This document shows positions 1 to 64,000 of a stretch of DNA of 64,000 bases, piece after piece; the stretch's first letter is position 1, and the number at the start of each line of letters is the position of its first letter. Both the position numbers and the translations under genes were made by a program. The DNA is taken from the NCBI GenBank assembly GCA_024742735.1, contig JANSXV010000003.1, positions 372,001 to 436,000 of the forward strand, in the 5' to 3' direction. Origin of the DNA: Alphaproteobacteria bacterium. Its GTDB lineage: Bacteria > Pseudomonadota > Alphaproteobacteria > Caulobacterales > Maricaulaceae. Below the pieces are notes generated by a model that was given only the letters and a program-made list of their open reading frames with translations, did not search any database and had not been told where the DNA came from.

Positions 1-95
1 ATATGGCCCAGCGTATCGAGATCGCGGAAGCGGCTCGGCACGGTGACTTTCAGCGGATAGCTGGCGGGATCAAGGCGGTGGGGCTGAGGTTTCAT
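1..95 (-). CDS. acyl-CoA thioesterase (hotdog fold), 5' end only
   Basis: Only the first 31 codons are in the window; the gene runs off the left edge. The minus-strand ATG is at 93-95. The peptide carries the segment PSRFRDLDTLGHI, which resembles the start of 4-hydroxybenzoyl-CoA/YbgC-like hotdog thioesterases (R-[FY]-x-D-x-D-x-[LM]-x-H, where the Asp and His region forms the active site). The catalytic core lies outside the window, so the family call rests on this short motif. The gene diverges from nth. Confidence 0.55.
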   Translation of the reverse strand, partial: MKPQPHRLDPASYPLKVTVPSRFRDLDTLGH

Positions 96-189
96 GACGG
101 AATGGGCTGCTTGAATGGATGCAGCCGCGTTATGGCCGTTCATGGGGTCCAAGGGAAGCATGCGCGACGCAAACGCCGGCCCGGCTCTC

Positions 190-327
190 CCCCTCACCCC
201 GACCCTCTCCCCCGCAAGCGGGGGAGAGGGGGTTTATGTCATCGCAGCCTCTAAACCGCACTGGTCAAAGCCGTCATGAAACCTTCCCCCTCTCCCCTTT
301 CCAAGGGGAGAGGGTCGGGGTGAGGGG
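190..327. repeat. long intergenic inverted repeat (23-bp perfect arms)
   Basis: The left arm at 190-212 (C-rich, containing CTCACCCCGACCCTC) is the exact reverse complement of the right arm at 305-327. Each arm has its own small hairpin next to it: CTCCCCCGC/GCGGGGGAG at 208-226 and CCCCTTTCCAAGGGG at 294-308. This looks like a dispersed palindromic intergenic element. A related, diverged copy lies between trpF and trpB. Apart from this element the 96-389 gap holds no gene I can support; the promoter of nth must be here. Confidence 0.7.
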
Positions 328-389
328 TTTGGGCTGCGAAGTCTCCGGGCGCTCTTGCCCTTGCCCGCCCCTGCGGCTAGCTCAACGCC

Positions 390-1097
390 ATGAGCAAATC
401 GTCCTCGCCGAAAAGATCAAAGACCAAGCGCCGCCCGCCCGGCCTCAACCGCGAGCAGGCCGAGGAGATCTTCGCGCGCCTGGCGGAAAACCTGCCCGAG
501 CCGAAGACCGAGCTGGAGTATCACTCCCCCTATACGCTGGTGGTCGCGGTCGCCCTGTCGGCCCAGGCCACGGACGTGGGCGTGAACAAGGCGACGCGCC
601 GCCTGTTCGAGGCCGCCGACACGCCGGGCGCCATGGTGGCGCTGGGCGAGGACGCGGTGCGCGAGCACATCAAGACGATCGGCCTGTTCCGCAACAAGGC
701 CAGGAACGTCATCGCCCTGTCAAAGATGATCCTGGCGGAGTTCGGCGGCGAGGTGCCCCGGACCCGCGACGAGCTGGTCCGCCTGCCCGGCGTCGGGCGC
801 AAGACCGCCAATGTCGTCCTGAACGAGGCCTTCGGCCAGCCGACCATCGCGGTGGACACCCACATCTTCCGCGTCGGAAACCGCACGAAGCTGGCGCCCG
901 GCAAGACGCCCGACGAGGTCGAGGCGCGCCTCGAGCAGATCACGCCTGCGGCTTACCTGAAAGGCGCCCATCACTGGCTGATCCTGCACGGGCGCTATGT
1001 CTGCAAGGCGCGCAAGCCTGAATGCTGGCGCTGCCCCATCGCAGACCTCTGCAAGTTCAAGGACAAGACGCCCGCGCCGAAGACGGGCGCCGCCTAA
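390..1097 (+). CDS. nth: endonuclease III
   Basis: The product is a 235-residue bifunctional DNA glycosylase/AP lyase that removes oxidised pyrimidines in base-excision repair. The helix-hairpin-helix LPGVGRKTANVVL (residues 132-144) carries the catalytic Lys138, and AVDTHIFRV carries the catalytic Asp156. The C-terminal [4Fe-4S] loop is intact, with Cys205, Cys212, Cys215 and Cys221 in the classical C-x6-C-x2-C-x5-C spacing. Length is near normal; the Lys/Arg-rich first 15 residues are a common N-terminal tail. The gene converges with folC and their stop codons interlock at 1094-1097. Confidence 0.96.
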   Translation: MSKSSSPKRSKTKRRPPGLNREQAEEIFARLAENLPEPKTELEYHSPYTLVVAVALSAQATDVGVNKATRRLFEAADTPGAMVALGEDAVREHIKTIGLFRNKARNVIALSKMILAEFGGEVPRTRDELVRLPGVGRKTANVVLNEAFGQPTIAVDTHIFRVGNRTKLAPGKTPDEVEARLEQITPAAYLKGAHHWLILHGRYVCKARKPECWRCPIADLCKFKDKTPAPKTGAA

Positions 1098-2416
1098 CCC
1101 GGCGTGGTCTGCACCGCGCCGCCGTCTTCGAGCGCCAGCACGGCGCCGGCGAGATAGAGCGAGCCGCAGATCGCGATGCGCGGGCGGTCGTAATCTTCCA
1201 GGGCATCGTGGACGGCTTCTTCCAGACCGGCGGCGGTCTGGGCGGGAATATCCGCCCGCCGGGCCGCATCGGCGACGGCTTGCGCGCTTTGCATTCCCTC
1301 GCGCCCGCCTTCGAAGCTGACTGCGATGACCCGGGCGGCAAGACCCTGGAAGAAGGCGAGGAAGGCGCCGGCGTCCTTGTTCACACCAAATGCGCTGACC
1401 AGCACCAGTGGACGATCCTCTGCGCCGGCCATCTGGCCGATGCTGGCGGCGAGCGCTTCACCGGCGGCCGGGTTATGCCCGCCGTCGAGCCAGAGTTCCG
1501 CACCGCCCCTCTGCGCGATCTGAGCCAGCGGCCCCGATGTCAGCCTCTGCAGGCGCGCCGGCCAGCGCGCGGTGCGAAGGCCCTCGCGCACGGCCTCCTG
1601 ATCCAGGCCGCACACGCGCGCCACGGCGGCGGCGACGCCCGCATTCACGATCTGATGGGGCCCCGGCAAGGACGGCGCGGGCAGGTCCCACAGGAGGCTT
1701 TCCTCCTCATAGACCAGCCGGTCGCGTTCGGGATAGGCGCGGAAATCCTCGCCCCAGACCCTGGCCGGCGCGCCGATCCGGCGGGCGGCCTCGGCGATCA
1801 CGGCGCGCGCGCCATCGCTCTGGGGGCCGACCACGACCGGAACGCCCGGTTTGATGATCCCGGCCTTTTCCCCGGCGATCTGCTCGACCGTGTCGCCCAG
1901 AAAGCCCTGGTGATCGAGGCTGACCGGCGTGATCACACAGACCTGCGGGGCAGGCACGAGATTGGTCGCATCAAACCGGCCGCCCAGCCCGACTTCCAGG
2001 ATCAGGCGCTCAGCCGGGGTTTCGGCGAAGAGCAGGAAAGCCGCGGCGGTCGTCGCCTCGAAGAAGGTGATGGGGTCTTCGCCATTGGCCGCCTCGACCC
2101 GGGCGAAGGCGTCGGCCAGGCGCGCGTCATCAACGATCTCGCCGGCCAGGCGGATGCGCTCGTTGAAGCGCACCAGATGGGGCGAGGTATAGACATGCAC
2201 CCGCTCGCCGGACGCCTCGCAGATGGCGCGCAGGAAGGCGGCCGTGGAGCCCTTGCCGTTGGTGCCGGCGATATGGATGACCGGCGGAAGCCGGTCCTGG
2301 GGCCGGCCCAGACGATCCAGCAACGCCTCCAGACGGCCCAGCGACAGATCGATGGACTTGGGGTGCAGCCGGGCCAGGCGCACCAGCGCAGCATCAATGG
2401 TTTCAGGCGCGGTCAT
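1094..2416 (-). CDS. folC: bifunctional folylpolyglutamate/dihydrofolate synthase
   Basis: FolC ligates glutamate to dihydropteroate and tetrahydrofolates. The ATP-binding loop HIAGTNGKGSTAAFL lies near the N terminus, the Mur-ligase type core follows (the YTSPHLVRFNERIR segment is typical), and a C-terminal domain ends the roughly 440 residues. I prefer the ATG at 2416 because MTAPETIDAALVRLARLHP aligns with usual FolC N termini and has a GGGA ahead of it. An in-frame ATG at 2437 would add seven residues without a ribosome site. The gene lies downstream of trpA-accD, the usual alphaproteobacterial trpFBA-accD-folC arrangement, but a palindromic repeat sits between it and accD. Confidence 0.95.
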   Translation of the reverse strand: MTAPETIDAALVRLARLHPKSIDLSLGRLEALLDRLGRPQDRLPPVIHIAGTNGKGSTAAFLRAICEASGERVHVYTSPHLVRFNERIRLAGEIVDDARLADAFARVEAANGEDPITFFEATTAAAFLLFAETPAERLILEVGLGGRFDATNLVPAPQVCVITPVSLDHQGFLGDTVEQIAGEKAGIIKPGVPVVVGPQSDGARAVIAEAARRIGAPARVWGEDFRAYPERDRLVYEEESLLWDLPAPSLPGPHQIVNAGVAAAVARVCGLDQEAVREGLRTARWPARLQRLTSGPLAQIAQRGGAELWLDGGHNPAAGEALAASIGQMAGAEDRPLVLVSAFGVNKDAGAFLAFFQGLAARVIAVSFEGGREGMQSAQAVADAARRADIPAQTAAGLEEAVHDALEDYDRPRIAICGSLYLAGAVLALEDGGAVQTTPG

Positions 2417-2445
2417 GGGAGATCCCGAATTAGGCATATAATTCT

Positions 2446-2539
2446 GTCATGGCCCGGCTTGTCCGGGCCATCCATGCCGGAAGACCCAGGCCAGCTCAAC
2501 AGTCACGGAATGGGTCCCCCGGACAAGCCGGGGGATGAC
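2446..2539. repeat. intergenic imperfect palindrome between folC and accD
   Basis: Two halves, GTCATGGCCCGGCTTGTCC at 2446-2464 and GGACAAGCCGGGGGATGAC at 2521-2539, are nearly exact reverse complements. Each half is also internally self-complementary. Elements of this GTCAT-CCCGGCTTG-TCCGGG type are scattered between genes in many Alphaproteobacteria (general knowledge). It may fold in the accD-folC transcript and lower folC expression, which is inference. Confidence 0.65.
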
Positions 2540-2560
2540 ACTGAGAGTGGCGCGCGCGCC

Positions 2561-3451
2561 CTACTCCGCCGTCTCGGTCTCCGGCGCGGCCTTGGCCACC
2601 GATCCGGACTGGCGCTTCATCAGGACGCGCAGGATATTGCCCAGGGTTCTGGGCAGGTCCTTGCGGTGGACGACCTTGTCGACCATGCCCTTTTCCTGAA
2701 GGTATTCAGAGCGCTGGAAGCCTTCGGGCAATTTCTCGCGGATCGTCTGCTCGATCACGCGCGGACCGGCGAAGCCGATCAGGGCGCCGGGCTCGGCCAG
2801 GTGGACATCGCCCAGCATGGCGTAGCTCGCCGTCACCCCGCCCGTGGTCGGGTCGGTCAGCACGACGATATAGGGCAGGCCCGCCTCGCGCAGCATTTCA
2901 ACGCCGAGCGTCGTGCGCGGCATCTGCATCAGCGAGAGGGCGCCTTCCTGCATACGCGCACCGCCGGCGGCGGTGAAGCACACCAGAGGCGTGCGCTTTT
3001 CGACAGCGGTTTCGCACGCCTTCAGGAAGCCCTCGCCCGCCCCCATGCCCAGTGAACCGCCCATGAAGGCGAAGTCCTGGACCAGGATGGTGGTCTCCAC
3101 GCCCTGGACCGAACCCACGCCGATGGCCATGGCGTCTTCGCGCCCGGTCTTCTTGCGCGCTGCGGAGATGCGCGCGGTGTAGGGCTTGTCGTCGCGGAAT
3201 TTCAGCGGGTCCTTCGCCACCTCGGGAAGCGGGACTTCCTTCCAGGCGCCGTCGAACGTGTATTTGAAGCGCAGGGCCGGGCCGATGCGCATGTGATGGC
3301 CGGCCGGGGTCACATGAAGACCGGCTTCGAGATCCTTATTGAACACCATCTCGCCGGAGACCGGGCATTTGACCCAGAGATTTTCCGGCGTGTCGCGCTT
3401 GTCGAACATGCGCTGCACGCCCGGCGGGGTGATGCGTTGAAGCCAGCTCAT
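2561..3451 (-). CDS. accD: acetyl-CoA carboxylase carboxyltransferase subunit beta
   Basis: AccD pairs with AccA to move the carboxyl group from carboxybiotin to acetyl-CoA, the first step of fatty-acid synthesis. The crotonase-like core is clear in this 296-residue protein ([50 protein letters not shown]). The N-terminal zinc ribbon found in E. coli AccD is degenerate. The region reads [12 protein letters not shown] followed by HVTPAGHHM, so only one of the four zinc cysteines remains. Other alphaproteobacterial AccD proteins show similar loss (from memory). The gene lies 40 bp after trpA and is probably cotranscribed. Confidence 0.96.
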
Positions 3452-3491
3452 CTGCGTTCCTTCCCTCGTCGCGACCGCGTCAGGTCAGCGC

Positions 3492-4286
3492 TTAATCCCG
3501 CGCGGCGTGGGCCGCCGCTGCGAGCTGCCCGGCCAGATGCAAGGCCTGGTCCACACCCTCTTTGTCCAGCGCATCCACGATCGCCGAACCGACCACGACG
3601 GCGTCGGCGACCTTGCCGATCTCGGCGGCGCGCTCGGGCGTCTTGACCCCGAAGCCGACCGCCACGGGCAGGCCGGAGGCCTTCCGCACCCGCGCCACCG
3701 CCGCAGCGATGTCGCCGGTCTGACCCGAGCCCGCGCCCGTCACGCCGGTGGTCGACACGTAATACACGAAGCCCGAGGCGTGAGTCACGACTTGCGGCAG
3801 GCGCGCATCGGAGGTGGTCGGCGCGGCCAGGCGCACGAAGGCCAGGCCCCGGTCATGGAGCGCGGTGCGCAGCTCGGCGTCTTCCTCGGGCGGAATGTCC
3901 ACGCAGATCACCCCGTCCGCCCCGGCCTCGGCCATGGCTTCGGCGGCTTTGGCGTAGCCCATGGAGAAGAAGGGATTGGCGTAGCCCATGAGGACCACCG
4001 GCGTATCGGCATGGGTCTCGCGGAAACGCCTCACCAGGTCGAGCACGCCTTTGAGCGTCATGCCGCCCTCCAGCGCCCGGATCGCGGCGCGCTGGATGGT
4101 CGGCCCGTCGGCCATCGGATCGGTGAAGGGCACGCCCAGCTCGATGACGTCGGCGCCGCTGTCGGCGAGGCCGCGCATCATGGAAAGCGTCGTGTCCGCG
4201 TCCGGGTCGCCGGCCATGACATAGGCCACGAAGCCGGCGGTGTTGGTCTGCGCGAGGCGGTCGAAAGTAGGGGTGAGGCGGGTCAT
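3492..4286 (-). CDS. trpA: tryptophan synthase alpha chain
   Basis: TrpA cleaves indole-3-glycerol phosphate to indole and glyceraldehyde-3-phosphate in the TrpA2B2 complex. The catalytic pair is present as Glu49 (VIELGVPF) and Asp60 (DPMADGPTIQ), matching the E. coli numbering. The phosphate-binding loops GFGVKTPE and VVGSAIVDAL are near the C terminus. Length (264) is normal. In most relatives trpB ends directly before trpA; here 4.4 kb of opposite-strand genes separates them, so trpA-accD-folC needs its own promoter in the 4287-4417 interval. Confidence 0.97.
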   Translation of the reverse strand: MTRLTPTFDRLAQTNTAGFVAYVMAGDPDADTTLSMMRGLADSGADVIELGVPFTDPMADGPTIQRAAIRALEGGMTLKGVLDLVRRFRETHADTPVVLMGYANPFFSMGYAKAAEAMAEAGADGVICVDIPPEEDAELRTALHDRGLAFVRLAAPTTSDARLPQVVTHASGFVYYVSTTGVTGAGSGQTGDIAAAVARVRKASGLPVAVGFGVKTPERAAEIGKVADAVVVGSAIVDALDKEGVDQALHLAGQLAAAAHAARD

Positions 4287-4417
4287 TCCATCGGCTTAGC
4301 GAAATTCAGTCCCCCGCGCCAGCGGGCGCGGCTGCGTGCGAATATTCAAGATTGCATCTTGACTCCTATATGCGCCTCTCTCACGCTCTAACCTCAACCT
4401 TTCAGGAGGAGTTGGGT

Positions 4418-4624
4418 GTGAGCGACGACATTAGAAAGCAACTGGAAGCGGTTCTGGCCGATACGCCGGTGGGCGAAGAGCTGCCCCCTGAAGCCCTCTC
4501 GAGAATCGTCGGCGGTTTCGGATCCCAGGACGATTCGATCGGTGGCGGAAACGGTGATGGCGCAAACCTGAACCACCATCTGAGCGACGGCCCTTACAGC
4601 AAGGCCTGGGGCCGGTCGACCTAG
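4418..4624 (+). CDS. putative RiPP (cyclophane/triceptide) precursor peptide
   Basis: This 68-residue peptide is the first gene of a four-gene operon. I chose the GTG at 4418 because a perfect AGGAGG lies 8 nt ahead (4404-4409); an in-frame ATG at 4370 lacks a ribosome site. The first 33 residues look like a leader: acidic, helical, with EELPPEALSRIVGG ending in a Gly-Gly at 32-33. The rest is Gly/Asp/Asn-rich and ends with GPYSKAWGRST. Two Ar-x-x units (YSK at 60-62, WGR at 64-66) and a His-His at 53-54 are candidate sites for three-residue cyclophane formation by the adjacent radical SAM enzyme. The function is inferred from context; I recognise no family by sequence. Confidence 0.72.
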   Translation: MSDDIRKQLEAVLADTPVGEELPPEALSRIVGGFGSQDDSIGGGNGDGANLNHHLSDGPYSKAWGRST

Positions 4625-4630
4625 CGCCGG

Positions 4631-5869
4631 TTGAAGCAATCGCCCGGTCCGGCTCCGCTTGCTGCGCGGGGCTGGACCTTACTCACAGCGGCCGGACAGC
4701 CCGTGGCCCAGCTCGACGTCGATCATCTCCAACTGGTTCTAAAGGTGTCGGAACGCTGCAATATCGCGTGCACCTACTGCTATTTCTTCTTCAAGAGCGA
4801 CCAGTCCTACAGGGAGCATGACGCGGTCCTTTCAGCGGCGAATGTGGAGGACGTCGGCGCGTTTCTGCAGCGCGAGATCGCCCGGCATGCGATCAAGCGC
4901 GTTACAATCGCCCTGCATGGCGGCGAGCCCCTGCTGATGAAAAGGGCGCGATTTCGCGCTTTGCTTGAATCGCTAACGCAAGCCTGCCGAACAATCAGGC
5001 TGGATCTGACGGTCCAGACCAACGCCATGCTGATCGACGATGACTGGATCGAACTGTTCGGCGTCTTCGGCGTACGGGTCGGCGTCAGCCTGGACGGCCC
5101 GCCGGAGGCCAACGACCGGGCGCGCATCGACAAGAAGGGCCGCGGCACGCATGCGCGATCCATCGCCGGATTGCGCCAGGTGGTCGAGGCGGCGCGTGAA
5201 GGCCGGATCCCCGAGCCGGGCATATTGTGCGTCATGGATCCAGGCGCCGATCCTGTCGCAGCCTATCGACATTTCGTCGACGATCTGGGTGTTCGCCATC
5301 TTGATTTTCTGTTCCCGGACGATGACCACGACAGCTTCGACCGCTCCCGGGCCGGCGAGTTCGGAGCCTATCTGGTCAAGGTGTTCGAGACGCGCCTGAG
5401 GCGCGGAGACAAGGACGTGCGCATACGCGTCCTTGATCACCTGCAGTTTCTTTTGAACCGCACTCCGGCGGCGCGTGCGGACGATCGAGCTGCCCAGCGC
5501 CGCGTCAAAGTCGCCACGATCAGCTCCGATGCGACCTTGGGCATCGACGACATCATCCGCAGCGTTGCGCCGGAGCGCTTCAACGCGTTTCGTCCTGTGT
5601 CGCGGACCAGCCTTGAAGCGCTGTTCTCCGGCGCTGAAGGTCACCGTCTCCGCGAAGCCGAATCCCGCCGGCCTGCGGCGTGTTCAGACTGCCTGTGGCG
5701 GGACGTATGCGGCGGCGGCGTCCACGTCATTCACCGCCACAGCCTCGCGCGCGGTTTCGACAATCCGTCGATCTACTGCGAGGACATAAAGATCATCCTG
5801 GGCCGGATGGTACAGGTGATGCACGCGGCCGGCGTGTCCTATGACGCCCTGCTGGAGAATTTGGCGTGA
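4631..5869 (+). CDS. radical SAM/SPASM peptide maturase, cyclophane-forming type
   Basis: This 412-residue protein has the SAM cluster motif CNIACTYCYFF (Cys43, Cys47, Cys50), a GGEPLL motif and VSLDGPPEANDRARID. A C-terminal SPASM-like cluster follows: Cys351, Cys354, Cys360 (CSDCLWRDVCGGG) and Cys383. The stretch HRHSLARGFDNPSIYC and the DATLGIDD segment are hallmarks, from memory, of the FxsB/GrrM/YhhB enzymes. These join an aromatic ring to the beta-carbon of the residue two positions later. It starts with TTG at 4631, six bases after the precursor stop. Substrate specificity is inferred from the neighbouring peptide. Confidence 0.85.
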   Translation: MKQSPGPAPLAARGWTLLTAAGQPVAQLDVDHLQLVLKVSERCNIACTYCYFFFKSDQSYREHDAVLSAANVEDVGAFLQREIARHAIKRVTIALHGGEPLLMKRARFRALLESLTQACRTIRLDLTVQTNAMLIDDDWIELFGVFGVRVGVSLDGPPEANDRARIDKKGRGTHARSIAGLRQVVEAAREGRIPEPGILCVMDPGADPVAAYRHFVDDLGVRHLDFLFPDDDHDSFDRSRAGEFGAYLVKVFETRLRRGDKDVRIRVLDHLQFLLNRTPAARADDRAAQRRVKVATISSDATLGIDDIIRSVAPERFNAFRPVSRTSLEALFSGAEGHRLREAESRRPAACSDCLWRDVCGGGVHVIHRHSLARGFDNPSIYCEDIKIILGRMVQVMHAAGVSYDALLENLA

Positions 5870-7496
5870 GCGTGCGGGCGTCATGTTGATCTGGGCGGCC
5901 CTGGCGTACGTGGCCGTCGCCGCGTCGCCCCCCCGCGCCGAGATCGTGATCCGGCCGGCCGCGGAGGGCGCTGCAGACGGCTGGCACAGCGTGACCTATC
6001 TCCTGCCGAGCGACGACGTCGGCGCGCTCGCCATCTATGACATGTCCGAACCCGCCGACCACTGTCCCGACATCGAATACGAACTGCTCGACATAAAAGG
6101 CGCACGGACGCTGCCGGACGCCCCGTCCGGCGCGCTGGTCCATCTGCGCCCTGAAGGGGGCGAGGCCTGGGTGCGGATCGCGTTGCAGGTCCGCATGGCC
6201 GCCCCGGAGGCCGGTCTGTCGCCAGCCAATACGGTTCAATGCGATCTTCTGCTGCAGTCCGGCGACCTGACGGTTCTGGAAGGCAAGGCCCTGCTTCCCG
6301 CGCCGCGTCCGATCCGGCCGGACGGCGCGCCTTTCCGTTTCGGTGAAGCCCGGATACGCGTTGACCACACAGGCCCCGCCATCTCCACGCTCGGCGCGCC
6401 TGACAGCCTGGCCGGGTGGACGGTGAACGCTCTGGATGAGGCGCGTTTCGCCTACTTCGTCATCGGCGCTGCCGCAGCTCGGAACTCGGACGGCGGCGGC
6501 GTCCGTCACTTGCCGCTCGACGCCTACGCGGCCGGGCGCTTCGCCCATCTGGGGCACGATCTGCATCAGGCCGCTGCCAGCTTGGAGAGGCTGTTCGGCG
6601 CGCCGGGCCCGGACCAATACCTCGTCCTCACCCTCACCGGAGAAGGGGCCGACTTCGCCGACTACACCGGGACCGCAAGACCCGGCGGCCAACGCCTGGT
6701 CATCGGGCCCGGCGCACCAGATGACGCGGTGGTGGCGCTGTCAGCCCATGAGCTGGCTCACCATTGGGATATTGCGCGGTTCCGGCAACTGGACCAGAGC
6801 GAGGATCTGACCTGGATCAGAGAGGGGCTGGCCGAATTCATCGCCCACGCCGCCCTCGTCGAGACCGGCGCGCTCGGCCCTGAGGCGCTGGTGCGCCGCG
6901 CCAACCTGGCGCTGTACAATCGCGACCTGCCCGACATGCATGGCGTGGCGGCCTATGATGAGGGTTATCTCGCCTGGTTCGCCCTCCACGAGTCGTCCGG
7001 CGGCGGGGATGAGTTCGCCCGCTTTCTTGCCGCCCTCATCGCCCCCGGCCAGCCGCCCCTGACGCGCGATGGCTTCTACCAGGCCGCTCGCGACGCCGGA
7101 CTTTCCACGCCGGCGAGCGGCCGCTTTGATCCGCAGGCGGATCTGCCGTGTTCGGTTCGCGCGGGACAGACGCAGTTCGACCTGCGGCTGGGCGTCTGGC
7201 CGGCGTACGACAGTGGGCTGGTCTTCGACGACGAGCGGCCCGGGCAGATTCAGCACGTCCGCGCCGGTTCGGCGGGCGACCGGGCCGGGATGCGCGCTGG
7301 CGATCAGGTCGAGCAGATCGTCACCGGCGGCTACGGGCGCGTGTTCGAAGCCTTAAACCTGCGCCTGAGCGACGGCCGGTCCGTGACGTTCATGCCCCAG
7401 GGTCCGGCGCGGGCGGCCTATCTGCAATACATTGAAGCGCCCGCCGGCGCCGCAGCCGGATACGCCCCGGCATCGGAGCTCCCATGCCAGGACTAG
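5841..7496 (+). CDS. exported HExxH metallopeptidase with C-terminal PDZ domain
   Basis: This 551-residue protein begins with a basic segment, a hydrophobic stretch (VMLIWAALAYVAVAAS) and a likely signal-peptidase site near PPRA-E, so it should act in the periplasm. The zinc site is HELAHHWD (His303, Glu304, His307) with Glu328 in TWIREGLAEF. That makes it a gluzincin of the M1/M61 kind, and M61 enzymes likewise carry a C-terminal PDZ domain, here about residues 445-535 (GQIQHVRAGSAGDRAGMRAGD). The start at 5841 overlaps the radical SAM gene by 29 nt; an ATG at 5883 is the alternative. In this operon it could trim the leader or core peptide, which is inference. Confidence 0.75.
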   Translation: MTPCWRIWRERAGVMLIWAALAYVAVAASPPRAEIVIRPAAEGAADGWHSVTYLLPSDDVGALAIYDMSEPADHCPDIEYELLDIKGARTLPDAPSGALVHLRPEGGEAWVRIALQVRMAAPEAGLSPANTVQCDLLLQSGDLTVLEGKALLPAPRPIRPDGAPFRFGEARIRVDHTGPAISTLGAPDSLAGWTVNALDEARFAYFVIGAAAARNSDGGGVRHLPLDAYAAGRFAHLGHDLHQAAASLERLFGAPGPDQYLVLTLTGEGADFADYTGTARPGGQRLVIGPGAPDDAVVALSAHELAHHWDIARFRQLDQSEDLTWIREGLAEFIAHAALVETGALGPEALVRRANLALYNRDLPDMHGVAAYDEGYLAWFALHESSGGGDEFARFLAALIAPGQPPLTRDGFYQAARDAGLSTPASGRFDPQADLPCSVRAGQTQFDLRLGVWPAYDSGLVFDDERPGQIQHVRAGSAGDRAGMRAGDQVEQIVTGGYGRVFEALNLRLSDGRSVTFMPQGPARAAYLQYIEAPAGAAAGYAPASELPCQD

Positions 7497-8668
7497 ACGC
7501 CCTCATCGCCCCTTTGACGCGCGAAGCGTTTTTCGACCGCCATCTGGGGCGCGAACACCTGATCAGCACGGTGGACGCCGCGCTGCCGGGCTGGCCGGCG
7601 TTCAATCACGCCCTGGAGCGCGCCACGGTCGAAGACCGCCGCCGGTTCGGCTTTTCGCGCGAGCGCGATGTCGAGTTCGATCCCGATGATATCTGGCTGC
7701 GTAATGGCGGCCTGGCTTTGCACAAGCTTCGCGCCCGCATTCGCGACGGGCATACCTTCATCTTCAACAGCTTCAATCTTCATTGCGGCGCCTTCTCGGC
7801 TCTGGAGCGCGACATTCATGACCTCTTCGCGGAGTCGGTGAACGTGAACTGCTATCTCTCCGTGCGACCCCGGATCGGGTTCGGGCCGCACTGGGATGAT
7901 CACGACGTCTTCGCCATACAGCTGGAAGGCCGCAAGTACTGGGCGCTTTACGGGTTCACGGACGCGGCGCCGCTGGATCGGGAGCGGTGCACGCCTCTGC
8001 CCGACGGCGCCAAGCCCGTCTGGGAAGGATTCCTGGAGAAAGGTCAATGCCTGTATATCCCGCGCGGATGCTGGCATTCGGCGGTGTCAACCGGCTCGCC
8101 CTCTCTGCATGCGGCATGCAGTCTAAACGGCGTGACCGGCGCCGACGTTCTGGAGTGGCTCGCCGCCTGCGCGCGTGATCATCCTGCACTTCGCGCCATG
8201 CTGCGGCCGGGGCCGCCGGGCCATGGCGACCATGCGCGCGCCGCCCGGGAGATTTGCGACTTCCTGACCCGCCAGGCGACCCCGGATGTGATCGAACGAT
8301 TCCTCAAAGACCGCGCGATGCAAGCTGAGCCGCGCCAGATCGCAGGTTTGCCGGACGCTCTCATCGCCCCACAAACTGTGTCGGATGGGGTCGAGATTCA
8401 TTATTTCGGCCCGGCGCAGCCGGAGATATGGCGCGACGGCGAGCAGCTCGTTTGCGTGATCGGGGGCGTGGAGGTCCGGTTCGCCCCGGCTTGCCGGGAC
8501 GCGCTGTGCCGCCTTGCTGAACATGGCGGCGCGCCCTTCGCAGCGCTGCGCGACGCAGCGCCGCAGGCGCACGTGTCAGACGTCGCCGAGTTGGCCGAGG
8601 CGCTGGAACGTGCCGGCGCAGCGGTCATGCTGCCAGGCTCGCTGACCGGCGTCGACGCGGCTCAGTAA
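7484..8668 (+). CDS. JmjC/cupin-8 type Fe(II)/2-oxoglutarate oxygenase
   Basis: This 394-residue protein has a JmjC-like core similar to the ribosomal oxygenase RoxA/YcfD. IGFGPHWDDHDVFAIQLEGR supplies His136 and Asp138 of the metal triad and a basic residue for 2-oxoglutarate, and YIPRGCWHSA supplies His198. A C-terminal helical domain follows, as in RoxA relatives. It starts 13 nt before the peptidase gene ends, so it is translationally coupled. In the RiPP setting it most likely hydroxylates the precursor or the cyclophane; the NCBI family YhhC is an oxygenase with this role (recalled, not checked). A stand-alone ribosomal hydroxylase is the alternative, but the operon argues against it. 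Confidence 0.78.
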   Translation: MPGLDALIAPLTREAFFDRHLGREHLISTVDAALPGWPAFNHALERATVEDRRRFGFSRERDVEFDPDDIWLRNGGLALHKLRARIRDGHTFIFNSFNLHCGAFSALERDIHDLFAESVNVNCYLSVRPRIGFGPHWDDHDVFAIQLEGRKYWALYGFTDAAPLDRERCTPLPDGAKPVWEGFLEKGQCLYIPRGCWHSAVSTGSPSLHAACSLNGVTGADVLEWLAACARDHPALRAMLRPGPPGHGDHARAAREICDFLTRQATPDVIERFLKDRAMQAEPRQIAGLPDALIAPQTVSDGVEIHYFGPAQPEIWRDGEQLVCVIGGVEVRFAPACRDALCRLAEHGGAPFAALRDAAPQAHVSDVAELAEALERAGAAVMLPGSLTGVDAAQ

Positions 8669-8688
8669 AGACGCCGGGGGAGACGGCC

Positions 8689-8721
8689 GGCCGCGTGCGG
8701 CGATAATCCGCTTACGCGGCC
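8689..8721. terminator. stem-loop between convergent RiPP operon and trpB
   Basis: The 62-bp gap between the oxygenase stop and the trpB stop holds a strong hairpin. GGCCGCGT pairs with ACGCGGCC, and an inner GCGG/CCGC stem closes a CGATAAT loop with a two-base bulge. There is no U-tract on either side, so termination would not be classically intrinsic. It may serve both strands as a transcription barrier or as a 3' stabiliser. Confidence 0.45.
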
Positions 8722-8730
8722 AGAGGCCGA

Positions 8731-9942
<1,212 letters not shown>

Positions 9943-9962
9943 GTCGTCACGAACCTGCGCAG

Positions 9963-10084
9963 CCCCCCACCCCGGCCCTCCCCCGAGGGGGAGGGTGAGA
10001 TGCGGCGGCGTTTGAGCCATCAAGGGTCGAAGGGCGAAATGCGCCCTTCTCCCTCCCTTTCAAGGGGAGGGCTGGGGTTGGGTG
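9963..10084. repeat. intergenic inverted repeat between trpF and trpB
   Basis: C-rich arm at about 9964-9983 (CCCCCACCCCGGCCCTCCCC) and G-rich arm at about 10065-10083 (GGGGAGGGCTGGGGTTGGG) are imperfect reverse complements. Each is followed or preceded by its own short hairpin. It is a diverged relative of the element at 190-327. It lies in the probable trpF-trpB transcript and could fold there. Confidence 0.6.
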
Positions 10085-10118
10085 TACTCAAACCCGCTTC
10101 AGCGCGCGCGCGCAAGCC

Positions 10119-10760
10119 TTACGCACCCTTAGCCGCAGCGATGAAGGCGCGGATCAGGGCGGGATCCTTCACGCCCGGCGCGGCTTCGGTACCAGACACA
10201 ACATCCACCCCGCACGCGCCGGACTGCGCCATGGCCTCGGCCACGGTCTCCACCGTCAAACCGCCGGCGAGCAGCCAGGGCGCGCGGGCTTCAAAGCCGT
10301 TCAGGAGCGAATAGTCCCACGCCGTGCCCAGCCCGCCGGGCCGGTCGGCGTCCTTGGGCGGTTTGGCGTCGAACACGAAGCCGTCCACGAAACCGCGATA
10401 CCGCGTGGCGCGCTCCAGATCGGCCGCTGTCGATACGCCCAGCGCCTTCCACACCCCCTCCATGGCGTAGGCGCGCGCATCCAGGCACCGCTCCGGGCTT
10501 TCCCCGCCGTGAAGCTGGATGATGTCGGGCCGCATCGCGGTGAGGGCCGCCGCCAGCTCCGGCTCGGTGGGATCGACCATGACCGCCACCGACTTCGCCG
10601 CGCCCTTGCGCGCGGCCAGCCGCCCGGCTTCGGCCGGTGAGACATTGCGCGGGCTCTTGGGAAACAGGATGAAACCCAGATAATCCGCCCTCGCCTCCAC
10701 CGCCGCATCCACGGCGGCGGCGTCATTGAGGCCGCAGATTTTGATGAGGGGGGTGGTCAT
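10119..10760 (-). CDS. trpF: phosphoribosylanthranilate isomerase
   Basis: TrpF performs the Amadori rearrangement of PRA to CdRP in tryptophan synthesis. This 213-residue protein begins IKICGLNDA, with the catalytic Cys9, and has LGFILFPKSPRNVSP and GFVFDAKPP, the usual catalytic Asp region. The C-terminal phosphate site is LLAGGLTVETVAEA. It is the first gene of the minus-strand trp operon. Downstream trpB follows after a 176-bp gap filled with a palindromic repeat. Confidence 0.96.
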   Translation of the reverse strand: MTTPLIKICGLNDAAAVDAAVEARADYLGFILFPKSPRNVSPAEAGRLAARKGAAKSVAVMVDPTEPELAAALTAMRPDIIQLHGGESPERCLDARAYAMEGVWKALGVSTAADLERATRYRGFVDGFVFDAKPPKDADRPGGLGTAWDYSLLNGFEARAPWLLAGGLTVETVAEAMAQSGACGVDVVSGTEAAPGVKDPALIRAFIAAAKGA

Positions 10761-10818
10761 GGGAGGGGATTAGCGCGGGTCGCGCATCGCGCCAAGCAGG
10801 ATGCGGACACAGATGATT

Positions 10819-10912
10819 GAATTCCCGGGCGAAGCGCAGCGAAGACGCGGGACCTTGTTGAATTCGCGCGAGGTCCCGGCTCGGCGCCGCGGCGCGGCTT
10901 GGCCGGGAATTC
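10819..10912. repeat. 94-bp intergenic palindrome between ihfB and trpF
   Basis: The ends GAATTCCCGG (10819-10828) and CCGGGAATTC (10903-10912) are exact reverse complements. Inner segments GCGGGACC and GGTCCCGG also pair. It lies between the 3' end of ihfB and the 5' end of trpF, both on the minus strand. It is a third type of dispersed palindrome in this window. Confidence 0.65.
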
Positions 10913-10928
10913 AGAGTCGAAGCGCCCC

Positions 10929-11213
10929 CTACGCCTTCCCGTCGACCCGTTCGCGCAATTCCTTGCCTGTCTTGAAGAAGGGCACGTGCTTTTCCTTCAC
11001 CGAGACCGGATCGCCGGTGCGCGGGTTGCGGCCCTGGCGGGCCGGGCGGTGGCGCACGGAGAAGGCGCCGAAGCCGCGCAGCTCCACCCGGTCTCCGCGT
11101 TCGAGCGCCTGGGTGATCTCCTCGAGCACGGCGTTGACCACGCGCTCCAGATCTTTCTGGTAGAGGTGCGGATGGGCCTCGGCGAGCTTCTCAATGAGTT
11201 CGGACTTGATCAT
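10929..11213 (-). CDS. ihfB: integration host factor subunit beta
   Basis: A 94-residue DNA-bending protein of the HU/IHF family that pairs with IHF-alpha. It has [19 protein letters not shown] at the N terminus, [24 protein letters not shown] covering the beta-arm with its intercalating proline, and the closing [13 protein letters not shown]. The start is the ATG at 11213; upstream in-frame codons add a non-conserved tail. It follows rpsA on the same strand, as in many Alphaproteobacteria, but a terminator separates them. IHF is a known co-regulator of puf expression in purple bacteria. Confidence 0.95.
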
Positions 11214-11293
11214 CAGCGCGTGTCCCCAAAACAACAGGGATGAGAGCTTACGGACCACAGACAAGGTGCGTCAATCGCCAACGCCCCGATCAT

Positions 11294-11328
11294 GCAAAGA
11301 AAAATCCCCGGAAGCGGCGCTTCCGGGG
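11294..11328 (-). terminator. intrinsic terminator of rpsA
   Basis: Read on the minus strand, CCCCGGAAGC-GCC-GCTTCCGGGG (11306-11328) forms a 10-bp GC-rich stem with a 3-nt loop. ATTTTTCTTT follows directly (11305-11296). It sits 38 bp after the rpsA stop codon and should end most rpsA transcripts before ihfB. Confidence 0.85.
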
Positions 11329-11366
11329 ACTTCTTCGCCTCAGATAGGACAGCAGTCGGACAGGGA

Positions 11367-13070
11367 TTACTCCTTGTCGCCGTCCTGGTTCTTCAGGGCC
11401 TGGCCGAGGATATCGCCCAGTGACGCGCCGGAGTCGGCGGAGCCGTACTGTTCGACGGCCTCTTTCTCCTCGGCGACTTCCAGCGCCTTGATGGAGACCG
11501 AAACCCGGCGCGAGCCCTTGTCGATATTGGTCACGCGCGCATCCACCTTGTCGCCCACGGCGAAGCGCTCGGGGCGCTGCTCGGCGCGGTCACGCGACAG
11601 GTCGGACTTGCGGATGAAGGCCTTCATCAGGCCGTCCTCGCCCAGGCTGACCTCGATGCCGCCGGAGGTGATCTCGGTGACGGTGCAGGTCACGGTCTCG
11701 CCGCGCTTGAAGCCGCCCTCGTCCATGGGATCGCCGCCGAGCTGCTTGACGCCCAGGCTGACACGCTCCTTCTCGACGTCCACGTCCAGGACCTTGGCGC
11801 GCACGATGTCGCCCTTCTTGTAATCCTGGATGGCGTCCTCGCCGGAGCGGTCCCAGTCCAGATCGGACAGGTGCACCATGCCGTCGATCTCGTCGTCGAC
11901 GCCGATGAACAGGCCGAACTCGGTGATGTTCTTGACCTCGCCTTCGACCTCGGTCCCGGCGGGGTGGGTTTCAGCGAAGACTTCCCAGGGATTGCGCTGG
12001 GTCTGCTTGATGCCAAGAGAAACGCGGCGCTTGTCGGGATCCACGTCGAGCACCATGACTTCGACTTCCTGGGAGGTCGACACGATCTTGCCAGGATGCA
12101 CGTTCTTCTTGGTCCAGCTCATTTCCGAAACGTGGACCAGGCCCTCGACGCCCGGCTCCAGCTCCACGAACGCGCCATACTCGGCGATGTTCGTCACGCG
12201 GCCGGTGAAGGTGGCGCCCACCGGGTACTTGGCGGAGACGCCGTCCCACGGATCGGACTGCAGCTGCTTCATGCCCAGCGAGATGCGCTGGGTGTCCTTG
12301 TTGATCTTCACGATCTGGACATTGACCGTCTGGCCGACTTCCACGACCTCGCTGGGATGGCCGACCCGGCTCCAGCTCATGTCGGTGACGTGCAGCAGGC
12401 CGTCAATGCCGCCCAGGTCCACGAACGCGCCGTAATCGGTGATGTTCTTGACCACGCCCTCGCGCACTTCGCCCTCGGCCAGCTGGCCGACCAGCTCGGC
12501 GCGCTGCTCTGCGCGGGATTCTTCCAGAACCGCGCGGCGCGAAACCACGATATTGCCCCGCGGACGGTCCATCTTCAGGATCGCGAAGGGCTGTTCCTTG
12601 TTCATGAGCGGGGTGACGTCGCGCACAGGGCGGATGTCGACCTGAGAGCCCGGCAGGAAGGCGCTGGCGCCGCCCAGATCCACGGTGAAGCCGCCCTTGA
12701 CCCGGCCCACGATGGCGCCGGTGACAGGTTCCTTGCCCTCGAACTGCGTCTCAAGGCGATCCCAGGCCTCTTCGCGGCGCGCTTTGTCGCGCGAGAGGAC
12801 CGCTTCGCCGAGCGCGTTCTCAATGCGCTCCAGGTAGACTTCGACCGTGTCGCCGGCCTTGGGGGCGGTCGAGCCGGGGCCGGTGAATTCACGCAGGGCC
12901 ACGCGGCCTTCGGTCTTCAGGCCGACATCGATGACGACGACGTCGTTTTCAACGGCGGTCACGCGGCCTTCCACGACCATGCCTTCCATGAGGTCGCGGC
13001 CTGCAAGGCTCGCTTCCAGCATCTGGGCGAAATCGTCGACGGTCGGGCTCGAGGTGTTGGTGTCTGACAT
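11367..13070 (-). CDS. rpsA: 30S ribosomal protein S1
   Basis: A 567-residue RNA-binding ribosomal protein with six S1 (OB-fold) repeats. Repeats 3-6 show the usual ITDYGAFVDLGGIDGLLHVTD-like signature, for example IAEYGAFVELEPGVEGLVH and ITEFGLFIGVDDEIDGMVH. It delivers mRNA to the 30S subunit and matters most for leaders with weak Shine-Dalgarno sites. Transcription runs from the aroA side, but cmk, which usually lies between aroA and rpsA, is missing here. Confidence 0.97.
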   Translation of the reverse strand: MSDTNTSSPTVDDFAQMLEASLAGRDLMEGMVVEGRVTAVENDVVVIDVGLKTEGRVALREFTGPGSTAPKAGDTVEVYLERIENALGEAVLSRDKARREEAWDRLETQFEGKEPVTGAIVGRVKGGFTVDLGGASAFLPGSQVDIRPVRDVTPLMNKEQPFAILKMDRPRGNIVVSRRAVLEESRAEQRAELVGQLAEGEVREGVVKNITDYGAFVDLGGIDGLLHVTDMSWSRVGHPSEVVEVGQTVNVQIVKINKDTQRISLGMKQLQSDPWDGVSAKYPVGATFTGRVTNIAEYGAFVELEPGVEGLVHVSEMSWTKKNVHPGKIVSTSQEVEVMVLDVDPDKRRVSLGIKQTQRNPWEVFAETHPAGTEVEGEVKNITEFGLFIGVDDEIDGMVHLSDLDWDRSGEDAIQDYKKGDIVRAKVLDVDVEKERVSLGVKQLGGDPMDEGGFKRGETVTCTVTEITSGGIEVSLGEDGLMKAFIRKSDLSRDRAEQRPERFAVGDKVDARVTNIDKGSRRVSVSIKALEVAEEKEAVEQYGSADSGASLGDILGQALKNQDGDKE

Positions 13071-13393
13071 AGGGTTAGGGTTGCTCCGAAAGGGTCTTCG
13101 TCATTTCCGGCCGGCCGGTTGGTTCCGGCGGTCTTGCCGCGCGCGGCGGCGCAAAGAAATAAGGTCCAGACTGTTCAGCCGCGAGCGGCCGGAATACGGT
13201 GACGGTGTGGACGGGCCGCGTTGTTTCCTGACGCAAAGCCTGTCCGGCGAAACGGCGCGCGCCCGCACCTGGAGATGCCCAGGCCCGGCGGCGAACCGCG
13301 CGCGTACCTACTGGAAAAACAATAGCGGGGCAAGCCGGGCCGATGCGTCCGCCGCCAGCGTCCGAACGAGTCGATACAAGGCGTTAGCCGCTC
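13071..13393. other. intergenic region upstream of rpsA, no gene seen
   Basis: This 323-bp stretch between the aroA stop and the rpsA start has no minus-strand reading frame with a recognisable protein. In relatives the cytidylate kinase gene (about 0.6 kb) sits here. It should contain the rpsA promoter and leader. A GC-rich inverted segment around 13105-13135 (CCGGCCGGCCGGTTGGTTCCGG) could fold in the leader. I see no clear riboswitch. Confidence 0.5.
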
Positions 13394-14746
13394 TCACCCC
13401 GCCTCGAACACCGCGCCCAGCGCTGCAAAGTCGTCAAAGAAGCCCGGATAGCTGGTCGCGATCATGGCGACATCGTCCACGGTGACCGGCGCGCGGGCGC
13501 CCAGCCCCATCACGAGGCCGCTCATGGCCAGGCGATGGTCGTGATGGGTCTGCACCAGCCCCCCGCCCGGCGGGCCGCTTGGACCGCAGCCCTCCACGAT
13601 CAGCGTGTCCTCGCCCAGCTCGATTGTGACGCCGTTGGCCTGCAGCAGGGCGGCCGAGGCGGCGAGGCGATCGCTTTCCTTGGCCCGCAGCTCGGCCAGG
13701 CCGCGCATGACCGTGCGGCCTTCAGCGAAGGCGGCGATGACGGACAGGATCGGGTACTCGTCGATCATGGACGGCGCGCGGTCCGGCGGCACATCGACGC
13801 CCTTCAGCATGCTGCTCTTCACGGTGAGATCGACCAGCGCCTCGCCTGCGCGCGCGCCTGAGGGAGACAGGGTGAGATCGGCGCCCATCTCCTGCAGCGT
13901 TTCATAAAGGCCGAACCGGGCCGGGTTGGTCATGACGCCGGACAGCGTGATCGCGCTGTCCGCACAGATCAGCGCCGCGGCCGTGGCGAACGCGGCCGAG
14001 GACGGGTCGCCGGGCACGTCCAGGTCGAAGGCCCTCAGCGGCGCGCCGCCTCGCACCCGCGCCACCGCGCTGGCGCCATCGCGCTCGACGGTCAGGTCCG
14101 CGCCATAAAGCGGCGCCATGGTTTCGGTGTGCGCCCGGGTCGCGTGCGGCTCACGCACGATGGTCTCGCCCTCAGCGCCAAGTCCGGCCAGCAGAATCGC
14201 GCTTTTCACCTGGGCCGACGCCACCGGCGGGGTGTAGTCGATGGGTTTCAGCCGGGACGATCCGAACAGGCGCGCCGGCAGGCGGCCGCCATCAGCGCAT
14301 TCGCTGCGCACGCCCATTTGCGCCAGCGGATCAAGCACGCGCGCCATGGGCCGGCTGGACAGGCTGGCGTCGCCGGTGAACACCGCCTCCAGATCAAAAC
14401 GGGCCGCCGCGCCCATCAGCAAGCGCACGCCAGTTCCCGAATTGCCCAGATCAAGCGGGGCCGCCGGGCTCGTCCACGGCGCGCCGCTGACCCGCCAGGC
14501 GCCGGCTCCGTCACGACTCACCTCGGCGCCCAGCGCCGCGACGGCGCGGGCGGTGGCGAGCACGTCATCGCTTTCCAGAAGGCCGGTGATGCGGCTTTCC
14601 CCAGCCGCGAGCGCAGAGAAGATCAACGCGCGGTGCGAGACCGACTTGTCAGGCGGCGCGGCGAGTGTCCCGGCCAAGCCTTTGACGCGGCGTGCGGTTC
14701 TGGCGCCGCTAGGGCGGCTCTTGGACATGTCGGCGGGGTCGGTCAT
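13394..14746 (-). CDS. aroA: 3-phosphoshikimate 1-carboxyvinyltransferase (EPSP synthase)
   Basis: AroA joins phosphoenolpyruvate to shikimate-3-phosphate in aromatic amino-acid synthesis. The 450 residues show PPDKSVSHRALIFSALA (substrate-binding Lys), LGNSGTGVRLLMGAAA and, near the C terminus, RAKESDRLAA and HHDHRLAMS. The start at 14746 (MTDPADMSKSRPSG) leaves a 123-bp divergent gap to the FYDLN protein gene. The minus-strand frame stays open far upstream but that extension is not conserved protein. Confidence 0.96.
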   Translation of the reverse strand: MTDPADMSKSRPSGARTARRVKGLAGTLAAPPDKSVSHRALIFSALAAGESRITGLLESDDVLATARAVAALGAEVSRDGAGAWRVSGAPWTSPAAPLDLGNSGTGVRLLMGAAARFDLEAVFTGDASLSSRPMARVLDPLAQMGVRSECADGGRLPARLFGSSRLKPIDYTPPVASAQVKSAILLAGLGAEGETIVREPHATRAHTETMAPLYGADLTVERDGASAVARVRGGAPLRAFDLDVPGDPSSAAFATAAALICADSAITLSGVMTNPARFGLYETLQEMGADLTLSPSGARAGEALVDLTVKSSMLKGVDVPPDRAPSMIDEYPILSVIAAFAEGRTVMRGLAELRAKESDRLAASAALLQANGVTIELGEDTLIVEGCGPSGPPGGGLVQTHHDHRLAMSGLVMGLGARAPVTVDDVAMIATSYPGFFDDFAALGAVFEAG

Positions 14747-14869
14747 CAGGGCTCCGGCGCAACGGCGCGTCACAGGCGGGAAAACGGGTTTTGACAGCGC
14801 CGGGATATCGTGGCAACTGGCGCGCCGCTTTTGCGAAACCGCATCACCCGCACGCAAGGATTTTGACCC

Positions 14870-15343
14870 GTGCCCAAACAAGACCTTGGCGTTAAGCGCA
14901 CCTGCCCGGAAACCGGCAAGAAATTCTACGACCTGAACAAAGATCCCATCGTCTCCCCCTTCACCGGCAAGGAGTACCCGATCTCCTACTTTGAAGAGGT
15001 TACGGCGAAGGCGGTGAAGAAGCCGTCCAAGCCCGAAGCCGAAGACGAAGATGAGGATCAGACCGACGAAGCGGCGGAGTCCGAAAAGGACGAGGACGAC
15101 GCCGACGATGACGCGCCGGAGCTCGATGAAGAGCCGATCGATCTGAACACCGATGACGAGGATGATGACGATACGCCCAAGGCGAAGCGCGCGACGCCGG
15201 CCTCGGACGATGACGACTTCGAAGGCTTCTCCGATGAAGAAGCCGACCTGGACGACGACGATGACGGCGTTCTTCTGAGCGATGACGACGACGACGATCT
15301 GGGCGACGACATCGCGCTGGGGGACGATGACGACGACGACTGA
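14870..15343 (+). CDS. TIGR02300 family (FYDLN acid) protein
   Basis: This 157-residue protein of unknown role has an N-terminal conserved block with CPETGKKFYDLNKDPIVSPF and an Asp/Glu-dominated C-terminal half with runs of four to six aspartates. This is the alphaproteobacterial FYDLN-acid family, which usually sits beside aroA as here. It starts with GTG at 14870; AAGGA lies 9 nt ahead. The acidic tail is probably disordered. A TTGACA at about 14803 could be its -35 element, with no good -10. Confidence 0.88.
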   Translation: MPKQDLGVKRTCPETGKKFYDLNKDPIVSPFTGKEYPISYFEEVTAKAVKKPSKPEAEDEDEDQTDEAAESEKDEDDADDDAPELDEEPIDLNTDDEDDDDTPKAKRATPASDDDDFEGFSDEEADLDDDDDGVLLSDDDDDDLGDDIALGDDDDDD

Positions 15344-15480
15344 TCGCGGTCGTCTGCGGCGCTGCTGAAGGCGCTGCAAGAACCGCGTCATGCATGCTTG
15401 ATCGGGGGCGCGGGGCCGACTATGTTCCGCGCTCTCGAAAACGGCGGGCCGCCCAAAGCCCGCCTTCGACACCACGGTTC

Positions 15481-15556
<76 letters not shown>

Positions 15557-15726
15557 TCCTCCGCTCGCTGCTCGAGCCTCGGCTTTTTCTGACCCTCCTT
15601 CGCGTCCGCTCGGCCAGTCCTCGCGTTCGTGCTCGCGAGCTCGCGCTTCGCTGCGGGCGGCTGTTCGGCTCGCGGCGGTTACGTCGCCGGGGATGCTGAA
15701 CCTCGCGCGCTGACGGCCCGCCCGCC

Positions 15727-16329
15727 TTACACGAGCCGGTCCGGGTCCCCCGCCATCGCCTCGCGGAAATGCTTGCGGCACAGGGCGATATAGCCGGCCT
15801 TGTCCACACGGACCTGATCGCCTTCACGCACGGGCGCGCCGGTTTCGTCGGTGCGCAGATTCATGGTCGCCTTGCGCCCGCAATGGCAGATCGTGCGCAC
15901 CTCGCGCAGGTCGTCGGCGATGGCCAGCAGCGTGGCGGCGCCTTCGAACATGCGTCCCTGGAAGTCCGTGCGCAGGCCGTAGCAGAGCACGGGCACGTTC
16001 AGATCATCGCAGACCCGGGCGATCTGATCGACCTGCGTGGCGGTCAGGAACTGGGCCTCGTCGATGAAGACCGCGCCCAGCGGCGCCGCGTCGATCTGCT
16101 CGGCAACGGCGGCCAGCAGGTCGGTCTGGGGCCGGAAGATGCGCGCCGGCGCGGTCAGGCCGATCCGGCTTTCGATGACGCCGGTCTCGGCCTGCGCGCT
16201 GCCGGCATGGTGAGCCGAGGTCCACAGGCTCACCTCCATGCCGCGCTCACGATAATTGTGGGCGGCCTGCAGAAGGATGGCGGACTTGCCGGCATTCATC
16301 GCCGAGTAGGTGAAGTAGAGCTTGGCCAT
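15727..16329 (-). CDS. tdk: thymidine kinase
   Basis: Tdk phosphorylates thymidine to dTMP for salvage. The 200 residues include the P-loop SAMNAGKSAILLQ, the Walker-B-like FIDEAQFL and a zinc lasso with CHCGRKATMNLR. It is a type II (zinc-containing) thymidine kinase of usual length. It lies nine bases after nupC on the same strand, forming a nucleoside uptake and salvage pair. Confidence 0.95.
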   Translation of the reverse strand: MAKLYFTYSAMNAGKSAILLQAAHNYRERGMEVSLWTSAHHAGSAQAETGVIESRIGLTAPARIFRPQTDLLAAVAEQIDAAPLGAVFIDEAQFLTATQVDQIARVCDDLNVPVLCYGLRTDFQGRMFEGAATLLAIADDLREVRTICHCGRKATMNLRTDETGAPVREGDQVRVDKAGYIALCRKHFREAMAGDPDRLV

Positions 16330-16338
16330 GGTCCGCCC

Positions 16339-17565
16339 CTAGCCCAGGAATAACAGCCCGGCGATGGCCGCGCTCATCAGATTGGCGAGCGTCGCAGCCA
16401 GCACGGCGCGCAGGCCGAATCGGGCGATCTCTCCGATCCGGTCGGGCATCAAGCCGCCCAGACCGCCCAGCAATATGCCGATGGAGCTGAAATTGGCGAA
16501 GCCGCACAGCGCGACGGTCACGACGGCCTGCGTGCGCGGAGAGAAGGCCTCCAGCTGTTCCGACAGGGACAGATAGGCGACGAACTCGTTGATCACGATC
16601 TTCTCACCCAGGATCGCGCCGGCTGCCCGGGCCTCCTCCCAGGGCACCGACAGCAGGAACATGACCGGAGCAAAGACATAGCCCAGAAGGGTCTGGATGG
16701 TCAGACCTTCAAGCCCGGCCAGGCCCGCAACGCCGCCCAGCACGCCGTTCAGCAGGGCGATCAGCGACACGAAAGCGATCAGCATGGCGCCGATATTCAG
16801 CGCCAGGTGCAGGCCCTCACGCGCGCCGTCGGCGGCGGCCATGATGACGTTGGCTGCGCGCTCCCGCCCGTCATGGGGATGCAGCAGGTCCTGGGGTGCG
16901 GCCTCGTCCTGTCCGTCGGGCATGATGATCTTGGCCATGAGCAGCCCGCCCGGCGCGGCCATGAAGCTCGCCGCGATCAGGTATTCCACGCTCACCCCGA
17001 GCTGGGCGTAGGCGGCCAGCACCGTTCCGGCGACCGAGGCCATGCCGGAGACCATGATCGTGAACAGCTGGGGCTTCGTGATCTGCGCCAGGTAGGGCCG
17101 CACGACCAGCGGGGCCTCGGTCTGGCCGACGAAGATATTCGCCGCCGCGTTGAGAGATTCGACCCGGCCTGCCCCCAGCGCCGCATGGAGGAGCCAGCCC
17201 GCGGCCGAGACCAGGCGCTGCATGATCCCCACGTGGTACAGCACCGACATGAGGGCCGCGAAGAAGATGATCACCGGCAGGACGTTGAGGGCGAAGCTGA
17301 AGCCGACAGAGTCGGCGACGAGCGGGCCGAACACCATGTCGATGCCGGCCTGGGCGTAGTCCAGAAGCCCCGTCACCGCTTGCGACAGCGCCGACAGCAC
17401 CACGCGCCCGGCGGGCAGGAACAGGACCAGCACGCCGATCGCCGCCTGCAGCGCCAGCGCGCTGAGAACGATCCGCCAACGGATCGCCTTGCGATTGTCG
17501 GAAGCGGCAAGAGCGATAAGGAGCAGCGCCGCGACGCCGGCCAGTGCGATCAATCCCTCGCTCAT
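16339..17565 (-). CDS. nupC: NupC-family concentrative nucleoside transporter
   Basis: A 408-residue inner-membrane nucleoside importer of the CNT family with about ten hydrophobic segments. Conserved blocks include the Gln-Thr-Glu loop NIFVGQTEAPLVVRPYL, which takes part in nucleoside and cation binding, and ICEK-equivalent ILGEKIVINEFVAYLSL. Three N-terminal helices precede the gate domain. Cotranscription with tdk links uptake to phosphorylation. Confidence 0.92.
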   Translation of the reverse strand: MSEGLIALAGVAALLLIALAASDNRKAIRWRIVLSALALQAAIGVLVLFLPAGRVVLSALSQAVTGLLDYAQAGIDMVFGPLVADSVGFSFALNVLPVIIFFAALMSVLYHVGIMQRLVSAAGWLLHAALGAGRVESLNAAANIFVGQTEAPLVVRPYLAQITKPQLFTIMVSGMASVAGTVLAAYAQLGVSVEYLIAASFMAAPGGLLMAKIIMPDGQDEAAPQDLLHPHDGRERAANVIMAAADGAREGLHLALNIGAMLIAFVSLIALLNGVLGGVAGLAGLEGLTIQTLLGYVFAPVMFLLSVPWEEARAAGAILGEKIVINEFVAYLSLSEQLEAFSPRTQAVVTVALCGFANFSSIGILLGGLGGLMPDRIGEIARFGLRAVLAATLANLMSAAIAGLLFLG

Positions 17566-17756
17566 ATCGAGCCCTGTTCACAGATCAGTCCGAAAGCTTT
17601 ATCCGTGTGTGCGGATTCCCGCTGAAGCGTCCAGCACTGCGTCTGTACTGGAGTGATCTGCGTGGTCCGCGCCATTTTTTATCAACAAGGGTGGCCATGG
17701 CTGAGGTGCGCGCTAATATCGCACCCTTCAGAACGCCCTCGGGAGGAGCAGGCACC

Positions 17757-18431
17757 ATGATGAAACTACGTCTCTTTGGAGCGCTCATCGCCTCGGCGGC
17801 CCTGGCCGCATGCGGCGGGGGCGGTGAGGATTCCGGCGACACGTCCGCCGCCGACACGTCCGCGGACAGCGCCGTCGAGCAGACCGCCGCGGCTGCGGAA
17901 GACACCGCCGACACGGCTGTGGACGCCGCCGAAGATACCGCGACCGACATGGCGGACGCCGCCTCGGATGCGGCCGATGACATGGCGGGCGCGGCTGAAG
18001 ACGCCGCAGAAAACATGGCCGGCGCCGCTCAGGACGCCGCTGACGAGGCGATGGGCGCCGATGAGTCCGCGGCGGGGTCCGAAGAAGGCTTCACCATCGC
18101 TGGCCTGACCGGTGATCCCGAAGCCGGACGCCGCGTGTTCGCACGCTGCCGCTCATGCCACGTGCTGGAAGAGGGCGTGAACCGCGTCGGTCCTTCGCTC
18201 TACGGCATTTTCGGCCGTGAGACGGGCTCGGTGGAAGGCTTCCGCTATTCTGACGCCAACGCCAGCGCGGGCATCACCTGGACCGGTGAGACCATGTTCG
18301 AGTACCTGGAAAATCCGCGCGAATACATTCCGGGCACCATCATGGCCTTCCCCGGCCTGCGCTCCGAGCAGGATCGTGCCGACGTGATCGCCTACATCAA
18401 GGCCAATGGCGGCCTGGGCGACGAAGGCTAG
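17757..18431 (+). CDS. lipoprotein-anchored class I cytochrome c
   Basis: The 224-residue protein starts with MMKLRLFGALIASAALAAC, a type II signal with lipobox LAAC (lipidated Cys19). A long Ala/Asp/Glu-rich linker (about residues 25-110) then leads to a single cytochrome c domain. Haem attachment is CRSCH (Cys131, Cys134, His135), and Met196 in GTIMAFPG is the probable sixth ligand. The fold resembles cytochrome c2/c-y types. GGGAGGAG lies ahead of the ATG. It borders the PGC, and no pufC is seen, so it is a candidate electron donor to the reaction centre; a respiratory role is the alternative. Confidence 0.85.
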   Translation: MMKLRLFGALIASAALAACGGGGEDSGDTSAADTSADSAVEQTAAAAEDTADTAVDAAEDTATDMADAASDAADDMAGAAEDAAENMAGAAQDAADEAMGADESAAGSEEGFTIAGLTGDPEAGRRVFARCRSCHVLEEGVNRVGPSLYGIFGRETGSVEGFRYSDANASAGITWTGETMFEYLENPREYIPGTIMAFPGLRSEQDRADVIAYIKANGGLGDEG

Positions 18432-18440
18432 GCCCGCCCT

Positions 18441-18734
18441 TCAGGATCCCTTGCGCGTCTCGCTCCGGCGGCGGCGCGCAAGGTCCAGAAGATGGAAGAT
18501 GAAAGCGGCGGCCAGCAGGGCCGCCGTTTTTTCATGGGCGGCCTCAACCAGGGCTGAGCGCACCGCCAGCATCAGCATGACGCCCGGCGCGATCAGCCCG
18601 GCCACGTCCCACAGGCTCATCACCCCGCGCAGGCGCGCGAAGGCGGCCAGGGCCAGCACTTCGACAGCGACAAGCACCAGGATCAGATCAATGATCCGGC
18701 CCGTTTCGAACAGGTGAGACAGGAACGCCGGCAC
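18441..18734 (-). CDS. small integral membrane protein downstream of bchP
   Basis: I do not recognise this 97-residue protein. It has about three hydrophobic helices (IIDLILVLVAVEVLALAAF, VAGLIAPGVMLMLAVRSAL, AALLAAAFIFHLLDLA) and a basic RRRRSETRKGS tail. It lies 32 bp after bchP on the same strand and probably is the last gene of the ppaA-ppsR / bchG-bchP group. A role in pigment metabolism would be inference from position only. It converges with the cytochrome c gene. Confidence 0.6.
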   Translation of the reverse strand: MPAFLSHLFETGRIIDLILVLVAVEVLALAAFARLRGVMSLWDVAGLIAPGVMLMLAVRSALVEAAHEKTAALLAAAFIFHLLDLARRRRSETRKGS

Positions 18735-18766
18735 GGCGCGCAGCCTTCAGGTCTGACCGTCCCGCA

Positions 18767-19969
18767 TCAGCGCGGCGACAGCCCCACCAGGTGCGCGAGG
18801 TCCTTGAAGAAGATCTTGGCGTGGGCGGCGTGATCGGCCTTCACCAGCTTCTTCTCCATATAGCCCTGCCAGGTCAGACGCTGCACATCCTTGTCCGCGC
18901 AGATCTTCACGAAGCGCTCGCGGCGCTTGTCGTTGCGGTACCAGAAATGCTGCATGATCCCCAGAATGAAGAAGACCTGACCATGGTCCTTCATGAAGCG
19001 CTTGCGCACACGGGCGAGCGCTTTGGCCTCGCCGGTGGCCAGGAACTCCGCCGCGCCTTCAGCCGCCAGCTGGCCGGACAGCATGGCGTAGAAAATGCCC
19101 TCGCCAGAGGACGGGGCCACCGCCCCGGCCGCATCGCCGGCCAGCACCACGTCCTTGCCGTTGTCCCAGCGAGGCGCGGGCTTGTAGGGCAGAGGCGCGC
19201 CTTCGGTGCGCACGACTTCGGCGTCGGCCAGGCCTGAAGCCTCGCGCAGCCGCTTCGTGGCGCCGCGCAGGGAGAAGCCCTTCACCTGGCTGCCGGTGCC
19301 GATGCTGGCCGTGGCACCATGGGGGAACACCCAGCCGTAAAAGTCCGGCGAGATGCGCCCGTCATACCACACGTCGCAGCGGTCAGGATCGTAGTGATCA
19401 TGCTCGCCCCGCTTCGGCGCGCGCACGATCTCATGATAGGCGAAGACGCTCTTGACCTTCTCCGCGCCCTTCACTTCTTGCTGGGCCAGCTTCGACCGGG
19501 CGCCGTCGGCGGCGATGACGACGCGGGCTTTGACCCGCTCAGGCGCGTCGGGCGCTTCGGTCGGCTTGAACACGATGATGGCGGTCCCGTCAGCGTCGCG
19601 CTCCAGACCCTCCACCGCGCCGTCCCGGCGCTCGGCGCCGGCCAGCGCCGCGCGCTCGCGCAGGAATTCGTCGAAATGCTCGCGCTCCACCATGGCGACA
19701 TAGCCGGTCTCGTCGATGGGCATGTCCACTTCATTGCCGGACGGAGCGAGAATGCGTGCGCCGCGGACCCGGGCGCAGATCTGGCTTTCGGGAATGTCGA
19801 ACTCGCGCACGGCGATGGGCGGGATCGCCCCGCCGCAGGGCTTGATCCGCCCCGGCTTGTCGATGAGCAGGACATGGGCGCCGGACTGGGCGAGCTTCTG
19901 GGCCGCGGTCGCGCCGGCCGGGCCGCCGCCGACCACCACAGCGTCGTAGGCCTTGATCGTGTCAGTCAT
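18767..19969 (-). CDS. bchP: geranylgeranyl (bacterio)chlorophyll/diphosphate reductase
   Basis: BchP reduces the geranylgeranyl tail of bacteriochlorophyll a stepwise to phytyl. The 400 residues show an N-terminal FAD dinucleotide fold (VVVGGGPAGATAAQKLAQSG), the family motif GRIKPCGGAIPP and the second FAD motif VVLAGDAAGAVAPSSGEGI. It overlaps the PucC-family gene by four bases (ATGA), so translation is coupled. The neighbouring bchG attaches the tail that this enzyme reduces. Confidence 0.96.
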   Translation of the reverse strand: MTDTIKAYDAVVVGGGPAGATAAQKLAQSGAHVLLIDKPGRIKPCGGAIPPIAVREFDIPESQICARVRGARILAPSGNEVDMPIDETGYVAMVEREHFDEFLRERAALAGAERRDGAVEGLERDADGTAIIVFKPTEAPDAPERVKARVVIAADGARSKLAQQEVKGAEKVKSVFAYHEIVRAPKRGEHDHYDPDRCDVWYDGRISPDFYGWVFPHGATASIGTGSQVKGFSLRGATKRLREASGLADAEVVRTEGAPLPYKPAPRWDNGKDVVLAGDAAGAVAPSSGEGIFYAMLSGQLAAEGAAEFLATGEAKALARVRKRFMKDHGQVFFILGIMQHFWYRNDKRRERFVKICADKDVQRLTWQGYMEKKLVKADHAAHAKIFFKDLAHLVGLSPR

Positions 19970-21300
19970 GATGCACCTCCAGCCAGCTCGGCTGTTTGAT
20001 CGGACAGGGGTTCAGCGTCCTCCACGCTCAGCGCCAGGCGCGCCGCGAAGAGGAACAGGACGGCTTCCGCCGCAAAGACGAGGGCGAAGGCGAGCGACAC
20101 ATCGTCGAACAGCGCCCGCGTGAGATCGATGGCGGCTGCGCCCAGGAATCCGCCCAGGGCGAAGGCGATGGCCTGGGCCGCGCCCCACAGCCCGACGCGC
20201 ACGCCTTCCTTGCCGGGGCCGTCTGCGCCGGCCAGGCCCATCATCGCGCCGATGGCGGCGACCGCGAAGGCGCCGTTGGCCAGGCCCAGCACGAAGATCG
20301 TCGGCGCCAGAGGCCAGCCCGGCCCGGCAAGGCTCGCCGCAGCGATGGCCGCCAGGGCGAAGCTGGAGGCGACGCAGCCGCCCACGACCCAGTGCTGGCG
20401 CCGGCCGAAGGCCGAACCGCTCAGGCGTGCGCCCAGAATGGCCACGGCGATCATGCCGATGAACACGCCGCCGTGCTGCATGCCGGCGAGCTGGGTGGAT
20501 TCCCCCGGCGTCATGGCGAACACCAGACCGCTGAACGGCTCCAGGATCAGGTCCTGAGTGGAATAGGCGAGCATGGCGATGAAGACAAAAACCGTGAAGC
20601 GCCGCGCCTTGGGCTCGGCCCACACCGCGCTGACGGCGTCCTTGAAGCTGAGCGCGCGACCCGACCGCGCTGCAGCGGCGCGCGCAGCGTGACCGGCGCG
20701 CTCCACGCCCCACACCGCAATTGTGCACAGGCCGAATGCGATCGCGCAGACCGCGGCGGTCACTGCGACCAGGCGGGTGAGGGTGAAGGGATCCAGGAAC
20801 GAGCCGGCGAGGCCTGCGGTGAGGGCGAAGCCCATGATCATCATGATCCAGGTGATCGAGGCGGCCGGCGCACGCCGTTCCGGCGCGACGTCAGTGGCCA
20901 GCAGGGCCAGCAGCGAGGTGCCGGACGCGCCGACGCCGCCGCCGATCAGAATGAAGGCGAAGGTCGCCAGCGCGACCCCGGGCCAGACCGCCGTCGCAGC
21001 CAGCGCGGTGGCGAGCGCGGCCAGAACCCCGCCGAGCGCCAGCACGGCCATGCCGCCGATGATCCAGGGCGTGCGCGCCCCGCCGGCGTCGGAGCCATGA
21101 CCCCAGAGGGGACGGCTGAGCTGAATGACATAGTGCAGGCCCACCAGCGCGCCGGGCAGCATGGCCGGCAGGGCGAGCTCGACCACCATGACCCGGTTCA
21201 GGGTGGAGGTGGTCAGCACGACGATGGCGCCCAGCGCAGTCTGCACAAGCCCGAGCCTGACGATCTCGAACCAGCTGAGATATCCGCGATCCTGGGTCAT
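19966..21300 (-). CDS. PucC-family (BCD) MFS protein between bchP and bchG
   Basis: A 444-residue, about 12-helix membrane protein of the bacteriochlorophyll delivery (PucC/LhaA) branch of the MFS. LNRVMVVELALPAMLPGALVG and SRPLWGHGSDAGGARTPW are typical of the branch. Its place between bchP and bchG matches orf428/bch2 of Rhodobacter (from memory). It probably feeds pigment to antenna assembly, as do LhaA and PucC. A second member, lhaA, is encoded at 33903-35336. Confidence 0.92.
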   Translation of the reverse strand: MTQDRGYLSWFEIVRLGLVQTALGAIVVLTTSTLNRVMVVELALPAMLPGALVGLHYVIQLSRPLWGHGSDAGGARTPWIIGGMAVLALGGVLAALATALAATAVWPGVALATFAFILIGGGVGASGTSLLALLATDVAPERRAPAASITWIMMIMGFALTAGLAGSFLDPFTLTRLVAVTAAVCAIAFGLCTIAVWGVERAGHAARAAAARSGRALSFKDAVSAVWAEPKARRFTVFVFIAMLAYSTQDLILEPFSGLVFAMTPGESTQLAGMQHGGVFIGMIAVAILGARLSGSAFGRRQHWVVGGCVASSFALAAIAAASLAGPGWPLAPTIFVLGLANGAFAVAAIGAMMGLAGADGPGKEGVRVGLWGAAQAIAFALGGFLGAAAIDLTRALFDDVSLAFALVFAAEAVLFLFAARLALSVEDAEPLSDQTAELAGGAS

Positions 21301-21310
21301 GGGTGCGTCC

Positions 21311-22213
21311 TCAGGCCAAACCGGGCACGGCGAACGCGCTGGCGAGCATGCCGAGCACGTAGAGCGTGACGCCGGTGGCGTTGTACCAGGGGGCGAGCGC
21401 CTTGGGGTCCTTCATCAGCCGGGCCATGAGCCCCAGCTGGATCAGGACCGACAGCCCCACCACGCCGGCGAAAATCGGCGCGCCCCATATCAGCAGCAGC
21501 GCCACGACGACCGCTTGCGGGACCGCCATGGTGATGCACGCGATCCAGGCCGCCTTGCGCGGGCCGAGCACGGCCGGCAAGGATTTCAGACCGGTCTGCC
21601 GGTCGCCTTCGATGGCCTTGAAGTCGTTAAGGACCATGATGCCGTAGGCGCCCAGGGAATAGAGCACGGCCAGAGTGATTGTGTAGGCGTCCGGCAGGGC
21701 CTGGGCCATGACCGCCGCGCCGGTGAACCAGGCGAGCCCCTCATAAGAGATGCCGACGGAGAGCGGGCCCAGTACGCCGCTGCGCTTCAGCCGGACCGGC
21801 GGCGCGCTGTAGGCCCAGGACAGGGCCACGCCGAGAATCGCGGCGAACAGGACCCAGGGACCCAGATAGGCCGCCCAGATCACACCGGCGCCGGACCAGA
21901 TCATGGCGATCCGCAGGCCCCATTCGCCGGGAATGCGTCCCGACGGGATCGGCCGGTTCGGCTCGTTGATCGCGTCTACGTCGCGGTCGAACCAGTCATT
22001 GACGGTCTGACTGCCCGCGCACAGAAGCGGACCGGCCAGGACGATCCCGGCCAGCAGAAGCGGCGCGGTGTCCCAGCTCAGCTGGCCGGAGGAGACCACG
22101 CCGCACATGAACGCCCACATGGGCGGAAACCAGGTGACAGGCTTGGACAGCTCCACCACCGCGGCGGCGCGGACGGCGAGCTGGGACCCAGGGTTCGTGG
22201 CTGTGCGCTCCAT
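21311..22213 (-). CDS. bchG: bacteriochlorophyll synthase
   Basis: BchG is a UbiA-family prenyltransferase that esterifies bacteriochlorophyllide a with geranylgeranyl diphosphate. The 300-residue, multi-helix protein has KPVTWFPPMWAF at the start, the first Asp-rich motif NDWFDRDVDAINEPNRPIPSGRI and the second region NDFKAIEGDRQTGLKSLP. The ATG at 22213 lies only four bases after a PpsR operator and shows no clear ribosome site, so the transcript may be nearly leaderless. Confidence 0.96.
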   Translation of the reverse strand: MERTATNPGSQLAVRAAAVVELSKPVTWFPPMWAFMCGVVSSGQLSWDTAPLLLAGIVLAGPLLCAGSQTVNDWFDRDVDAINEPNRPIPSGRIPGEWGLRIAMIWSGAGVIWAAYLGPWVLFAAILGVALSWAYSAPPVRLKRSGVLGPLSVGISYEGLAWFTGAAVMAQALPDAYTITLAVLYSLGAYGIMVLNDFKAIEGDRQTGLKSLPAVLGPRKAAWIACITMAVPQAVVVALLLIWGAPIFAGVVGLSVLIQLGLMARLMKDPKALAPWYNATGVTLYVLGMLASAFAVPGLA

Positions 22214-22216
22214 ACC

Positions 22217-22234
22217 TGTACGGTATGACTAACA
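22217..22234. promoter_or_regulatory. PpsR/CrtJ operator before bchG
   Basis: TGTACGGTATGACTAACA fits the PpsR/CrtJ consensus TGT-N12-ACA exactly. It overlaps the putative -10 of the bchG promoter and lies beside ppsR, so repression by steric block is likely. A further inverted repeat, GCGTCAA-N6-TTGACGC, is at 22242-22261. Confidence 0.8.
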
Positions 22235-22248
22235 CACATAAGCGTCAA
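22220..22248 (-). promoter_or_regulatory. putative sigma70-type promoter of bchG operon
   Basis: On the minus strand, TTGACG (22248-22243) is followed 17 bases later by TACCGT (22225-22220). The -35 is close to consensus and the -10 is weak, as is usual for regulated photosynthesis promoters. The predicted start of transcription would fall near the bchG ATG at 22213. Confidence 0.5.
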
Positions 22249-22290
22249 TCAAACTTGACGCTTTTGGCCGGTCCATTTTGACGCGGATCG

Positions 22291-23727
22291 CTACTGGTCG
22301 GAACGCGGTTGCAGCTCGCCGATCTTGTGGCGGTGCATCTTCGCATACAGGCTCTGCCGGCTGAGCCCGAGGAGCTCGGCGGCCGAGGCGCGATTGTCGT
22401 TGGTCAGCTCCAGCGCCGCCTCGATGCAGTTGCGCTCGATCATGTCGGTGCTCTCGCGCACGATGTCCTTCAGCGCCACGCGCCCGACCAGATCAGACAG
22501 CTGATCGACCGAGCTGGGCAGCGCGCCGCCTTCGGGCCGGCGCCCGGCGACGAGCTTGCGCCCGACCGGCCGGATCGAGAACCCGTAGACCGTCCCGGTC
22601 GGACCCGGGGCGGCGACGGCGGACACTTCCACAGCTTCGCGCAGGTCATGGGGCGTGCGCACCGTGGAGGCGAAATTGCGGATCGCGCCATGCTCTCGCA
22701 GATTGGCCATGATCACATTGAGCTCGGTCTCGGTCCGGCCCAGCAAATTTTCAATCAGCTGGCCCGTGGCGGCGTCTGCGTCGCTGAGCTGGGCGATCTC
22801 GGCGAAGGCCTCGTTCATGGCCAGAATCCGTCCGTCTTCGCCGGTCAGCACAAGCCCGTCGGGCAGCATGGCGGCCAGCTGGGCCAGCGGAGCGTCCTGA
22901 CCCAGGCGCTCCTCGGCGTCGAGCGGCGCGAGGCGCGTCAGGAAATACACGGCGCGGCCCTGACGATAGACGGAGACCATGGCCAGGCACGGCCCCTTGC
23001 CGTCTTCGGGAGTGATCTCGATTTGCTCGGTCCGGCCGGTCTTGCGCGCAACCGCCATGGTCTCGCGAATCTTCTGGGCGGCCGCCTCGCCGAAGGCGCT
23101 GTCGATCACGCGGCCCTCCAGACGCTGGGACGATCGGCCCAGAAGGCGGGCGGCGGCGGGATTGGCGTCGGTGATCTTGAAGGCGTCCCCGTCGATGATC
23201 AGCACGCCCTTGGAGGCGAGCTGGAACAGCAGGCGGAAGCGGGTTTCAGCCTCGCGCACGCGCGCATAGTCGCGCTCCATGGAGCGCTGGGCCTCGATCA
23301 GGCGCTGCTGCATGGAGTGCGCGGCGCGCAGGTCCCGGCCGATCGCGACGGTCCAGCCTTCGCGGCCCGACTGCAGGGTGAAATAGCGGATGGGAAGATC
23401 GGGTTCGCCGGGACGGGTATGGTTCACATGGCGCCAGCGGCGCGGCATCTGCGACGCCTTGGGATCGAGCAGCTGCTCCACCTTGCCGCGGGAATCGGAG
23501 TTGACCAGATCGGCCCACTTCTTGCCGACCCAATCGTCCAGCTCGCCGTCTTCGAACTCCTCGCCGGAGCAGGCGGCGTCGCGGATCACGCCGCGCTTGT
23601 CGATCAGCAGCGCCAGGTCGGCGGCATTGGCGGCGAGATCAGCCGCCGCTTCATCGGCGAAGGCTGAATGGGCGACGTCTCCGCGCTTGAACCGCGCATT
23701 CGGACCGTCTGGGACAGGTGTATCCAT
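22291..23727 (-). CDS. ppsR: transcriptional regulator PpsR (CrtJ)
   Basis: PpsR represses bch, crt and puc genes under oxygen and high light. The 478 residues hold an N-terminal region, two or three PAS domains (for example about 30-140, 165-280 and 285-400) and a C-terminal Fis-type helix-turn-helix ending RASAAELLGLSRQSLYAKMHRH. There are only three cysteines. One (IERNCIEAALELT) sits at the HTH as the redox cysteine of CrtJ does, and one (GPCLAM) is near the PAS2 cysteine position; both equivalences are from memory. It is 18 bp after ppaA, its usual antagonist. Confidence 0.95.
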   Translation of the reverse strand: MDTPVPDGPNARFKRGDVAHSAFADEAAADLAANAADLALLIDKRGVIRDAACSGEEFEDGELDDWVGKKWADLVNSDSRGKVEQLLDPKASQMPRRWRHVNHTRPGEPDLPIRYFTLQSGREGWTVAIGRDLRAAHSMQQRLIEAQRSMERDYARVREAETRFRLLFQLASKGVLIIDGDAFKITDANPAAARLLGRSSQRLEGRVIDSAFGEAAAQKIRETMAVARKTGRTEQIEITPEDGKGPCLAMVSVYRQGRAVYFLTRLAPLDAEERLGQDAPLAQLAAMLPDGLVLTGEDGRILAMNEAFAEIAQLSDADAATGQLIENLLGRTETELNVIMANLREHGAIRNFASTVRTPHDLREAVEVSAVAAPGPTGTVYGFSIRPVGRKLVAGRRPEGGALPSSVDQLSDLVGRVALKDIVRESTDMIERNCIEAALELTNDNRASAAELLGLSRQSLYAKMHRHKIGELQPRSDQ

Positions 23728-23745
23728 GGCGTCGCCTTGTTTCAG

Positions 23746-24666
23746 TTATGCCTGAAGCGCTCTTCCAGCGCGCGCCAGCCTGTGCACCATCCGCTCCGCC
23801 GTGACAACGGCTCTGACGCCGTCGGCGGCAGTTGCATCGGCCCCGATTCGTCTCGCCAGTTCAACATCCTCATTGAACGCCTGGCCGCCGACCATCACGA
23901 CCAGCTCCGGATTGCAGGACGCCAGGCGCAGGTCTCGGATCAGCGCCTTGAGGGCCTTGGCGTCGACCGCACCGCTGGCGGAGAGGCCGACCACGTCAAA
24001 GGCGTCCTGGGCGACCGAATCCAGGAGCTGTCCGTGATCGAGCACGCAGTCACAGCAAACCCGCCATCCTGAACGCGAGAAGAATTCGCCCACCATCACG
24101 ACGCCGAACATGTGCTGCTCGCCGGGCACGGGCGTGAGCAGGACGCGCGGAGCCGCATCGCCCGCTCCAAGCCCGCTCGGGGTTTCAGCGTTCACCTGTT
24201 CGAGAACCCGGTGAAGCTTCATCAGGCCGATGGTGACGTCCGCGAAATCGCACGCATCCTCGTCCCACATCTTGCCAAGACGCCGCGCCGCCGGGGCCAT
24301 GAGCTTGAGCAGGATGTCCTCATGGGATGCGCCGGCGTCCATGAGGCGGTGAACCTCGTCAACAAGCGCGCCGGGGTCCTGATGGACGGCGCGGCGAGCG
24401 AAGGCGTCGATATCTTCGGCGCCGAACGCGACCGGCAATACGCGCGGCTGTTGATCGGCCTCATCGGCCCGCTCCGGCGGCCGCGTGGTGAGCATGAGTC
24501 TTGGAATGATCTCGCCCTCGATTAGCTTGTCGAGCACGTCCTGCGAAGGCGGCCCGTCCGTGTCGATCCGACGCGGGCCCTGCACCCAGTTTTTCCAGTC
24601 CAGAGACTGCTGAGTCGCGCGAGCCAGTCCGGTAAGGCTGAATTTGTGTAGGGTCGCCCCAGCCAT
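23746..24666 (-). CDS. ppaA: B12-binding antirepressor PpaA/AerR
   Basis: PpaA/AerR modulates PpsR/CrtJ activity through bound cobalamin. The 306-residue protein has an N-terminal segment LHKFSLTGLARATQQSL, a B12-cap helical region (PGALVDEVHRLMDAGASHEDI) and a Rossmann-like B12 domain with PGEQHMFGVVMVGEFF and VMVGGQAFNED. His in GEQHMFG is the expected cobalt ligand position. I start at the ATG at 24666, since GGAGGAAAGGA precedes it; an upstream ATG at 24747 has no such site. It is cotranscribed with ppsR. Confidence 0.93.
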   Translation of the reverse strand: MAGATLHKFSLTGLARATQQSLDWKNWVQGPRRIDTDGPPSQDVLDKLIEGEIIPRLMLTTRPPERADEADQQPRVLPVAFGAEDIDAFARRAVHQDPGALVDEVHRLMDAGASHEDILLKLMAPAARRLGKMWDEDACDFADVTIGLMKLHRVLEQVNAETPSGLGAGDAAPRVLLTPVPGEQHMFGVVMVGEFFSRSGWRVCCDCVLDHGQLLDSVAQDAFDVVGLSASGAVDAKALKALIRDLRLASCNPELVVMVGGQAFNEDVELARRIGADATAADGVRAVVTAERMVHRLARAGRALQA

Positions 24667-24986
24667 GAAACCGATCCTTTCCTCCCCAGGGCAAACGTCG
24701 CGATGCGGCTGCGCCACGCGTCTGCTTCTTTGTCGAACCGCTTCCACTTCAGGGTGTTAGCGGCGGAGGCGGACCGCCTTGATGAGGGGTAAGCCGGTCA
24801 GTTCCGCCCCCGAATATCCCTACACCGTGACAGCTTATTTCGGTTAACGCCAGCAGATTCCGACTCCCCGCACCCCCGGCAGGCCTGCTGTGGAAGTGTC
24901 TAGACGATGGAGCGTCCATAAAAGTTGACACTTTGCGAACCGGTGCCGTACGCTCCCTGATGCAACATGCGCAAGGAGGGCGCGTC
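24667..24986. other. divergent control region ppaA / bchF
   Basis: This 320-bp stretch separates the two most important transcripts of the PGC and holds no gene. It contains the bchF promoter (see separate entry) and only near-matches to the PpsR consensus: TGTGGAAGTGTCTAGACG at 24889-24906 (ACG instead of ACA) and TGTCGAACCGCTTCCACT at 24731-24748. TGTCTAGAC and TTGACAC at 24897-24931 form spaced partial dyads. Confidence 0.5.
24925..24954 (+). promoter_or_regulatory. putative promoter of the bchF-puh superoperon
   Basis: TTGACA at 24925-24930 is a perfect -35. The -10 is weak: GTACGC at a 17-base spacing or TACGCT at 18. A start near 24961 would leave about 26 nt before the ATG at 24987, with AAGGAGG at 24973-24979. 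Confidence 0.5.
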
Positions 24987-28504
<3,518 letters not shown>

Positions 28505-28533
<29 letters not shown>

Positions 28534-31500
28534 GGCGCCGCCGATCAAGGTCGTCGTGGTCACGCTGGACAATCATTTGGCCAGCGCCGCGGACCGTGCG
28601 GTCGAGCGTCTGCAGAAAAGCTATCCCGGTCTTCAGCTCGCCTTCCACGCCGCCGCCGATTTCGGCGCCAGCGAGGAGCGCCTGGCGGAGTGCCATGCCG
28701 ACATCGCCTCGGGCGACATCATCGTGGCCAACATGATGTTCCTGGAAGACCACATCAAAGCGGTCCTGCCCGCGCTGTCCGAGCGCGCGCCCCATTGCGA
28801 CGCCATCGTCGGCGCCATGTCGGGCCCGGAGATCGTGCGTCTGACCCGTCTGGGCGAGCTCGACATGGGCGCACCCCAGGGCGGGCTGATGAAGGCGCTG
28901 AAGAAGCTGCGCGGCGGGGCGGGCAAGGACCCGGCCAAGGCCGGCGGCAAGAGCCAGATGGGCCTGTTGCGCGCGCTGCCCAAAGTGCTGCGCTTCCTGC
29001 CCGGCAAGGCGCAGAACCTGCGCTCCTACTTCCTGACCATGCAGTACTGGCTTGCCGGGTCGGAAGAGAATTTCGCGAACATGATCGGCCATCTGATCGA
29101 CCGTTATGCGGCCGGTCCGCGGGCGGTCTATCGCGGGCGCGCCTCCATCGAGGCGCCCATCGAATACCCTGAAGAGGGTCTGTATCATCCGGACTGCGAG
29201 AGCCGGATCACCGAGCGCGTGGCGGCCCTCCCCGCCGGGCGCAAGGCGGGGGCCGGGACCGTCGGTGTCCTGATCATGCGTTCCTATGTGCTCGCCGGGG
29301 ATGTCGGTCATTATGATGGCGTCATCCGGGCTCTTGAAGCACAGGGGCTCGACGTGATCCCGGCCTTCGCCAGCGGCCTGGACGCGCGTCCGGCCATCGA
29401 GAAATTCTTCATGGCCGAGGGCCGACCCTGCGTGGACGCGGTGGTGTCCCTGACCGGATTCTCCCTGGTGGGAGGCCCCGCCTATAACGACGCCGGCTCG
29501 GCGGAGAAGGTCCTGAAGCAGATGGATGTGCCCTACATCGCGGCCCATCCGCTGGAATTCCAGTCGCTGGAGGACTGGCGCGGCTCGACCGGCGGGCTGA
29601 CCCCGGTGGAAGCCTCCATGATGGTGACCATCCCGGAACTGGACGGCGCGACCAACCCGATCATCTATGGCGGACGCTGCGCCAGCGGAACCCAATGCAC
29701 CGGCTGCGATCGCAAGTGTTCCTTCCCCGACGGCGATGCGCGGGCCATGCGCTCCTGCGCGGAACGCGCCGAAATGCTGGCCGCGCGCACGGCCAAGATC
29801 GTGGCCATGCGCCGGGCCGAGCTGGCTCAGCGCAAGCTGGCCATCGTGCTGTTCAACTTCCCGCCCAATTCCGGCGCAGCCGGCACGGCGGCCAACCTGT
29901 CGGTCTTCCGCTCGCTGCATAACCTGATGAAGGCCATGAAGGCCGAGGGCTACACGATCGACGTGCCCGAAACGCTGGACGATCTGAAAGCGGCGATCCT
30001 GGAAGGCTCGTCGGCCCAGTTCGGAACCGACGCCAACATTCTCGACCGCATCCCGGTGGACGATCATGTGCGGCGCGAGCCCTATCTCGCCGAGATCGAG
30101 GCGGCCTGGGGGCCGGCGCCCGGGCGCAAGGACACCGACGGGCGCTCGCTCTTCGTCCTGGGCGCCAGGTTCGGCAACATCATGGTCGGGCTGCAGCCGG
30201 GCTTCGGGTATGAGGGCGATCCCATGCGCCTTCTGTTTGAAGGTTCGTTCGCGCCGACCCATGCCTTCTCAGCCTTCTACCGCTATCTGCGCGAGGATTT
30301 CGGCGCTAACGCCGTCCTGCATTTCGGCACCCATGGCGCGCTGGAATTCATGCCCGGCAAGCAGACCGGCATGTCCGGCGATTGCTGGTCGGACCGGCTG
30401 ATCGGCGACCTGCCCAATTTCTACCTGTACTGCGCCGACAACCCGTCCGAAGGCCTGATCGCCAAGCGGCGCGGCGCGGCGACGCTGATCAGCTATCTCA
30501 CCCCGGCCATCGCCAGGGCGGGCCTCTATCGCGGCCTGACCGAGCTGAAGGACACGCTGGACGACTGGCGCAAGCTGGACGCCGACGCGCCGGCGGCCCG
30601 CCGCAACAGCCTGGCCGAGCTCATCCAGACCCAGGCGGTCGAGCTGGAGATGGCCGAGGCCCAGCCTGTCTGGACCGGTCAGGACACGGTGCGCATCGAG
30701 ATGCTGCGCCAGGATCTGGCCGAGCTGGAATCCACCCTGATCCCCCACGGCCTCCACGTGCTGGGCGAGATGCCGGACGCCGACGCACGGCGTGAGCTCC
30801 TGAACGCCATCGCCGAGATCGAGCACGGCAGCCCGGCGCCCAGCGCGGCCATGGACGTGCTGCTGGAAACCGCCGACGCCAAGGCGGCGCTGGCCAGGCT
30901 GCCATCATCGGAGCGTGACGCCTGGGCCCCCGTGTTCAAGCGCCTGGCCCAGACTGAAAAGGGCCTGCGCGACAATGACGAGCTGACCGCGACGCTGAAC
31001 GCCCTGCGCGGCGGCTTCGTGCCGCCGGTCGCCGGCGGCGACCTGATCCGCAACCCGGACATCCTGCCCACCGGCCGCAACATGCACGGCTTCGACCCCT
31101 TCCGCCTGCCCAGCGCCTGGGCGGTGAAGGACGGCGCGGACCAGGCCGAACGCCTGATCAAGCGCCATGTGGAGGACGGCAACGCCTTCCCTGAAACCAT
31201 CGCCATGGTCCTGTGGGGCACCGACAATCTGAAGACCGAGGGCGGGCCCATCGGCCAGGCTCTGGCGCTCATGGGCGCGCGCCCGCGCCAGGACAGCTTC
31301 GGCCGGATCTCCGGCGCGGAGCTGATTCCGTTGGACGAGCTGGGCCGGCCGCGCGTGGACGTGCTGGTCACCCTGTCAGGCATTTTCCGCGACCTGCTGC
31401 CGCTGCAGACCCGCATGCTGGCCGAGGCCGCCTATCTGGCCGCCACCGCCGAGGACGAGCCGCTGGAGATGAACCCGATCCGCCGCCATGCGCTGGAATA

Positions 31501-32284
31501 CGCCAACCAGCACGGCGTCGACATGGACACTGCGGCGCTTCGCGTCTTCTCCAATGCCGACGGGGCCTATGGCGCCAACGTCAACCAGCTGATCGACAGC
31601 GGCATGTGGGATGACGAGGACGAGCTGGCCGACGCCTATGAAAAGCGCAAGTGCTACGCCTTCGGGCGCACGGGCGGCGCGGTGAAGCAGGACCGGATCC
31701 TGGGTTCGATTTTGTCGGACGTGGATCTGGCCTACCAGAATCTGGATTCGGTCGAGCTGGGCATTACGACCATCGACCATTATTTCGACACGCTGGGCGG
31801 CATCGACCGCGCCGTGCGCCGGGCGCGCGGCGGGGAGGAAGCCACCGTCTATATCGGCGACCAGACCGGCGGCGAAGGCAAGGTGCGCACCCTGTCCGAA
31901 CAGGTCGCGCTGGAGACTCGAACCCGGGTCCTGAACCCGCGCTGGTATGAAGGCATGCTGCGCCACGGTCATGAGGGCGTGCGCAATATCGAGGCCCAGG
32001 TGACCAACACCATGGGCTGGTCGGCCACCACCGGCCAGGTCCAGCCCTGGGTCTATCAGAAGATCACCGAAACCTATGTGCTCGACGAGGAAATGCGCGA
32101 GCGGATGGCCGCGCTGAACCCGAAAGCCTCCGCGCGCCTGTCAGAGCGCCTGCTGGAGGCCAGCGAGCGCAATTACTGGAAGCCCGACGCCGCCACGCTC
32201 GAAGCCCTCAAGCGCGCCGGCCAGGATCTCGAAGACCGCCTGGAGGGCGTCGCCCCTCCTCCCGCCGCAGCCGCAAGCGCGTAA
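28505..32284 (+). CDS. bchH: magnesium chelatase subunit H
   Basis: BchH binds protoporphyrin IX and receives Mg2+ with the help of the BchI-BchD motor. At 1259 residues it is slightly longer than usual. It contains the cobN/Mg-chelatase core ([23 protein letters not shown] region, [14 protein letters not shown]) and [10 protein letters not shown] cysteine cluster [13 protein letters not shown] followed by SC (C-x2-C-x3-C-x12-C) matches the reported [4Fe-4S] motif of BchH. It starts inside bchB, so translation is coupled. The porphyrin branch point is set here; bchM two genes on uses its product. Confidence 0.97.
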
Positions 32285-33207
<923 letters not shown>

Positions 33208-33208
<1 letters not shown>

Positions 33209-33906
33209 TGTCCGGGGCGACCTACCAGCAGCGCCGCGACGCGCTTGAGACCTATTTCGACCGGACCGCATCGGACGCGTGGGCCAAGCTCACCTCCGAT
33301 GCGCCGGTCTCCGGCGTGCGCGCGAAAGTGCGCGCGGGCCGGGACCATATCCGCGACACCATCCTTGAGTGGCTGCCCGGTGATCTCACCGGTCAGACCG
33401 TGCTCGACGCCGGCTGCGGCGCGGGCCAGCTGGCCTTCGCCATGGCCGAGCGCGGCGCGCAGGTCGAGGCGGTGGATCTGGCCTCGACGCTTCTGGACAT
33501 CGCCGCCGAACGCGCGCCCGAGCATGTGCGCGAGCGCGTGCAGTTCCGCGCCGGCGACATGCTCGATCCCGACGGCGCCCCCGTCGACCGGGTCGTGGCC
33601 ATGGACAGCATCATCCACTACCGCCCCGCCGACATGACAGACATGATCGCAGGGCTCGCCAGCCGCGCGCAGGACCAGGTGATCTTCACCTTCGCCCCGC
33701 GCACCCCGATGCTCACCGCACTCTGGTTCGTGGGCAAGCTGTTCCCGAAATCAGACCGCTCGCCGGCCATCGTCCCGGTATCCGAAGCCGGCCTGCGCAA
33801 GCGGATCGCGGCCCATCCCGGCCTTGAAGGCTGGCGGGTCGGGCGGACGCTGCGGGTCGATCGCTTCTTCTACATTTCTCAAGCCATGGAGCTGGTGCGC
33901 GAATGA
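33208..33906 (+). CDS. bchM: Mg-protoporphyrin IX O-methyltransferase
   Basis: BchM methylates the ring-C propionate of Mg-protoporphyrin IX with SAM. The 232 residues have motif I as VLDAGCGAGQLAFAMAERG, an acidic end of strand beta-2 (VEAVDLAS) and the C-terminal FYISQAMELVRE typical of BchM. The start ATG at 33208 shares its A with the bchL stop. It ends in an ATGA overlap with lhaA. Confidence 0.96.
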
Positions 33907-35336
33907 CCGACCGGCGCTCCGAAAATGCGCGCAAGTGGGCGGAGCTGGCCAAGGCCATGCTCCCGTTCGCGGATGCTGCGACGACGGAGCTGCCCCTCAA
34001 GCGCCTGCTGCGCCTGTCTTTATTCCAGGTGTCTGTGGGCATGGCTGCCGTCCTGCTGACCGGCACGCTGAACCGGGTGATGATCGCAGAGCTCGGCGTC
34101 CCGGCCTGGCTTGTCGCGCTGATGGTCGCGCTGCCGCTGGTCTTCGCACCGCTACGCGCCCTGATCGGCTTCAAGTCCGACACCCACGCCTCGCTGCTCG
34201 GCTGGCGGCGCGTGCCCTATGTCTGGTTCGGCACCATCATGCAGTTCGGCGGCCTGGCGATCATGCCGTTCGCGCTGCTTCTGTTGACAGTCGAGAATAT
34301 AGGACCGGTCTGGTTCGGCGTTGCGGCTTCCGGCCTGTCCTTCCTGCTGGTGGGCGCCGGACTTCACACCACCCAGACCGCCGGCCTCGCGCTCGCCACC
34401 GACCTCGCCACAGAGGAAAGCCGCCCGCGGGTCGTCGCACTCCTGTACGTCATGCTGCTGGTCGGCATGCTGCTGAGCGCGGTCGTGATCGGCTTCTTCC
34501 TCATCGAGTTTTCGCCAACGCGCCTGATCCGGGTGATCCAGGGCGCCGCCGTGGTCACGCTGGCGCTCAACATGATCGCCATGTGGCGCCAGGAAGCGCG
34601 CCAGCCCCATCTCACCGATCCGCAGAAAGAGCGACCGGTCTTTTCGGACGCCTGGCGCGCTTTCATGAAGGGTGGCCGGCCTGCACGCCTGCTGATCGCC
34701 GTCGGGCTTGGGTCGGCGGGATTCGCCATGCAGGACGTTCTTCTTGAGCCCTATGGCGGTGAGGTTCTGGGTCTATCGGTTGGCGGGACGACGCTTCTGA
34801 CCGCCCTGTGGGCCGCCGGCGCCCTGTGCGGGTTCGCACTGGCCGCTCGCGGACTGTCAAGGGGAAGCGACCCCCATCGCCTTGCCGCTTACGGCATGGT
34901 CATCGGCATCTTCGCCTTCGCCGCCGTGGTCATGTCCGACCCGATGGGCTCGAGCCTCATGTTCCGCATCGGCGCGACGCTGATCGGCTTGGGCGGAGGT
35001 CTGTTCTCAGTGGGCACGCTGACCGCCGTGATGGAGCTTGGCGAAACTGACGGCGCGGGCATTGCGCTGGGCGCCTGGGGCGCGGTGCAGGCCACCGCCG
35101 CTGGCGTCGCCGTCGCCCTGGGCGGCGGAATCAAGGACATCGTCGGCATGCTCGCCGACGCAGACCGGCTCGGGCCGGCGCTTCACGGACCGGCCGTCGG
35201 CTATTCGGCCGTTTATCATATCGAAATTGCGCTTCTTTTCGCCGCGCTCGCGGCGATCGGACCTCTTGCAAGGCACGCAGGCGGCGACTCGGAGCGCACA
35301 CGGGGCAAGTTCGGTTTGACCGAATTCCCCGGCTAA
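33903..35336 (+). CDS. lhaA: LH1 assembly protein LhaA (PucC-family MFS)
   Basis: LhaA helps to assemble the LH1 ring, probably by delivering bacteriochlorophyll. The 477-residue protein has about 12 membrane helices and the BCD-family signatures LTGTLNRVMIAELGVPAWLVALM and FKSDTHASLLGWRRVPYVW. Its place between bchM and puhA is the standard order in purple bacteria. It is a paralogue of the gene at 19966-21300. Confidence 0.95.
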   Translation: MTDRRSENARKWAELAKAMLPFADAATTELPLKRLLRLSLFQVSVGMAAVLLTGTLNRVMIAELGVPAWLVALMVALPLVFAPLRALIGFKSDTHASLLGWRRVPYVWFGTIMQFGGLAIMPFALLLLTVENIGPVWFGVAASGLSFLLVGAGLHTTQTAGLALATDLATEESRPRVVALLYVMLLVGMLLSAVVIGFFLIEFSPTRLIRVIQGAAVVTLALNMIAMWRQEARQPHLTDPQKERPVFSDAWRAFMKGGRPARLLIAVGLGSAGFAMQDVLLEPYGGEVLGLSVGGTTLLTALWAAGALCGFALAARGLSRGSDPHRLAAYGMVIGIFAFAAVVMSDPMGSSLMFRIGATLIGLGGGLFSVGTLTAVMELGETDGAGIALGAWGAVQATAAGVAVALGGGIKDIVGMLADADRLGPALHGPAVGYSAVYHIEIALLFAALAAIGPLARHAGGDSERTRGKFGLTEFPG

Positions 35337-35357
35337 AGGCTGGAAGGAGGCCTTGAA

Positions 35358-36131
35358 ATGGAAGGTGTACAGATTGTCGGATCGTTGGATTTCGCGACGC
35401 TCCTTTTCATCATTTTCACTCTGTTCTTCGTCGGCCTGGTGTTCCACCTGCTGAAGGAAGGACGCCGCGAAGGCTTTCCGCTGGAATCCGATGAGACCGG
35501 GCGGCTGGAAAGCATCGGCGGGACCTGGCTTCCGGACGCCAAGACCTATCATCTGGCTGACGGCCGCACGGTTCACAAACCCGACCGCCTCCGTGATCCG
35601 GACTATTCCGGCAAGATGAAGCGTATAGCCAAGTGGGCCGGCGCTCCGATCGAGCCGGTCGGCGATCCGATGCAATCGGGGATCGGCCCAGGCGCCTACG
35701 CCCTTCGCGAGGACATCCCGGACGTCACCCACGAAAATCTGCCGAAGATCGTCCCTATGTCCTCCATGCCAGACTTTTCGGTGGCGGAGAAAAGCGTTGA
35801 TCCGCGCGGCCTGGACGTCATCGCCGCCGACGGCGCCAGCGCAGGCAAGATCTCCGATATCTGGGTGGACCGCGCCGAAGCGCTCGTACGCTATTACGAG
35901 GTGGAGTTAGCTGCTGACGGCCGCAAGGTCCTGCTGCCCTACGCCTTCGCCAACGTTAAGGGCAAGGCCGGCAAGGTGCTCGCGCCTTCCATCACCGCCG
36001 CGCAGTTCGCTGGGGTTCCAGCCCACGCTTCGCCCAACCAGGTTACCCGGCTGGAGGAAGAAAAGATCAGTGCTTACTACGCCGCGGGCACGCTGTACGC
36101 CACTCCGCGCCGTGAATCGCCGGTGATCTGA
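35358..36131 (+). CDS. puhA: photosynthetic reaction centre subunit H
   Basis: PuhA caps the reaction centre on the cytoplasmic side and shapes proton delivery to QB. The 257 residues have one N-terminal helix (ATLLFIIFTLFFVGLVFHLL), the segment REGFPLESDE and a PRC-barrel domain with VAEKSVDPRGLDVIAADG and DIWVDRAEALVRYYEVEL. GAAGGAGG lies ahead of the ATG. The stop overlaps the puhB start at TGATG. Confidence 0.97.
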   Translation: MEGVQIVGSLDFATLLFIIFTLFFVGLVFHLLKEGRREGFPLESDETGRLESIGGTWLPDAKTYHLADGRTVHKPDRLRDPDYSGKMKRIAKWAGAPIEPVGDPMQSGIGPGAYALREDIPDVTHENLPKIVPMSSMPDFSVAEKSVDPRGLDVIAADGASAGKISDIWVDRAEALVRYYEVELAADGRKVLLPYAFANVKGKAGKVLAPSITAAQFAGVPAHASPNQVTRLEEEKISAYYAAGTLYATPRRESPVI

Positions 36132-36805
36132 TGTGTGATCCGGACACGATCAAGGAAGAACCCATCCCAGGCCTTCCTGACTACCTGCCGGAGGGTGAAC
36201 ACATCCTCTGGCGGGGAAGCCCTGACTGGCGTGCGCTCGCGATGCACGTCTTCCATGTGCGCGCGGTCGCCATCTATTTCATCCTGCTTCTGGTCTGGCA
36301 GGTCGGAACCGCGGTCATGAACGGCGCGGCGCCAAATGTGGCGCTGGCCGAGCGGCTGACGCTCGTGCCGATGGCCGCGTTCACGATCGGTCTTCTGGGC
36401 TTGCTCGCCTGGCTATTTGCGCGCTCCACCATCTACACCATCACCAATGAGCGTGTGGTGATCCGGGCGGGCGTCGCCCTGCCCAAGGCGATCAACATCC
36501 CCTTCACCATCGTCGAGACCGCCGGCCTGAACCTGCGAAAGAGCGGCAATGGTGATATCGCCCTGTCGCTGGTGAAGTCCGAACGCGCGCTTTACCTGCC
36601 GCTCTGGCCCCATGCCCGGCCGTGGAAGATCACCCGCGCCGAACCGATGCTGCGCGGCCTCTCCGAAGCCGCCGACGTCGCTGAGATTCTCGCCGGCGCC
36701 TTGGCTGAAAAGGCCGGCCAGCCTGCGACCCGCATCGTAATCGCCGATGCCCAACCGATCGCCGCCCGTTCCGCTCCGGCGCGAGCTGCGGCTCTCAACT
36801 CCTGA
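36131..36805 (+). CDS. puhB: photosynthetic complex assembly protein PuhB
   Basis: PuhB aids reaction-centre assembly in the membrane. The 224 residues begin with the family segment PIPGLPDYLPEGEHILWRGSPDWR. Helices at about 45-65 and 78-97 follow, then a bacterial PH-like domain (TIYTITNERVVIRAGVALPKAINIPF). ATG overlaps the puhA stop by one base. Confidence 0.95.
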   Translation: MCDPDTIKEEPIPGLPDYLPEGEHILWRGSPDWRALAMHVFHVRAVAIYFILLLVWQVGTAVMNGAAPNVALAERLTLVPMAAFTIGLLGLLAWLFARSTIYTITNERVVIRAGVALPKAINIPFTIVETAGLNLRKSGNGDIALSLVKSERALYLPLWPHARPWKITRAEPMLRGLSEAADVAEILAGALAEKAGQPATRIVIADAQPIAARSAPARAAALNS

Positions 36806-36828
36806 CGCGCTCCTGGACCGTTTTGACC

Positions 36829-37305
36829 ATGAATAGACAAGAAATCCTCCACCGCCGCGCCCTCGCTGGGATCGCTGTGCTGGTCGTGATCACGATCGTG
36901 ATGACGGCGATCGCCCAACTCACCGGGGCTGGTGCGCGATATACGCCGAACGGGGAAGCCATCGCCACGGCCGAGCTTCGGTTCGAGGATCAAAGCAATG
37001 GCGTAGTTGCGGTCTATGACGGCCAGTCCGGCGCACGGATTGTCGCCTTCGGCATGGATGAGGGCGTTTTCGTGCGCTCTGTCATGCGCGGCGTCGCGCG
37101 CCAGCGCCGCCTGCGCGGCGATGACAGTCAGGCGCCAGTGGAACTGAGCCGCCAGAGCGATGGCGAGCTCTGGCTCACCGATCCGGTCACGGGCGTGCAG
37201 ATCTATCTGGGCGCTTTCGGACCGGACAATCTGGCCGCCTTCAACGCTCTGCTCGACAGCCGCCAGCAGATCAGCGCGTCAATCGAGGCAGGAGAGGCCT
37301 CATGA
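36829..37305 (+). CDS. puhC: photosynthetic complex assembly protein PuhC
   Basis: PuhC is a single-pass assembly factor for RC-LH1. The 158-residue protein has one N-terminal helix (ALAGIAVLVVITIVMTAIAQL) and a periplasmic domain with ELRFEDQSNGVVAVYDGQSG and FVRSVMRGVARQRRLRG, which match the family. I use the ATG at 36829, two codons after an in-frame TTG. It overlaps the next gene at ATGA. Confidence 0.92.
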   Translation: MNRQEILHRRALAGIAVLVVITIVMTAIAQLTGAGARYTPNGEAIATAELRFEDQSNGVVAVYDGQSGARIVAFGMDEGVFVRSVMRGVARQRRLRGDDSQAPVELSRQSDGELWLTDPVTGVQIYLGAFGPDNLAAFNALLDSRQQISASIEAGEAS

Positions 37306-37595
37306 CCCAGTCAGCGCGCCGGTTCGACATCCCGTGCACCATCGAAGTGGAGCACACCAATGAGCATCTGCACGCCCATGTGTCCCTGGAGGGTGATGTG
37401 CCGATCTATCCAGGCGACCGCGTTCGCGTGCATGGCGAAGCCATCCAGGTGCTGTTCGGAGAGTCCGCGACCTACTCGCGCACCGCCACAGTGATGCGCG
37501 CGGGCTGGCTGTCCCGTCAGTGGACGAAATTCCTAGCGAGCCTGGAAATCACCGAACTTTACGAAGTCAGTTTCTCAGCGGGGAGGAAATTATGA
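37302..37595 (+). CDS. small conserved PGC protein between puhC and acsF
   Basis: This 97-residue soluble protein of unknown function is coupled by ATGA overlaps to puhC before it and acsF after it. It shows PVYPGDRV-like [22 protein letters not shown] and a C-terminal [22 protein letters not shown] similar short gene occupies this position in other puh operons (from memory, sometimes called puhD). No transmembrane segment or cofactor motif is visible. The tight coupling suggests that it works with the cyclase or in RC assembly. Confidence 0.75.
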
Positions 37596-38677
37596 ACATC
37601 CACACCAGAGCAACTGCCGCTGACACGGCCCTGCGCGAACCCAACGACACGACCCGCATGGCCCAGGAAACGACCATGCTCAGCCCGCGCTTCTACACCA
37701 CGGACTTCGGTGAAATGGACGCGCTGGACATTGAGCCGGTACGCCGCGAATGGGATGAGCTGATCTCCGATCTGGAAGCCGACCCCAACAAGGGTCACTT
37801 CCGGCGCACCGAGGCCTTCGAGAACGCGTTGATGACCCTGCCGGAAGACCTGCGCAAGGAGTTCGTCGACTTCCTCGTCAGCTCGCTGACGGCTGAATTT
37901 TCGGGCTGCGTGCTCTATGGCGAAATCGTCAAGAACATCAAGAACCCCGAGGCCAAGAAGCTCTTCAAGTACATGGCCCGCGATGAATCGCGCCATGCCG
38001 GCTTTATCAACACCTGTTTGAAGGATTATGGGATCGGGGTTGATCTGGGCTTTCTGACGAAGACGAAGAAGTACACCTTCTTCAAACCGAAATTCATCTT
38101 CTATGCGACCTATCTGTCCGAGAAGATCGGTTATGCGCGCTACATCACAATCTACCGTCAGCTGGAGCGCCATCCCGAGCACCAGTTCCACCCGATTTTC
38201 TCTTGGTTCAAGGAGTGGTGTAACGATGAGTTCAAGCATGGTGAGGCCTTCGCGCTCATCATGCGGGCCAACCCGCACCTTCTTCAGGGCGCCAACAAGC
38301 TGTGGATCAAGTTCTTCCTGAACGCGGTCTATGCGACCATGTATGTGCGCGATCATGCCCGCCCGGCCTTCCACAAGGCCCTGGGCGTGGATCCCACTGA
38401 ATACGACTACCAGGTATTCGCCATCTGCTCGGAGATCACCAAGCAGGTCTTCCCGATGACGCTGGACATCGACAACCCCAAATTCCGCGCCAAGCTGGAG
38501 CGGATGCGGGTTGTTATGGACCGCATGTGGGCCGCCAAGGAAGAAGGCGGAATCATGGGCGCGCTCAAGCGAGGCGTCTGCGGCGTGCAGGCTGCGTGGA
38601 CTTTCGCCGGGCTGTACTTCCTGCCCACCACCCCCAACGAAGCCCCGCAGGACGTGCGACTGCATCCGGCCTGGTAG
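37592..38677 (+). CDS. acsF: aerobic Mg-protoporphyrin IX monomethyl ester cyclase
   Basis: AcsF is the diiron, O2-dependent enzyme that builds ring E of protochlorophyllide. The 361 residues include the iron-binding helices with [39 protein letters not shown]. The ATG at 37592 has GGGGAGGAA ahead. No anaerobic cyclase (bchE) is seen in the window, so ring closure appears to need oxygen, fitting an aerobic phototroph. Flanking puhE and orf97 are cotranscribed. Confidence 0.97.
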
Positions 38678-38689
38678 GAGGCACCGGCC

Positions 38690-39466
38690 ATGGACCTCGT
38701 TCTGCCCGTTCTGGCGACCCTAGCGCTCTGGTGGTTCTCCACCGGACTGATCATGGTGCTGGCCGAGCGCAGCCGGGGCCTGCGGCTTGTCGCCATGGCC
38801 GGCGCGAGCGTTCTGGCGGCCATCGCCGTTGCGACATTGTGGATGACGCGCGAGCTGGCGACGCCGGCGGGCACGTATGTCGCCTCCCTTTCGGCGCTCG
38901 CGATCTGGGCCTGGCATGAGATGAGCTTTCTATTCGGCTACCTCACCGGCCCCAATCGCGGGACCTGCCCGGTCGAGCTCGTAGGCTGGCCGCGATTCCG
39001 CAACGCCACTGCGACATTGATCCATCATGAGGCGGCCCTTGCCGCCACAGTTGTCGGGCTGGGCTTCATCAGTCTGACCGCGGCCAACCCGGCGGGCTTT
39101 TTGGTCTTCGCTCTTCTGTTTGCGCTTCGCCTGAGCTCGAAGTTCAATCTTTTCCTCGGCGCGCCGCACTTCTCAGACCAGCTACTCCCCTCGCGGCTCG
39201 CTCATTTGCGGAGCTATTTCCGCGTGGCGCCGGTCGGGCCGTTCTTCATTATCACGACTTCAATGATCGCCGTGCTTGCGGCCAGCCTGCTGTGGGGCGC
39301 GGCCGGCGCCTCTTCGCCGTTTGACGCCGCGCTATTGGCCCTTCTCGGGGCGCTGGCCGCGCTTGGCGCTGTCGAACATCTGTTTCTCGCCTTGCCGCTG
39401 CAGGACTCCGTCCTGTGGCGCTGGCTGCTTCCCGCGCGCGATCCGCGCCGGACACCGGATCTCTAG
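38690..39466 (+). CDS. puhE: photosynthetic complex assembly protein PuhE
   Basis: PuhE (DUF3623) is a polytopic membrane protein needed for normal RC and pigment levels. The 258 residues form about seven helices and carry the conserved HEMSFLFGYLTGPNRGTCP, SSKFNLFLGAPHFSDQLLP and FRVAPVGPFF segments. AGGAGG precedes the ATG at 38690. It sits in its usual place between acsF and hemA. Confidence 0.95.
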   Translation: MDLVLPVLATLALWWFSTGLIMVLAERSRGLRLVAMAGASVLAAIAVATLWMTRELATPAGTYVASLSALAIWAWHEMSFLFGYLTGPNRGTCPVELVGWPRFRNATATLIHHEAALAATVVGLGFISLTAANPAGFLVFALLFALRLSSKFNLFLGAPHFSDQLLPSRLAHLRSYFRVAPVGPFFIITTSMIAVLAASLLWGAAGASSPFDAALLALLGALAALGAVEHLFLALPLQDSVLWRWLLPARDPRRTPDL

Positions 39467-39481
39467 AAGTGAGAAAGTCCC

Positions 39482-40705
39482 ATGGATTTCGATACTTTCT
39501 TCAGCGACCAGCTCGCCGGCCTCAAGGCCGAGGGCAATTATCGAGTCTTCACAGACATCGAACGCCGGCGCGGTGCCTTCCCGGCGGCCACCCGGCATAC
39601 CCAGACCGGCGAGACCCGTGAGGTCACGGTGTGGTGCTCAAACGATTATCTGGGCATGGGCCAGAGCAAGGTCGTCCTGGACGCCATGCATGAAGCGCTC
39701 GACAAGTGCGGCGCAGGTGCCGGAGGCACGCGCAACATCTCGGGCACGAACCACTACCATGTGCTGCTCGAGCGTGAACTGGCCGATCTGCACGGCAAGG
39801 AAGCCGCGCTCCTGTTCACATCCGGCTATGTGTCGAACTGGGCGGCGCTTGGGACACTGGCGGCTCGGATTCCCGGCTGCGTCGTCCTGTCGGATGCGCT
39901 GAATCACGCTTCCATGATCGAAGGCATCCGCCATTCGCGCGCGGAGAAGCATGTTTTCGCCCACAATGATCCCGAAGATCTCGACCGGCGCCTGTCACAG
40001 ATGGATCCGGACCGGCCTAAGCTCGTGGCCTTTGAGTCGGTCTATTCCATGGACGGCGACATCGCACCCATCGCCGAGATCTGTGATGTCGCCGACAAGC
40101 ATGGCGCCATGACCTATCTCGATGAAGTCCATGGCGTTGGACTCTACGGCCCGCGCGGCGGGGGCATCGCCGAGCGCGACGACCTGATGGACAGGCTGAC
40201 CGTCATTGAAGGCACACTGGGCAAGGCGTTCGGCGTGATGGGCGGATATATCGCTGCGTCCGAGGCGCTGTGTGACTTCGTGCGCTCATTTTCCTCCGGT
40301 TTCATCTTCACGACCGCGCTCCCACCGGCCGTAGCCGCAGGCGCGCGCGCCGCAGTGAAGCATCTGAAAGTGTCGGAAATGGAGCGTCGGCGTCAGCAGC
40401 GGAATGTGCGCGTCGTGCGCGCGAAGCTGGCCGAGCTGGGCATACCGACCTTGGACAACCCAAGCCACATTGTGCCGGTGATGGTCGGCGATCCGGTCAA
40501 GTGCAAGCGGATCAGCGATTGGTTGATGGACACCCATGGCATATATGTTCAGCCCATCAACTACCCCACGGTGCCCAAGGGGACCGAGAGGCTGCGTCTG
40601 ACGCCCTCGCCGGTCCACACCGATGGCGACATTGATCGTCTGGTCACCGCGCTCTCACAGATCTGGTCGGAATGCGCCCTTCATCGCAAATTCAACGTCG
40701 CATAG
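39482..40705 (+). CDS. hemA: 5-aminolevulinate synthase
   Basis: HemA condenses glycine with succinyl-CoA to ALA, the alphaproteobacterial entry to tetrapyrroles. The 407 residues show [21 protein letters not shown], the PLP-binding [17 protein letters not shown] and the Schiff-base lysine in [12 protein letters not shown]. It is the penultimate gene of the superoperon, which ties precursor supply to pigment demand. A second, housekeeping copy may exist elsewhere. Confidence 0.97.
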
Positions 40706-41238
40706 CCGGCTCCAGCGATGACCGCCTGATCCCGGCTATCGGCGAGGACGGGCAGCGGTTTCCGTTGGGCAAGCTTGAAGCGCATCAGCGTGGACAGTTG
40801 CACGATGCGGTGTCCGTATTCGTCTTTGACAGAGCCGATATGCTCATCCAGCGCCGCGCGGTAGGGAAGTATCACTGCGGCGGGCAGTGGGCGAATGCAT
40901 GCTGCACGCATCCCGATTGGGGCGAAGACGCCGGCGCGAGCGCTCGGCGCCGCCTCCGGGAGGAGCTCGGCGTCGAGCTTGATCTAAGCGAAGTCGGCGT
41001 GACCACCTACCGGGCCGAGGTCGGCGGCGGGCTCATCGAGCATGAACGAGTGCGGTTGTTTCGCGGAGATGCGAACCGCGAGGCTCTGCACTTTGATCTC
41101 AATCCACTGGAGGTCAGCGAGGTGCGGTGGGCAAGCCCGGCCGCGTTGAGCGAGGAGGCCGCCGCGCACCCGAACCGGTTCGCACCCTGGTTCCGAATCT
41201 ATCTGGATCGCTGGGCGGAGCTGCCAGTCGCGGTCTAG
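40672..41238 (+). CDS. idi: isopentenyl-diphosphate delta-isomerase, type I
   Basis: Idi interconverts IPP and DMAPP for carotenoid and phytyl-tail synthesis. The 188-residue Nudix-fold protein has [13 protein letters not shown], the active-site cysteine segment [15 protein letters not shown], the Nudix-like [14 protein letters not shown] and the ERVRLFRG acidic-basic region (HE in IEHERV). It starts inside hemA (34-nt overlap), a start supported only by the reading frame. Its stop interlocks with that of the convergent DUF2269 gene in CTAG. Confidence 0.93.
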
Positions 41239-41708
41239 CCGGGCTTTGCCACCATCAGCCAAGTCGCTGCGACCAGCGGAACGGTGCTGATCAGACCCCA
41301 GGTCATCCACCGCGCCGAGAGCGCGCGATAGTCGTCCCCGACATCCTCACCCTGAAACGCCGCAGCGAGACGCGCCTGGCGGATCTGGATCGGAATGATC
41401 AGGCAAAGCCAGATCAGGCCGGACAGGATGAAGAGGAGCTGACCCCACAGCAGCCAGCCCTGCATCAGGGGAATACGGGCGTAAATCGCCATGAAGTAGC
41501 CGCTGGCCATGATCAGACCGGCGCCCCATGCCGTCATCGACCAGTCCGTGTAGGTGATAAGCTTCTGTGCGAAGCGCAGGATGTCCGGCTTGTCCTCACG
41601 ATCGGCGAAGAACTTCCAGATCGCCGTGACCGTGATATTGCCCATCAACATGGCTACGCCCGTGACGTGAAGAAACATCGCAATGTCGTACGGAGCCAGG
41701 GTCGCCAT
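41235..41708 (-). CDS. DUF2269-like membrane protein after pufM
   Basis: A 157-residue protein with four helices resembling DUF2269 proteins (predicted integral membrane, unknown function). It has MFLHVTGVAMLMGNITVTAIW, GLIMASGYFMAIYARIPLMQG and LLFILSGLIWLCLIIPIQIRQARL. Paired histidine and methionine residues near helix ends are a family trait. It lies 93 bp after pufM, where pufC or pufX stand in other bacteria. It may be expressed from the puf transcript; a role in photosynthesis is unproven. Confidence 0.7.
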   Translation of the reverse strand: MATLAPYDIAMFLHVTGVAMLMGNITVTAIWKFFADREDKPDILRFAQKLITYTDWSMTAWGAGLIMASGYFMAIYARIPLMQGWLLWGQLLFILSGLIWLCLIIPIQIRQARLAAAFQGEDVGDDYRALSARWMTWGLISTVPLVAATWLMVAKPG

Positions 41709-41801
41709 GTCTCAAGCCTTGGTGAATCAGGACGGCGCCGACAAAAAAGCGCGCCGCCTCTTGAGTGAGGCGAACGCGCTCCTTGTCAGGCAGGCGGCCG
41801 G

Positions 41802-42725
41802 TCAGAGCGGACGGGCGATGCCGTTCTCTGCAGCCCAGAGATACCAGTTATCGACGAGTGTGCCGGTGATCAGAATGCCGATCCCGCCGGTGAGCGTTGT
41901 CAGCACAGCGAACCACCAGGCCCAGCGGTGGATTGATTCCATGGTGGCGTTGAAGCCCATGGTCCAGCGCCAGAACAGGCCGGCCCGTTCGCTGGCGGTG
42001 CCGCGGTCGACGATCTGTTCGATCTCGCGATCGCCGCCGAGACGTCCCACCGCCAGGATGGTCGCTCCGTGCATGGCGAACAGCAGGGCTGAGCCATACA
42101 GGAAGAATATCGACCACATGTGGAACGGGTTGTAGAACAGATTCCCGTAGAGCAGCGAGAAGTTATTCGTCCACTCGAGGTGGGAGAAGATCCCGTAGGG
42201 GACCGCCTCCGCCCAGCTGCCGAGCAGCATCGGCCGGATGAATCCGAGCACGAGGAACAGCCAGATCGCCGAGGCGAAGGCCCAAGCCACATGGGTGCCC
42301 ATGCCCAGTTGAATTGCACGGCGATAGGTGCGCAGCCACCACAGCAGAACCGACGCCGTCAGGAAGAAGCCGGTGATGATGTACCAGCCGCCTTCAGCGA
42401 GCGGCACAAAGGGCGAGAAACCGTACTCCGGCCCCGGAGGATCCAGCGTCAGCCAGAAGAACTCCCGCATGAAGGCAATCGGGCTGTAGTCGACCGACGC
42501 CGCGAAGTTCATCCCGATGATGAACAGCGCGATGAAGCCGAAGGCCAGAGACGCCAGCCCGCTCAGGCCCAGATAGATGGGTCCGATCTGGGCGTTGCCG
42601 ATCAGGCCTGCCAGATGGCTGAACGTCGTGAACTTATATCTCGGTTCGCTGCCTGGAACCGCTACCCCGACTTCAGCGGGGCCGCGGACCTGAACCTGAG
42701 TGAAGATGTTTTGATATGCAGACAT
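41802..42725 (-). CDS. pufM: photosynthetic reaction centre subunit M
   Basis: PufM with PufL binds the special pair, bacteriopheophytins, quinones and non-haem iron. The 307 residues form five main helices. The segments [41 protein letters not shown] contain, in order, special-pair and accessory ligands, and the iron ligands lie near [16 protein letters not shown]. The C-terminal tail is short (ENGIARPL). GGAGAGAG precedes the ATG. No cytochrome subunit gene follows. Confidence 0.97.
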
Positions 42726-42741
42726 TGTTCTCTCTCCAGTC

Positions 42742-43563
42742 TCAGCTCCAGATCGGCAGCATGCGCCACCAATCCCACCAAGCGACCCACGAGCGGACCC
42801 AAGGTCCGGCGATGATCACGCTGGCGGCGCTCCAGAATGCCGCCGACAAGGCCAGGAACAGGCCGAGGCGGTGAATGCCGAGAGGGCCGATCGAATAGCC
42901 CAGGACATCGCGGAAGAAGGTGTCCTCATGATCGGGCGTCTTCACGTCCTGGCCCTTGCCCGGGTTGGTCGCGGAGAGCACCAGCGCTCCGTGCAGACCC
43001 AGTGCGAAGCACGTCGTGAAGAAGAACGTCACCGCCACCATGTGCAGCGGATTATAGTGCCAGTTCACAAACGAGTAGCCGAGATTGGAGACCCAATCGA
43101 GGTGGCTCATGATGCCGTAGGGGAAGCCTTCCCCCCAGGCGCCGAGCAGCAGCGGCCGGAAGATGTTCAAGGTCACGAAGGCGAGGATCGCAAAGCTGAA
43201 AGCGATCGGGACATGGAAGCCCATTCCCAGCTTTCTGCAGATCTCCACCTCGCGCAGGGCCCAGGAGACGAAAGCGCCTGTCGCGCAGATCGTGATGATC
43301 TGCCACAGGCCGCCTTCACGCATGGGCGCGAGCGCCAGACCGTAACTGCGTGCGGGAGGCTGGATGTCTATTAGCCATGGGTTCCACGTATCGCCAAGCG
43401 AAGCGGCAAAGAAAATCAACGCGGTGCCCAAGACTGAAAAAAACAAGGTCGTGACGCCAAAAAAGCCGACATAAAACGGTCCGACCCAGAAATCGAATAG
43501 GTCACCGCCGATCAGCGTTCCGCCGCGGACCCGGTATTTGCGTTCAAAGCTCAATAACGCCAT
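42742..43563 (-). CDS. pufL: photosynthetic reaction centre subunit L
   Basis: PufL is the other core reaction-centre protein. The 273 residues begin [29 protein letters not shown], as is typical. They show the conserved [41 protein letters not shown] region with the special-pair and iron histidines. The C terminus ends [15 protein letters not shown]. pufM follows after 16 bp. Confidence 0.97.
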
Positions 43564-43596
43564 TGCATTATCTCCGGTGTCGGTCGCCCGGGCGGA

Positions 43597-43619
43597 GCTG
43601 GACCATAGTCAGGCCCAGC
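43597..43619 (-). other. intercistronic hairpin between pufA and pufL
   Basis: Read on the minus strand, GCTGGGCC-TGACTAT-GGTCCAGC folds into an 8-bp stem (one G-U pair) with a 7-nt loop, in the 145-bp gap between pufA and pufL. In Rhodobacter a hairpin at this place protects the pufBA mRNA and raises antenna over reaction-centre protein. The same role is inferred here. Confidence 0.5.
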
Positions 43620-43708
43620 CCCGCTGTACGGCCGTTTGGACAAACCAGATCGCCCCTCCGCGTCCGGCGCGCTGCCCCCGAAAGAGCAACGCCAAACTGG
43701 TCAACTCA

Positions 43709-43897
43709 CTATGAGTAGACCGTATCCACGTCCTGGCTGATCGACGCCGAAGCGCCGGCACCTGCCGCACCATCGATCCAGTTGAATCTCTCGCTAGAGA
43801 GCAGGATGAAGTGAATCAGGATAGCCAGAGTGAACAGAAAGACCGCAAGCGCGATGAAGACACGCCGCGGATCAAATAAAAGCCACATTCTCCACAT
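43709..43897 (-). CDS. pufA: LH1 antenna alpha polypeptide
   Basis: This 62-residue single-span protein binds bacteriochlorophyll in the LH1 ring. [21 protein letters not shown] is the usual alpha N terminus, and [15 protein letters not shown] holds the ligand histidine. The tail [20 protein letters not shown] is polar and may be trimmed. AAGGAG lies nine bases ahead of the ATG. pufB is 29 bp upstream. Confidence 0.96.
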
Positions 43898-43926
43898 GGT
43901 CTCAACTCCTTAGTTAGTGTGAAACT

Positions 43927-44079
43927 CTAAAAGGCGAGCCACGGCTTGTAGAGCCACATCGAGATGTGGGCTAAGAATGGAAAGAGGGACATGAGAATCG
44001 CACTTTTCACAAAGTAACGATGGATCTCCTGTGCCTCTCCATGAGTAAGACCCGAAAGGGTCTCGCTATCTGAAGCCAT
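43927..44079 (-). CDS. pufB: LH1 antenna beta polypeptide
   Basis: This 50-residue beta subunit has the LTHGEAQEIHRYF segment and the helix SLFPFLAHISMWLYKPWL, with the central ligand histidine. I chose the ATG at 44079 because GGAGG lies eight bases upstream; the ATG at 44085 is too close to it. The 189 bp between it and bchZ should carry puf control elements, though no TGT-N12-ACA site or pufQ reading frame is visible. Confidence 0.95.
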   Translation of the reverse strand: MASDSETLSGLTHGEAQEIHRYFVKSAILMSLFPFLAHISMWLYKPWLAF

Positions 44080-44268
44080 TGTCATGACCTCCACTGTTTG
44101 CCTTTCGGCAGTTACCGCACAGAACCCTCGCGGCATGGGCACCGGACTGTCGCCAGCCCGGCTGATCCGCTCCCGAAGTCACCCCCGGACGCGAAACGAT
44201 CGCCCGGCGCGGGACCCTTGAGGGGCCGACGGCGCGCCGGAGCTGTTGGGAATGGGACAAAGCAGCGG

Positions 44269-45729
44269 TCATGCCCGCTGTCCCTCCAATTCGAGATTCG
44301 CCGCCGCGCGCACATGCGCGGTCGTGACCTTGGTCGCGCCTTCGGCGCGCGCACGCGCCTCGGCGGCGTCGCGCAGGGTCTTGGCGGCGGAGATTCGCGT
44401 GAGCACCGGCTGGCGCTCGACAAGCGCGTCGAGCTCGGCGTTGGCGTCGGACGCCCAGGTCAGCTGGTGGCGGTCCAGGCGCGCATGGGTGGCCGCAGCG
44501 GCCTTGTCCATGTCCGTGCCCAGAGGAAGGATGTGGAACAGCGCGTCGAACAGCGCGTTGCACGTCTCCTGGATGATGTAGGTCGCCCCGCCATAACCCA
44601 TGAACGGCGTGCCGGTGTGCCGGCGGATCGCCGCGCCGGGGAAGGAGGCGGGAATATACATGGTCCGCGCCCCGCACTCGGCGAGATACATGCGCTCATT
44701 ATAGCTGCCGAACAGGATGAAGGGGGCGCTGTCATGGATGGACTGGCGCACCGCCTCATTGTCCGGCTTCTTGCCGGCGCTGCGCCCGTAGGCGAAGGCG
44801 CAGGGCAGGCCCATCTCGTCCTCCAGGAAGTGCCTCAGGCCCCGGGCGTAGGTCTCGTTCGCCACCACGCCGAAATTGGCCGTCCCGAAGAAGTCCTGGG
44901 TCACCGAGCGCCACAGATCCCAGAGCGGCTTGATGGTGGTGTGCTTTTCCTTCTCGATGAAGGGCTCCACATCAAGGCCGAGCTGTTCGCCGAGCGCGCG
45001 CAGGAATTTGGTCGTGGAATGCAGGCCGATGGGCGCCTGCAGATAGGGCATGTCCAGCGCCTCGCAGAGCAGGCGGCCGTATTCGCGGTACATGCAGATA
45101 TTCACGTCCGCATCGACCAGACGCGGCATGTGCGCCAGATGACTGCCCAGCGGGCAGACCATGTTCACTTCAGCCCCGATGCCTTCCACCAGGCGTCGGA
45201 TCTCAGCCAGGTCCGAGGGCATGTTGAACATGCCGTAGGCCGGCCCGATGATGTTCACGCGCGGCTTGTCGCCTTCCTTGCGCGGCTTGGGCTTGGGCCG
45301 CTTGCCATGCTTCGCGCCGTATTCGGTCCACAGCCACAACAGAGCGCGGTCCGCGCTCTGCCACTGATCCTCGTCGATCGTGCGCGGCAGGAAGCGGTGC
45401 AGGTTCAACCCTTCCGGCGTCACGCCGCCGCCGATCATCTCGGCGATGGACCCGGTGACGACCACGGCCGGCAGATCGGGCTCCAGCACCTCGTGGGCGC
45501 GCTTCATGGCCTCTTCGGTGCCCTCACCCATTTCGGTTTCGGACAGGCCGGTCACCACGATGGGCAGCTCATGCGGAGGCAGAGCGTCGGTGTAATGCAG
45601 CACGGAGGTGACGGGCAGGTTCTCGCAACCCACCGGGCCGTCGATCACGACCTGCAGGCCCTTGATCGCCGTGAAGACGTAGACCGAGCCCCAGTATCCG
45701 CCGGCTCTATCGTGGTCGAGCACTAACAT
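44269..45729 (-). CDS. bchZ: chlorophyllide a reductase subunit Z
   Basis: BchZ pairs with BchY in the nitrogenase-like complex that reduces ring B of chlorophyllide a. The 486 residues begin [35 protein letters not shown], with cluster-ligand cysteine in [10 protein letters not shown] small C-terminal helical domain ends the protein ([18 protein letters not shown]). It overlaps bchY by seven bases. Confidence 0.97.
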
Positions 45730-47381
45730 CCTGTCGGCGCCTCGATCGCTTTTTCGCGGGCCTGTTCAGCCGTGATCCGCTTGCGCTTCTCCTTCATGCG
45801 GAAGGTGCGCACGTCTTCGGGGATGTTCTCCCAGACCCCGGCGTTCGCGCCGGTTCCCACGCCCTCAAAGAAGTCGCGCATCTGATCGAAGCGGTGTTTC
45901 GACTTCATGGCCGCATTGACCACGTCGCCCAGAGATCCGGCGCCGGCCGGACCCATCAGGGGCCGCGCGGAGATCAGATTGGTGAAGTAGAGCCCGGGAA
46001 TGCCGGCTTCCTTGGCCTTCTGCACGACCGGAGTCGTGCCGATGGCCAGGTCAGGCTTGAACTCCTCCATGGCCGCCACGTCCTTCTCCAGCGACGCGCG
46101 GAACCGGATCTCGACGCCCTTGGACTTGAGCCACTCCACATCGGCGGCCGACCAGGGAGTCTTGGGACAGGCGGTGCCCACATAGCGGACGTCCGCCCCG
46201 CTCTCGATCAGCAGGCGCGCGACGATCAGCTCCGAGCCCTCATAGCCCGACAGGGTGATGCGGCCATTGATCGGCTTGGACGCCAGCGCGCCATTGATCG
46301 CGGGCAGAACCGCCTGCTTGGCCGCGTCGACATCCTTGCGCGCCACATTGGCCGCCGCGCCGATGGCTTCGAGCCAGGCTGCGGTTCCGTCCAGGCCCAC
46401 CGGCGCGGAGCCGACGATCTCGCGGCCGGCGGCCGTGAATTCGCGAATAGAGGCGGTGTAGAAGGGGTGGATCGCCCCGACCACCGGGCTGTCCAGCGCA
46501 GCGTAAAGCTCGCGCCATTCCCGGGTCGGGACGACCGGCCCGGCCGCCAGCCCCATGGGCTCCAGCAGGCGGCCGATCACGACAGGGTCGGCCGGGAACA
46601 TCTCGCCCAGCAAGGTGACTGCGGGACGCTCGTCGCGCGGCTTGTCCGGCGCCTGGACCGGGCCGAGCTCGGCTTCGGTGCGGGCGTATTTCAGCATTGC
46701 GCCGGCCAGGACATCCTTGGCTTCGGCATGGGTGGGAACCCCGAAGCCGGGCACGTCGATGCCGATGATGCGAACCCCGTTGATCTCGTCAGGCAGAAGC
46801 CGCAGCGGCACGCCGGAAGCCGTGGGGACGCACAGATTGGTGATCACCACCGCGTCGTACTTCTCCGGATCGGCGATGTCGTGGACCGCCTCGCGGATAT
46901 CCTCGAACAGCTTGCCGGTGACCAGGGTCTCGGAGTTGAACGGCACATAGCCGACCGTGCGGCGCGCGCCATAGAAGTGCGAGGTGAAGGTCAGCCCGTA
47001 CACGCAGCACGCCGAACCCGACAGGATCGTGGCGGTGCGCTTCATGCGAAGCCCCACGCGCAGCGAACCGAAGGCCGGGCACATGGACTGGGGCTGGTCG
47101 TGGGGCCCCTTGGGATAGTCTTTCTCGTACTGCTCCAGCAGCTCGGAATTGCCGGAGGCTTCGGCCTGGGCGCGCATCTTCTCCGCGCCGGCGTGGCAAC
47201 CCGCCCCGTCATCCTTGCCCGGCTCCCCGCTCAGCGGAACGGCGGCGGGCGCATCCATCTCGGCGGCCAGATCCGGCGCGGGCGCGGGCTCGTTATTGTC
47301 GAGCGCAGCCTCGGCCGCGCCGTCATAGCGCACCTCCCCGCCGGGACGGGTGTTGATCAGGTTGAGAGACTTGTTGGCCAT
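45723..47381 (-). CDS. bchY: chlorophyllide a reductase subunit Y
   Basis: BchY is the partner of BchZ. The 552 residues have a long Ala/Pro/acidic N-terminal tail (about 1-75), then [26 protein letters not shown] and [21 protein letters not shown], which supply cluster cysteines. The C terminus is [21 protein letters not shown]. The ATG at 47381 follows GAGGAGGG; an in-frame TTG stands just ahead. The ten-base gap to bchX indicates coupling. Confidence 0.96.
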
Positions 47382-47391
47382 CAAACCCTCC

Positions 47392-48396
47392 TCAAACCTC
47401 GTCGTAGATCACTTCAAGGGAGGGCTTCTCGACATGGTTCTTTCCGGCCATGTCCGCGGCGGTCGCCGGAACCATGCCGAAGCCTTCAGCCTCTTCGGAA
47501 TCAAACAGGCCCAGCAGCCCGTCCTGGTCGAGCGGCGTGGGGTGTACCGGCGGCGCTTCGGCCACGTTTTTCCCCAGCTCCGCGAACAGCGGACCCCAAG
47601 GCGAATCGGGCTTGCCGATGATCTCGTAATTGGCCGACTTGCGCCGGATGTCGTCGTCAGCCGGGATGGCCGACAGGACCGGGATGCCCACCTTCTCCGC
47701 GAAGGCGTGAGCCTCGCCCGTGCCGTCGTCCTTGTTGATGACCATGCCGGCCACGCCGACATTGCCGCCCAGGCGCCGGAAATACTCCACCGCCGAGCAG
47801 ACATTGTTGGCCACGTACAGCGATTGCAGGTCGTTGGAGCCGACCACGATCACCTTCTGGCACATGTCCCGCGCGATGGGCAGGCCGAAGCCGCCGCAGA
47901 CCACGTCGCCCAGGAAATCCAGCAGGACATAGTCGAAATCCCACTCGTGGAAGCCGAGATTCTCCAGAAGCTCGAAGCCATGGATGATGCCGCGGCCGCC
48001 GCAGCCGCGGCCCACTTCGGGACCGCCCAGCTCCATGGCGAAAACGCCGTCGCGCTTGAAGCAGACATCGCCGATGGCCACCGCTTCGCCGGCTTCCTTC
48101 TTCTTCGAGGAGGTCTCGATGATGGTCGGGCAGGCCCGGCCGCCGAACAGCAGCGAGGTGGTGTCGGACTTGGGGTCGCAGCCGATGAGCAGGACCTTCT
48201 TGCCCTGCTGGGCCATCATGTAGCTCAGATTGGCCAGGGTGAAGGACTTGCCGATTCCGCCCTTGCCGTAGATGGCGATGATCTGGGTCTCTTTCTTGAC
48301 CGGCCCGGTGTGAACGGGATCGGGCTCCTGCGCGGCTTCCTTGCGCAGGTCGTCACCCTGGTTACCGCCGCCGGGCTTGAAGTCGCCGTCCATCAT
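47392..48396 (-). CDS. bchX: chlorophyllide a reductase iron protein subunit X
   Basis: BchX is the NifH-like reductase for BchYZ. The 334 residues show the P-loop [36 protein letters not shown] and the cluster cysteines in VGRGCGGRG and [11 protein letters not shown]. The N-terminal 35 residues are polar and variable. It starts in an ATGA overlap with bchC. Confidence 0.97.
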   Translation of the reverse strand: MMDGDFKPGGGNQGDDLRKEAAQEPDPVHTGPVKKETQIIAIYGKGGIGKSFTLANLSYMMAQQGKKVLLIGCDPKSDTTSLLFGGRACPTIIETSSKKKEAGEAVAIGDVCFKRDGVFAMELGGPEVGRGCGGRGIIHGFELLENLGFHEWDFDYVLLDFLGDVVCGGFGLPIARDMCQKVIVVGSNDLQSLYVANNVCSAVEYFRRLGGNVGVAGMVINKDDGTGEAHAFAEKVGIPVLSAIPADDDIRRKSANYEIIGKPDSPWGPLFAELGKNVAEAPPVHPTPLDQDGLLGLFDSEEAEGFGMVPATAADMAGKNHVEKPSLEVIYDEV

Positions 48397-49328
48397 GAGG
48401 GTCTCCAGTCCAGGATCATTTTCAGGCAGCCGGCGTCGGAAAAGGCCGTGTGATAGGCCTCGCCGGCGTCTTGCGGTGCGCTGTGGTGCGTGATGAGCCC
48501 ATCCAGCGACAGCGCGCCGCTTGCGAGCAGGTCATTGACGCCGGCCACGTCGGAGGGATTGAACTCCGCGGCCGTGCGCAGGCGCGCCTCCTTCATGAAG
48601 GCGGGCGCGAAGTCAAAGCTCAGCCGGTCGGCGTAGAAGCCGGCGAGCACGATTTCGCCACCCTTCTTCAACCGCATCACCAGGCTGTCGAGCAGGGAGG
48701 AATCCCCGCTCACGTCATAAATGGCACCATAGTCCCGGCGCGGATCATCGTCCGGGCGCACGACCTCATAACCGTCCGCGCCGCCCATTCGGGCCGGGTT
48801 GATCTCCCAGACCGTCGGCGCGGAATGGCCGGCGGCGACCGCAATGCGGGCCAGCAGGCGCCCAAGCGCGCCATGGCCGATGATCAGGTCCGGCGCCGGG
48901 TGGCCCGGCGCCATGGCGTGATAGGCCGTCGCGGCCAGCGCCAGCAGAACGCCCTGCTCGCCGAGATTTTCATCCACCGGCGTCACGCGCGCGCCCGGCA
49001 AGGTCACCCGGGAGGCCGAACCGCCGAACAGGCCGCGCACGTCTCCGTAGCAATTGGCGCCGGGAACGAAGACCCAGTCGCCTTCGCGGCGCCCGGAATT
49101 CGATCCGGCGTGTACGACACGCCCAATGGATTCATATCCCGGGACCAGCGGGTAACCCATGCCTGGGAAGGCCGGCATGTCGCCGGTCCACAAAAGCCGC
49201 TCTGTGCCGGTGCTCACGCCGCTGAAGGCCACTTCCACAACCACGTCGTCAGCGCCCGGCTCGCTGATGGCCAGCGTGCTGAGCGTGATGCGGCCGGGCT
49301 GTTCCAGTACGACGGCAAGGGCGTCCAA
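48393..49328 (-). CDS. bchC: bacteriochlorophyllide a dehydrogenase
   Basis: BchC oxidises the 3-hydroxyethyl group to 3-acetyl, finishing the bacteriochlorophyllide a head group. The 311-residue medium-chain dehydrogenase has the GroES-like half (GYESIGRVVHAGSNSGRREGDWVFVPG) and a Rossmann half (IGHGALGRLLARIAVAAG). It starts the bchCXYZ-puf section. A PpsR operator lies 40 bp upstream, at the end of crtF. Confidence 0.95.
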   Translation of the reverse strand: MDALAVVLEQPGRITLSTLAISEPGADDVVVEVAFSGVSTGTERLLWTGDMPAFPGMGYPLVPGYESIGRVVHAGSNSGRREGDWVFVPGANCYGDVRGLFGGSASRVTLPGARVTPVDENLGEQGVLLALAATAYHAMAPGHPAPDLIIGHGALGRLLARIAVAAGHSAPTVWEINPARMGGADGYEVVRPDDDPRRDYGAIYDVSGDSSLLDSLVMRLKKGGEIVLAGFYADRLSFDFAPAFMKEARLRTAAEFNPSDVAGVNDLLASGALSLDGLITHHSAPQDAGEAYHTAFSDAGCLKMILDWRPS

Positions 49329-49367
49329 GGCGGTCTCCCTTCGCGTGGCGAAGATCCATTACGTCTG

Positions 49368-49385
49368 TGTAAGCTTACATTGACA
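49368..49385. promoter_or_regulatory. PpsR/CrtJ operator before bchC
   Basis: TGTAAGCTTACATTGACA fits TGT-N12-ACA. It contains a perfect inner palindrome TGTAAGCTTACA (49368-49379). It lies in the 78-bp gap between crtF and bchC, where R. capsulatus also carries CrtJ sites. A minus-strand -35-like TTGACT is at about 49402-49397. Confidence 0.8.
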
Positions 49386-49406
49386 GTTTGGTCAGTCAAT
49401 TATGAT

Positions 49407-50510
49407 TTACGATGAGTGGGCGCGGGCAGTGATCACGTCGGTGATCAGGGGAATACGCGAGCGGCGAACCCGCACCCCTTCGAAGCCGGCCTCATGCAGC
49501 ATTTCGGTCAGGCGCTCGGCCGGCCGGGCGCGTCCGCCGCCCATGGCCAGTAAGTAGAATCCGAAATAGGCGTCTCCCATGGGCGCAGCGCCGGGAGCAT
49601 CCGCCATGGGCTCGGCCAGGAGGAGTGTTCCACCGGGCCGGATGGCCTTCCGGCAGGCGGAAAGTATCGTTTTCGCGTCCTCGTCCGTGTGATCATGAAT
49701 GATCCGGACGAGTGAGATCAGGTCCGCGCCCTGGGGCAGCGAGTCGGTCAGGAAACTGCCGCCATGGACCTGCGCTCTGGCGTCGAGCCCCTTTTCCTTC
49801 AGCTTCGCACGCGCCCGCTCCGCGACGGGGGGCAGGTCGAACAGCTCAAGCTCAAGTGCGGGCGCAACTGCGGCGACTTCGCACAGGAAGGCGCCCTCGC
49901 CGCCACCGACATCGAGGAGCTTCGAATATCTCGATAGATCGCAGGCCGCGAAGACTTCCTCGGCCACCATGGGCAGCGTATCAGCCATAAGCTGGGAATA
50001 GGCGTCAGGGCGGCCCGCATGGCCGGACTCCTCGCCATAGCCCCAGAACTCGGCAAGGCGCCCTTTGCGCTCGCAGCGCAGCAGCGCCAGCGGATCCATC
50101 AGATCTTCGTAAAAGAGCCGGTGGTGCTCGATCATGGCCGCCAGACCCGGCTCGTCGACAAGCGCGGCGCCGAGCCGGCCCAGGGCGTATCGACCGCCAT
50201 GACGGGGCTCCAACAAGGCGATGGACGCCGCCGCACGCACCAGCCGGGTCGCGCCGTCGAGCGGCAGGTCGCCATGGCCGGCCACTTCAGGAATGGTCCG
50301 CGGACCATCCTTGAGAAACGAGAAGAGGTCGATCTGGGTGCAGGCCAGCACGGTCTGGGTGTAGACAAAGCCCGCCATTAGATCGAACAGGGCGCGGGCG
50401 TTCTCGCGCGCGGCGCCGCGTGTCGGAGCGAAGGCTTTCGCAGACTTGCGGAATTCAGGGTCAGCAACCAGCCTGTTTCGCAAGTCCCCGACGGCATCAG
50501 ACCAGGGCAT
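49407..50510 (-). CDS. crtF: hydroxyneurosporene/demethylspheroidene O-methyltransferase
   Basis: CrtF methylates the C-1 hydroxyl of acyclic carotenoids with SAM. The 367 residues contain an N-terminal dimerisation domain and a class I methyltransferase fold with LLDVGGGEGAFLCEVAAVAP and LVRIIHDHTDEDAKTIL. It follows crtE by nine bases. GGGGATC lies ahead of the ATG. Confidence 0.95.
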   Translation of the reverse strand: MPWSDAVGDLRNRLVADPEFRKSAKAFAPTRGAARENARALFDLMAGFVYTQTVLACTQIDLFSFLKDGPRTIPEVAGHGDLPLDGATRLVRAAASIALLEPRHGGRYALGRLGAALVDEPGLAAMIEHHRLFYEDLMDPLALLRCERKGRLAEFWGYGEESGHAGRPDAYSQLMADTLPMVAEEVFAACDLSRYSKLLDVGGGEGAFLCEVAAVAPALELELFDLPPVAERARAKLKEKGLDARAQVHGGSFLTDSLPQGADLISLVRIIHDHTDEDAKTILSACRKAIRPGGTLLLAEPMADAPGAAPMGDAYFGFYLLAMGGGRARPAERLTEMLHEAGFEGVRVRRSRIPLITDVITARAHSS

Positions 50511-50519
50511 GATGATCCC

Positions 50520-51389
50520 CTACTCCGCAGCGACCACGAGATTCTTCGGCACCAGCCTGTGAGCCTGGGCGCACACGATCTCGCGCAGAGCCTCCGACCC
50601 GGGCACATCGGGGATCGCGTCCACAGCCTGGCCGACCAATCCCTTCAGGCGCTCGATGGCGCCTGGCACGCCGAGCTCGGACACGCAGTTGGGCCGGCCA
50701 AGCTGAGCATCACGGCCCAACCCCTTGCCGGCGTCATCGCCAAGGCCGGCGGCGTCCAGCAGGTCATCGGCGACCTGATAGGCCTCGCCGATTTTCTCGC
50801 CGAGCCGACGCCAGCGCCGCGGGTCCTGACCGGCCACAATCGCGCCGGCCATGGTAGCCCCGACGAAAAGCGCGCCGGTCTTTGCGCGGTGATAACTGCT
50901 GACCCGAACCTTCGGCTCACTCTCCCAGGCCTGTCCGGCCGCAATCCCGCCCGGCGCGCCGACAGATCCGGCGATGAGGGACACCAGCGCCGGCAGCGGC
51001 GCAGGCGTCCTGGCGCCGGCGCGCGCCACGGTTTCGAAGGCCAGCACGATCAAGGCGTCGCCTGTCAGAATCGCCAGCGGTTCGCCGAAGACGGCATGGA
51101 CCGAAGGCTTGCCCCGGCGCTTCGCCGCGTCATCGAAGGCTGGAAGATCATCGTGAACCAGGGAGGCGCAATGCAAGAGCTCGAGCGCCGCGCCCGCTGC
51201 GTCCGTCAGTTCCGGAGACGGATCTCCACAGGCGCCCGCGACCGCGATCAGGAGCTGAGGCCTGACCCGGGCTCCGCCCGGAAACACGGCGTAGGCCAGG
51301 GCTTCAGCCAAGCGCGGCGGGCAATCGGCCCCTCCGGCTCTATCGATAGCGGCATGAAGCTCGGCCTCGATGCGTGCGGCGGCGTCCAT
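50520..51389 (-). CDS. crtE: geranylgeranyl diphosphate synthase
   Basis: CrtE extends FPP to GGPP for carotenoids and the bacteriochlorophyll tail. The 289 residues have the first Asp-rich motif as DDLPAFDDAAKRRGKPS and the second as YQVADDLLDAAG. HCASLVHDD is the usual lead-in. GAGAGGAG precedes the ATG at 51389. The divergent 86-bp gap to crtD carries a PpsR operator. Confidence 0.95.
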   Translation of the reverse strand: MDAAARIEAELHAAIDRAGGADCPPRLAEALAYAVFPGGARVRPQLLIAVAGACGDPSPELTDAAGAALELLHCASLVHDDLPAFDDAAKRRGKPSVHAVFGEPLAILTGDALIVLAFETVARAGARTPAPLPALVSLIAGSVGAPGGIAAGQAWESEPKVRVSSYHRAKTGALFVGATMAGAIVAGQDPRRWRRLGEKIGEAYQVADDLLDAAGLGDDAGKGLGRDAQLGRPNCVSELGVPGAIERLKGLVGQAVDAIPDVPGSEALREIVCAQAHRLVPKNLVVAAE

Positions 51390-51439
51390 GCCCAGGCTCC
51401 TCTCAGCTTGCAGACGTCAACCTTACCTGTCAGGCTGCG

Positions 51440-51457
51440 TGTCATGAAGACTGGACA
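51440..51457. promoter_or_regulatory. PpsR/CrtJ operator between crtE and crtD
   Basis: TGTCATGAAGACTGGACA fits the extended consensus TGTc-N10-gACA. It is followed by two tandem GGACACA copies (51453-51459 and 51461-51467), and TGTCA occurs also at 51429 and 51471. It can serve both divergent crt transcripts. Confidence 0.8.
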
Positions 51458-51475
51458 CATGGACACAACCTGTCA

Positions 51476-53038
51476 ATGACGCAGGCCCCTTCCAGAGACG
51501 GCGTCGTCATCATCGGCGCGGGCATGGGCGGGCTCGGCGCCGCCATTGATCTCGCGGCGCGCGGGGTTCCGGTGACCGTGCTGGAGAAGGCCGGCGCCCC
51601 CGGCGGCAAGATGCGTACGATTCATGTCGATGGTTACGACATCGACGCCGGGCCGACCGTCATGACCTTGCGCAGCGCTTTCGATGATCTGTATGAAAGC
51701 GCAGGCGCCCAATTTGAAGATTATGTCGGGCTGATCACCGCGGAGCGCCTGGCCCGCCACGCCTGGGACGATCAAGGCACATTCGATCTCATGGCCGATC
51801 CCGAGGCGTCCATTGACGAGGTCGGCAAGTTTTCCGGCGCCGCACAGGCCCGATTGTTCCGTAAATTCCTCAAAGACGGGGCCCGCCTCTATGACGCCTT
51901 GACGCGCAACTTCCTGCTTCAGCCCCAGACCTCGCCCGTCGGTCTGACCGCGCGCATGCTTTCCAACAACCCGCTCGGGGCTTTGACGCTCAAGCCCTTC
52001 TCAACGCTGTGGGAGGCGCTTGGCCCTTATTTTCCCGACGCCCGCCTGCGTCAGCTGTTCGCGCGCTATGCGACCTATTGCGGAGCTTCGCCATGGAACG
52101 CGCCAGCGACCCTGATGATGATCGCCGAGCTGGAGCAGCGCGGCGTCTGGTATGTGAAGGGCGGCATGAGCCGGCTCGCCCAAGGGATGGCGGCCTTCGC
52201 CGAGCAGCTTGGAGCAGACATCAGGTACCAGGCTGAAGTCTCCGAGATTCTTGTGGAGCACGGCCGGGCCGCCGGTGTCCGCCTGGCGAGCGGTGAGCAG
52301 ATCCCAGCCCGCGCGGTGCTGTCCAACGCCGATCCCGACGCGGTGCGCAGCGGACTGCTTGGACAGCCGGCCCGATCAGGCCTGAGCGACGTGGAGATGC
52401 CGCGGAGCCTGTCCGCCCTGGTTTGGACGGCGACCGGTTCAGCGTCCGGCTTCGAGCTCGACCGGCACAACGTGGTGTTCTCCACCGACTATGCCGCCGA
52501 GTTTGATTGTCTGTTTAACCAGCAGCGCATCCCCGATGAGCCGACGATTTACATCTGCGCGCAGGATCGCGGAGCCGGCGCGGAGCCGGCAGGGGACGAC
52601 CGCTTCCTGATTCTTATCAACGCCCCAGCAGACGGCGACACCCGCGCCTACCCCGCCGAGGAGACCGACCGATGGCAAGACCTGACCCTGAAGCGGCTGA
52701 GGGCGTGCGGACTCGATCTGACGCTTCACGCCTCGGTCGCGACCGGCCCGGACGGCTTCGCGCAGCTCTTCCCCGGTTCAAGCGGGGCCATATACGGACG
52801 CGCCCTGCACGGATGGCGCTCGGCGTTTCAAAGACCCGGCGCGCGCAGCCGGCTGCCGGGCCTGTATCTGGCGGGGGGCGGAACGCATCCCGGTCCGGGG
52901 GTGCCGACCTCGATGCTGTCGGGACGCACGGCGGCACGCTCGATCTTGGCCGATTTGGCTTCGACGCCCCGATACCGCCCGGCGGGTATCGCTGGCTCTA
53001 CGCCGACGCGTTCAGCGACGACGGACGCTTCGGCCTGA
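51476..53038 (+). CDS. crtD: 1-hydroxycarotenoid 3,4-desaturase (CrtD)
   Basis: CrtD is an FAD-dependent desaturase acting on 1-hydroxylated acyclic carotenoids. The 520 residues start with the dinucleotide fold VVIIGAGMGGLGAAIDLAARG and PGGKMRTIHVDGYDIDAGPTVM. The C-terminal FAD motif is LYLAGGGTHPGPGVPTSMLSG. About 20 further residues (STPRYRPAGIAGSTPTR) are read out of frame from crtC and are not family-like. The ATG at 51476 lies 18 bp after a PpsR operator. Confidence 0.94.
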   Translation: MTQAPSRDGVVIIGAGMGGLGAAIDLAARGVPVTVLEKAGAPGGKMRTIHVDGYDIDAGPTVMTLRSAFDDLYESAGAQFEDYVGLITAERLARHAWDDQGTFDLMADPEASIDEVGKFSGAAQARLFRKFLKDGARLYDALTRNFLLQPQTSPVGLTARMLSNNPLGALTLKPFSTLWEALGPYFPDARLRQLFARYATYCGASPWNAPATLMMIAELEQRGVWYVKGGMSRLAQGMAAFAEQLGADIRYQAEVSEILVEHGRAAGVRLASGEQIPARAVLSNADPDAVRSGLLGQPARSGLSDVEMPRSLSALVWTATGSASGFELDRHNVVFSTDYAAEFDCLFNQQRIPDEPTIYICAQDRGAGAEPAGDDRFLILINAPADGDTRAYPAEETDRWQDLTLKRLRACGLDLTLHASVATGPDGFAQLFPGSSGAIYGRALHGWRSAFQRPGARSRLPGLYLAGGGTHPGPGVPTSMLSGRTAARSILADLASTPRYRPAGIAGSTPTRSATTDASA

Positions 53039-53862
53039 TCCTGATCGCCCTGATCGGCAGCGTGTTTTCTCCCTATTACGCCTGGTCGGGCCGTCACAGG
53101 CCGGATAATCACTGCGCGCTCAATGTCGGGCTCTATGGCGGCGGCAAGACCCGCTGGGCCATGACCGAACGGCCCGCCAAGGCCATTGATCGCGGCCCGG
53201 ATCATTTCACCTTCGGACCGAGCATGGTGCGCTTTGAAGATGACAGCCTCATCTTCGATATTCGCGAAACTGCAGCGCCGATTCCGTTTCCCGTCCGAGG
53301 CCGGATCGTGATCCGGCCTGAAGTCGAGCAGACGCAGCAATTCACCCTCGATCCTAACGGCCGCCATGCCTGGCGCCCGGTCTGGCCGAAGGCCCGCGTT
53401 TCAGCCGAGTTCGACAAGCCGGGCCTGTCCTGGTCGGGCGACGGCTATGTCGACATGAATGCCGGTGTGGAACCCCTCGAGGCAGGCTTCAATTCCTGGA
53501 GCTGGGCGCGCACGGCCCTGCCCGATGGCGCAGCGATTCTCTATGACTGCCATCCAGCCGGCGGCGGCGATTACGGGCTGGCTTTGCGGATCCATGAAAA
53601 TGGCGCGGTGCAGCACTTCACGCCGCCCCCTGAAGTCCGCCTGCCTGACGTGATGTGGGGCGTCTCACGCCCCTCGCGTTCGGACGGACAGGCGCGAGTG
53701 GTGCGCACCCTTGAAGACACGCCCTTCTACACCCGGTCCATGATCGAGACCGAGCTCCTGGGTCAGACTCGGGTCTCCATGCACGAAAGTCTGGACCTCA
53801 AGCGGTTCAGCGCCAGCTGGGTGCGCTGCCTTCTGCCCTTCCGGATGCCGCGCGCTTTCTAG
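52813..53862 (+). CDS. crtC: acyclic carotenoid 1,2-hydratase (CrtC), start uncertain
   Basis: CrtC adds water to the 1,2 double bond of neurosporene or lycopene. The conserved protein begins near FDAPIPPGGYRWLYADAFSDDG and continues with LIALIGSVFSPYYAWSG, RWAMTERP and GYVDMNAGVEPLEAGFNSWSW. No ATG, GTG or TTG lies near this point in frame. The closest is the ATG at 52813, giving 349 residues and a 226-nt overlap with crtD. The extra N-terminal 50 residues are basic, low-complexity and unlike CrtC. The stop interlocks with that of the 49-residue ORF in CTAG. Confidence 0.9.
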   Translation: MALGVSKTRRAQPAAGPVSGGGRNASRSGGADLDAVGTHGGTLDLGRFGFDAPIPPGGYRWLYADAFSDDGRFGLILIALIGSVFSPYYAWSGRHRPDNHCALNVGLYGGGKTRWAMTERPAKAIDRGPDHFTFGPSMVRFEDDSLIFDIRETAAPIPFPVRGRIVIRPEVEQTQQFTLDPNGRHAWRPVWPKARVSAEFDKPGLSWSGDGYVDMNAGVEPLEAGFNSWSWARTALPDGAAILYDCHPAGGGDYGLALRIHENGAVQHFTPPPEVRLPDVMWGVSRPSRSDGQARVVRTLEDTPFYTRSMIETELLGQTRVSMHESLDLKRFSASWVRCLLPFRMPRAF

Positions 53863-54008
53863 TCCGGGTCGCGTTCGGCTTCGGCGCGATCCTCGGCCTC
53901 GGCCTTTTTCTGGTCGCGATCGATTTCGTTCAGCTGCCACAGCCCGAAGCCGAGGATCGCGCCGAAGAACAGGCAGAACTCGATGAAGGTGAACAGTGTC
54001 CCGCTCAT
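53859..54008 (-). CDS. 49-residue membrane mini-protein after tspO
   Basis: The peptide MSGTLFTFIEFCLFFGAILG starts a single transmembrane helix, followed by a charged tail (QLNEIDRDQKKAEAEDRAEA). The start codon overlaps the tspO stop in TGATG, so it is translationally coupled. I know no family. Size and topology resemble small accessory subunits of membrane complexes. It is the last gene of the bchI operon. Confidence 0.65.
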   Translation of the reverse strand: MSGTLFTFIEFCLFFGAILGFGLWQLNEIDRDQKKAEAEDRAEAERDPD

Positions 54009-54472
54009 CACACCGCTCCGTGCCGGCGGCGCACAATCGCCAGGTTGAGCGCGGCTGCAAAGCTGACCCAGACGAGATACGGGATCAGCACCCCGGCGGC
54101 GACGGCGTCGACCCCGGCGAAGGCGATGATCGTCGCGGCGATGGCGAGCCACAGGGCCGAGACCTCGAACAGGGCGAGCAGCGGGCTCCGTATCCCGAAA
54201 AAGACCACTGACCAGCCCGCGTTGAGGACCAGCTGCAGTCCCCAGAGTCCAAGGGCCGGGCCGATCCCTGCATGGGCCCAGACCCGCCAGGCCCCATAGG
54301 CCATGAGGATGTATAGGACGAACCAGGCGATCGGGAACAGCCAGTCCGGCGGCGTCCACGCCGGTTTGTCCAGCCGCTCATACCAGACCCCGGGGCGGAA
54401 CACCGCTCCGGTCACCGAAGCGGCGATGACAAGCCCCAGGAAGGGCAGAAAGGTCCAGAGCGGCGCATCCAT
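54008..54472 (-). CDS. tspO: TspO/MBR family tryptophan-rich sensory protein
   Basis: TspO is a five-helix membrane protein that binds porphyrins and, in Rhodobacter, adjusts photosynthesis gene expression to oxygen. The 154 residues carry the conserved WYERLDKPAWTPPDWLFPIAW, LNAGWSVVFFGIRSPLLALFEV and PYLVWVSFAAALNLAI. I use the ATG at 54472, which overlaps the stop of the 39-residue ORF in TGATG; a TTG is one codon upstream. It lies between two mini-protein genes within the crtIB transcript. Confidence 0.95.
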   Translation of the reverse strand: MDAPLWTFLPFLGLVIAASVTGAVFRPGVWYERLDKPAWTPPDWLFPIAWFVLYILMAYGAWRVWAHAGIGPALGLWGLQLVLNAGWSVVFFGIRSPLLALFEVSALWLAIAATIIAFAGVDAVAAGVLIPYLVWVSFAAALNLAIVRRRHGAV

Positions 54473-54591
54473 CAATCAGTGCTGTCTATTTCTGCCGGCG
54501 GGCGTTTCATGCGGCGCAGCTTGCGAACGCCCCACGTGATGACGACAATGGCGAAGGCGATCTCCAGAGCGAAGAATATGTAGTGACCCAT
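54472..54591 (-). CDS. 39-residue membrane mini-protein between crtB and tspO
   Basis: The short reading frame begins MGHYIFFALEIAFAIVVITW, one helix, and continues GVRKLRRMKRPPAEIDSTD, a basic then acidic tail. GAGAGGAG stands nine bases before the ATG at 54591, and the stop overlaps the tspO start in TGATG. It begins 14 bases after the crtB stop. This layout (good ribosome site, coupling, helix-plus-charge design) argues for a real gene. Function unknown. Confidence 0.68.
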   Translation of the reverse strand: MGHYIFFALEIAFAIVVITWGVRKLRRMKRPPAEIDSTD

Positions 54592-54605
54592 GGGTCAAGC
54601 TCCTC

Positions 54606-55655
54606 TCAGGCCTGTCTTCGTGACGATTGACCTGAAGCTCGCTCTCGCTGCTTCACGTCATATAGAATGGTTGCGACGCGTCCCCAGTCCTCATCGAACC
54701 TCCACCAGGATGGCGGCGTGTCCGGCGCAGGCGCTTCAGGGGCGGCGTCGACCAGGAACCGCACTTCCTCCAGGGGCTCCTGATTGGTGCGCTGCGACCC
54801 CAGGGCGGCGTCGACCACCGCCATGAGGGCCAGCTGAAGCTTTCGTCCGGTTGAGGTCACGACCCGGCGATTGACCGTATCGAACCCGGCGCGTTCAGCC
54901 TCCACGCCGATTTCACGATAGATGCGAGCCGCGGCGTGAATCGCAGGACGGCAGCGCTTGGGAAGGTGGGCGATTCCCGGGCGAGCGCGCGCGTAAAGAC
55001 GATCCGCTTCCGCCAGCAAGCGCCGCACGAACTCTCCGATCCGCACATCGAATCGAGGGTCCTGCAGCCAGGCGTCGGGATCAATGCGCGCCTCGGCGAA
55101 CCAGACCCGCGGCAGGTAGAGCCGGCCGGCCCGGGCGTCCTCGCCGACATCGCGGGCGATATTGGTCAGCTGCATCGCAACACCGAGATCGCAGGCCCGC
55201 GCCAGAGCTTCCTGACTTCTCACGCCCATGACCAACGCCATCATGGCGCCGACCGAGCTCGCCACCCGCGCGCCATAGGCGCGCACATCAGACAGCGTCT
55301 CGTACCGCCGGTTCGCCGCATCCCAGGCGAACCCCTCGATCAGCGCGGCGGGCAACTCCTTTGGGATATCGCATTCCTTGACCACATGGGCGAAAGCCCG
55401 CTCGGTCGGGTCTTCACCCTTATGCCCGTCATAAAGCTGGTCGAGCCGGTCGGTCAGGCGCGCGCAGGCCGCGACCGGGTCGCCGCCTTCATCCACGGCG
55501 TCATCAGCCATGCGGCAAAACCCGTAAAGCGCGTAGGCGCGGTCCCTCGCCGCCCGGGGCAGGAGCAGGGAGGCGGCGAAAAAGCTCTTCGACCCGCCGC
55601 GGATCGCTGTCCGGCAGGCCTCCAGGTCTTCAGATGTGACCGACGGTTCAACCAT
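54606..55655 (-). CDS. crtB: phytoene synthase
   Basis: CrtB condenses two GGPP to phytoene. The 349 residues contain GSKSFFAASLLLP, the first Asp motif in RMADDAVDEGG, and the second in QLTNIARDVGEDARAGRLYLP. I place the start at 55655 (MVEPSVTSEDLEA), with AAGG ahead and an 8-nt overlap with crtI. A start further up at 55676 would lie deeper in crtI. Confidence 0.95.
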   Translation of the reverse strand: MVEPSVTSEDLEACRTAIRGGSKSFFAASLLLPRAARDRAYALYGFCRMADDAVDEGGDPVAACARLTDRLDQLYDGHKGEDPTERAFAHVVKECDIPKELPAALIEGFAWDAANRRYETLSDVRAYGARVASSVGAMMALVMGVRSQEALARACDLGVAMQLTNIARDVGEDARAGRLYLPRVWFAEARIDPDAWLQDPRFDVRIGEFVRRLLAEADRLYARARPGIAHLPKRCRPAIHAAARIYREIGVEAERAGFDTVNRRVVTSTGRKLQLALMAVVDAALGSQRTNQEPLEEVRFLVDAAPEAPAPDTPPSWWRFDEDWGRVATILYDVKQRERASGQSSRRQA

Positions 55656-57180
55656 GGACCTTGCAGGCCGCCGCATCTGGAACGATGGCGTCCAGCACTC
55701 GGGCTGACGACAGAACGCCGGGGACGCCTGCGCCTGGATGGGTCCCGGCGCCGACCAGATAGAGGCCTTCCACTTCCTCGCTCTTGTTATGCGCCCTGAA
55801 CCAGGCCGACTGGGTCAGGATCGGTTCCAGACCGAAGGCGGCGCCATGGGTGGAGTTGAGCCGGTCGCGGAAATCGATCGGGGTCATGACCCGCGACACG
55901 GTCACGGCGTTTTTCAGGCCCGGCAGAACAGTCTCCTCCAAACGCTTCTCGACAGCCTGACGGTATGGCTCGGCCATTTCGGTCCAGTCGGTGTCGCCCT
56001 TCAGATTGGGAACCGGGGAGAGCACGTAGAACGCTTCGCACCCGTCCGGCGCCATGGACGGGTCCGTCGCCGTGGGCCGATGGAGATAAAGGCTGAAATC
56101 GTCGGCGAGCTTCTTCTTCGTGAAGATGTCATTGAGCAGACCGCGATAACGCGGTCCCAGAATGATCGTGTGATGGTCAACCTCGGGATAGGTCCTCCCG
56201 GTTCCGAAATACCACAGAAACAGGCTCATGGACTGGCGCGCGCCGTCCACCTTGCGATCCGTCCAGCGCTTGCGTTTGGTTTCAGACAGCAAGTGCTTGT
56301 AGGTGTGCCCGACCTCGGCGTTGGAGATCACGATATCGGCGCTGACATGCCGGCCGTCCGCCAGCTTCACGCCGGTCGCCCGCCCGTCTTTTGTGGTGAT
56401 CTGCGCGGCTTCGGCGTCGCATATGACCGCACCGCCCTGCCCCTCGATCAGATCGACCAGCCCGTCGACGAGCTTGCCGGTTCCGCCCATGACAAAGTGC
56501 ACGCCCCACTCGCGCTCGAGGTAGGAGATCAGGCAGTAGAACGAGCTCGCCGCAAACGGATTGCCCCCCACAAGAAGGGGATGGAAGTTCAGCGCCACCT
56601 GCAGCTTGGGATTCTTGATGTACTGGGCGACCAGGGAATGAACCGAGCGATAGGACTCCAGCCGGATCAGGTCGGGCGTGACCTTGGCCATGGATTTCAG
56701 CGTGTGGAAAGGCACGTGGGCGAGCTGCTGAAAGCCCACCTCGAAAATGTCCTGGCTCTTCTTCAAGAAGCGCTCATAGCCGTCTGCGTCTTCAGGCGCG
56801 ATGCGTTTGACCTCTTCGCGCATCACGTCGGCGTCGCGATAGCAGTGAACGACGTCGCCATCGTCGAACCTGATCCCGTAAAACGGGTTCATCTCGCGCA
56901 GCTCGATATCATCCTCGAAGCGCCGCCCCGCCAGCTCCCAAAGCTCTTCGAGCAGGAAGGGCACGGTGATGATCGTGGGCCCGGCATCGAACACATAGCC
57001 CTCGTCCTTGAACACGTAGGCCCGGCCGCCTGGCGCATCGAGCTTTTCAAGGACGGTCACGCGATAGCCGCGCGCCCCGAGGCGGACGGCCGCCGCCAGT
57101 CCGCCAAATCCCGATCCGATCACCACCGCGTGGGGACGGCCGTCGCCGCCGGGCTTGCGATCTTCAACGCTCTTCAACAT
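55648..57180 (-). CDS. crtI: phytoene desaturase
   Basis: CrtI desaturates phytoene to neurosporene or lycopene using FAD. The 510 residues have VVIGSGFGGLAAAVRLGARG, GGRAYVFKDEGYVFDAGPTIITVP and the C-terminal LYLVGAGTHPGAGVPGVLSSA. AGGAG precedes the ATG. Whether it makes three or four desaturations cannot be read from sequence. crtB follows with overlap. Confidence 0.95.
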   Translation of the reverse strand: MLKSVEDRKPGGDGRPHAVVIGSGFGGLAAAVRLGARGYRVTVLEKLDAPGGRAYVFKDEGYVFDAGPTIITVPFLLEELWELAGRRFEDDIELREMNPFYGIRFDDGDVVHCYRDADVMREEVKRIAPEDADGYERFLKKSQDIFEVGFQQLAHVPFHTLKSMAKVTPDLIRLESYRSVHSLVAQYIKNPKLQVALNFHPLLVGGNPFAASSFYCLISYLEREWGVHFVMGGTGKLVDGLVDLIEGQGGAVICDAEAAQITTKDGRATGVKLADGRHVSADIVISNAEVGHTYKHLLSETKRKRWTDRKVDGARQSMSLFLWYFGTGRTYPEVDHHTIILGPRYRGLLNDIFTKKKLADDFSLYLHRPTATDPSMAPDGCEAFYVLSPVPNLKGDTDWTEMAEPYRQAVEKRLEETVLPGLKNAVTVSRVMTPIDFRDRLNSTHGAAFGLEPILTQSAWFRAHNKSEEVEGLYLVGAGTHPGAGVPGVLSSARVLDAIVPDAAACKVHG

Positions 57181-57190
57181 GTCGGCTCCT

Positions 57191-58093
57191 TTAGCGGACC
57201 GCGTTCAGGCGGCCCTGATCCTTCGAGGCCGGATCGAACAATCCGGCCCTTTGGGCTTCGCGGCGGATGACGGCCGCGACAGCGTCCGGGTCTTCTTCAT
57301 GGGCGAGATGGCCCAAACCCTGAAGCACCACCGTGTCACGGTCCGGGATGGGCTGGACAGCCTGCACAATGTCGCGCTCCGGCGTCGCCCGGTCGGCGTC
57401 GCCTGCAACCGCGACGAAGCGGACTGCAAGACGCGGCAGAGCTTCAAGGGTCGGACGAAGCCGCCAGTTCGCCATCATCTTGAGCGCGCCGGAAACATGG
57501 GAAGGGCGCTCAAGCAGGCGTTTGTAGAGGGTGCACCCAGCCTCATCGATATGCGAGCCCGTGCGCTCGATAATGCGTTTGACGCGCACAGGACTGGCGC
57601 GCATGGCGACGAAGCGCGGTGTGATCGGGTTGATGAAAGCCAGCTTGGCGAGGCCAGAGGCCAGTCCGTCCGCTGCGCCGCCGTAGGGTTTCAGGGCTGG
57701 CGCCAGGCCGACGATGACCGACGGCGAACACGCCCCGTCCAACGCCATGCGCAGCGCAATGGCCGCGCCTGCGGAATGTCCTACGACAAGGGCCGGCTCG
57801 ACGCCGAGCGCGCGAGTCAACGCCCCCATCGCCGAGGCGTTTCGCGGCAAGGTCGGCGCATCCAGCGGGCCGGAGAATCCATGGCCGGGAAGATCGGCCA
57901 TGACGAGTTCGAAGTCATCGGCGAGACGCGCCGCCAGCGCGCGAAACGAATGGGTTGAGGCCGCGGTGCCATGGATCATCAGGATCGCAGGGCCGGAGCC
58001 GACACGCTGAACGTGCCAGTTCACGCCGCCGGCCTGTATGAATCGGCTGGCGTCGCGGAACGGCCAGTCGGCCGGGAGGATTGACGCGATCAT
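57191..58093 (-). CDS. bchO: alpha/beta hydrolase BchO
   Basis: BchO is a hydrolase-fold protein of bchIDO operons with a presumed accessory role in Mg-chelation. The 300 residues show the oxyanion HGTAASTHSFRAL, the nucleophile elbow VVGHSAGAAIAL and the histidine in QGLGHLAHEEDP. It overlaps bchD by four bases (ATGA). Its exact reaction is not established for the family. Confidence 0.93.
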   Translation of the reverse strand: MIASILPADWPFRDASRFIQAGGVNWHVQRVGSGPAILMIHGTAASTHSFRALAARLADDFELVMADLPGHGFSGPLDAPTLPRNASAMGALTRALGVEPALVVGHSAGAAIALRMALDGACSPSVIVGLAPALKPYGGAADGLASGLAKLAFINPITPRFVAMRASPVRVKRIIERTGSHIDEAGCTLYKRLLERPSHVSGALKMMANWRLRPTLEALPRLAVRFVAVAGDADRATPERDIVQAVQPIPDRDTVVLQGLGHLAHEEDPDAVAAVIRREAQRAGLFDPASKDQGRLNAVR

Positions 58094-59817
58094 GCCGCCG
58101 CCTCCCGCGCAAGCTGGGCCAGCGCGCCGGGGTTGGAGACCGGCAGTCGCGCGTACCGCGCGCCCATGTCCTGGGCTAGCGTTCGAGCGGCGTCCGATCC
58201 ACGCTTGGAGACATCGACCAGCACCACCGGATAGCCCGATGTGCGCAGCTGGCGGCCGGCCTGACGGGCCTCGGCCTGGGCGATCTCCCGGCCGGCTCCG
58301 CCATCGCGGGTGATATTCGCCGCGCCGTCAGTCAGAAAGACAAGGGTCGGGCTTCGCCCTTGACGGGTCGCGGCCTGCGCCGCGGCGTCCGCAGCCTGTA
58401 TCGCGGCGGCCAGCGGCGTGCCGCCTCCACCGGGAAGCGCGGCGAGGCTTCGCTTGGCGCGCGCCAGCGAACGGGTGGACGGCAGCAGCATGTCCGCCCC
58501 AGCGCCGCGGAAGGCGATCACCGCCACATGGTCGCGCCGCACATAGGATTGGGCGAGCATCAGCTCGACAGCGCCTTTGGCCTCCGACAGCCGGTTGAGC
58601 GCCAGCGAGCCGGAGGCGTCGACCACGAAGATCGTCTCGCTCTCCGAGCGCGGCTTGAACCGCTTGATGCGAAAATCCTCCCGGCGGACCTCGATGGCCG
58701 GCCCGGGAGCGAAGCGCTTCAGACCCCGGCGGCGCACCCGGCCCCAGGGCGCCGCCGCGCGCAGGGTCGCCAGAAGGTCAAGTCTGCGACCTTCACCAGG
58801 ATTACCGCGCATGGCGCCTGCCGGACGGCCTCGAAGCCCGGCCCGCTGCATTGCGCCCGCCTTGCCGGCTCCGCCCGCCTTGGGTGCGGCGGCGCCGGCC
58901 TCCAGGCGGGCCAGCAATCCTTCCGGCAGAGCGGCGCGAGCAGCCTCGGTCGTGATTTCGGTCAGATCATCTAGGCCTGGACGCTCGTCGTCGCCGGCGT
59001 CGGGCGTGTCGTTCGCGGCTTCGGGCTCGCCTTCAGGGCCCTGGTCCTGCTCCGCCTCGGCCTGCTCTTCGCGCGCCGGCATCTGGGTGGCGCGCGGCGC
59101 AAGCACGAGACGGGCGACCAGCGACAGGTCCTCCTCGGCCACCTCGTCGCGGTTATCGAGTGCAGCGGCCGCACGCGCGGCCCTGAGCGCCAGGATCACC
59201 GGGCGAAGGCTGTCGATCCCAAGCGCCAGAGCTGCAGCTGTGAGCACAGGCTCCGCATCGCCGTTCAGGATATGCGGCAGGCGCACCTTCGCCATGGTCA
59301 GCATTTCAGGATCAAGCAGCGGGCCTGCGGTGATCGCGCTCAGCGCCGTGTTGGAAAGATCAACGTGAAACGCCAGCCGATCCGCGAGCGTCGCGGGCGT
59401 GGCCTCATCAGGCTCGCTGCTCTCATCAAGAGCGATCAACAAGGGCGGCGAAGGCCCCTCGATAGCCGCCGCCAGTCGGCTCGCAAGGCCCGGGCTCGCC
59501 CGCTCCGCCATGGCGATGACGCCGACACCGCCCTCGATTCCAGCAAGAAGGCCAGGCGTGCGTACCGGCCTGCCGGCCTTCAGGGTCGCGGCCAGGTCCA
59601 GACCGCCGAAGAGGGCCTCGTCATTGATGTTGGCCGGAACCCGCCGCCAGGGCGCATCGTCCTCCAGCAGGGCGCGGAATCCATCGAGCCAGGCGTCTCG
59701 AACGGGCCCCGATCGTGCGGTGAGAACCATCCCGCCAAGACCGGGGTCGATCGCAAGCAGTGCGGCCGCCAGACGCGCATCGGCCCAGGGACCCGGCGTT
59801 TGGCCGCCATCGGTCAT
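58090..59817 (-). CDS. bchD: magnesium chelatase subunit D
   Basis: BchD forms the two-ring AAA+ complex with BchI. The 575 residues consist of an N-terminal AAA-like domain without a good P-loop, a central acidic/Pro-rich linker (EEQAEAEQDQGPEGEPEAAND) and a C-terminal von Willebrand A domain with the MIDAS motif FVVDASGSLALNR and FLTDGAANI. Overlap ATGA with bchI upstream and bchO downstream. Confidence 0.96.
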   Translation of the reverse strand: MTDGGQTPGPWADARLAAALLAIDPGLGGMVLTARSGPVRDAWLDGFRALLEDDAPWRRVPANINDEALFGGLDLAATLKAGRPVRTPGLLAGIEGGVGVIAMAERASPGLASRLAAAIEGPSPPLLIALDESSEPDEATPATLADRLAFHVDLSNTALSAITAGPLLDPEMLTMAKVRLPHILNGDAEPVLTAAALALGIDSLRPVILALRAARAAAALDNRDEVAEEDLSLVARLVLAPRATQMPAREEQAEAEQDQGPEGEPEAANDTPDAGDDERPGLDDLTEITTEAARAALPEGLLARLEAGAAAPKAGGAGKAGAMQRAGLRGRPAGAMRGNPGEGRRLDLLATLRAAAPWGRVRRRGLKRFAPGPAIEVRREDFRIKRFKPRSESETIFVVDASGSLALNRLSEAKGAVELMLAQSYVRRDHVAVIAFRGAGADMLLPSTRSLARAKRSLAALPGGGGTPLAAAIQAADAAAQAATRQGRSPTLVFLTDGAANITRDGGAGREIAQAEARQAGRQLRTSGYPVVLVDVSKRGSDAARTLAQDMGARYARLPVSNPGALAQLAREAAA

Positions 59818-60821
59818 TGCCCGAAGACCTCCTGGAGCCCGCGCTCGATCCGGGCGGACGATCCTGCGTCATCCAGCGGGTCACGGCGCAGCCTGTGCCT
59901 TAGCGCGGCGGGCGCGACCGACCTGAGATGGTCGACAGAGACTGCGTCGGCCTCGTCCAGCGCCGCCTGGGCGCGCGCGGCACGCAGCAGCGTCAACTCG
60001 CCTCGCAGCCCGTCGGCGCCGAGCGCCAGGCACAGCTCTGAGGCCTTGCGCAGGACCGCCTCGTCCGAATCAAGGGTCTTGAGACGATCCTTGGCGTCCA
60101 GAATTCTTGAGCGAAGCCGGCTTTCCGCGTCAGCCCACTGGGCGCAGAAGGAGTCCGGGTCGCGCTCAAAGGCGTCGCGCCGGCGGACGACCTCGACGCG
60201 CATGTCGATCTCCCGGGGCGTCGCGACCTCGACCGAAAGACCGAACCGGTCCAGCAGCTGCGGGCGCAGTTCACCTTCTTCCGGGTTGCCGCTGCCGACA
60301 AGGACAAAGCGCGCCGGGTGGCGCACGCTGAGCCCGTCGCGCTCCACGACATTCTCGCCCGTGGCCGCGACATCGAGCAGCAGATCGACGATATGGTCTT
60401 CCAGCAGGTTGACCTCGTCGATGTAGAGAAAGCCGCGATTGGCCCGCGCAAGAAGCCCGGGCTCGAACGCCTTCTCACCCTTGCGCAGCGCCTTTTCGAT
60501 ATCGAGCGCGCCGACCACCCGGTCTTCCGTCGCCCCGAGGGGCAGGTCAATGACAGGCGTCGGCTTGAGGGTCTGGGCTCCGCGCTGACGGTCTTGGCCG
60601 TCGATCGGCGGATCGCCCGGCGCGGCGTTATAGGGATCGGACTCATAAGTCTCGATCGGCGGCAGCAAGCCAGCCAGGGCGCGCACCGCCGTCGACTTCG
60701 CCGTTCCCCGATCCCCAAAGATCAGCACGCCGCCGACCCGGGGCTCGACACAGGCGATCAGCAAGGCCTGCTTCATATCGTCCTGCCCGACGATGGCGGA
60801 GAACGGAAAGGGTGATGTCAT
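59814..60821 (-). CDS. bchI: magnesium chelatase ATPase subunit I
   Basis: BchI is the AAA+ motor that drives Mg2+ insertion. The 335 residues carry Walker A as [14 protein letters not shown], Walker B as [17 protein letters not shown], sensor 1 in [22 protein letters not shown] and the arginine finger. It heads the bchIDO-crtIB-tspO transcript. A perfect PpsR palindrome lies 33-50 bases upstream of its ATG. Confidence 0.97.
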
Positions 60822-60853
60822 AAAGGCGCTCTGCGTTCGCTAGGGGCCTTGAG

Positions 60854-60871
60854 TGTCCAACATGTTGGACA
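60854..60871. promoter_or_regulatory. perfect-palindrome PpsR/CrtJ operator, bchI / ATP-grasp gap
   Basis: TGTCCAACATGTTGGACA is an 18-bp perfect palindrome and an exact TGT-N12-ACA site. A second half-site pair TGT-N11-ACA overlaps it (60864-60880, ending TTCCACA). It lies in the 224-bp divergent gap. A near-match TGTAAATCTCCATTGACG at about 60983-61000 stands closer to the ATP-grasp gene. Confidence 0.88.
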
Positions 60872-61045
60872 GTTCCACAATGGATAATGCCGGATCCCTG
60901 CGGCGCCCGCACGCTACAAGAGCGCGCGCCAGGCCAACCCACTCACGGTGTTAGGGCTTATCTCGACGGCCCTCGGGCCATCGTGTAAATCTCCATTGAC
61001 GCTTTCATCCGCGTATCCGGTTTGAGCGGAGAAAGGAGCGTGTTC

Positions 61046-62245
61046 ATGGGCCTCACCATTCTTCTGACCCTGGGACGGCTCCCCAAGGGCCTGGAATTGG
61101 CGCGCGCACTCCACGCCGCCGGGCATCGTGTTTTCGTTGCTGATCCTTTCAAACTGCACCTCTGCCGGCCTTCGCGGGCGGTGGCGAAATGCTTCATGCC
61201 TCCGGCTCCAGCCTTACACCCCGCTGAATACCTGGACGCCTTGATCGACATTGTCCGCACGCATTCGGTCGATCTGATCATCCCGGTTTCCGAAGAAGTG
61301 ATGCACGTGGCTCAGCTCAGCGGTCGGCTGCCCAAGGGGACCCGGCTTCTTTGCCCGCCGCCGGCGAGGCTTCAGCAGCTTCACGACAAGTCCGAAATCA
61401 TGGCGCTCGTCGAGGCGGCGGGCCTCACCGCGCCAAAAACCTGTCTCGGCGATGATCCCGATTGCACCGAGCTTATGGGTCAGGCGCAAACGGTCGCAAA
61501 GCCGCGCTTTGGCTGTTCAGGCGGAGGCCTGCGCTTTCTTGAAGCCGGCGCAGCGCTGGATGCGGCGCTGAAGCGCCCTGACTGGGTGATTCAGCAGCGC
61601 ATAAGCGGTGAGGAGCGCAGCACGCTAACATTCTGCCGGGACGGCGAGGTTCTCGCCCATGTCACCTACAAAGGGCTGATTTTCTCCGGCACAGTCTCGG
61701 TGTGCTTTGAACGTGTGGACCACCCCGCGATCGAGGCCTGGACGCGGCGGTTTGCAGATCATACCAGGCACACAGGCTTCATCGCCTTCGACTTCATCGA
61801 GGATGCTGACGGGACGCCCTGGCCGCTGGAATGCAATCCGCGGCTTACCAGCGGCATCCACTTCATGGATCCGTCAGACCTGGCGGCCGTCGTGACGGGA
61901 CATGCGCTGGAAGGACCCGTTCGAGTCAGACCGCAAAGACGGTTCCAGGAAGGTCATACCGCGCTGACGATGGCCTATGGCCGGATCACCCGCCCGAAAG
62001 CCTTCTGGCGCGCGCTCAGGACCGTCGCCAGCGCCCGCGACGTGCTCTGGTCGCTGAGCGACCCTTTCGTCTTTCCTGCGATGACGCCCATGTCCTGGCC
62101 AGTGCTTGAACAGGTGCTCTTCAAGGGCCGCACTTTCGGTCAGGCCGCGACCTTTGACATTGAATGGACGCCGCCCCTTTGGAACGGCTTCGGCGACCAG
62201 GCTGGCGCGCCATCCGGTCAGCCTGCGCGAGCGGAAGCCTCATGA
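61046..62245 (+). CDS. ATP-grasp domain protein of unknown substrate
   Basis: This 399-residue protein has an ATP-grasp fold. An N-terminal pre-ATP domain (MGLTILLTLGRLPKGLELARAL) starts like carbamoyl-phosphate-synthase-type ligases. The nucleotide lid is AKPRFGCSGGGLRF, VIQQRISGEERS follows, and the metal site is WPLECNPRLTSGIHF (Glu and Asn). Such enzymes join a carboxylate to an amine or thiol through an acyl phosphate. AAAGGAG precedes the ATG at 61046. It diverges from bchI across the PpsR palindrome, so it may be light- and oxygen-controlled. I cannot name the substrate. Its 3' end overlaps the P450 gene by 28 nt. Confidence 0.82.
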   Translation: MGLTILLTLGRLPKGLELARALHAAGHRVFVADPFKLHLCRPSRAVAKCFMPPAPALHPAEYLDALIDIVRTHSVDLIIPVSEEVMHVAQLSGRLPKGTRLLCPPPARLQQLHDKSEIMALVEAAGLTAPKTCLGDDPDCTELMGQAQTVAKPRFGCSGGGLRFLEAGAALDAALKRPDWVIQQRISGEERSTLTFCRDGEVLAHVTYKGLIFSGTVSVCFERVDHPAIEAWTRRFADHTRHTGFIAFDFIEDADGTPWPLECNPRLTSGIHFMDPSDLAAVVTGHALEGPVRVRPQRRFQEGHTALTMAYGRITRPKAFWRALRTVASARDVLWSLSDPFVFPAMTPMSWPVLEQVLFKGRTFGQAATFDIEWTPPLWNGFGDQAGAPSGQPARAEAS

Positions 62246-63606
62246 GGGCGCACCGTCATCCGGATCTGCTCGGCCGGCCGGGTGGTCAGGCGCGCGGCCG
62301 GACGAACGGCGTGCGGGTCAAGCAGCTCGAAGTCGAACCGGCGCGCCAGACCGGCCAGAATCAGGACCGCCTCGACCGCGGCGAACCCAGCGCCGATGCA
62401 GGTGTGCGGACCGGCGCCGAACGGGATGTAGGCGTTCTGCTGGATGTCCGCTTCGCGGCCCGGCATGAAGCGATCCGGATCGAAAACGTCCGGCTTGGTC
62501 CAGTAGGACTGGTGCCGCTGAAGGGTCCAGGGCGAGATCATCAGGAGCGCGCCCTTGCGCACCTTGTGGACTCCGATGGTCTGAGGCTCAAGCGCGACGC
62601 GGGGCATGAAGGTGATGGGCGGGTAGAGCCGCAAGGTCTCCCGGAAGATGCTGCGGGCGAAGACCATCTTGCGCACCGCCTCGAAGGTGATCTCACCCTC
62701 GCCCGCCACTTCGGCGACCTCCTCGCGCAGGCGCGCCAGAACCCGCGGCCACCGCGCCAGGATATAGAACGCCCAGGTGAGCGCGCTCGCCGTCGTCTCG
62801 TGGCCGGCCAGGAAGAACACGCCCAGCTGATCGATCAGCTCCTCGCGGGTGAACGCCTCGCCGGTATCGGCGTCCCGCGCGGCGATCACCTCGCTGGCGA
62901 TGTCGTCGTAGGCGCCGGGTCCGGCGGCGATGTGCGCATCGATCAGCTCGCCCAGATGACTGCGGATGCGCGCGCAGGCCGCAAGGACATCGGCCTCCTG
63001 GCGCACCTTCGACCAGGCCGGATCGACGATCAGCCTCCAGATCTTCACCTGCGCGACGCCGCGCTCGAAGATCGCAAAGTCCTCGAAAACGTCGCGGGAA
63101 ATGCGCGCGTCAAGCGAGGTGGAGAACACCGTGCGGCAGATGATGTCCGCCGTCAGCTCGCTCATTACTTGATCGAGCGAAACCACCGCCCCGCTTCCCG
63201 CAGCATCGGCCAGCTTGGCGCTATGGTCGGCGACAGCCGCCTGCATCGCGCCGAAGGCGAGGCTGAGACGCATCTTGGAGAAGGCGGGGTCGATCATGGC
63301 CCGCTGTCGGCGCCATTTCTCCCCGTCAGACACGAAAATGGAATCCCCGATCAGCGGCTCCAGCGCGCCGACCATCAGGTCGCTTTTGGGATAAACGCTC
63401 TTTGTGTCCTGCAGGATCGTTCGCACAAGATCGGGATCGTTGAACAGCTTAATGGACCGCCGCGAAAAGCCGAGCTCGCCGACCTTCATGGAGAAGGCTT
63501 CTCCGGGCAGCAGGCTGAGCAAGTCACCATCCCCGCGCCAGACGGTCCGCAGCAGGGACAGAACCGCAGGCAGTTTGGACGGACGGGGCGGCTTGAAGTC
63601 TTCCAT
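62218..63606 (-). CDS. cytochrome P450
   Basis: The 462-residue soluble P450 has the I-helix FLAGHETTASALTW, the K-helix ETLR (SIFRETLRLYPP), a PERF-like DPDRFMPGRE and the haem loop FGAGPHTCIGAGFA with the proximal cysteine. It looks like the CYP102/CYP4-like bacterial class rather than CYP51. No redox partner gene is adjacent. It converges with the ATP-grasp gene. A link with carotenoid or lipid chemistry is possible, but nothing in the sequence fixes the substrate. Confidence 0.92.
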   Translation of the reverse strand: MEDFKPPRPSKLPAVLSLLRTVWRGDGDLLSLLPGEAFSMKVGELGFSRRSIKLFNDPDLVRTILQDTKSVYPKSDLMVGALEPLIGDSIFVSDGEKWRRQRAMIDPAFSKMRLSLAFGAMQAAVADHSAKLADAAGSGAVVSLDQVMSELTADIICRTVFSTSLDARISRDVFEDFAIFERGVAQVKIWRLIVDPAWSKVRQEADVLAACARIRSHLGELIDAHIAAGPGAYDDIASEVIAARDADTGEAFTREELIDQLGVFFLAGHETTASALTWAFYILARWPRVLARLREEVAEVAGEGEITFEAVRKMVFARSIFRETLRLYPPITFMPRVALEPQTIGVHKVRKGALLMISPWTLQRHQSYWTKPDVFDPDRFMPGREADIQQNAYIPFGAGPHTCIGAGFAAVEAVLILAGLARRFDFELLDPHAVRPAARLTTRPAEQIRMTVRPHEASARAG

Positions 63607-63667
63607 CGTGTCGCACGCGCCCCTTCACCTGTCCTGATACGCTCAATCGAAGACAAGGCGTCCGCCC

Positions 63668-64000
63668 ATGCCCATACATGACGTATTCATCGTCTTCATC
63701 GCCCTTCATATAGCCACGGGCGCTCCAGGGCTAATCGGTTTCTGGGTCCCTGTCGCCGCACGCAAGGGGGGAAACCTGCATCGGCTATCGGGGCGATTCT
63801 TCGCCGTCTCCATGCTGCTGACGGCCACCTCGGCCATGACCATGGCCAGCCTGACCCTTTGGCGGCCCATGGAGACGCACCCGCACCTGCTTCACCATAC
63901 CGACTTTTCCGACCCTGTTCTGGTGCGCGGCATCTTCGGCTGGATGATGCTGTATCTTGCGATCCTGACAATCAATCTGGCCTGGTATGGCTGGCGGGCC
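63668..64000 (+). CDS. DUF2306-like membrane protein, 3' end outside window
   Basis: An open frame from the ATG at 63668 runs to the window edge (111 codons). The start MPIHDVFIVFIALHIATGAPG is followed by LIGFWVPVAARKGGNLHRLSGR. Three helices are visible, with conserved His-Thr-Gly and His-Arg residues as in DUF2306 proteins. It diverges from the P450 gene across 61 bp. Function unknown. Confidence 0.65.
   Translation, partial: MPIHDVFIVFIALHIATGAPGLIGFWVPVAARKGGNLHRLSGRFFAVSMLLTATSAMTMASLTLWRPMETHPHLLHHTDFSDPVLVRGIFGWMMLYLAILTINLAWYGWRA

Follow-up and report, generated by a model that had tools for sequence, protein, structure and literature searches.

A compact operon probably encoding a triceptide-type RiPP akin to XyeA/xenorceptide peptides, with an M61-like peptidase and a JmjC oxygenase

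What is made by an operon that joins a small peptide gene to genes for a radical SAM enzyme, a putatively exported peptidase and an oxygenase, and which known peptide system does it most resemble? In the window, which is the whole 64,000-nucleotide stretch of DNA analysed and comes from a marine bacterium, four ORFs for precursor, radical SAM protein, peptidase and oxygenase are tightly packed on the plus strand. The precursor and radical SAM genes are separated by 6 nt, followed by overlaps of 29 nt (radical SAM/peptidase) and 13 nt (peptidase/oxygenase), which confirms the arrangement given by the first-pass annotation, four genes on one strand with gaps or overlaps of at most 29 nt. The features are as follows:

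4404-4409, + strand: Shine-Dalgarno-like AGGAGG, 8 nt upstream of the precursor GTG start (direct reading)
4418-4624, + strand: precursor peptide, 68 aa, GTG start; homologue in HTCC2633 at L022:6254-6451
4517-4525, + strand: possible third motif, aromatic-x-Ser/Thr directly after GG (Phe34-Gly-Ser36); weak, two sequences
4595-4615, + strand: core motif Tyr60-Ser-Lys62-Ala-Trp64-Gly-Arg66; YAKAWGR in HTCC2633
4631-5869, + strand: radical SAM/SPASM maturase of the three-residue-cyclophane kind; 412 aa, it being uncertain whether TTG 4631 or GTG 4703 is the start
4757-4780, + strand: CxxxCxxC radical SAM cluster motif (C43, C47, C50; direct reading), invariant in three aligned homologues
5841-7496, + strand: M61-like zinc metallopeptidase, 551 aa; N-terminus signal-like, C-terminal part PDZ-like
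6747-6824, + strand: HELAH (H303, E304, H307), with E328 as possible third ligand; these residues do not vary among four aligned peptidases
7484-8668, + strand: JmjC_2 (NO66/MINA/RoxA-type) Fe(II)/2-oxoglutarate oxygenase, 394 aa; PF08007 84.3 bits (cut-off 22)

The operon is flanked by trpA (3492-4286) and trpB (8731-10023), both on the minus strand and named by eye and by homologues. A scan for promoters and terminators returned one promoter-like and four terminator-like sites, with shuffle means of 0.4 and 2.5. Within the survey the four-gene set is known from two genomes only, the other being that of Oceanicaulis sp. HTCC2633, where the same genes stand in the same order at another genomic site and the operon has a GC content of 39.6% versus 66.6% in the window genome. 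The two precursors are 41% identical (BLASTP E 3e-15, single comparison), and both carry Y[SA]KAWGR near the C-terminus. Because the whole set recurs in order with precursors this similar, the operon, as judged by comparison of the two loci, is not a chance assembly.

Besides the cluster motif, the radical SAM protein contains CSDCLWRDVC and HRHSLARGFDNPSIYC, both read directly, and it matches Pfam Radical_SAM with 47.2 bits (cut-off 29.5). Its best NCBIfam models are XyeB, YhhB and FxsB (E 6.5e-89 to 9.9e-65). TIGR04496 XyeB scored 298.3 bits, 152 bits below its cut-off of 450, NF041707 YhhB 242.4 (cut-off 445), TIGR04269 FxsB 218.9 (cut-off 370) and TIGR04261 GrrM/OscB 80.4 bits (cut-off 310). 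Since all scores are below cut-off, the protein is an equivalog of none of XyeB, YhhB and FxsB; the HTCC2633 radical SAM protein scores 345.4 bits for XyeB (cut-off 450). By these family matches the enzyme is of the three-residue-cyclophane (triceptide) maturase kind. This supports the earlier proposal of a RiPP operon with a cyclophane-type maturase: the protein does not fall into a non-peptide family, and the small ORF is conserved beside its counterpart in a relative. The NCBIfam search suggested for the four proteins thus linked the radical SAM protein to cyclophane families, none at cut-off, and at E<=1 it gave no match for the precursor, likewise without a Pfam match, or for the JmjC protein (NCBIfam may not hold a YhhC model).

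The precursor consists of a double-Gly leader (Gly32-Gly33, 4511-4516), the 68-residue GG-leader peptide of the first-pass annotation being directly readable, a 26-residue Gly/Asn-rich spacer and the C-terminal core YSKAWGRST. Tyr-x-Lys and Trp-x-Arg are two candidate three-residue cyclophanes, a ring chemistry that we infer from the motifs. Aromatic-x-x motifs (YSK, WGR) in a precursor encoded beside the maturase gene, by which a triceptide system is recognised, are kept in HTCC2633. The pattern aromatic-x-x-Ala-aromatic-x-Arg/Lys, selected after the sequences had been seen, is present in both precursors, and shuffling of spacer plus core reproduced it in 0.17% and 0.32% of cases, respectively. 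The core matches the XyeA (xenorceptide-type) register, for instance WVNAFAR; 11 of 16 hand-picked XyeA-like cores show WVN followed by Ala/Ser, an aromatic residue, any residue and Arg/Lys/Asn. Directly after the GG, Phe34-Gly-Ser36 is matched in HTCC2633 by Tyr-Asp-Thr. This aromatic-x-Ser/Thr motif could be a third ring, which would argue against simple spacer trimming. His as a hydroxylation site common to both operons was ruled out, as the HTCC2633 precursor lacks any His.

Xenorceptides are products of XyeA-type genes. The XyeA/XyeB triceptides of Xenorhabdus, Photorhabdus, Yersinia, Serratia and Sodalis represent the nearest radical SAM family and share with the window the Gly-Gly leader end, the aromatic-x-x-Ala-aromatic-x-Arg core register and a protease gene in the operon. 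The last of these, a feature of the XyeA/XyeB survey and not a published criterion, is present here in that the M61-like gene replaces a clan-AA one. In contrast to these systems, the window radical SAM protein stays below the XyeB cut-off and neither precursor, from window or HTCC2633, matches TIGR04495 XyeA at E<=1. The window precursor moreover has a 26-residue spacer after the GG and two candidate C-terminal rings instead of three, and it does not end in Phe, Leu or Ile as the XyeA-like cores do. Its operon contains an M61-like instead of an aspartyl protease gene, an extra JmjC gene and no transporter genes.

The peptidase had been described as an exported M61-like HExxH and PDZ protein. 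HELAH is present, and by eye the window peptidase has a hydrophobic N-terminus and the N-termini of both it and the HTCC2633 peptidase are Sec-like. Pfam M61 (PF05299; 20.2 bits, cut-off 22) and PDZ_6 (17.5 bits, cut-off 27) stayed below their cut-offs. A three-row profile of the window peptidase and two homologues had as its best PDB match 7xyo 'Aminopeptidase M61' (5.6e-23), which we take to be MfuP. The window protein thus combines HExxH, a downstream Glu and M61 structural relatives, the features by which an M61 peptidase was to be recognised. The HTCC2633 peptidase, 27% identical, had no Pfam M61 match at E<=0.1 and just an M1 match of 19.1 bits (cut-off 27.7); the M61 cut-off of 22 was passed by the peptidases of an Aquidulcibacter MAG (30.0) and of locus L063 (24.3). 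A fold search with the peptidase model yielded nothing at E<=0.001, and an M1 aminopeptidase came closest at 0.033; the two structure models are of low quality, with mean pLDDT of 49.8 (peptidase) and 51.9 (oxygenase).

At 3 of 80 loci, the radical SAM gene is directly followed by an M61-like peptidase gene with HExxH, and M61-like genes take this place on other branches of the radical SAM tree as well (L034, L063); a Rickettsia MAG locus (L059) was dropped as a further case because its M61-like ORF has no HExxH. A clan-AA protease group occurs in 15 of 58 chained loci; 11 of these have it immediately downstream of the radical SAM gene and 4 after the transporter genes, with one protein from each of the two groups checked by Pfam. 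The Aquidulcibacter operon (L034, same contig as L023) resembles the window in that an M61-like peptidase gene, whose product has a lipobox-like N-terminus (by eye), comes after the radical SAM gene, and in its precursor, which ends in GWVNSFAKWCLRF. Unlike the window protein, its radical SAM enzyme lies just at the XyeB cut-off (450.3 bits). No JmjC gene was found on the 5.9-kb contig, which stops shortly past the peptidase gene. While this M61 protein groups with other Caulobacterales M61-like proteins, the window peptidase groups with stand-alone peptidases from the same bacterial family.

On the radical SAM tree, AU tests rejected the union of all M61-linked proteins in one clade (p 3e-5) and likewise that of all JmjC-linked ones (p 3e-40); a clade of the window protein with 14 XyeB-clade rows was not rejected (p-AU 0.459). 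The tested groups were named after viewing a first tree, and long branches are present. That first tree had 79 rows, the low-scoring loci L082 and L101 having been dropped by a 195-bit limit; the AU-test tree had 42, with 37 of the 79 omitted by choice.

The oxygenase was called correctly as a His/Asp/His enzyme: besides its JmjC_2 score, H136 and D138 of the HxD motif (136-138) and H198 are invariant in eight aligned sequences. Its sequence matches NO66/MINA at about 1e-12, its low-confidence model matches the NO66 fold at 3.3e-14, and its C-terminal part is predicted as three strands followed by three helices. JmjC_2 proteins occur in 57 of 200 genomes of the order, with two further ones in the window genome; thus, the family alone tells little about the substrate. 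Loci of Nonomuraea, Phenylobacterium, Sphingopyxis and Enhygromyxa likewise pair a cyclophane-type radical SAM gene with a JmjC_2 gene, there directly after it, but these loci belong to another radical SAM clade and another JmjC clade. The first three, unlike the window, carry small ORFs with Tyr-x-Gln repeats; none was recognised at the Enhygromyxa locus. According to the excerpted sources, the JmjC protein BipG is the ornithine gamma-hydroxylase of biphenomycin (PMC12707348), and BipG and the predicted BpmG, like the window oxygenase, are JmjC enzymes of RiPP operons that also encode a ring-forming radical SAM enzyme (PMC12707348, PMC12257519). BipG, likened here by description and not by sequence, differs in acting on Orn after an arginase and beside a B12 radical SAM enzyme.

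Lack of a transporter had also been claimed. None is encoded within the operon, but the claim is weakened by a HlyD/peptidase-ABC pair 2.5 kb beyond the HTCC2633 operon, whose homologues in the window genome (75% and 63% identical) lie on a separate contig and flank a bacteriocin-like peptide of their own (L128:7656-7883). The ABC protein, at 75-76% identity, is present in 4 of 14 other genomes of the genus, the window genome and three operon-less ones, one of them with an internal stop. A transporter specific to operon carriers was thereby ruled out.

Altogether, the locus probably directs the biosynthesis of a RiPP of the triceptide type, akin to the XyeA/xenorceptide peptides. The sequence itself shows the four genes, the families they belong to and the conservation of the whole set in HTCC2633; from these we infer rings, hydroxylation, cut site and target. 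The radical SAM enzyme would use the double-Gly leader and bond Tyr60 and Trp64 to the beta carbons of Lys62 and Arg66, respectively, so that Ala63 connects two cyclophanes. C-C bonds of this kind, from an aromatic ring to the beta carbon of residue i+2, define triceptides. Hydroxylation by the oxygenase, whose beta3-alpha3 C-terminal part perhaps holds the leader, would fall on the core, with Lys62 and Arg66 as the likeliest sites. An ABC transporter with a peptidase part, together with HlyD, both encoded at another place in the genome, may cut after Gly-Gly and export the core; the M61-like peptidase, taking the place of the clan-AA aspartyl protease of many XyeB-like operons, would then trim the Gly/Asn-rich spacer in the periplasm and release the ring-locked C-terminus.

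The operon had been filed with YhhABC, for which a radical SAM/oxygenase pairing is known and whose radical SAM enzyme likewise forms cyclophanes. A YhhABC-type system, with Tyr/His-Arg rings, the oxygenase as YhhC counterpart and an incidental peptidase, would account for this pairing, for YhhB as second-best family (242 of 445 bits), for the Tyr-x-Lys of the core and for His53-His54 in the window spacer. We nevertheless consider it highly improbable, and the filing unsupported, because XyeB outscores YhhB by 56 bits (298 versus 242, both far below cut-off), precursor and oxygenase have no NCBIfam match at E<=1, and the core follows the XyeA register; moreover, the HTCC2633 precursor is free of His, and the HTCC2633 operon keeps the peptidase. 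Excerpts of a review assign Trp-Arg and Trp-Asn links to XncB and Tyr-Arg to YhhB (PMC11002830). It is unlikely that the peptidase is no maturation enzyme and instead shields the producer by degrading product that re-enters the cell, or serves as the peptide's target or regulator. Its divergence between the two operons and its grouping with stand-alone peptidases would suit such a role, as would the M61 family peptidase MfuP of a Myxococcus fulvus lanthipeptide cluster, which in the excerpted account cuts inside the modified core and leaves the leader in place (PMC10885120); MfuP resembles the window protein as an M61 peptidase of a RiPP cluster, albeit a lanthipeptide and not a radical SAM one. 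However, the gene lies mid-operon, overlapping both neighbours, and M61-like genes fill the same slot on other tree branches, which argues against such a role.

The proposed triceptide pathway most likely ends in a peptide with an antibacterial or signalling function. A beta-strand mimic that binds BamA is our leading guess, itself a tentative one; a product that bound BamA would count among the bamabactins, which are BamA inhibitors. Review excerpts place xenorceptides among the BamA inhibitors with activity against Gram-negative bacteria (PMC12971899). A physiological role such as metal handling or signalling in place of antibiosis is possible but doubtful: the operon has no evident immunity or transport gene, and the third ring and hydrophobic C-terminus of XyeA-like cores are missing, yet the sporadic spread suits competition or defence cargo, as does the HTCC2633 island, with its HyoA-like defence gene and recombinase-like genes (by eye; two had no NCBIfam match).

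The suggestion of a possibly new subtype is upheld by these comparisons: the operon would yield a scaffold close to but distinct from xenorceptides, with Tyr-x-Lys and Trp-x-Arg rings, a one-Ala join and an added hydroxylase. A wider proposal, unlikely to hold in all its parts, sees here a new triceptide subtype and, with it, a rule by which XyeB-like maturases repeatedly adopt exported proteases of unrelated families, either aspartyl enzymes of clan AA or M61 metallopeptidases, for a last, extracytoplasmic maturation step. In the Oceanicaulis lineage, the M61 enzyme would derive from a peptidase that stands alone in Maricaulaceae, and it would release a Tyr-x-Lys-Ala-Trp-x-Arg peptide, hydroxylated by the JmjC protein and locked by two rings, which would close the BamA gate by a novel mechanism. 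Two unrelated families in the same slot offer a natural comparison that makes the protease role in XyeB-like operons testable, and all four genes, within 4.3 kb, are transferable to E. coli.

In further searches, PHROGs returned general radical SAM families for the radical SAM protein and three unnamed families for the oxygenase, and PADLOC viperin models matched the radical SAM protein, the precursor not being among the submitted proteins. Relatives of the radical SAM protein (E 1e-40) were found in 4 of 72,556 plasmid records, all with less than 60% identity.

Reading the ORFs of the window bore out the positions that the first-pass annotation had assigned to a four-gene RiPP operon:

4418-4624, + strand, precursor peptide
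4631-5869, + strand, radical SAM/SPASM maturase
5841-7496, + strand, M61-like peptidase
7484-8668, + strand, JmjC_2 oxygenase

The precursor starts at GTG 4418, preceded by AGGAGG at 4404-4409, and the radical SAM gene at TTG 4631 or GTG 4703, with a clear ribosome binding site at neither. The peptidase ORF shares 29 nt with the radical SAM gene before it and 13 nt with the oxygenase gene that follows. The operon is flanked by trpA and trpB, both on the opposite strand. The length of this trpA-trpB junction (window 3492-10023) differs between members of the genus, and the operon is one of its fillings: the distance between aligned trpB and trpA ends is 3 nt in G005 and 7 nt in Oceanicaulis sp. 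HTCC2633 and G008, and ranges from 144 to 685 nt across G002, G014, G003 and G010, and trpA was not found in the fetched 13-kb stretches of G009, G011, G001 and G012.

Radical SAM matches at E<=0.001 were detected in 26 of 61 genomes (the window genome and 60 relatives), and only the window genome, HTCC2633 (G007) and an Aquidulcibacter MAG (G039) reached 1.5e-78 or better. HTCC2633 contains all four genes in the same order, with genes 2-3 and 3-4 overlapping, and their products are 41% (precursor, E 3e-15), 46% (radical SAM), 27% (peptidase) and 38% (oxygenase) identical to those of the window. The GC content of its operon is 39.6%, compared to 65% in its trp locus and 66.6% in the window operon. 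Conserved order, identities and GC contrast together indicate that the four-gene set has been moved and kept. In its island (L022:196-5295 and L127:1456-9518), the HTCC2633 operon lies downstream of recombinase-like genes recognized by eye, two of which gave no match when scanned with NCBIfam. It is followed by a Fic-like gene, an ABC/HlyD transporter pair and a NACHT gene whose product matches the C-terminal half of the antiphage protein HyoA (788 bits, cut-off 1200).

The radical SAM protein matched 75 NCBIfam models at E<=1, led by the triceptide maturases XyeB (298 bits, cut-off 450), YhhB (242/445) and FxsB (219/370) and followed by an anaerobic sulfatase maturase (131/349); no cut-off was reached among the best 25 of the 75 matches. 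Pfam assigned Radical_SAM (47.2 bits), and the top PDB match was 9gm3, 'ChlB radical SAM domain' (2.6e-31), with sulfatase-maturating enzymes behind it.

Scanning genome contigs yielded 92 confirmed relatives; the best 80 of these 92 loci were examined. An M61-like peptidase gene adjoins the radical SAM gene at 3 of the 80 (L024 in HTCC2633, L034 in the Aquidulcibacter MAG and L063) and a JmjC_2 gene at 7, both together only in HTCC2633; the neighbour profiles were partly built from the same proteins that they found. By eye, the adjoining peptidase of L063 has no signal sequence, and a second M61-like protein, encoded on the other side of the radical SAM gene, has one. Matches occurred in 7 of 385 genomes sampled from the class (1e-40) and, for the XyeB model, in 7 of 398 sampled from the phylum (1e-50), the window genome included in each case. 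Within 1.5 kb of these matches M61 was present only in the window genome and G039 and JmjC in none, a third-placed JmjC gene as in the window lying beyond this range; the wider regions of G329, G134, G346, G626, G709 and G702 contained neither.

Downstream gene chains were compared for the 58 best-scoring entries, including two duplicates (L022 = L024, L023 = L034); counts are lower bounds because many chains were short or empty. A group of ~300-aa proteins occurs in at least 13 of the 58 chains, and another group of proteases in at least 2. The one protein checked per group was in both cases a clan-AA aspartyl protease (Pfam) with a hydrophobic N-terminus (by eye). In 11 of these 15 chains the protease gene comes immediately 3' of the radical SAM gene, and in the other four (Photorhabdus and Yersinia) it follows the transporter genes. 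HlyD-like and peptidase-ABC-like groups each occur in at least 15 chains, in overlapping, non-identical sets (one of each was identified in L037).

Beside radical SAM and JmjC_2 genes of Nonomuraea, Phenylobacterium and Sphingopyxis, small ORFs with Tyr-x-Gln, in some cases His-x-Gln, repeats (NYTQ/NYHQ/NYDQ) were observed, which form a separate, consistent class:

L067:7563-7904, Tyr-x-Gln repeat small ORF
L069:2692-3129, Tyr-x-Gln repeat small ORF
L070:7758-7982, Tyr-x-Gln repeat small ORF
L072:7581-7967, Tyr-x-Gln repeat small ORF
L088:7521-7934, Tyr-x-Gln repeat small ORF

In a quick radical SAM tree of 79 rows the window and HTCC2633 proteins pair (support 99) and lie outside both the XyeB clade and the JmjC/Tyr-x-Gln clade, and in a careful tree of 42 rows hand-chosen by us they pair at 100/100. 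Tests on the latter are indicative because of its long branches: a single M61-linked clade (p 3.1e-5) and a single JmjC-linked clade (p 2.9e-40) were rejected, and a clade uniting the pair with 14 rows from the XyeB clade was not (p 0.459).

The window precursor consists of a leader up to Gly32-Gly33, a 26-residue spacer and YSKAWGRST; that of HTCC2633 has a 23-residue spacer and YAKAWGRT. Eleven of 16 XyeA-like small-ORF ends, our own pick, carry WVN + Ala/Ser + aromatic + x + Arg/Lys/Asn (e.g. WVNAFAR), and judged by sequence the window core fits this register, Tyr-x-Lys replacing Trp-x-Asn. Aromatic-x-x-Ala-aromatic-x-Arg/Lys arose in 0.17% (window) and 0.32% (HTCC2633) of shuffled spacer-core sequences, percentages that are only a guide because the pattern was chosen after the sequences had been seen. 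In both precursors Gly-Gly is directly followed by aromatic-x-Ser/Thr (FGS in the window, YDT in HTCC2633), where a third ring would be possible. According to a review, MscB links Phe to Ser, XncB links Trp to Arg or Asn, and YhhB links Tyr or His to Arg (PMC11002830).

The oxygenase matches JmjC_2 (Pfam, 84.3 bits), NO66 and MINA (~1e-12) and the L16 arginine hydroxylase RoxA/YcfD (3e-4), and the top fold match of its low-confidence predicted model (mean pLDDT 51.9) is NO66 (3.3e-14). The JmjC_2 family is common: an eight-row profile has matches at 1e-15 in 57 of 200 order genomes, and the window genome encodes two further members. A careful JmjC tree (29 rows) pairs window and HTCC2633 at 100/99, outside the Tyr-x-Gln JmjC clade. 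NO66-type enzymes end in a winged helix. In the model, the C-terminal part, itself of low confidence, shows three strands and then three helices, and would be explained equally well as such a winged helix or as a RiPP recognition element, of which this order is described as required; in fish and algae, the same source reports fusions of these elements to PF08007 domains, and it places the closest bacterial JmjC homologues in RiPP-like contexts (PMC12710340).

From its longer start the peptidase begins with MTPCWRIWRERAGVMLIWAALAYVAVAASPPRA, which by eye resembles a Sec signal with a basic n-region. Pfam gave only sub-threshold matches, to M61 (20.2 bits, cut-off 22) and PDZ_6 (17.5, cut-off 27), and a three-row profile found PDB chain 7xyo, 'Aminopeptidase M61' (5.6e-23). 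At 1e-5, 114 of 200 order genomes match a four-row profile, many over part of it only. In a quick tree (36 rows, long branches flagged) window and HTCC2633 join three peptidases from their own bacterial family (support 100), two of them near grpE-like genes (by eye), and the maturase and JmjC profiles found no match in the regions of these three. The Aquidulcibacter peptidase falls elsewhere, among Caulobacterales M61-like proteins.

The first-pass annotation had pointed to the missing transporter. C39 peptidase matches number one in the window genome and two in HTCC2633, where one is the ABC gene of the ABC/HlyD pair, on the other strand ~2.5 kb past the oxygenase gene. Homologues of this pair (75% identity for ABC, 63% for HlyD) lie ~2.7 kb apart on contig C19 of the window genome, and this chromosomal pair could plausibly serve the operon. 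Apart from HTCC2633, 4 of the remaining 14 genomes of the genus encode an ABC protein of 75-76% identity; one is the window genome, the other three lack the operon, and in one of these three the protein has an internal stop. Between the C19 genes, L128:7656-7883 encodes a 75-aa double-Gly, Ala/Gly-rich, bacteriocin-like peptide with no NCBIfam match.

Most likely, the radical SAM enzyme would cross-link Tyr60-Lys62 and Trp64-Arg66 and the oxygenase would hydroxylate a basic core residue; BipG, reported to act on Orn, is a precedent for the latter (PMC12707348). The chromosomal peptidase-ABC transporter would then export the peptide, cutting behind Gly-Gly, and the M61-like enzyme would most likely trim it. 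The latter may instead cut between the rings, because MfuP, the M61 precedent in RiPPs, is described as cutting within the core (PMC10885120). BamA as the target is a guess from kinship with xenorceptides (PMC12971899); a 2025 paper calls triceptide bioactivities 'not yet elucidated' (PMC12257519). In the open-access literature, judged largely from titles, no title described this four-gene operon, and M61, radical SAM and RiPP occurred together only in PMC10885120. A published triceptide survey may already include the clade, since the main papers (Nguyen 2020, Sugiyama 2022, Phan and Morinaka 2022, 2024) are known to us from citations only.

Cyclophane-type radical SAM genes were also seen in MAGs named Wolbachia (L054; small ORF with WSK, WSR, WSA and WTR motifs), Chlamydiales (L031), Rickettsia (L059) and Legionellales (L063). 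A Nitrospirillum small ORF just upstream of a radical SAM gene (L029:7742-7978) ends in Phe-Asp-Leu-Ser/Thr repeats. Parvularcula L033:9361-10575 and 15138-16259 and Sphingomonas L065:9206-10381, all next to radical SAM genes, encode proteins that group together by BLAST; the Sphingomonas protein scores 56.7 bits with the aKG-HExxH peptide beta-hydroxylase domain and adds a further kind of oxygenase to those encoded next to these maturases. In gammaproteobacterial MAGs, small ORFs built from GGNFVSAPP-like repeats (Phe-x-Ser) possibly represent another triceptide type:

L043:6059-6322, GGNFVSAPP-like repeat small ORF
L044:2202-2450, GGNFVSAPP-like repeat small ORF
L048:7599-7847, GGNFVSAPP-like repeat small ORF
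L049:7620-7919, GGNFVSAPP-like repeat small ORF
L055:7638-7919, GGNFVSAPP-like repeat small ORF
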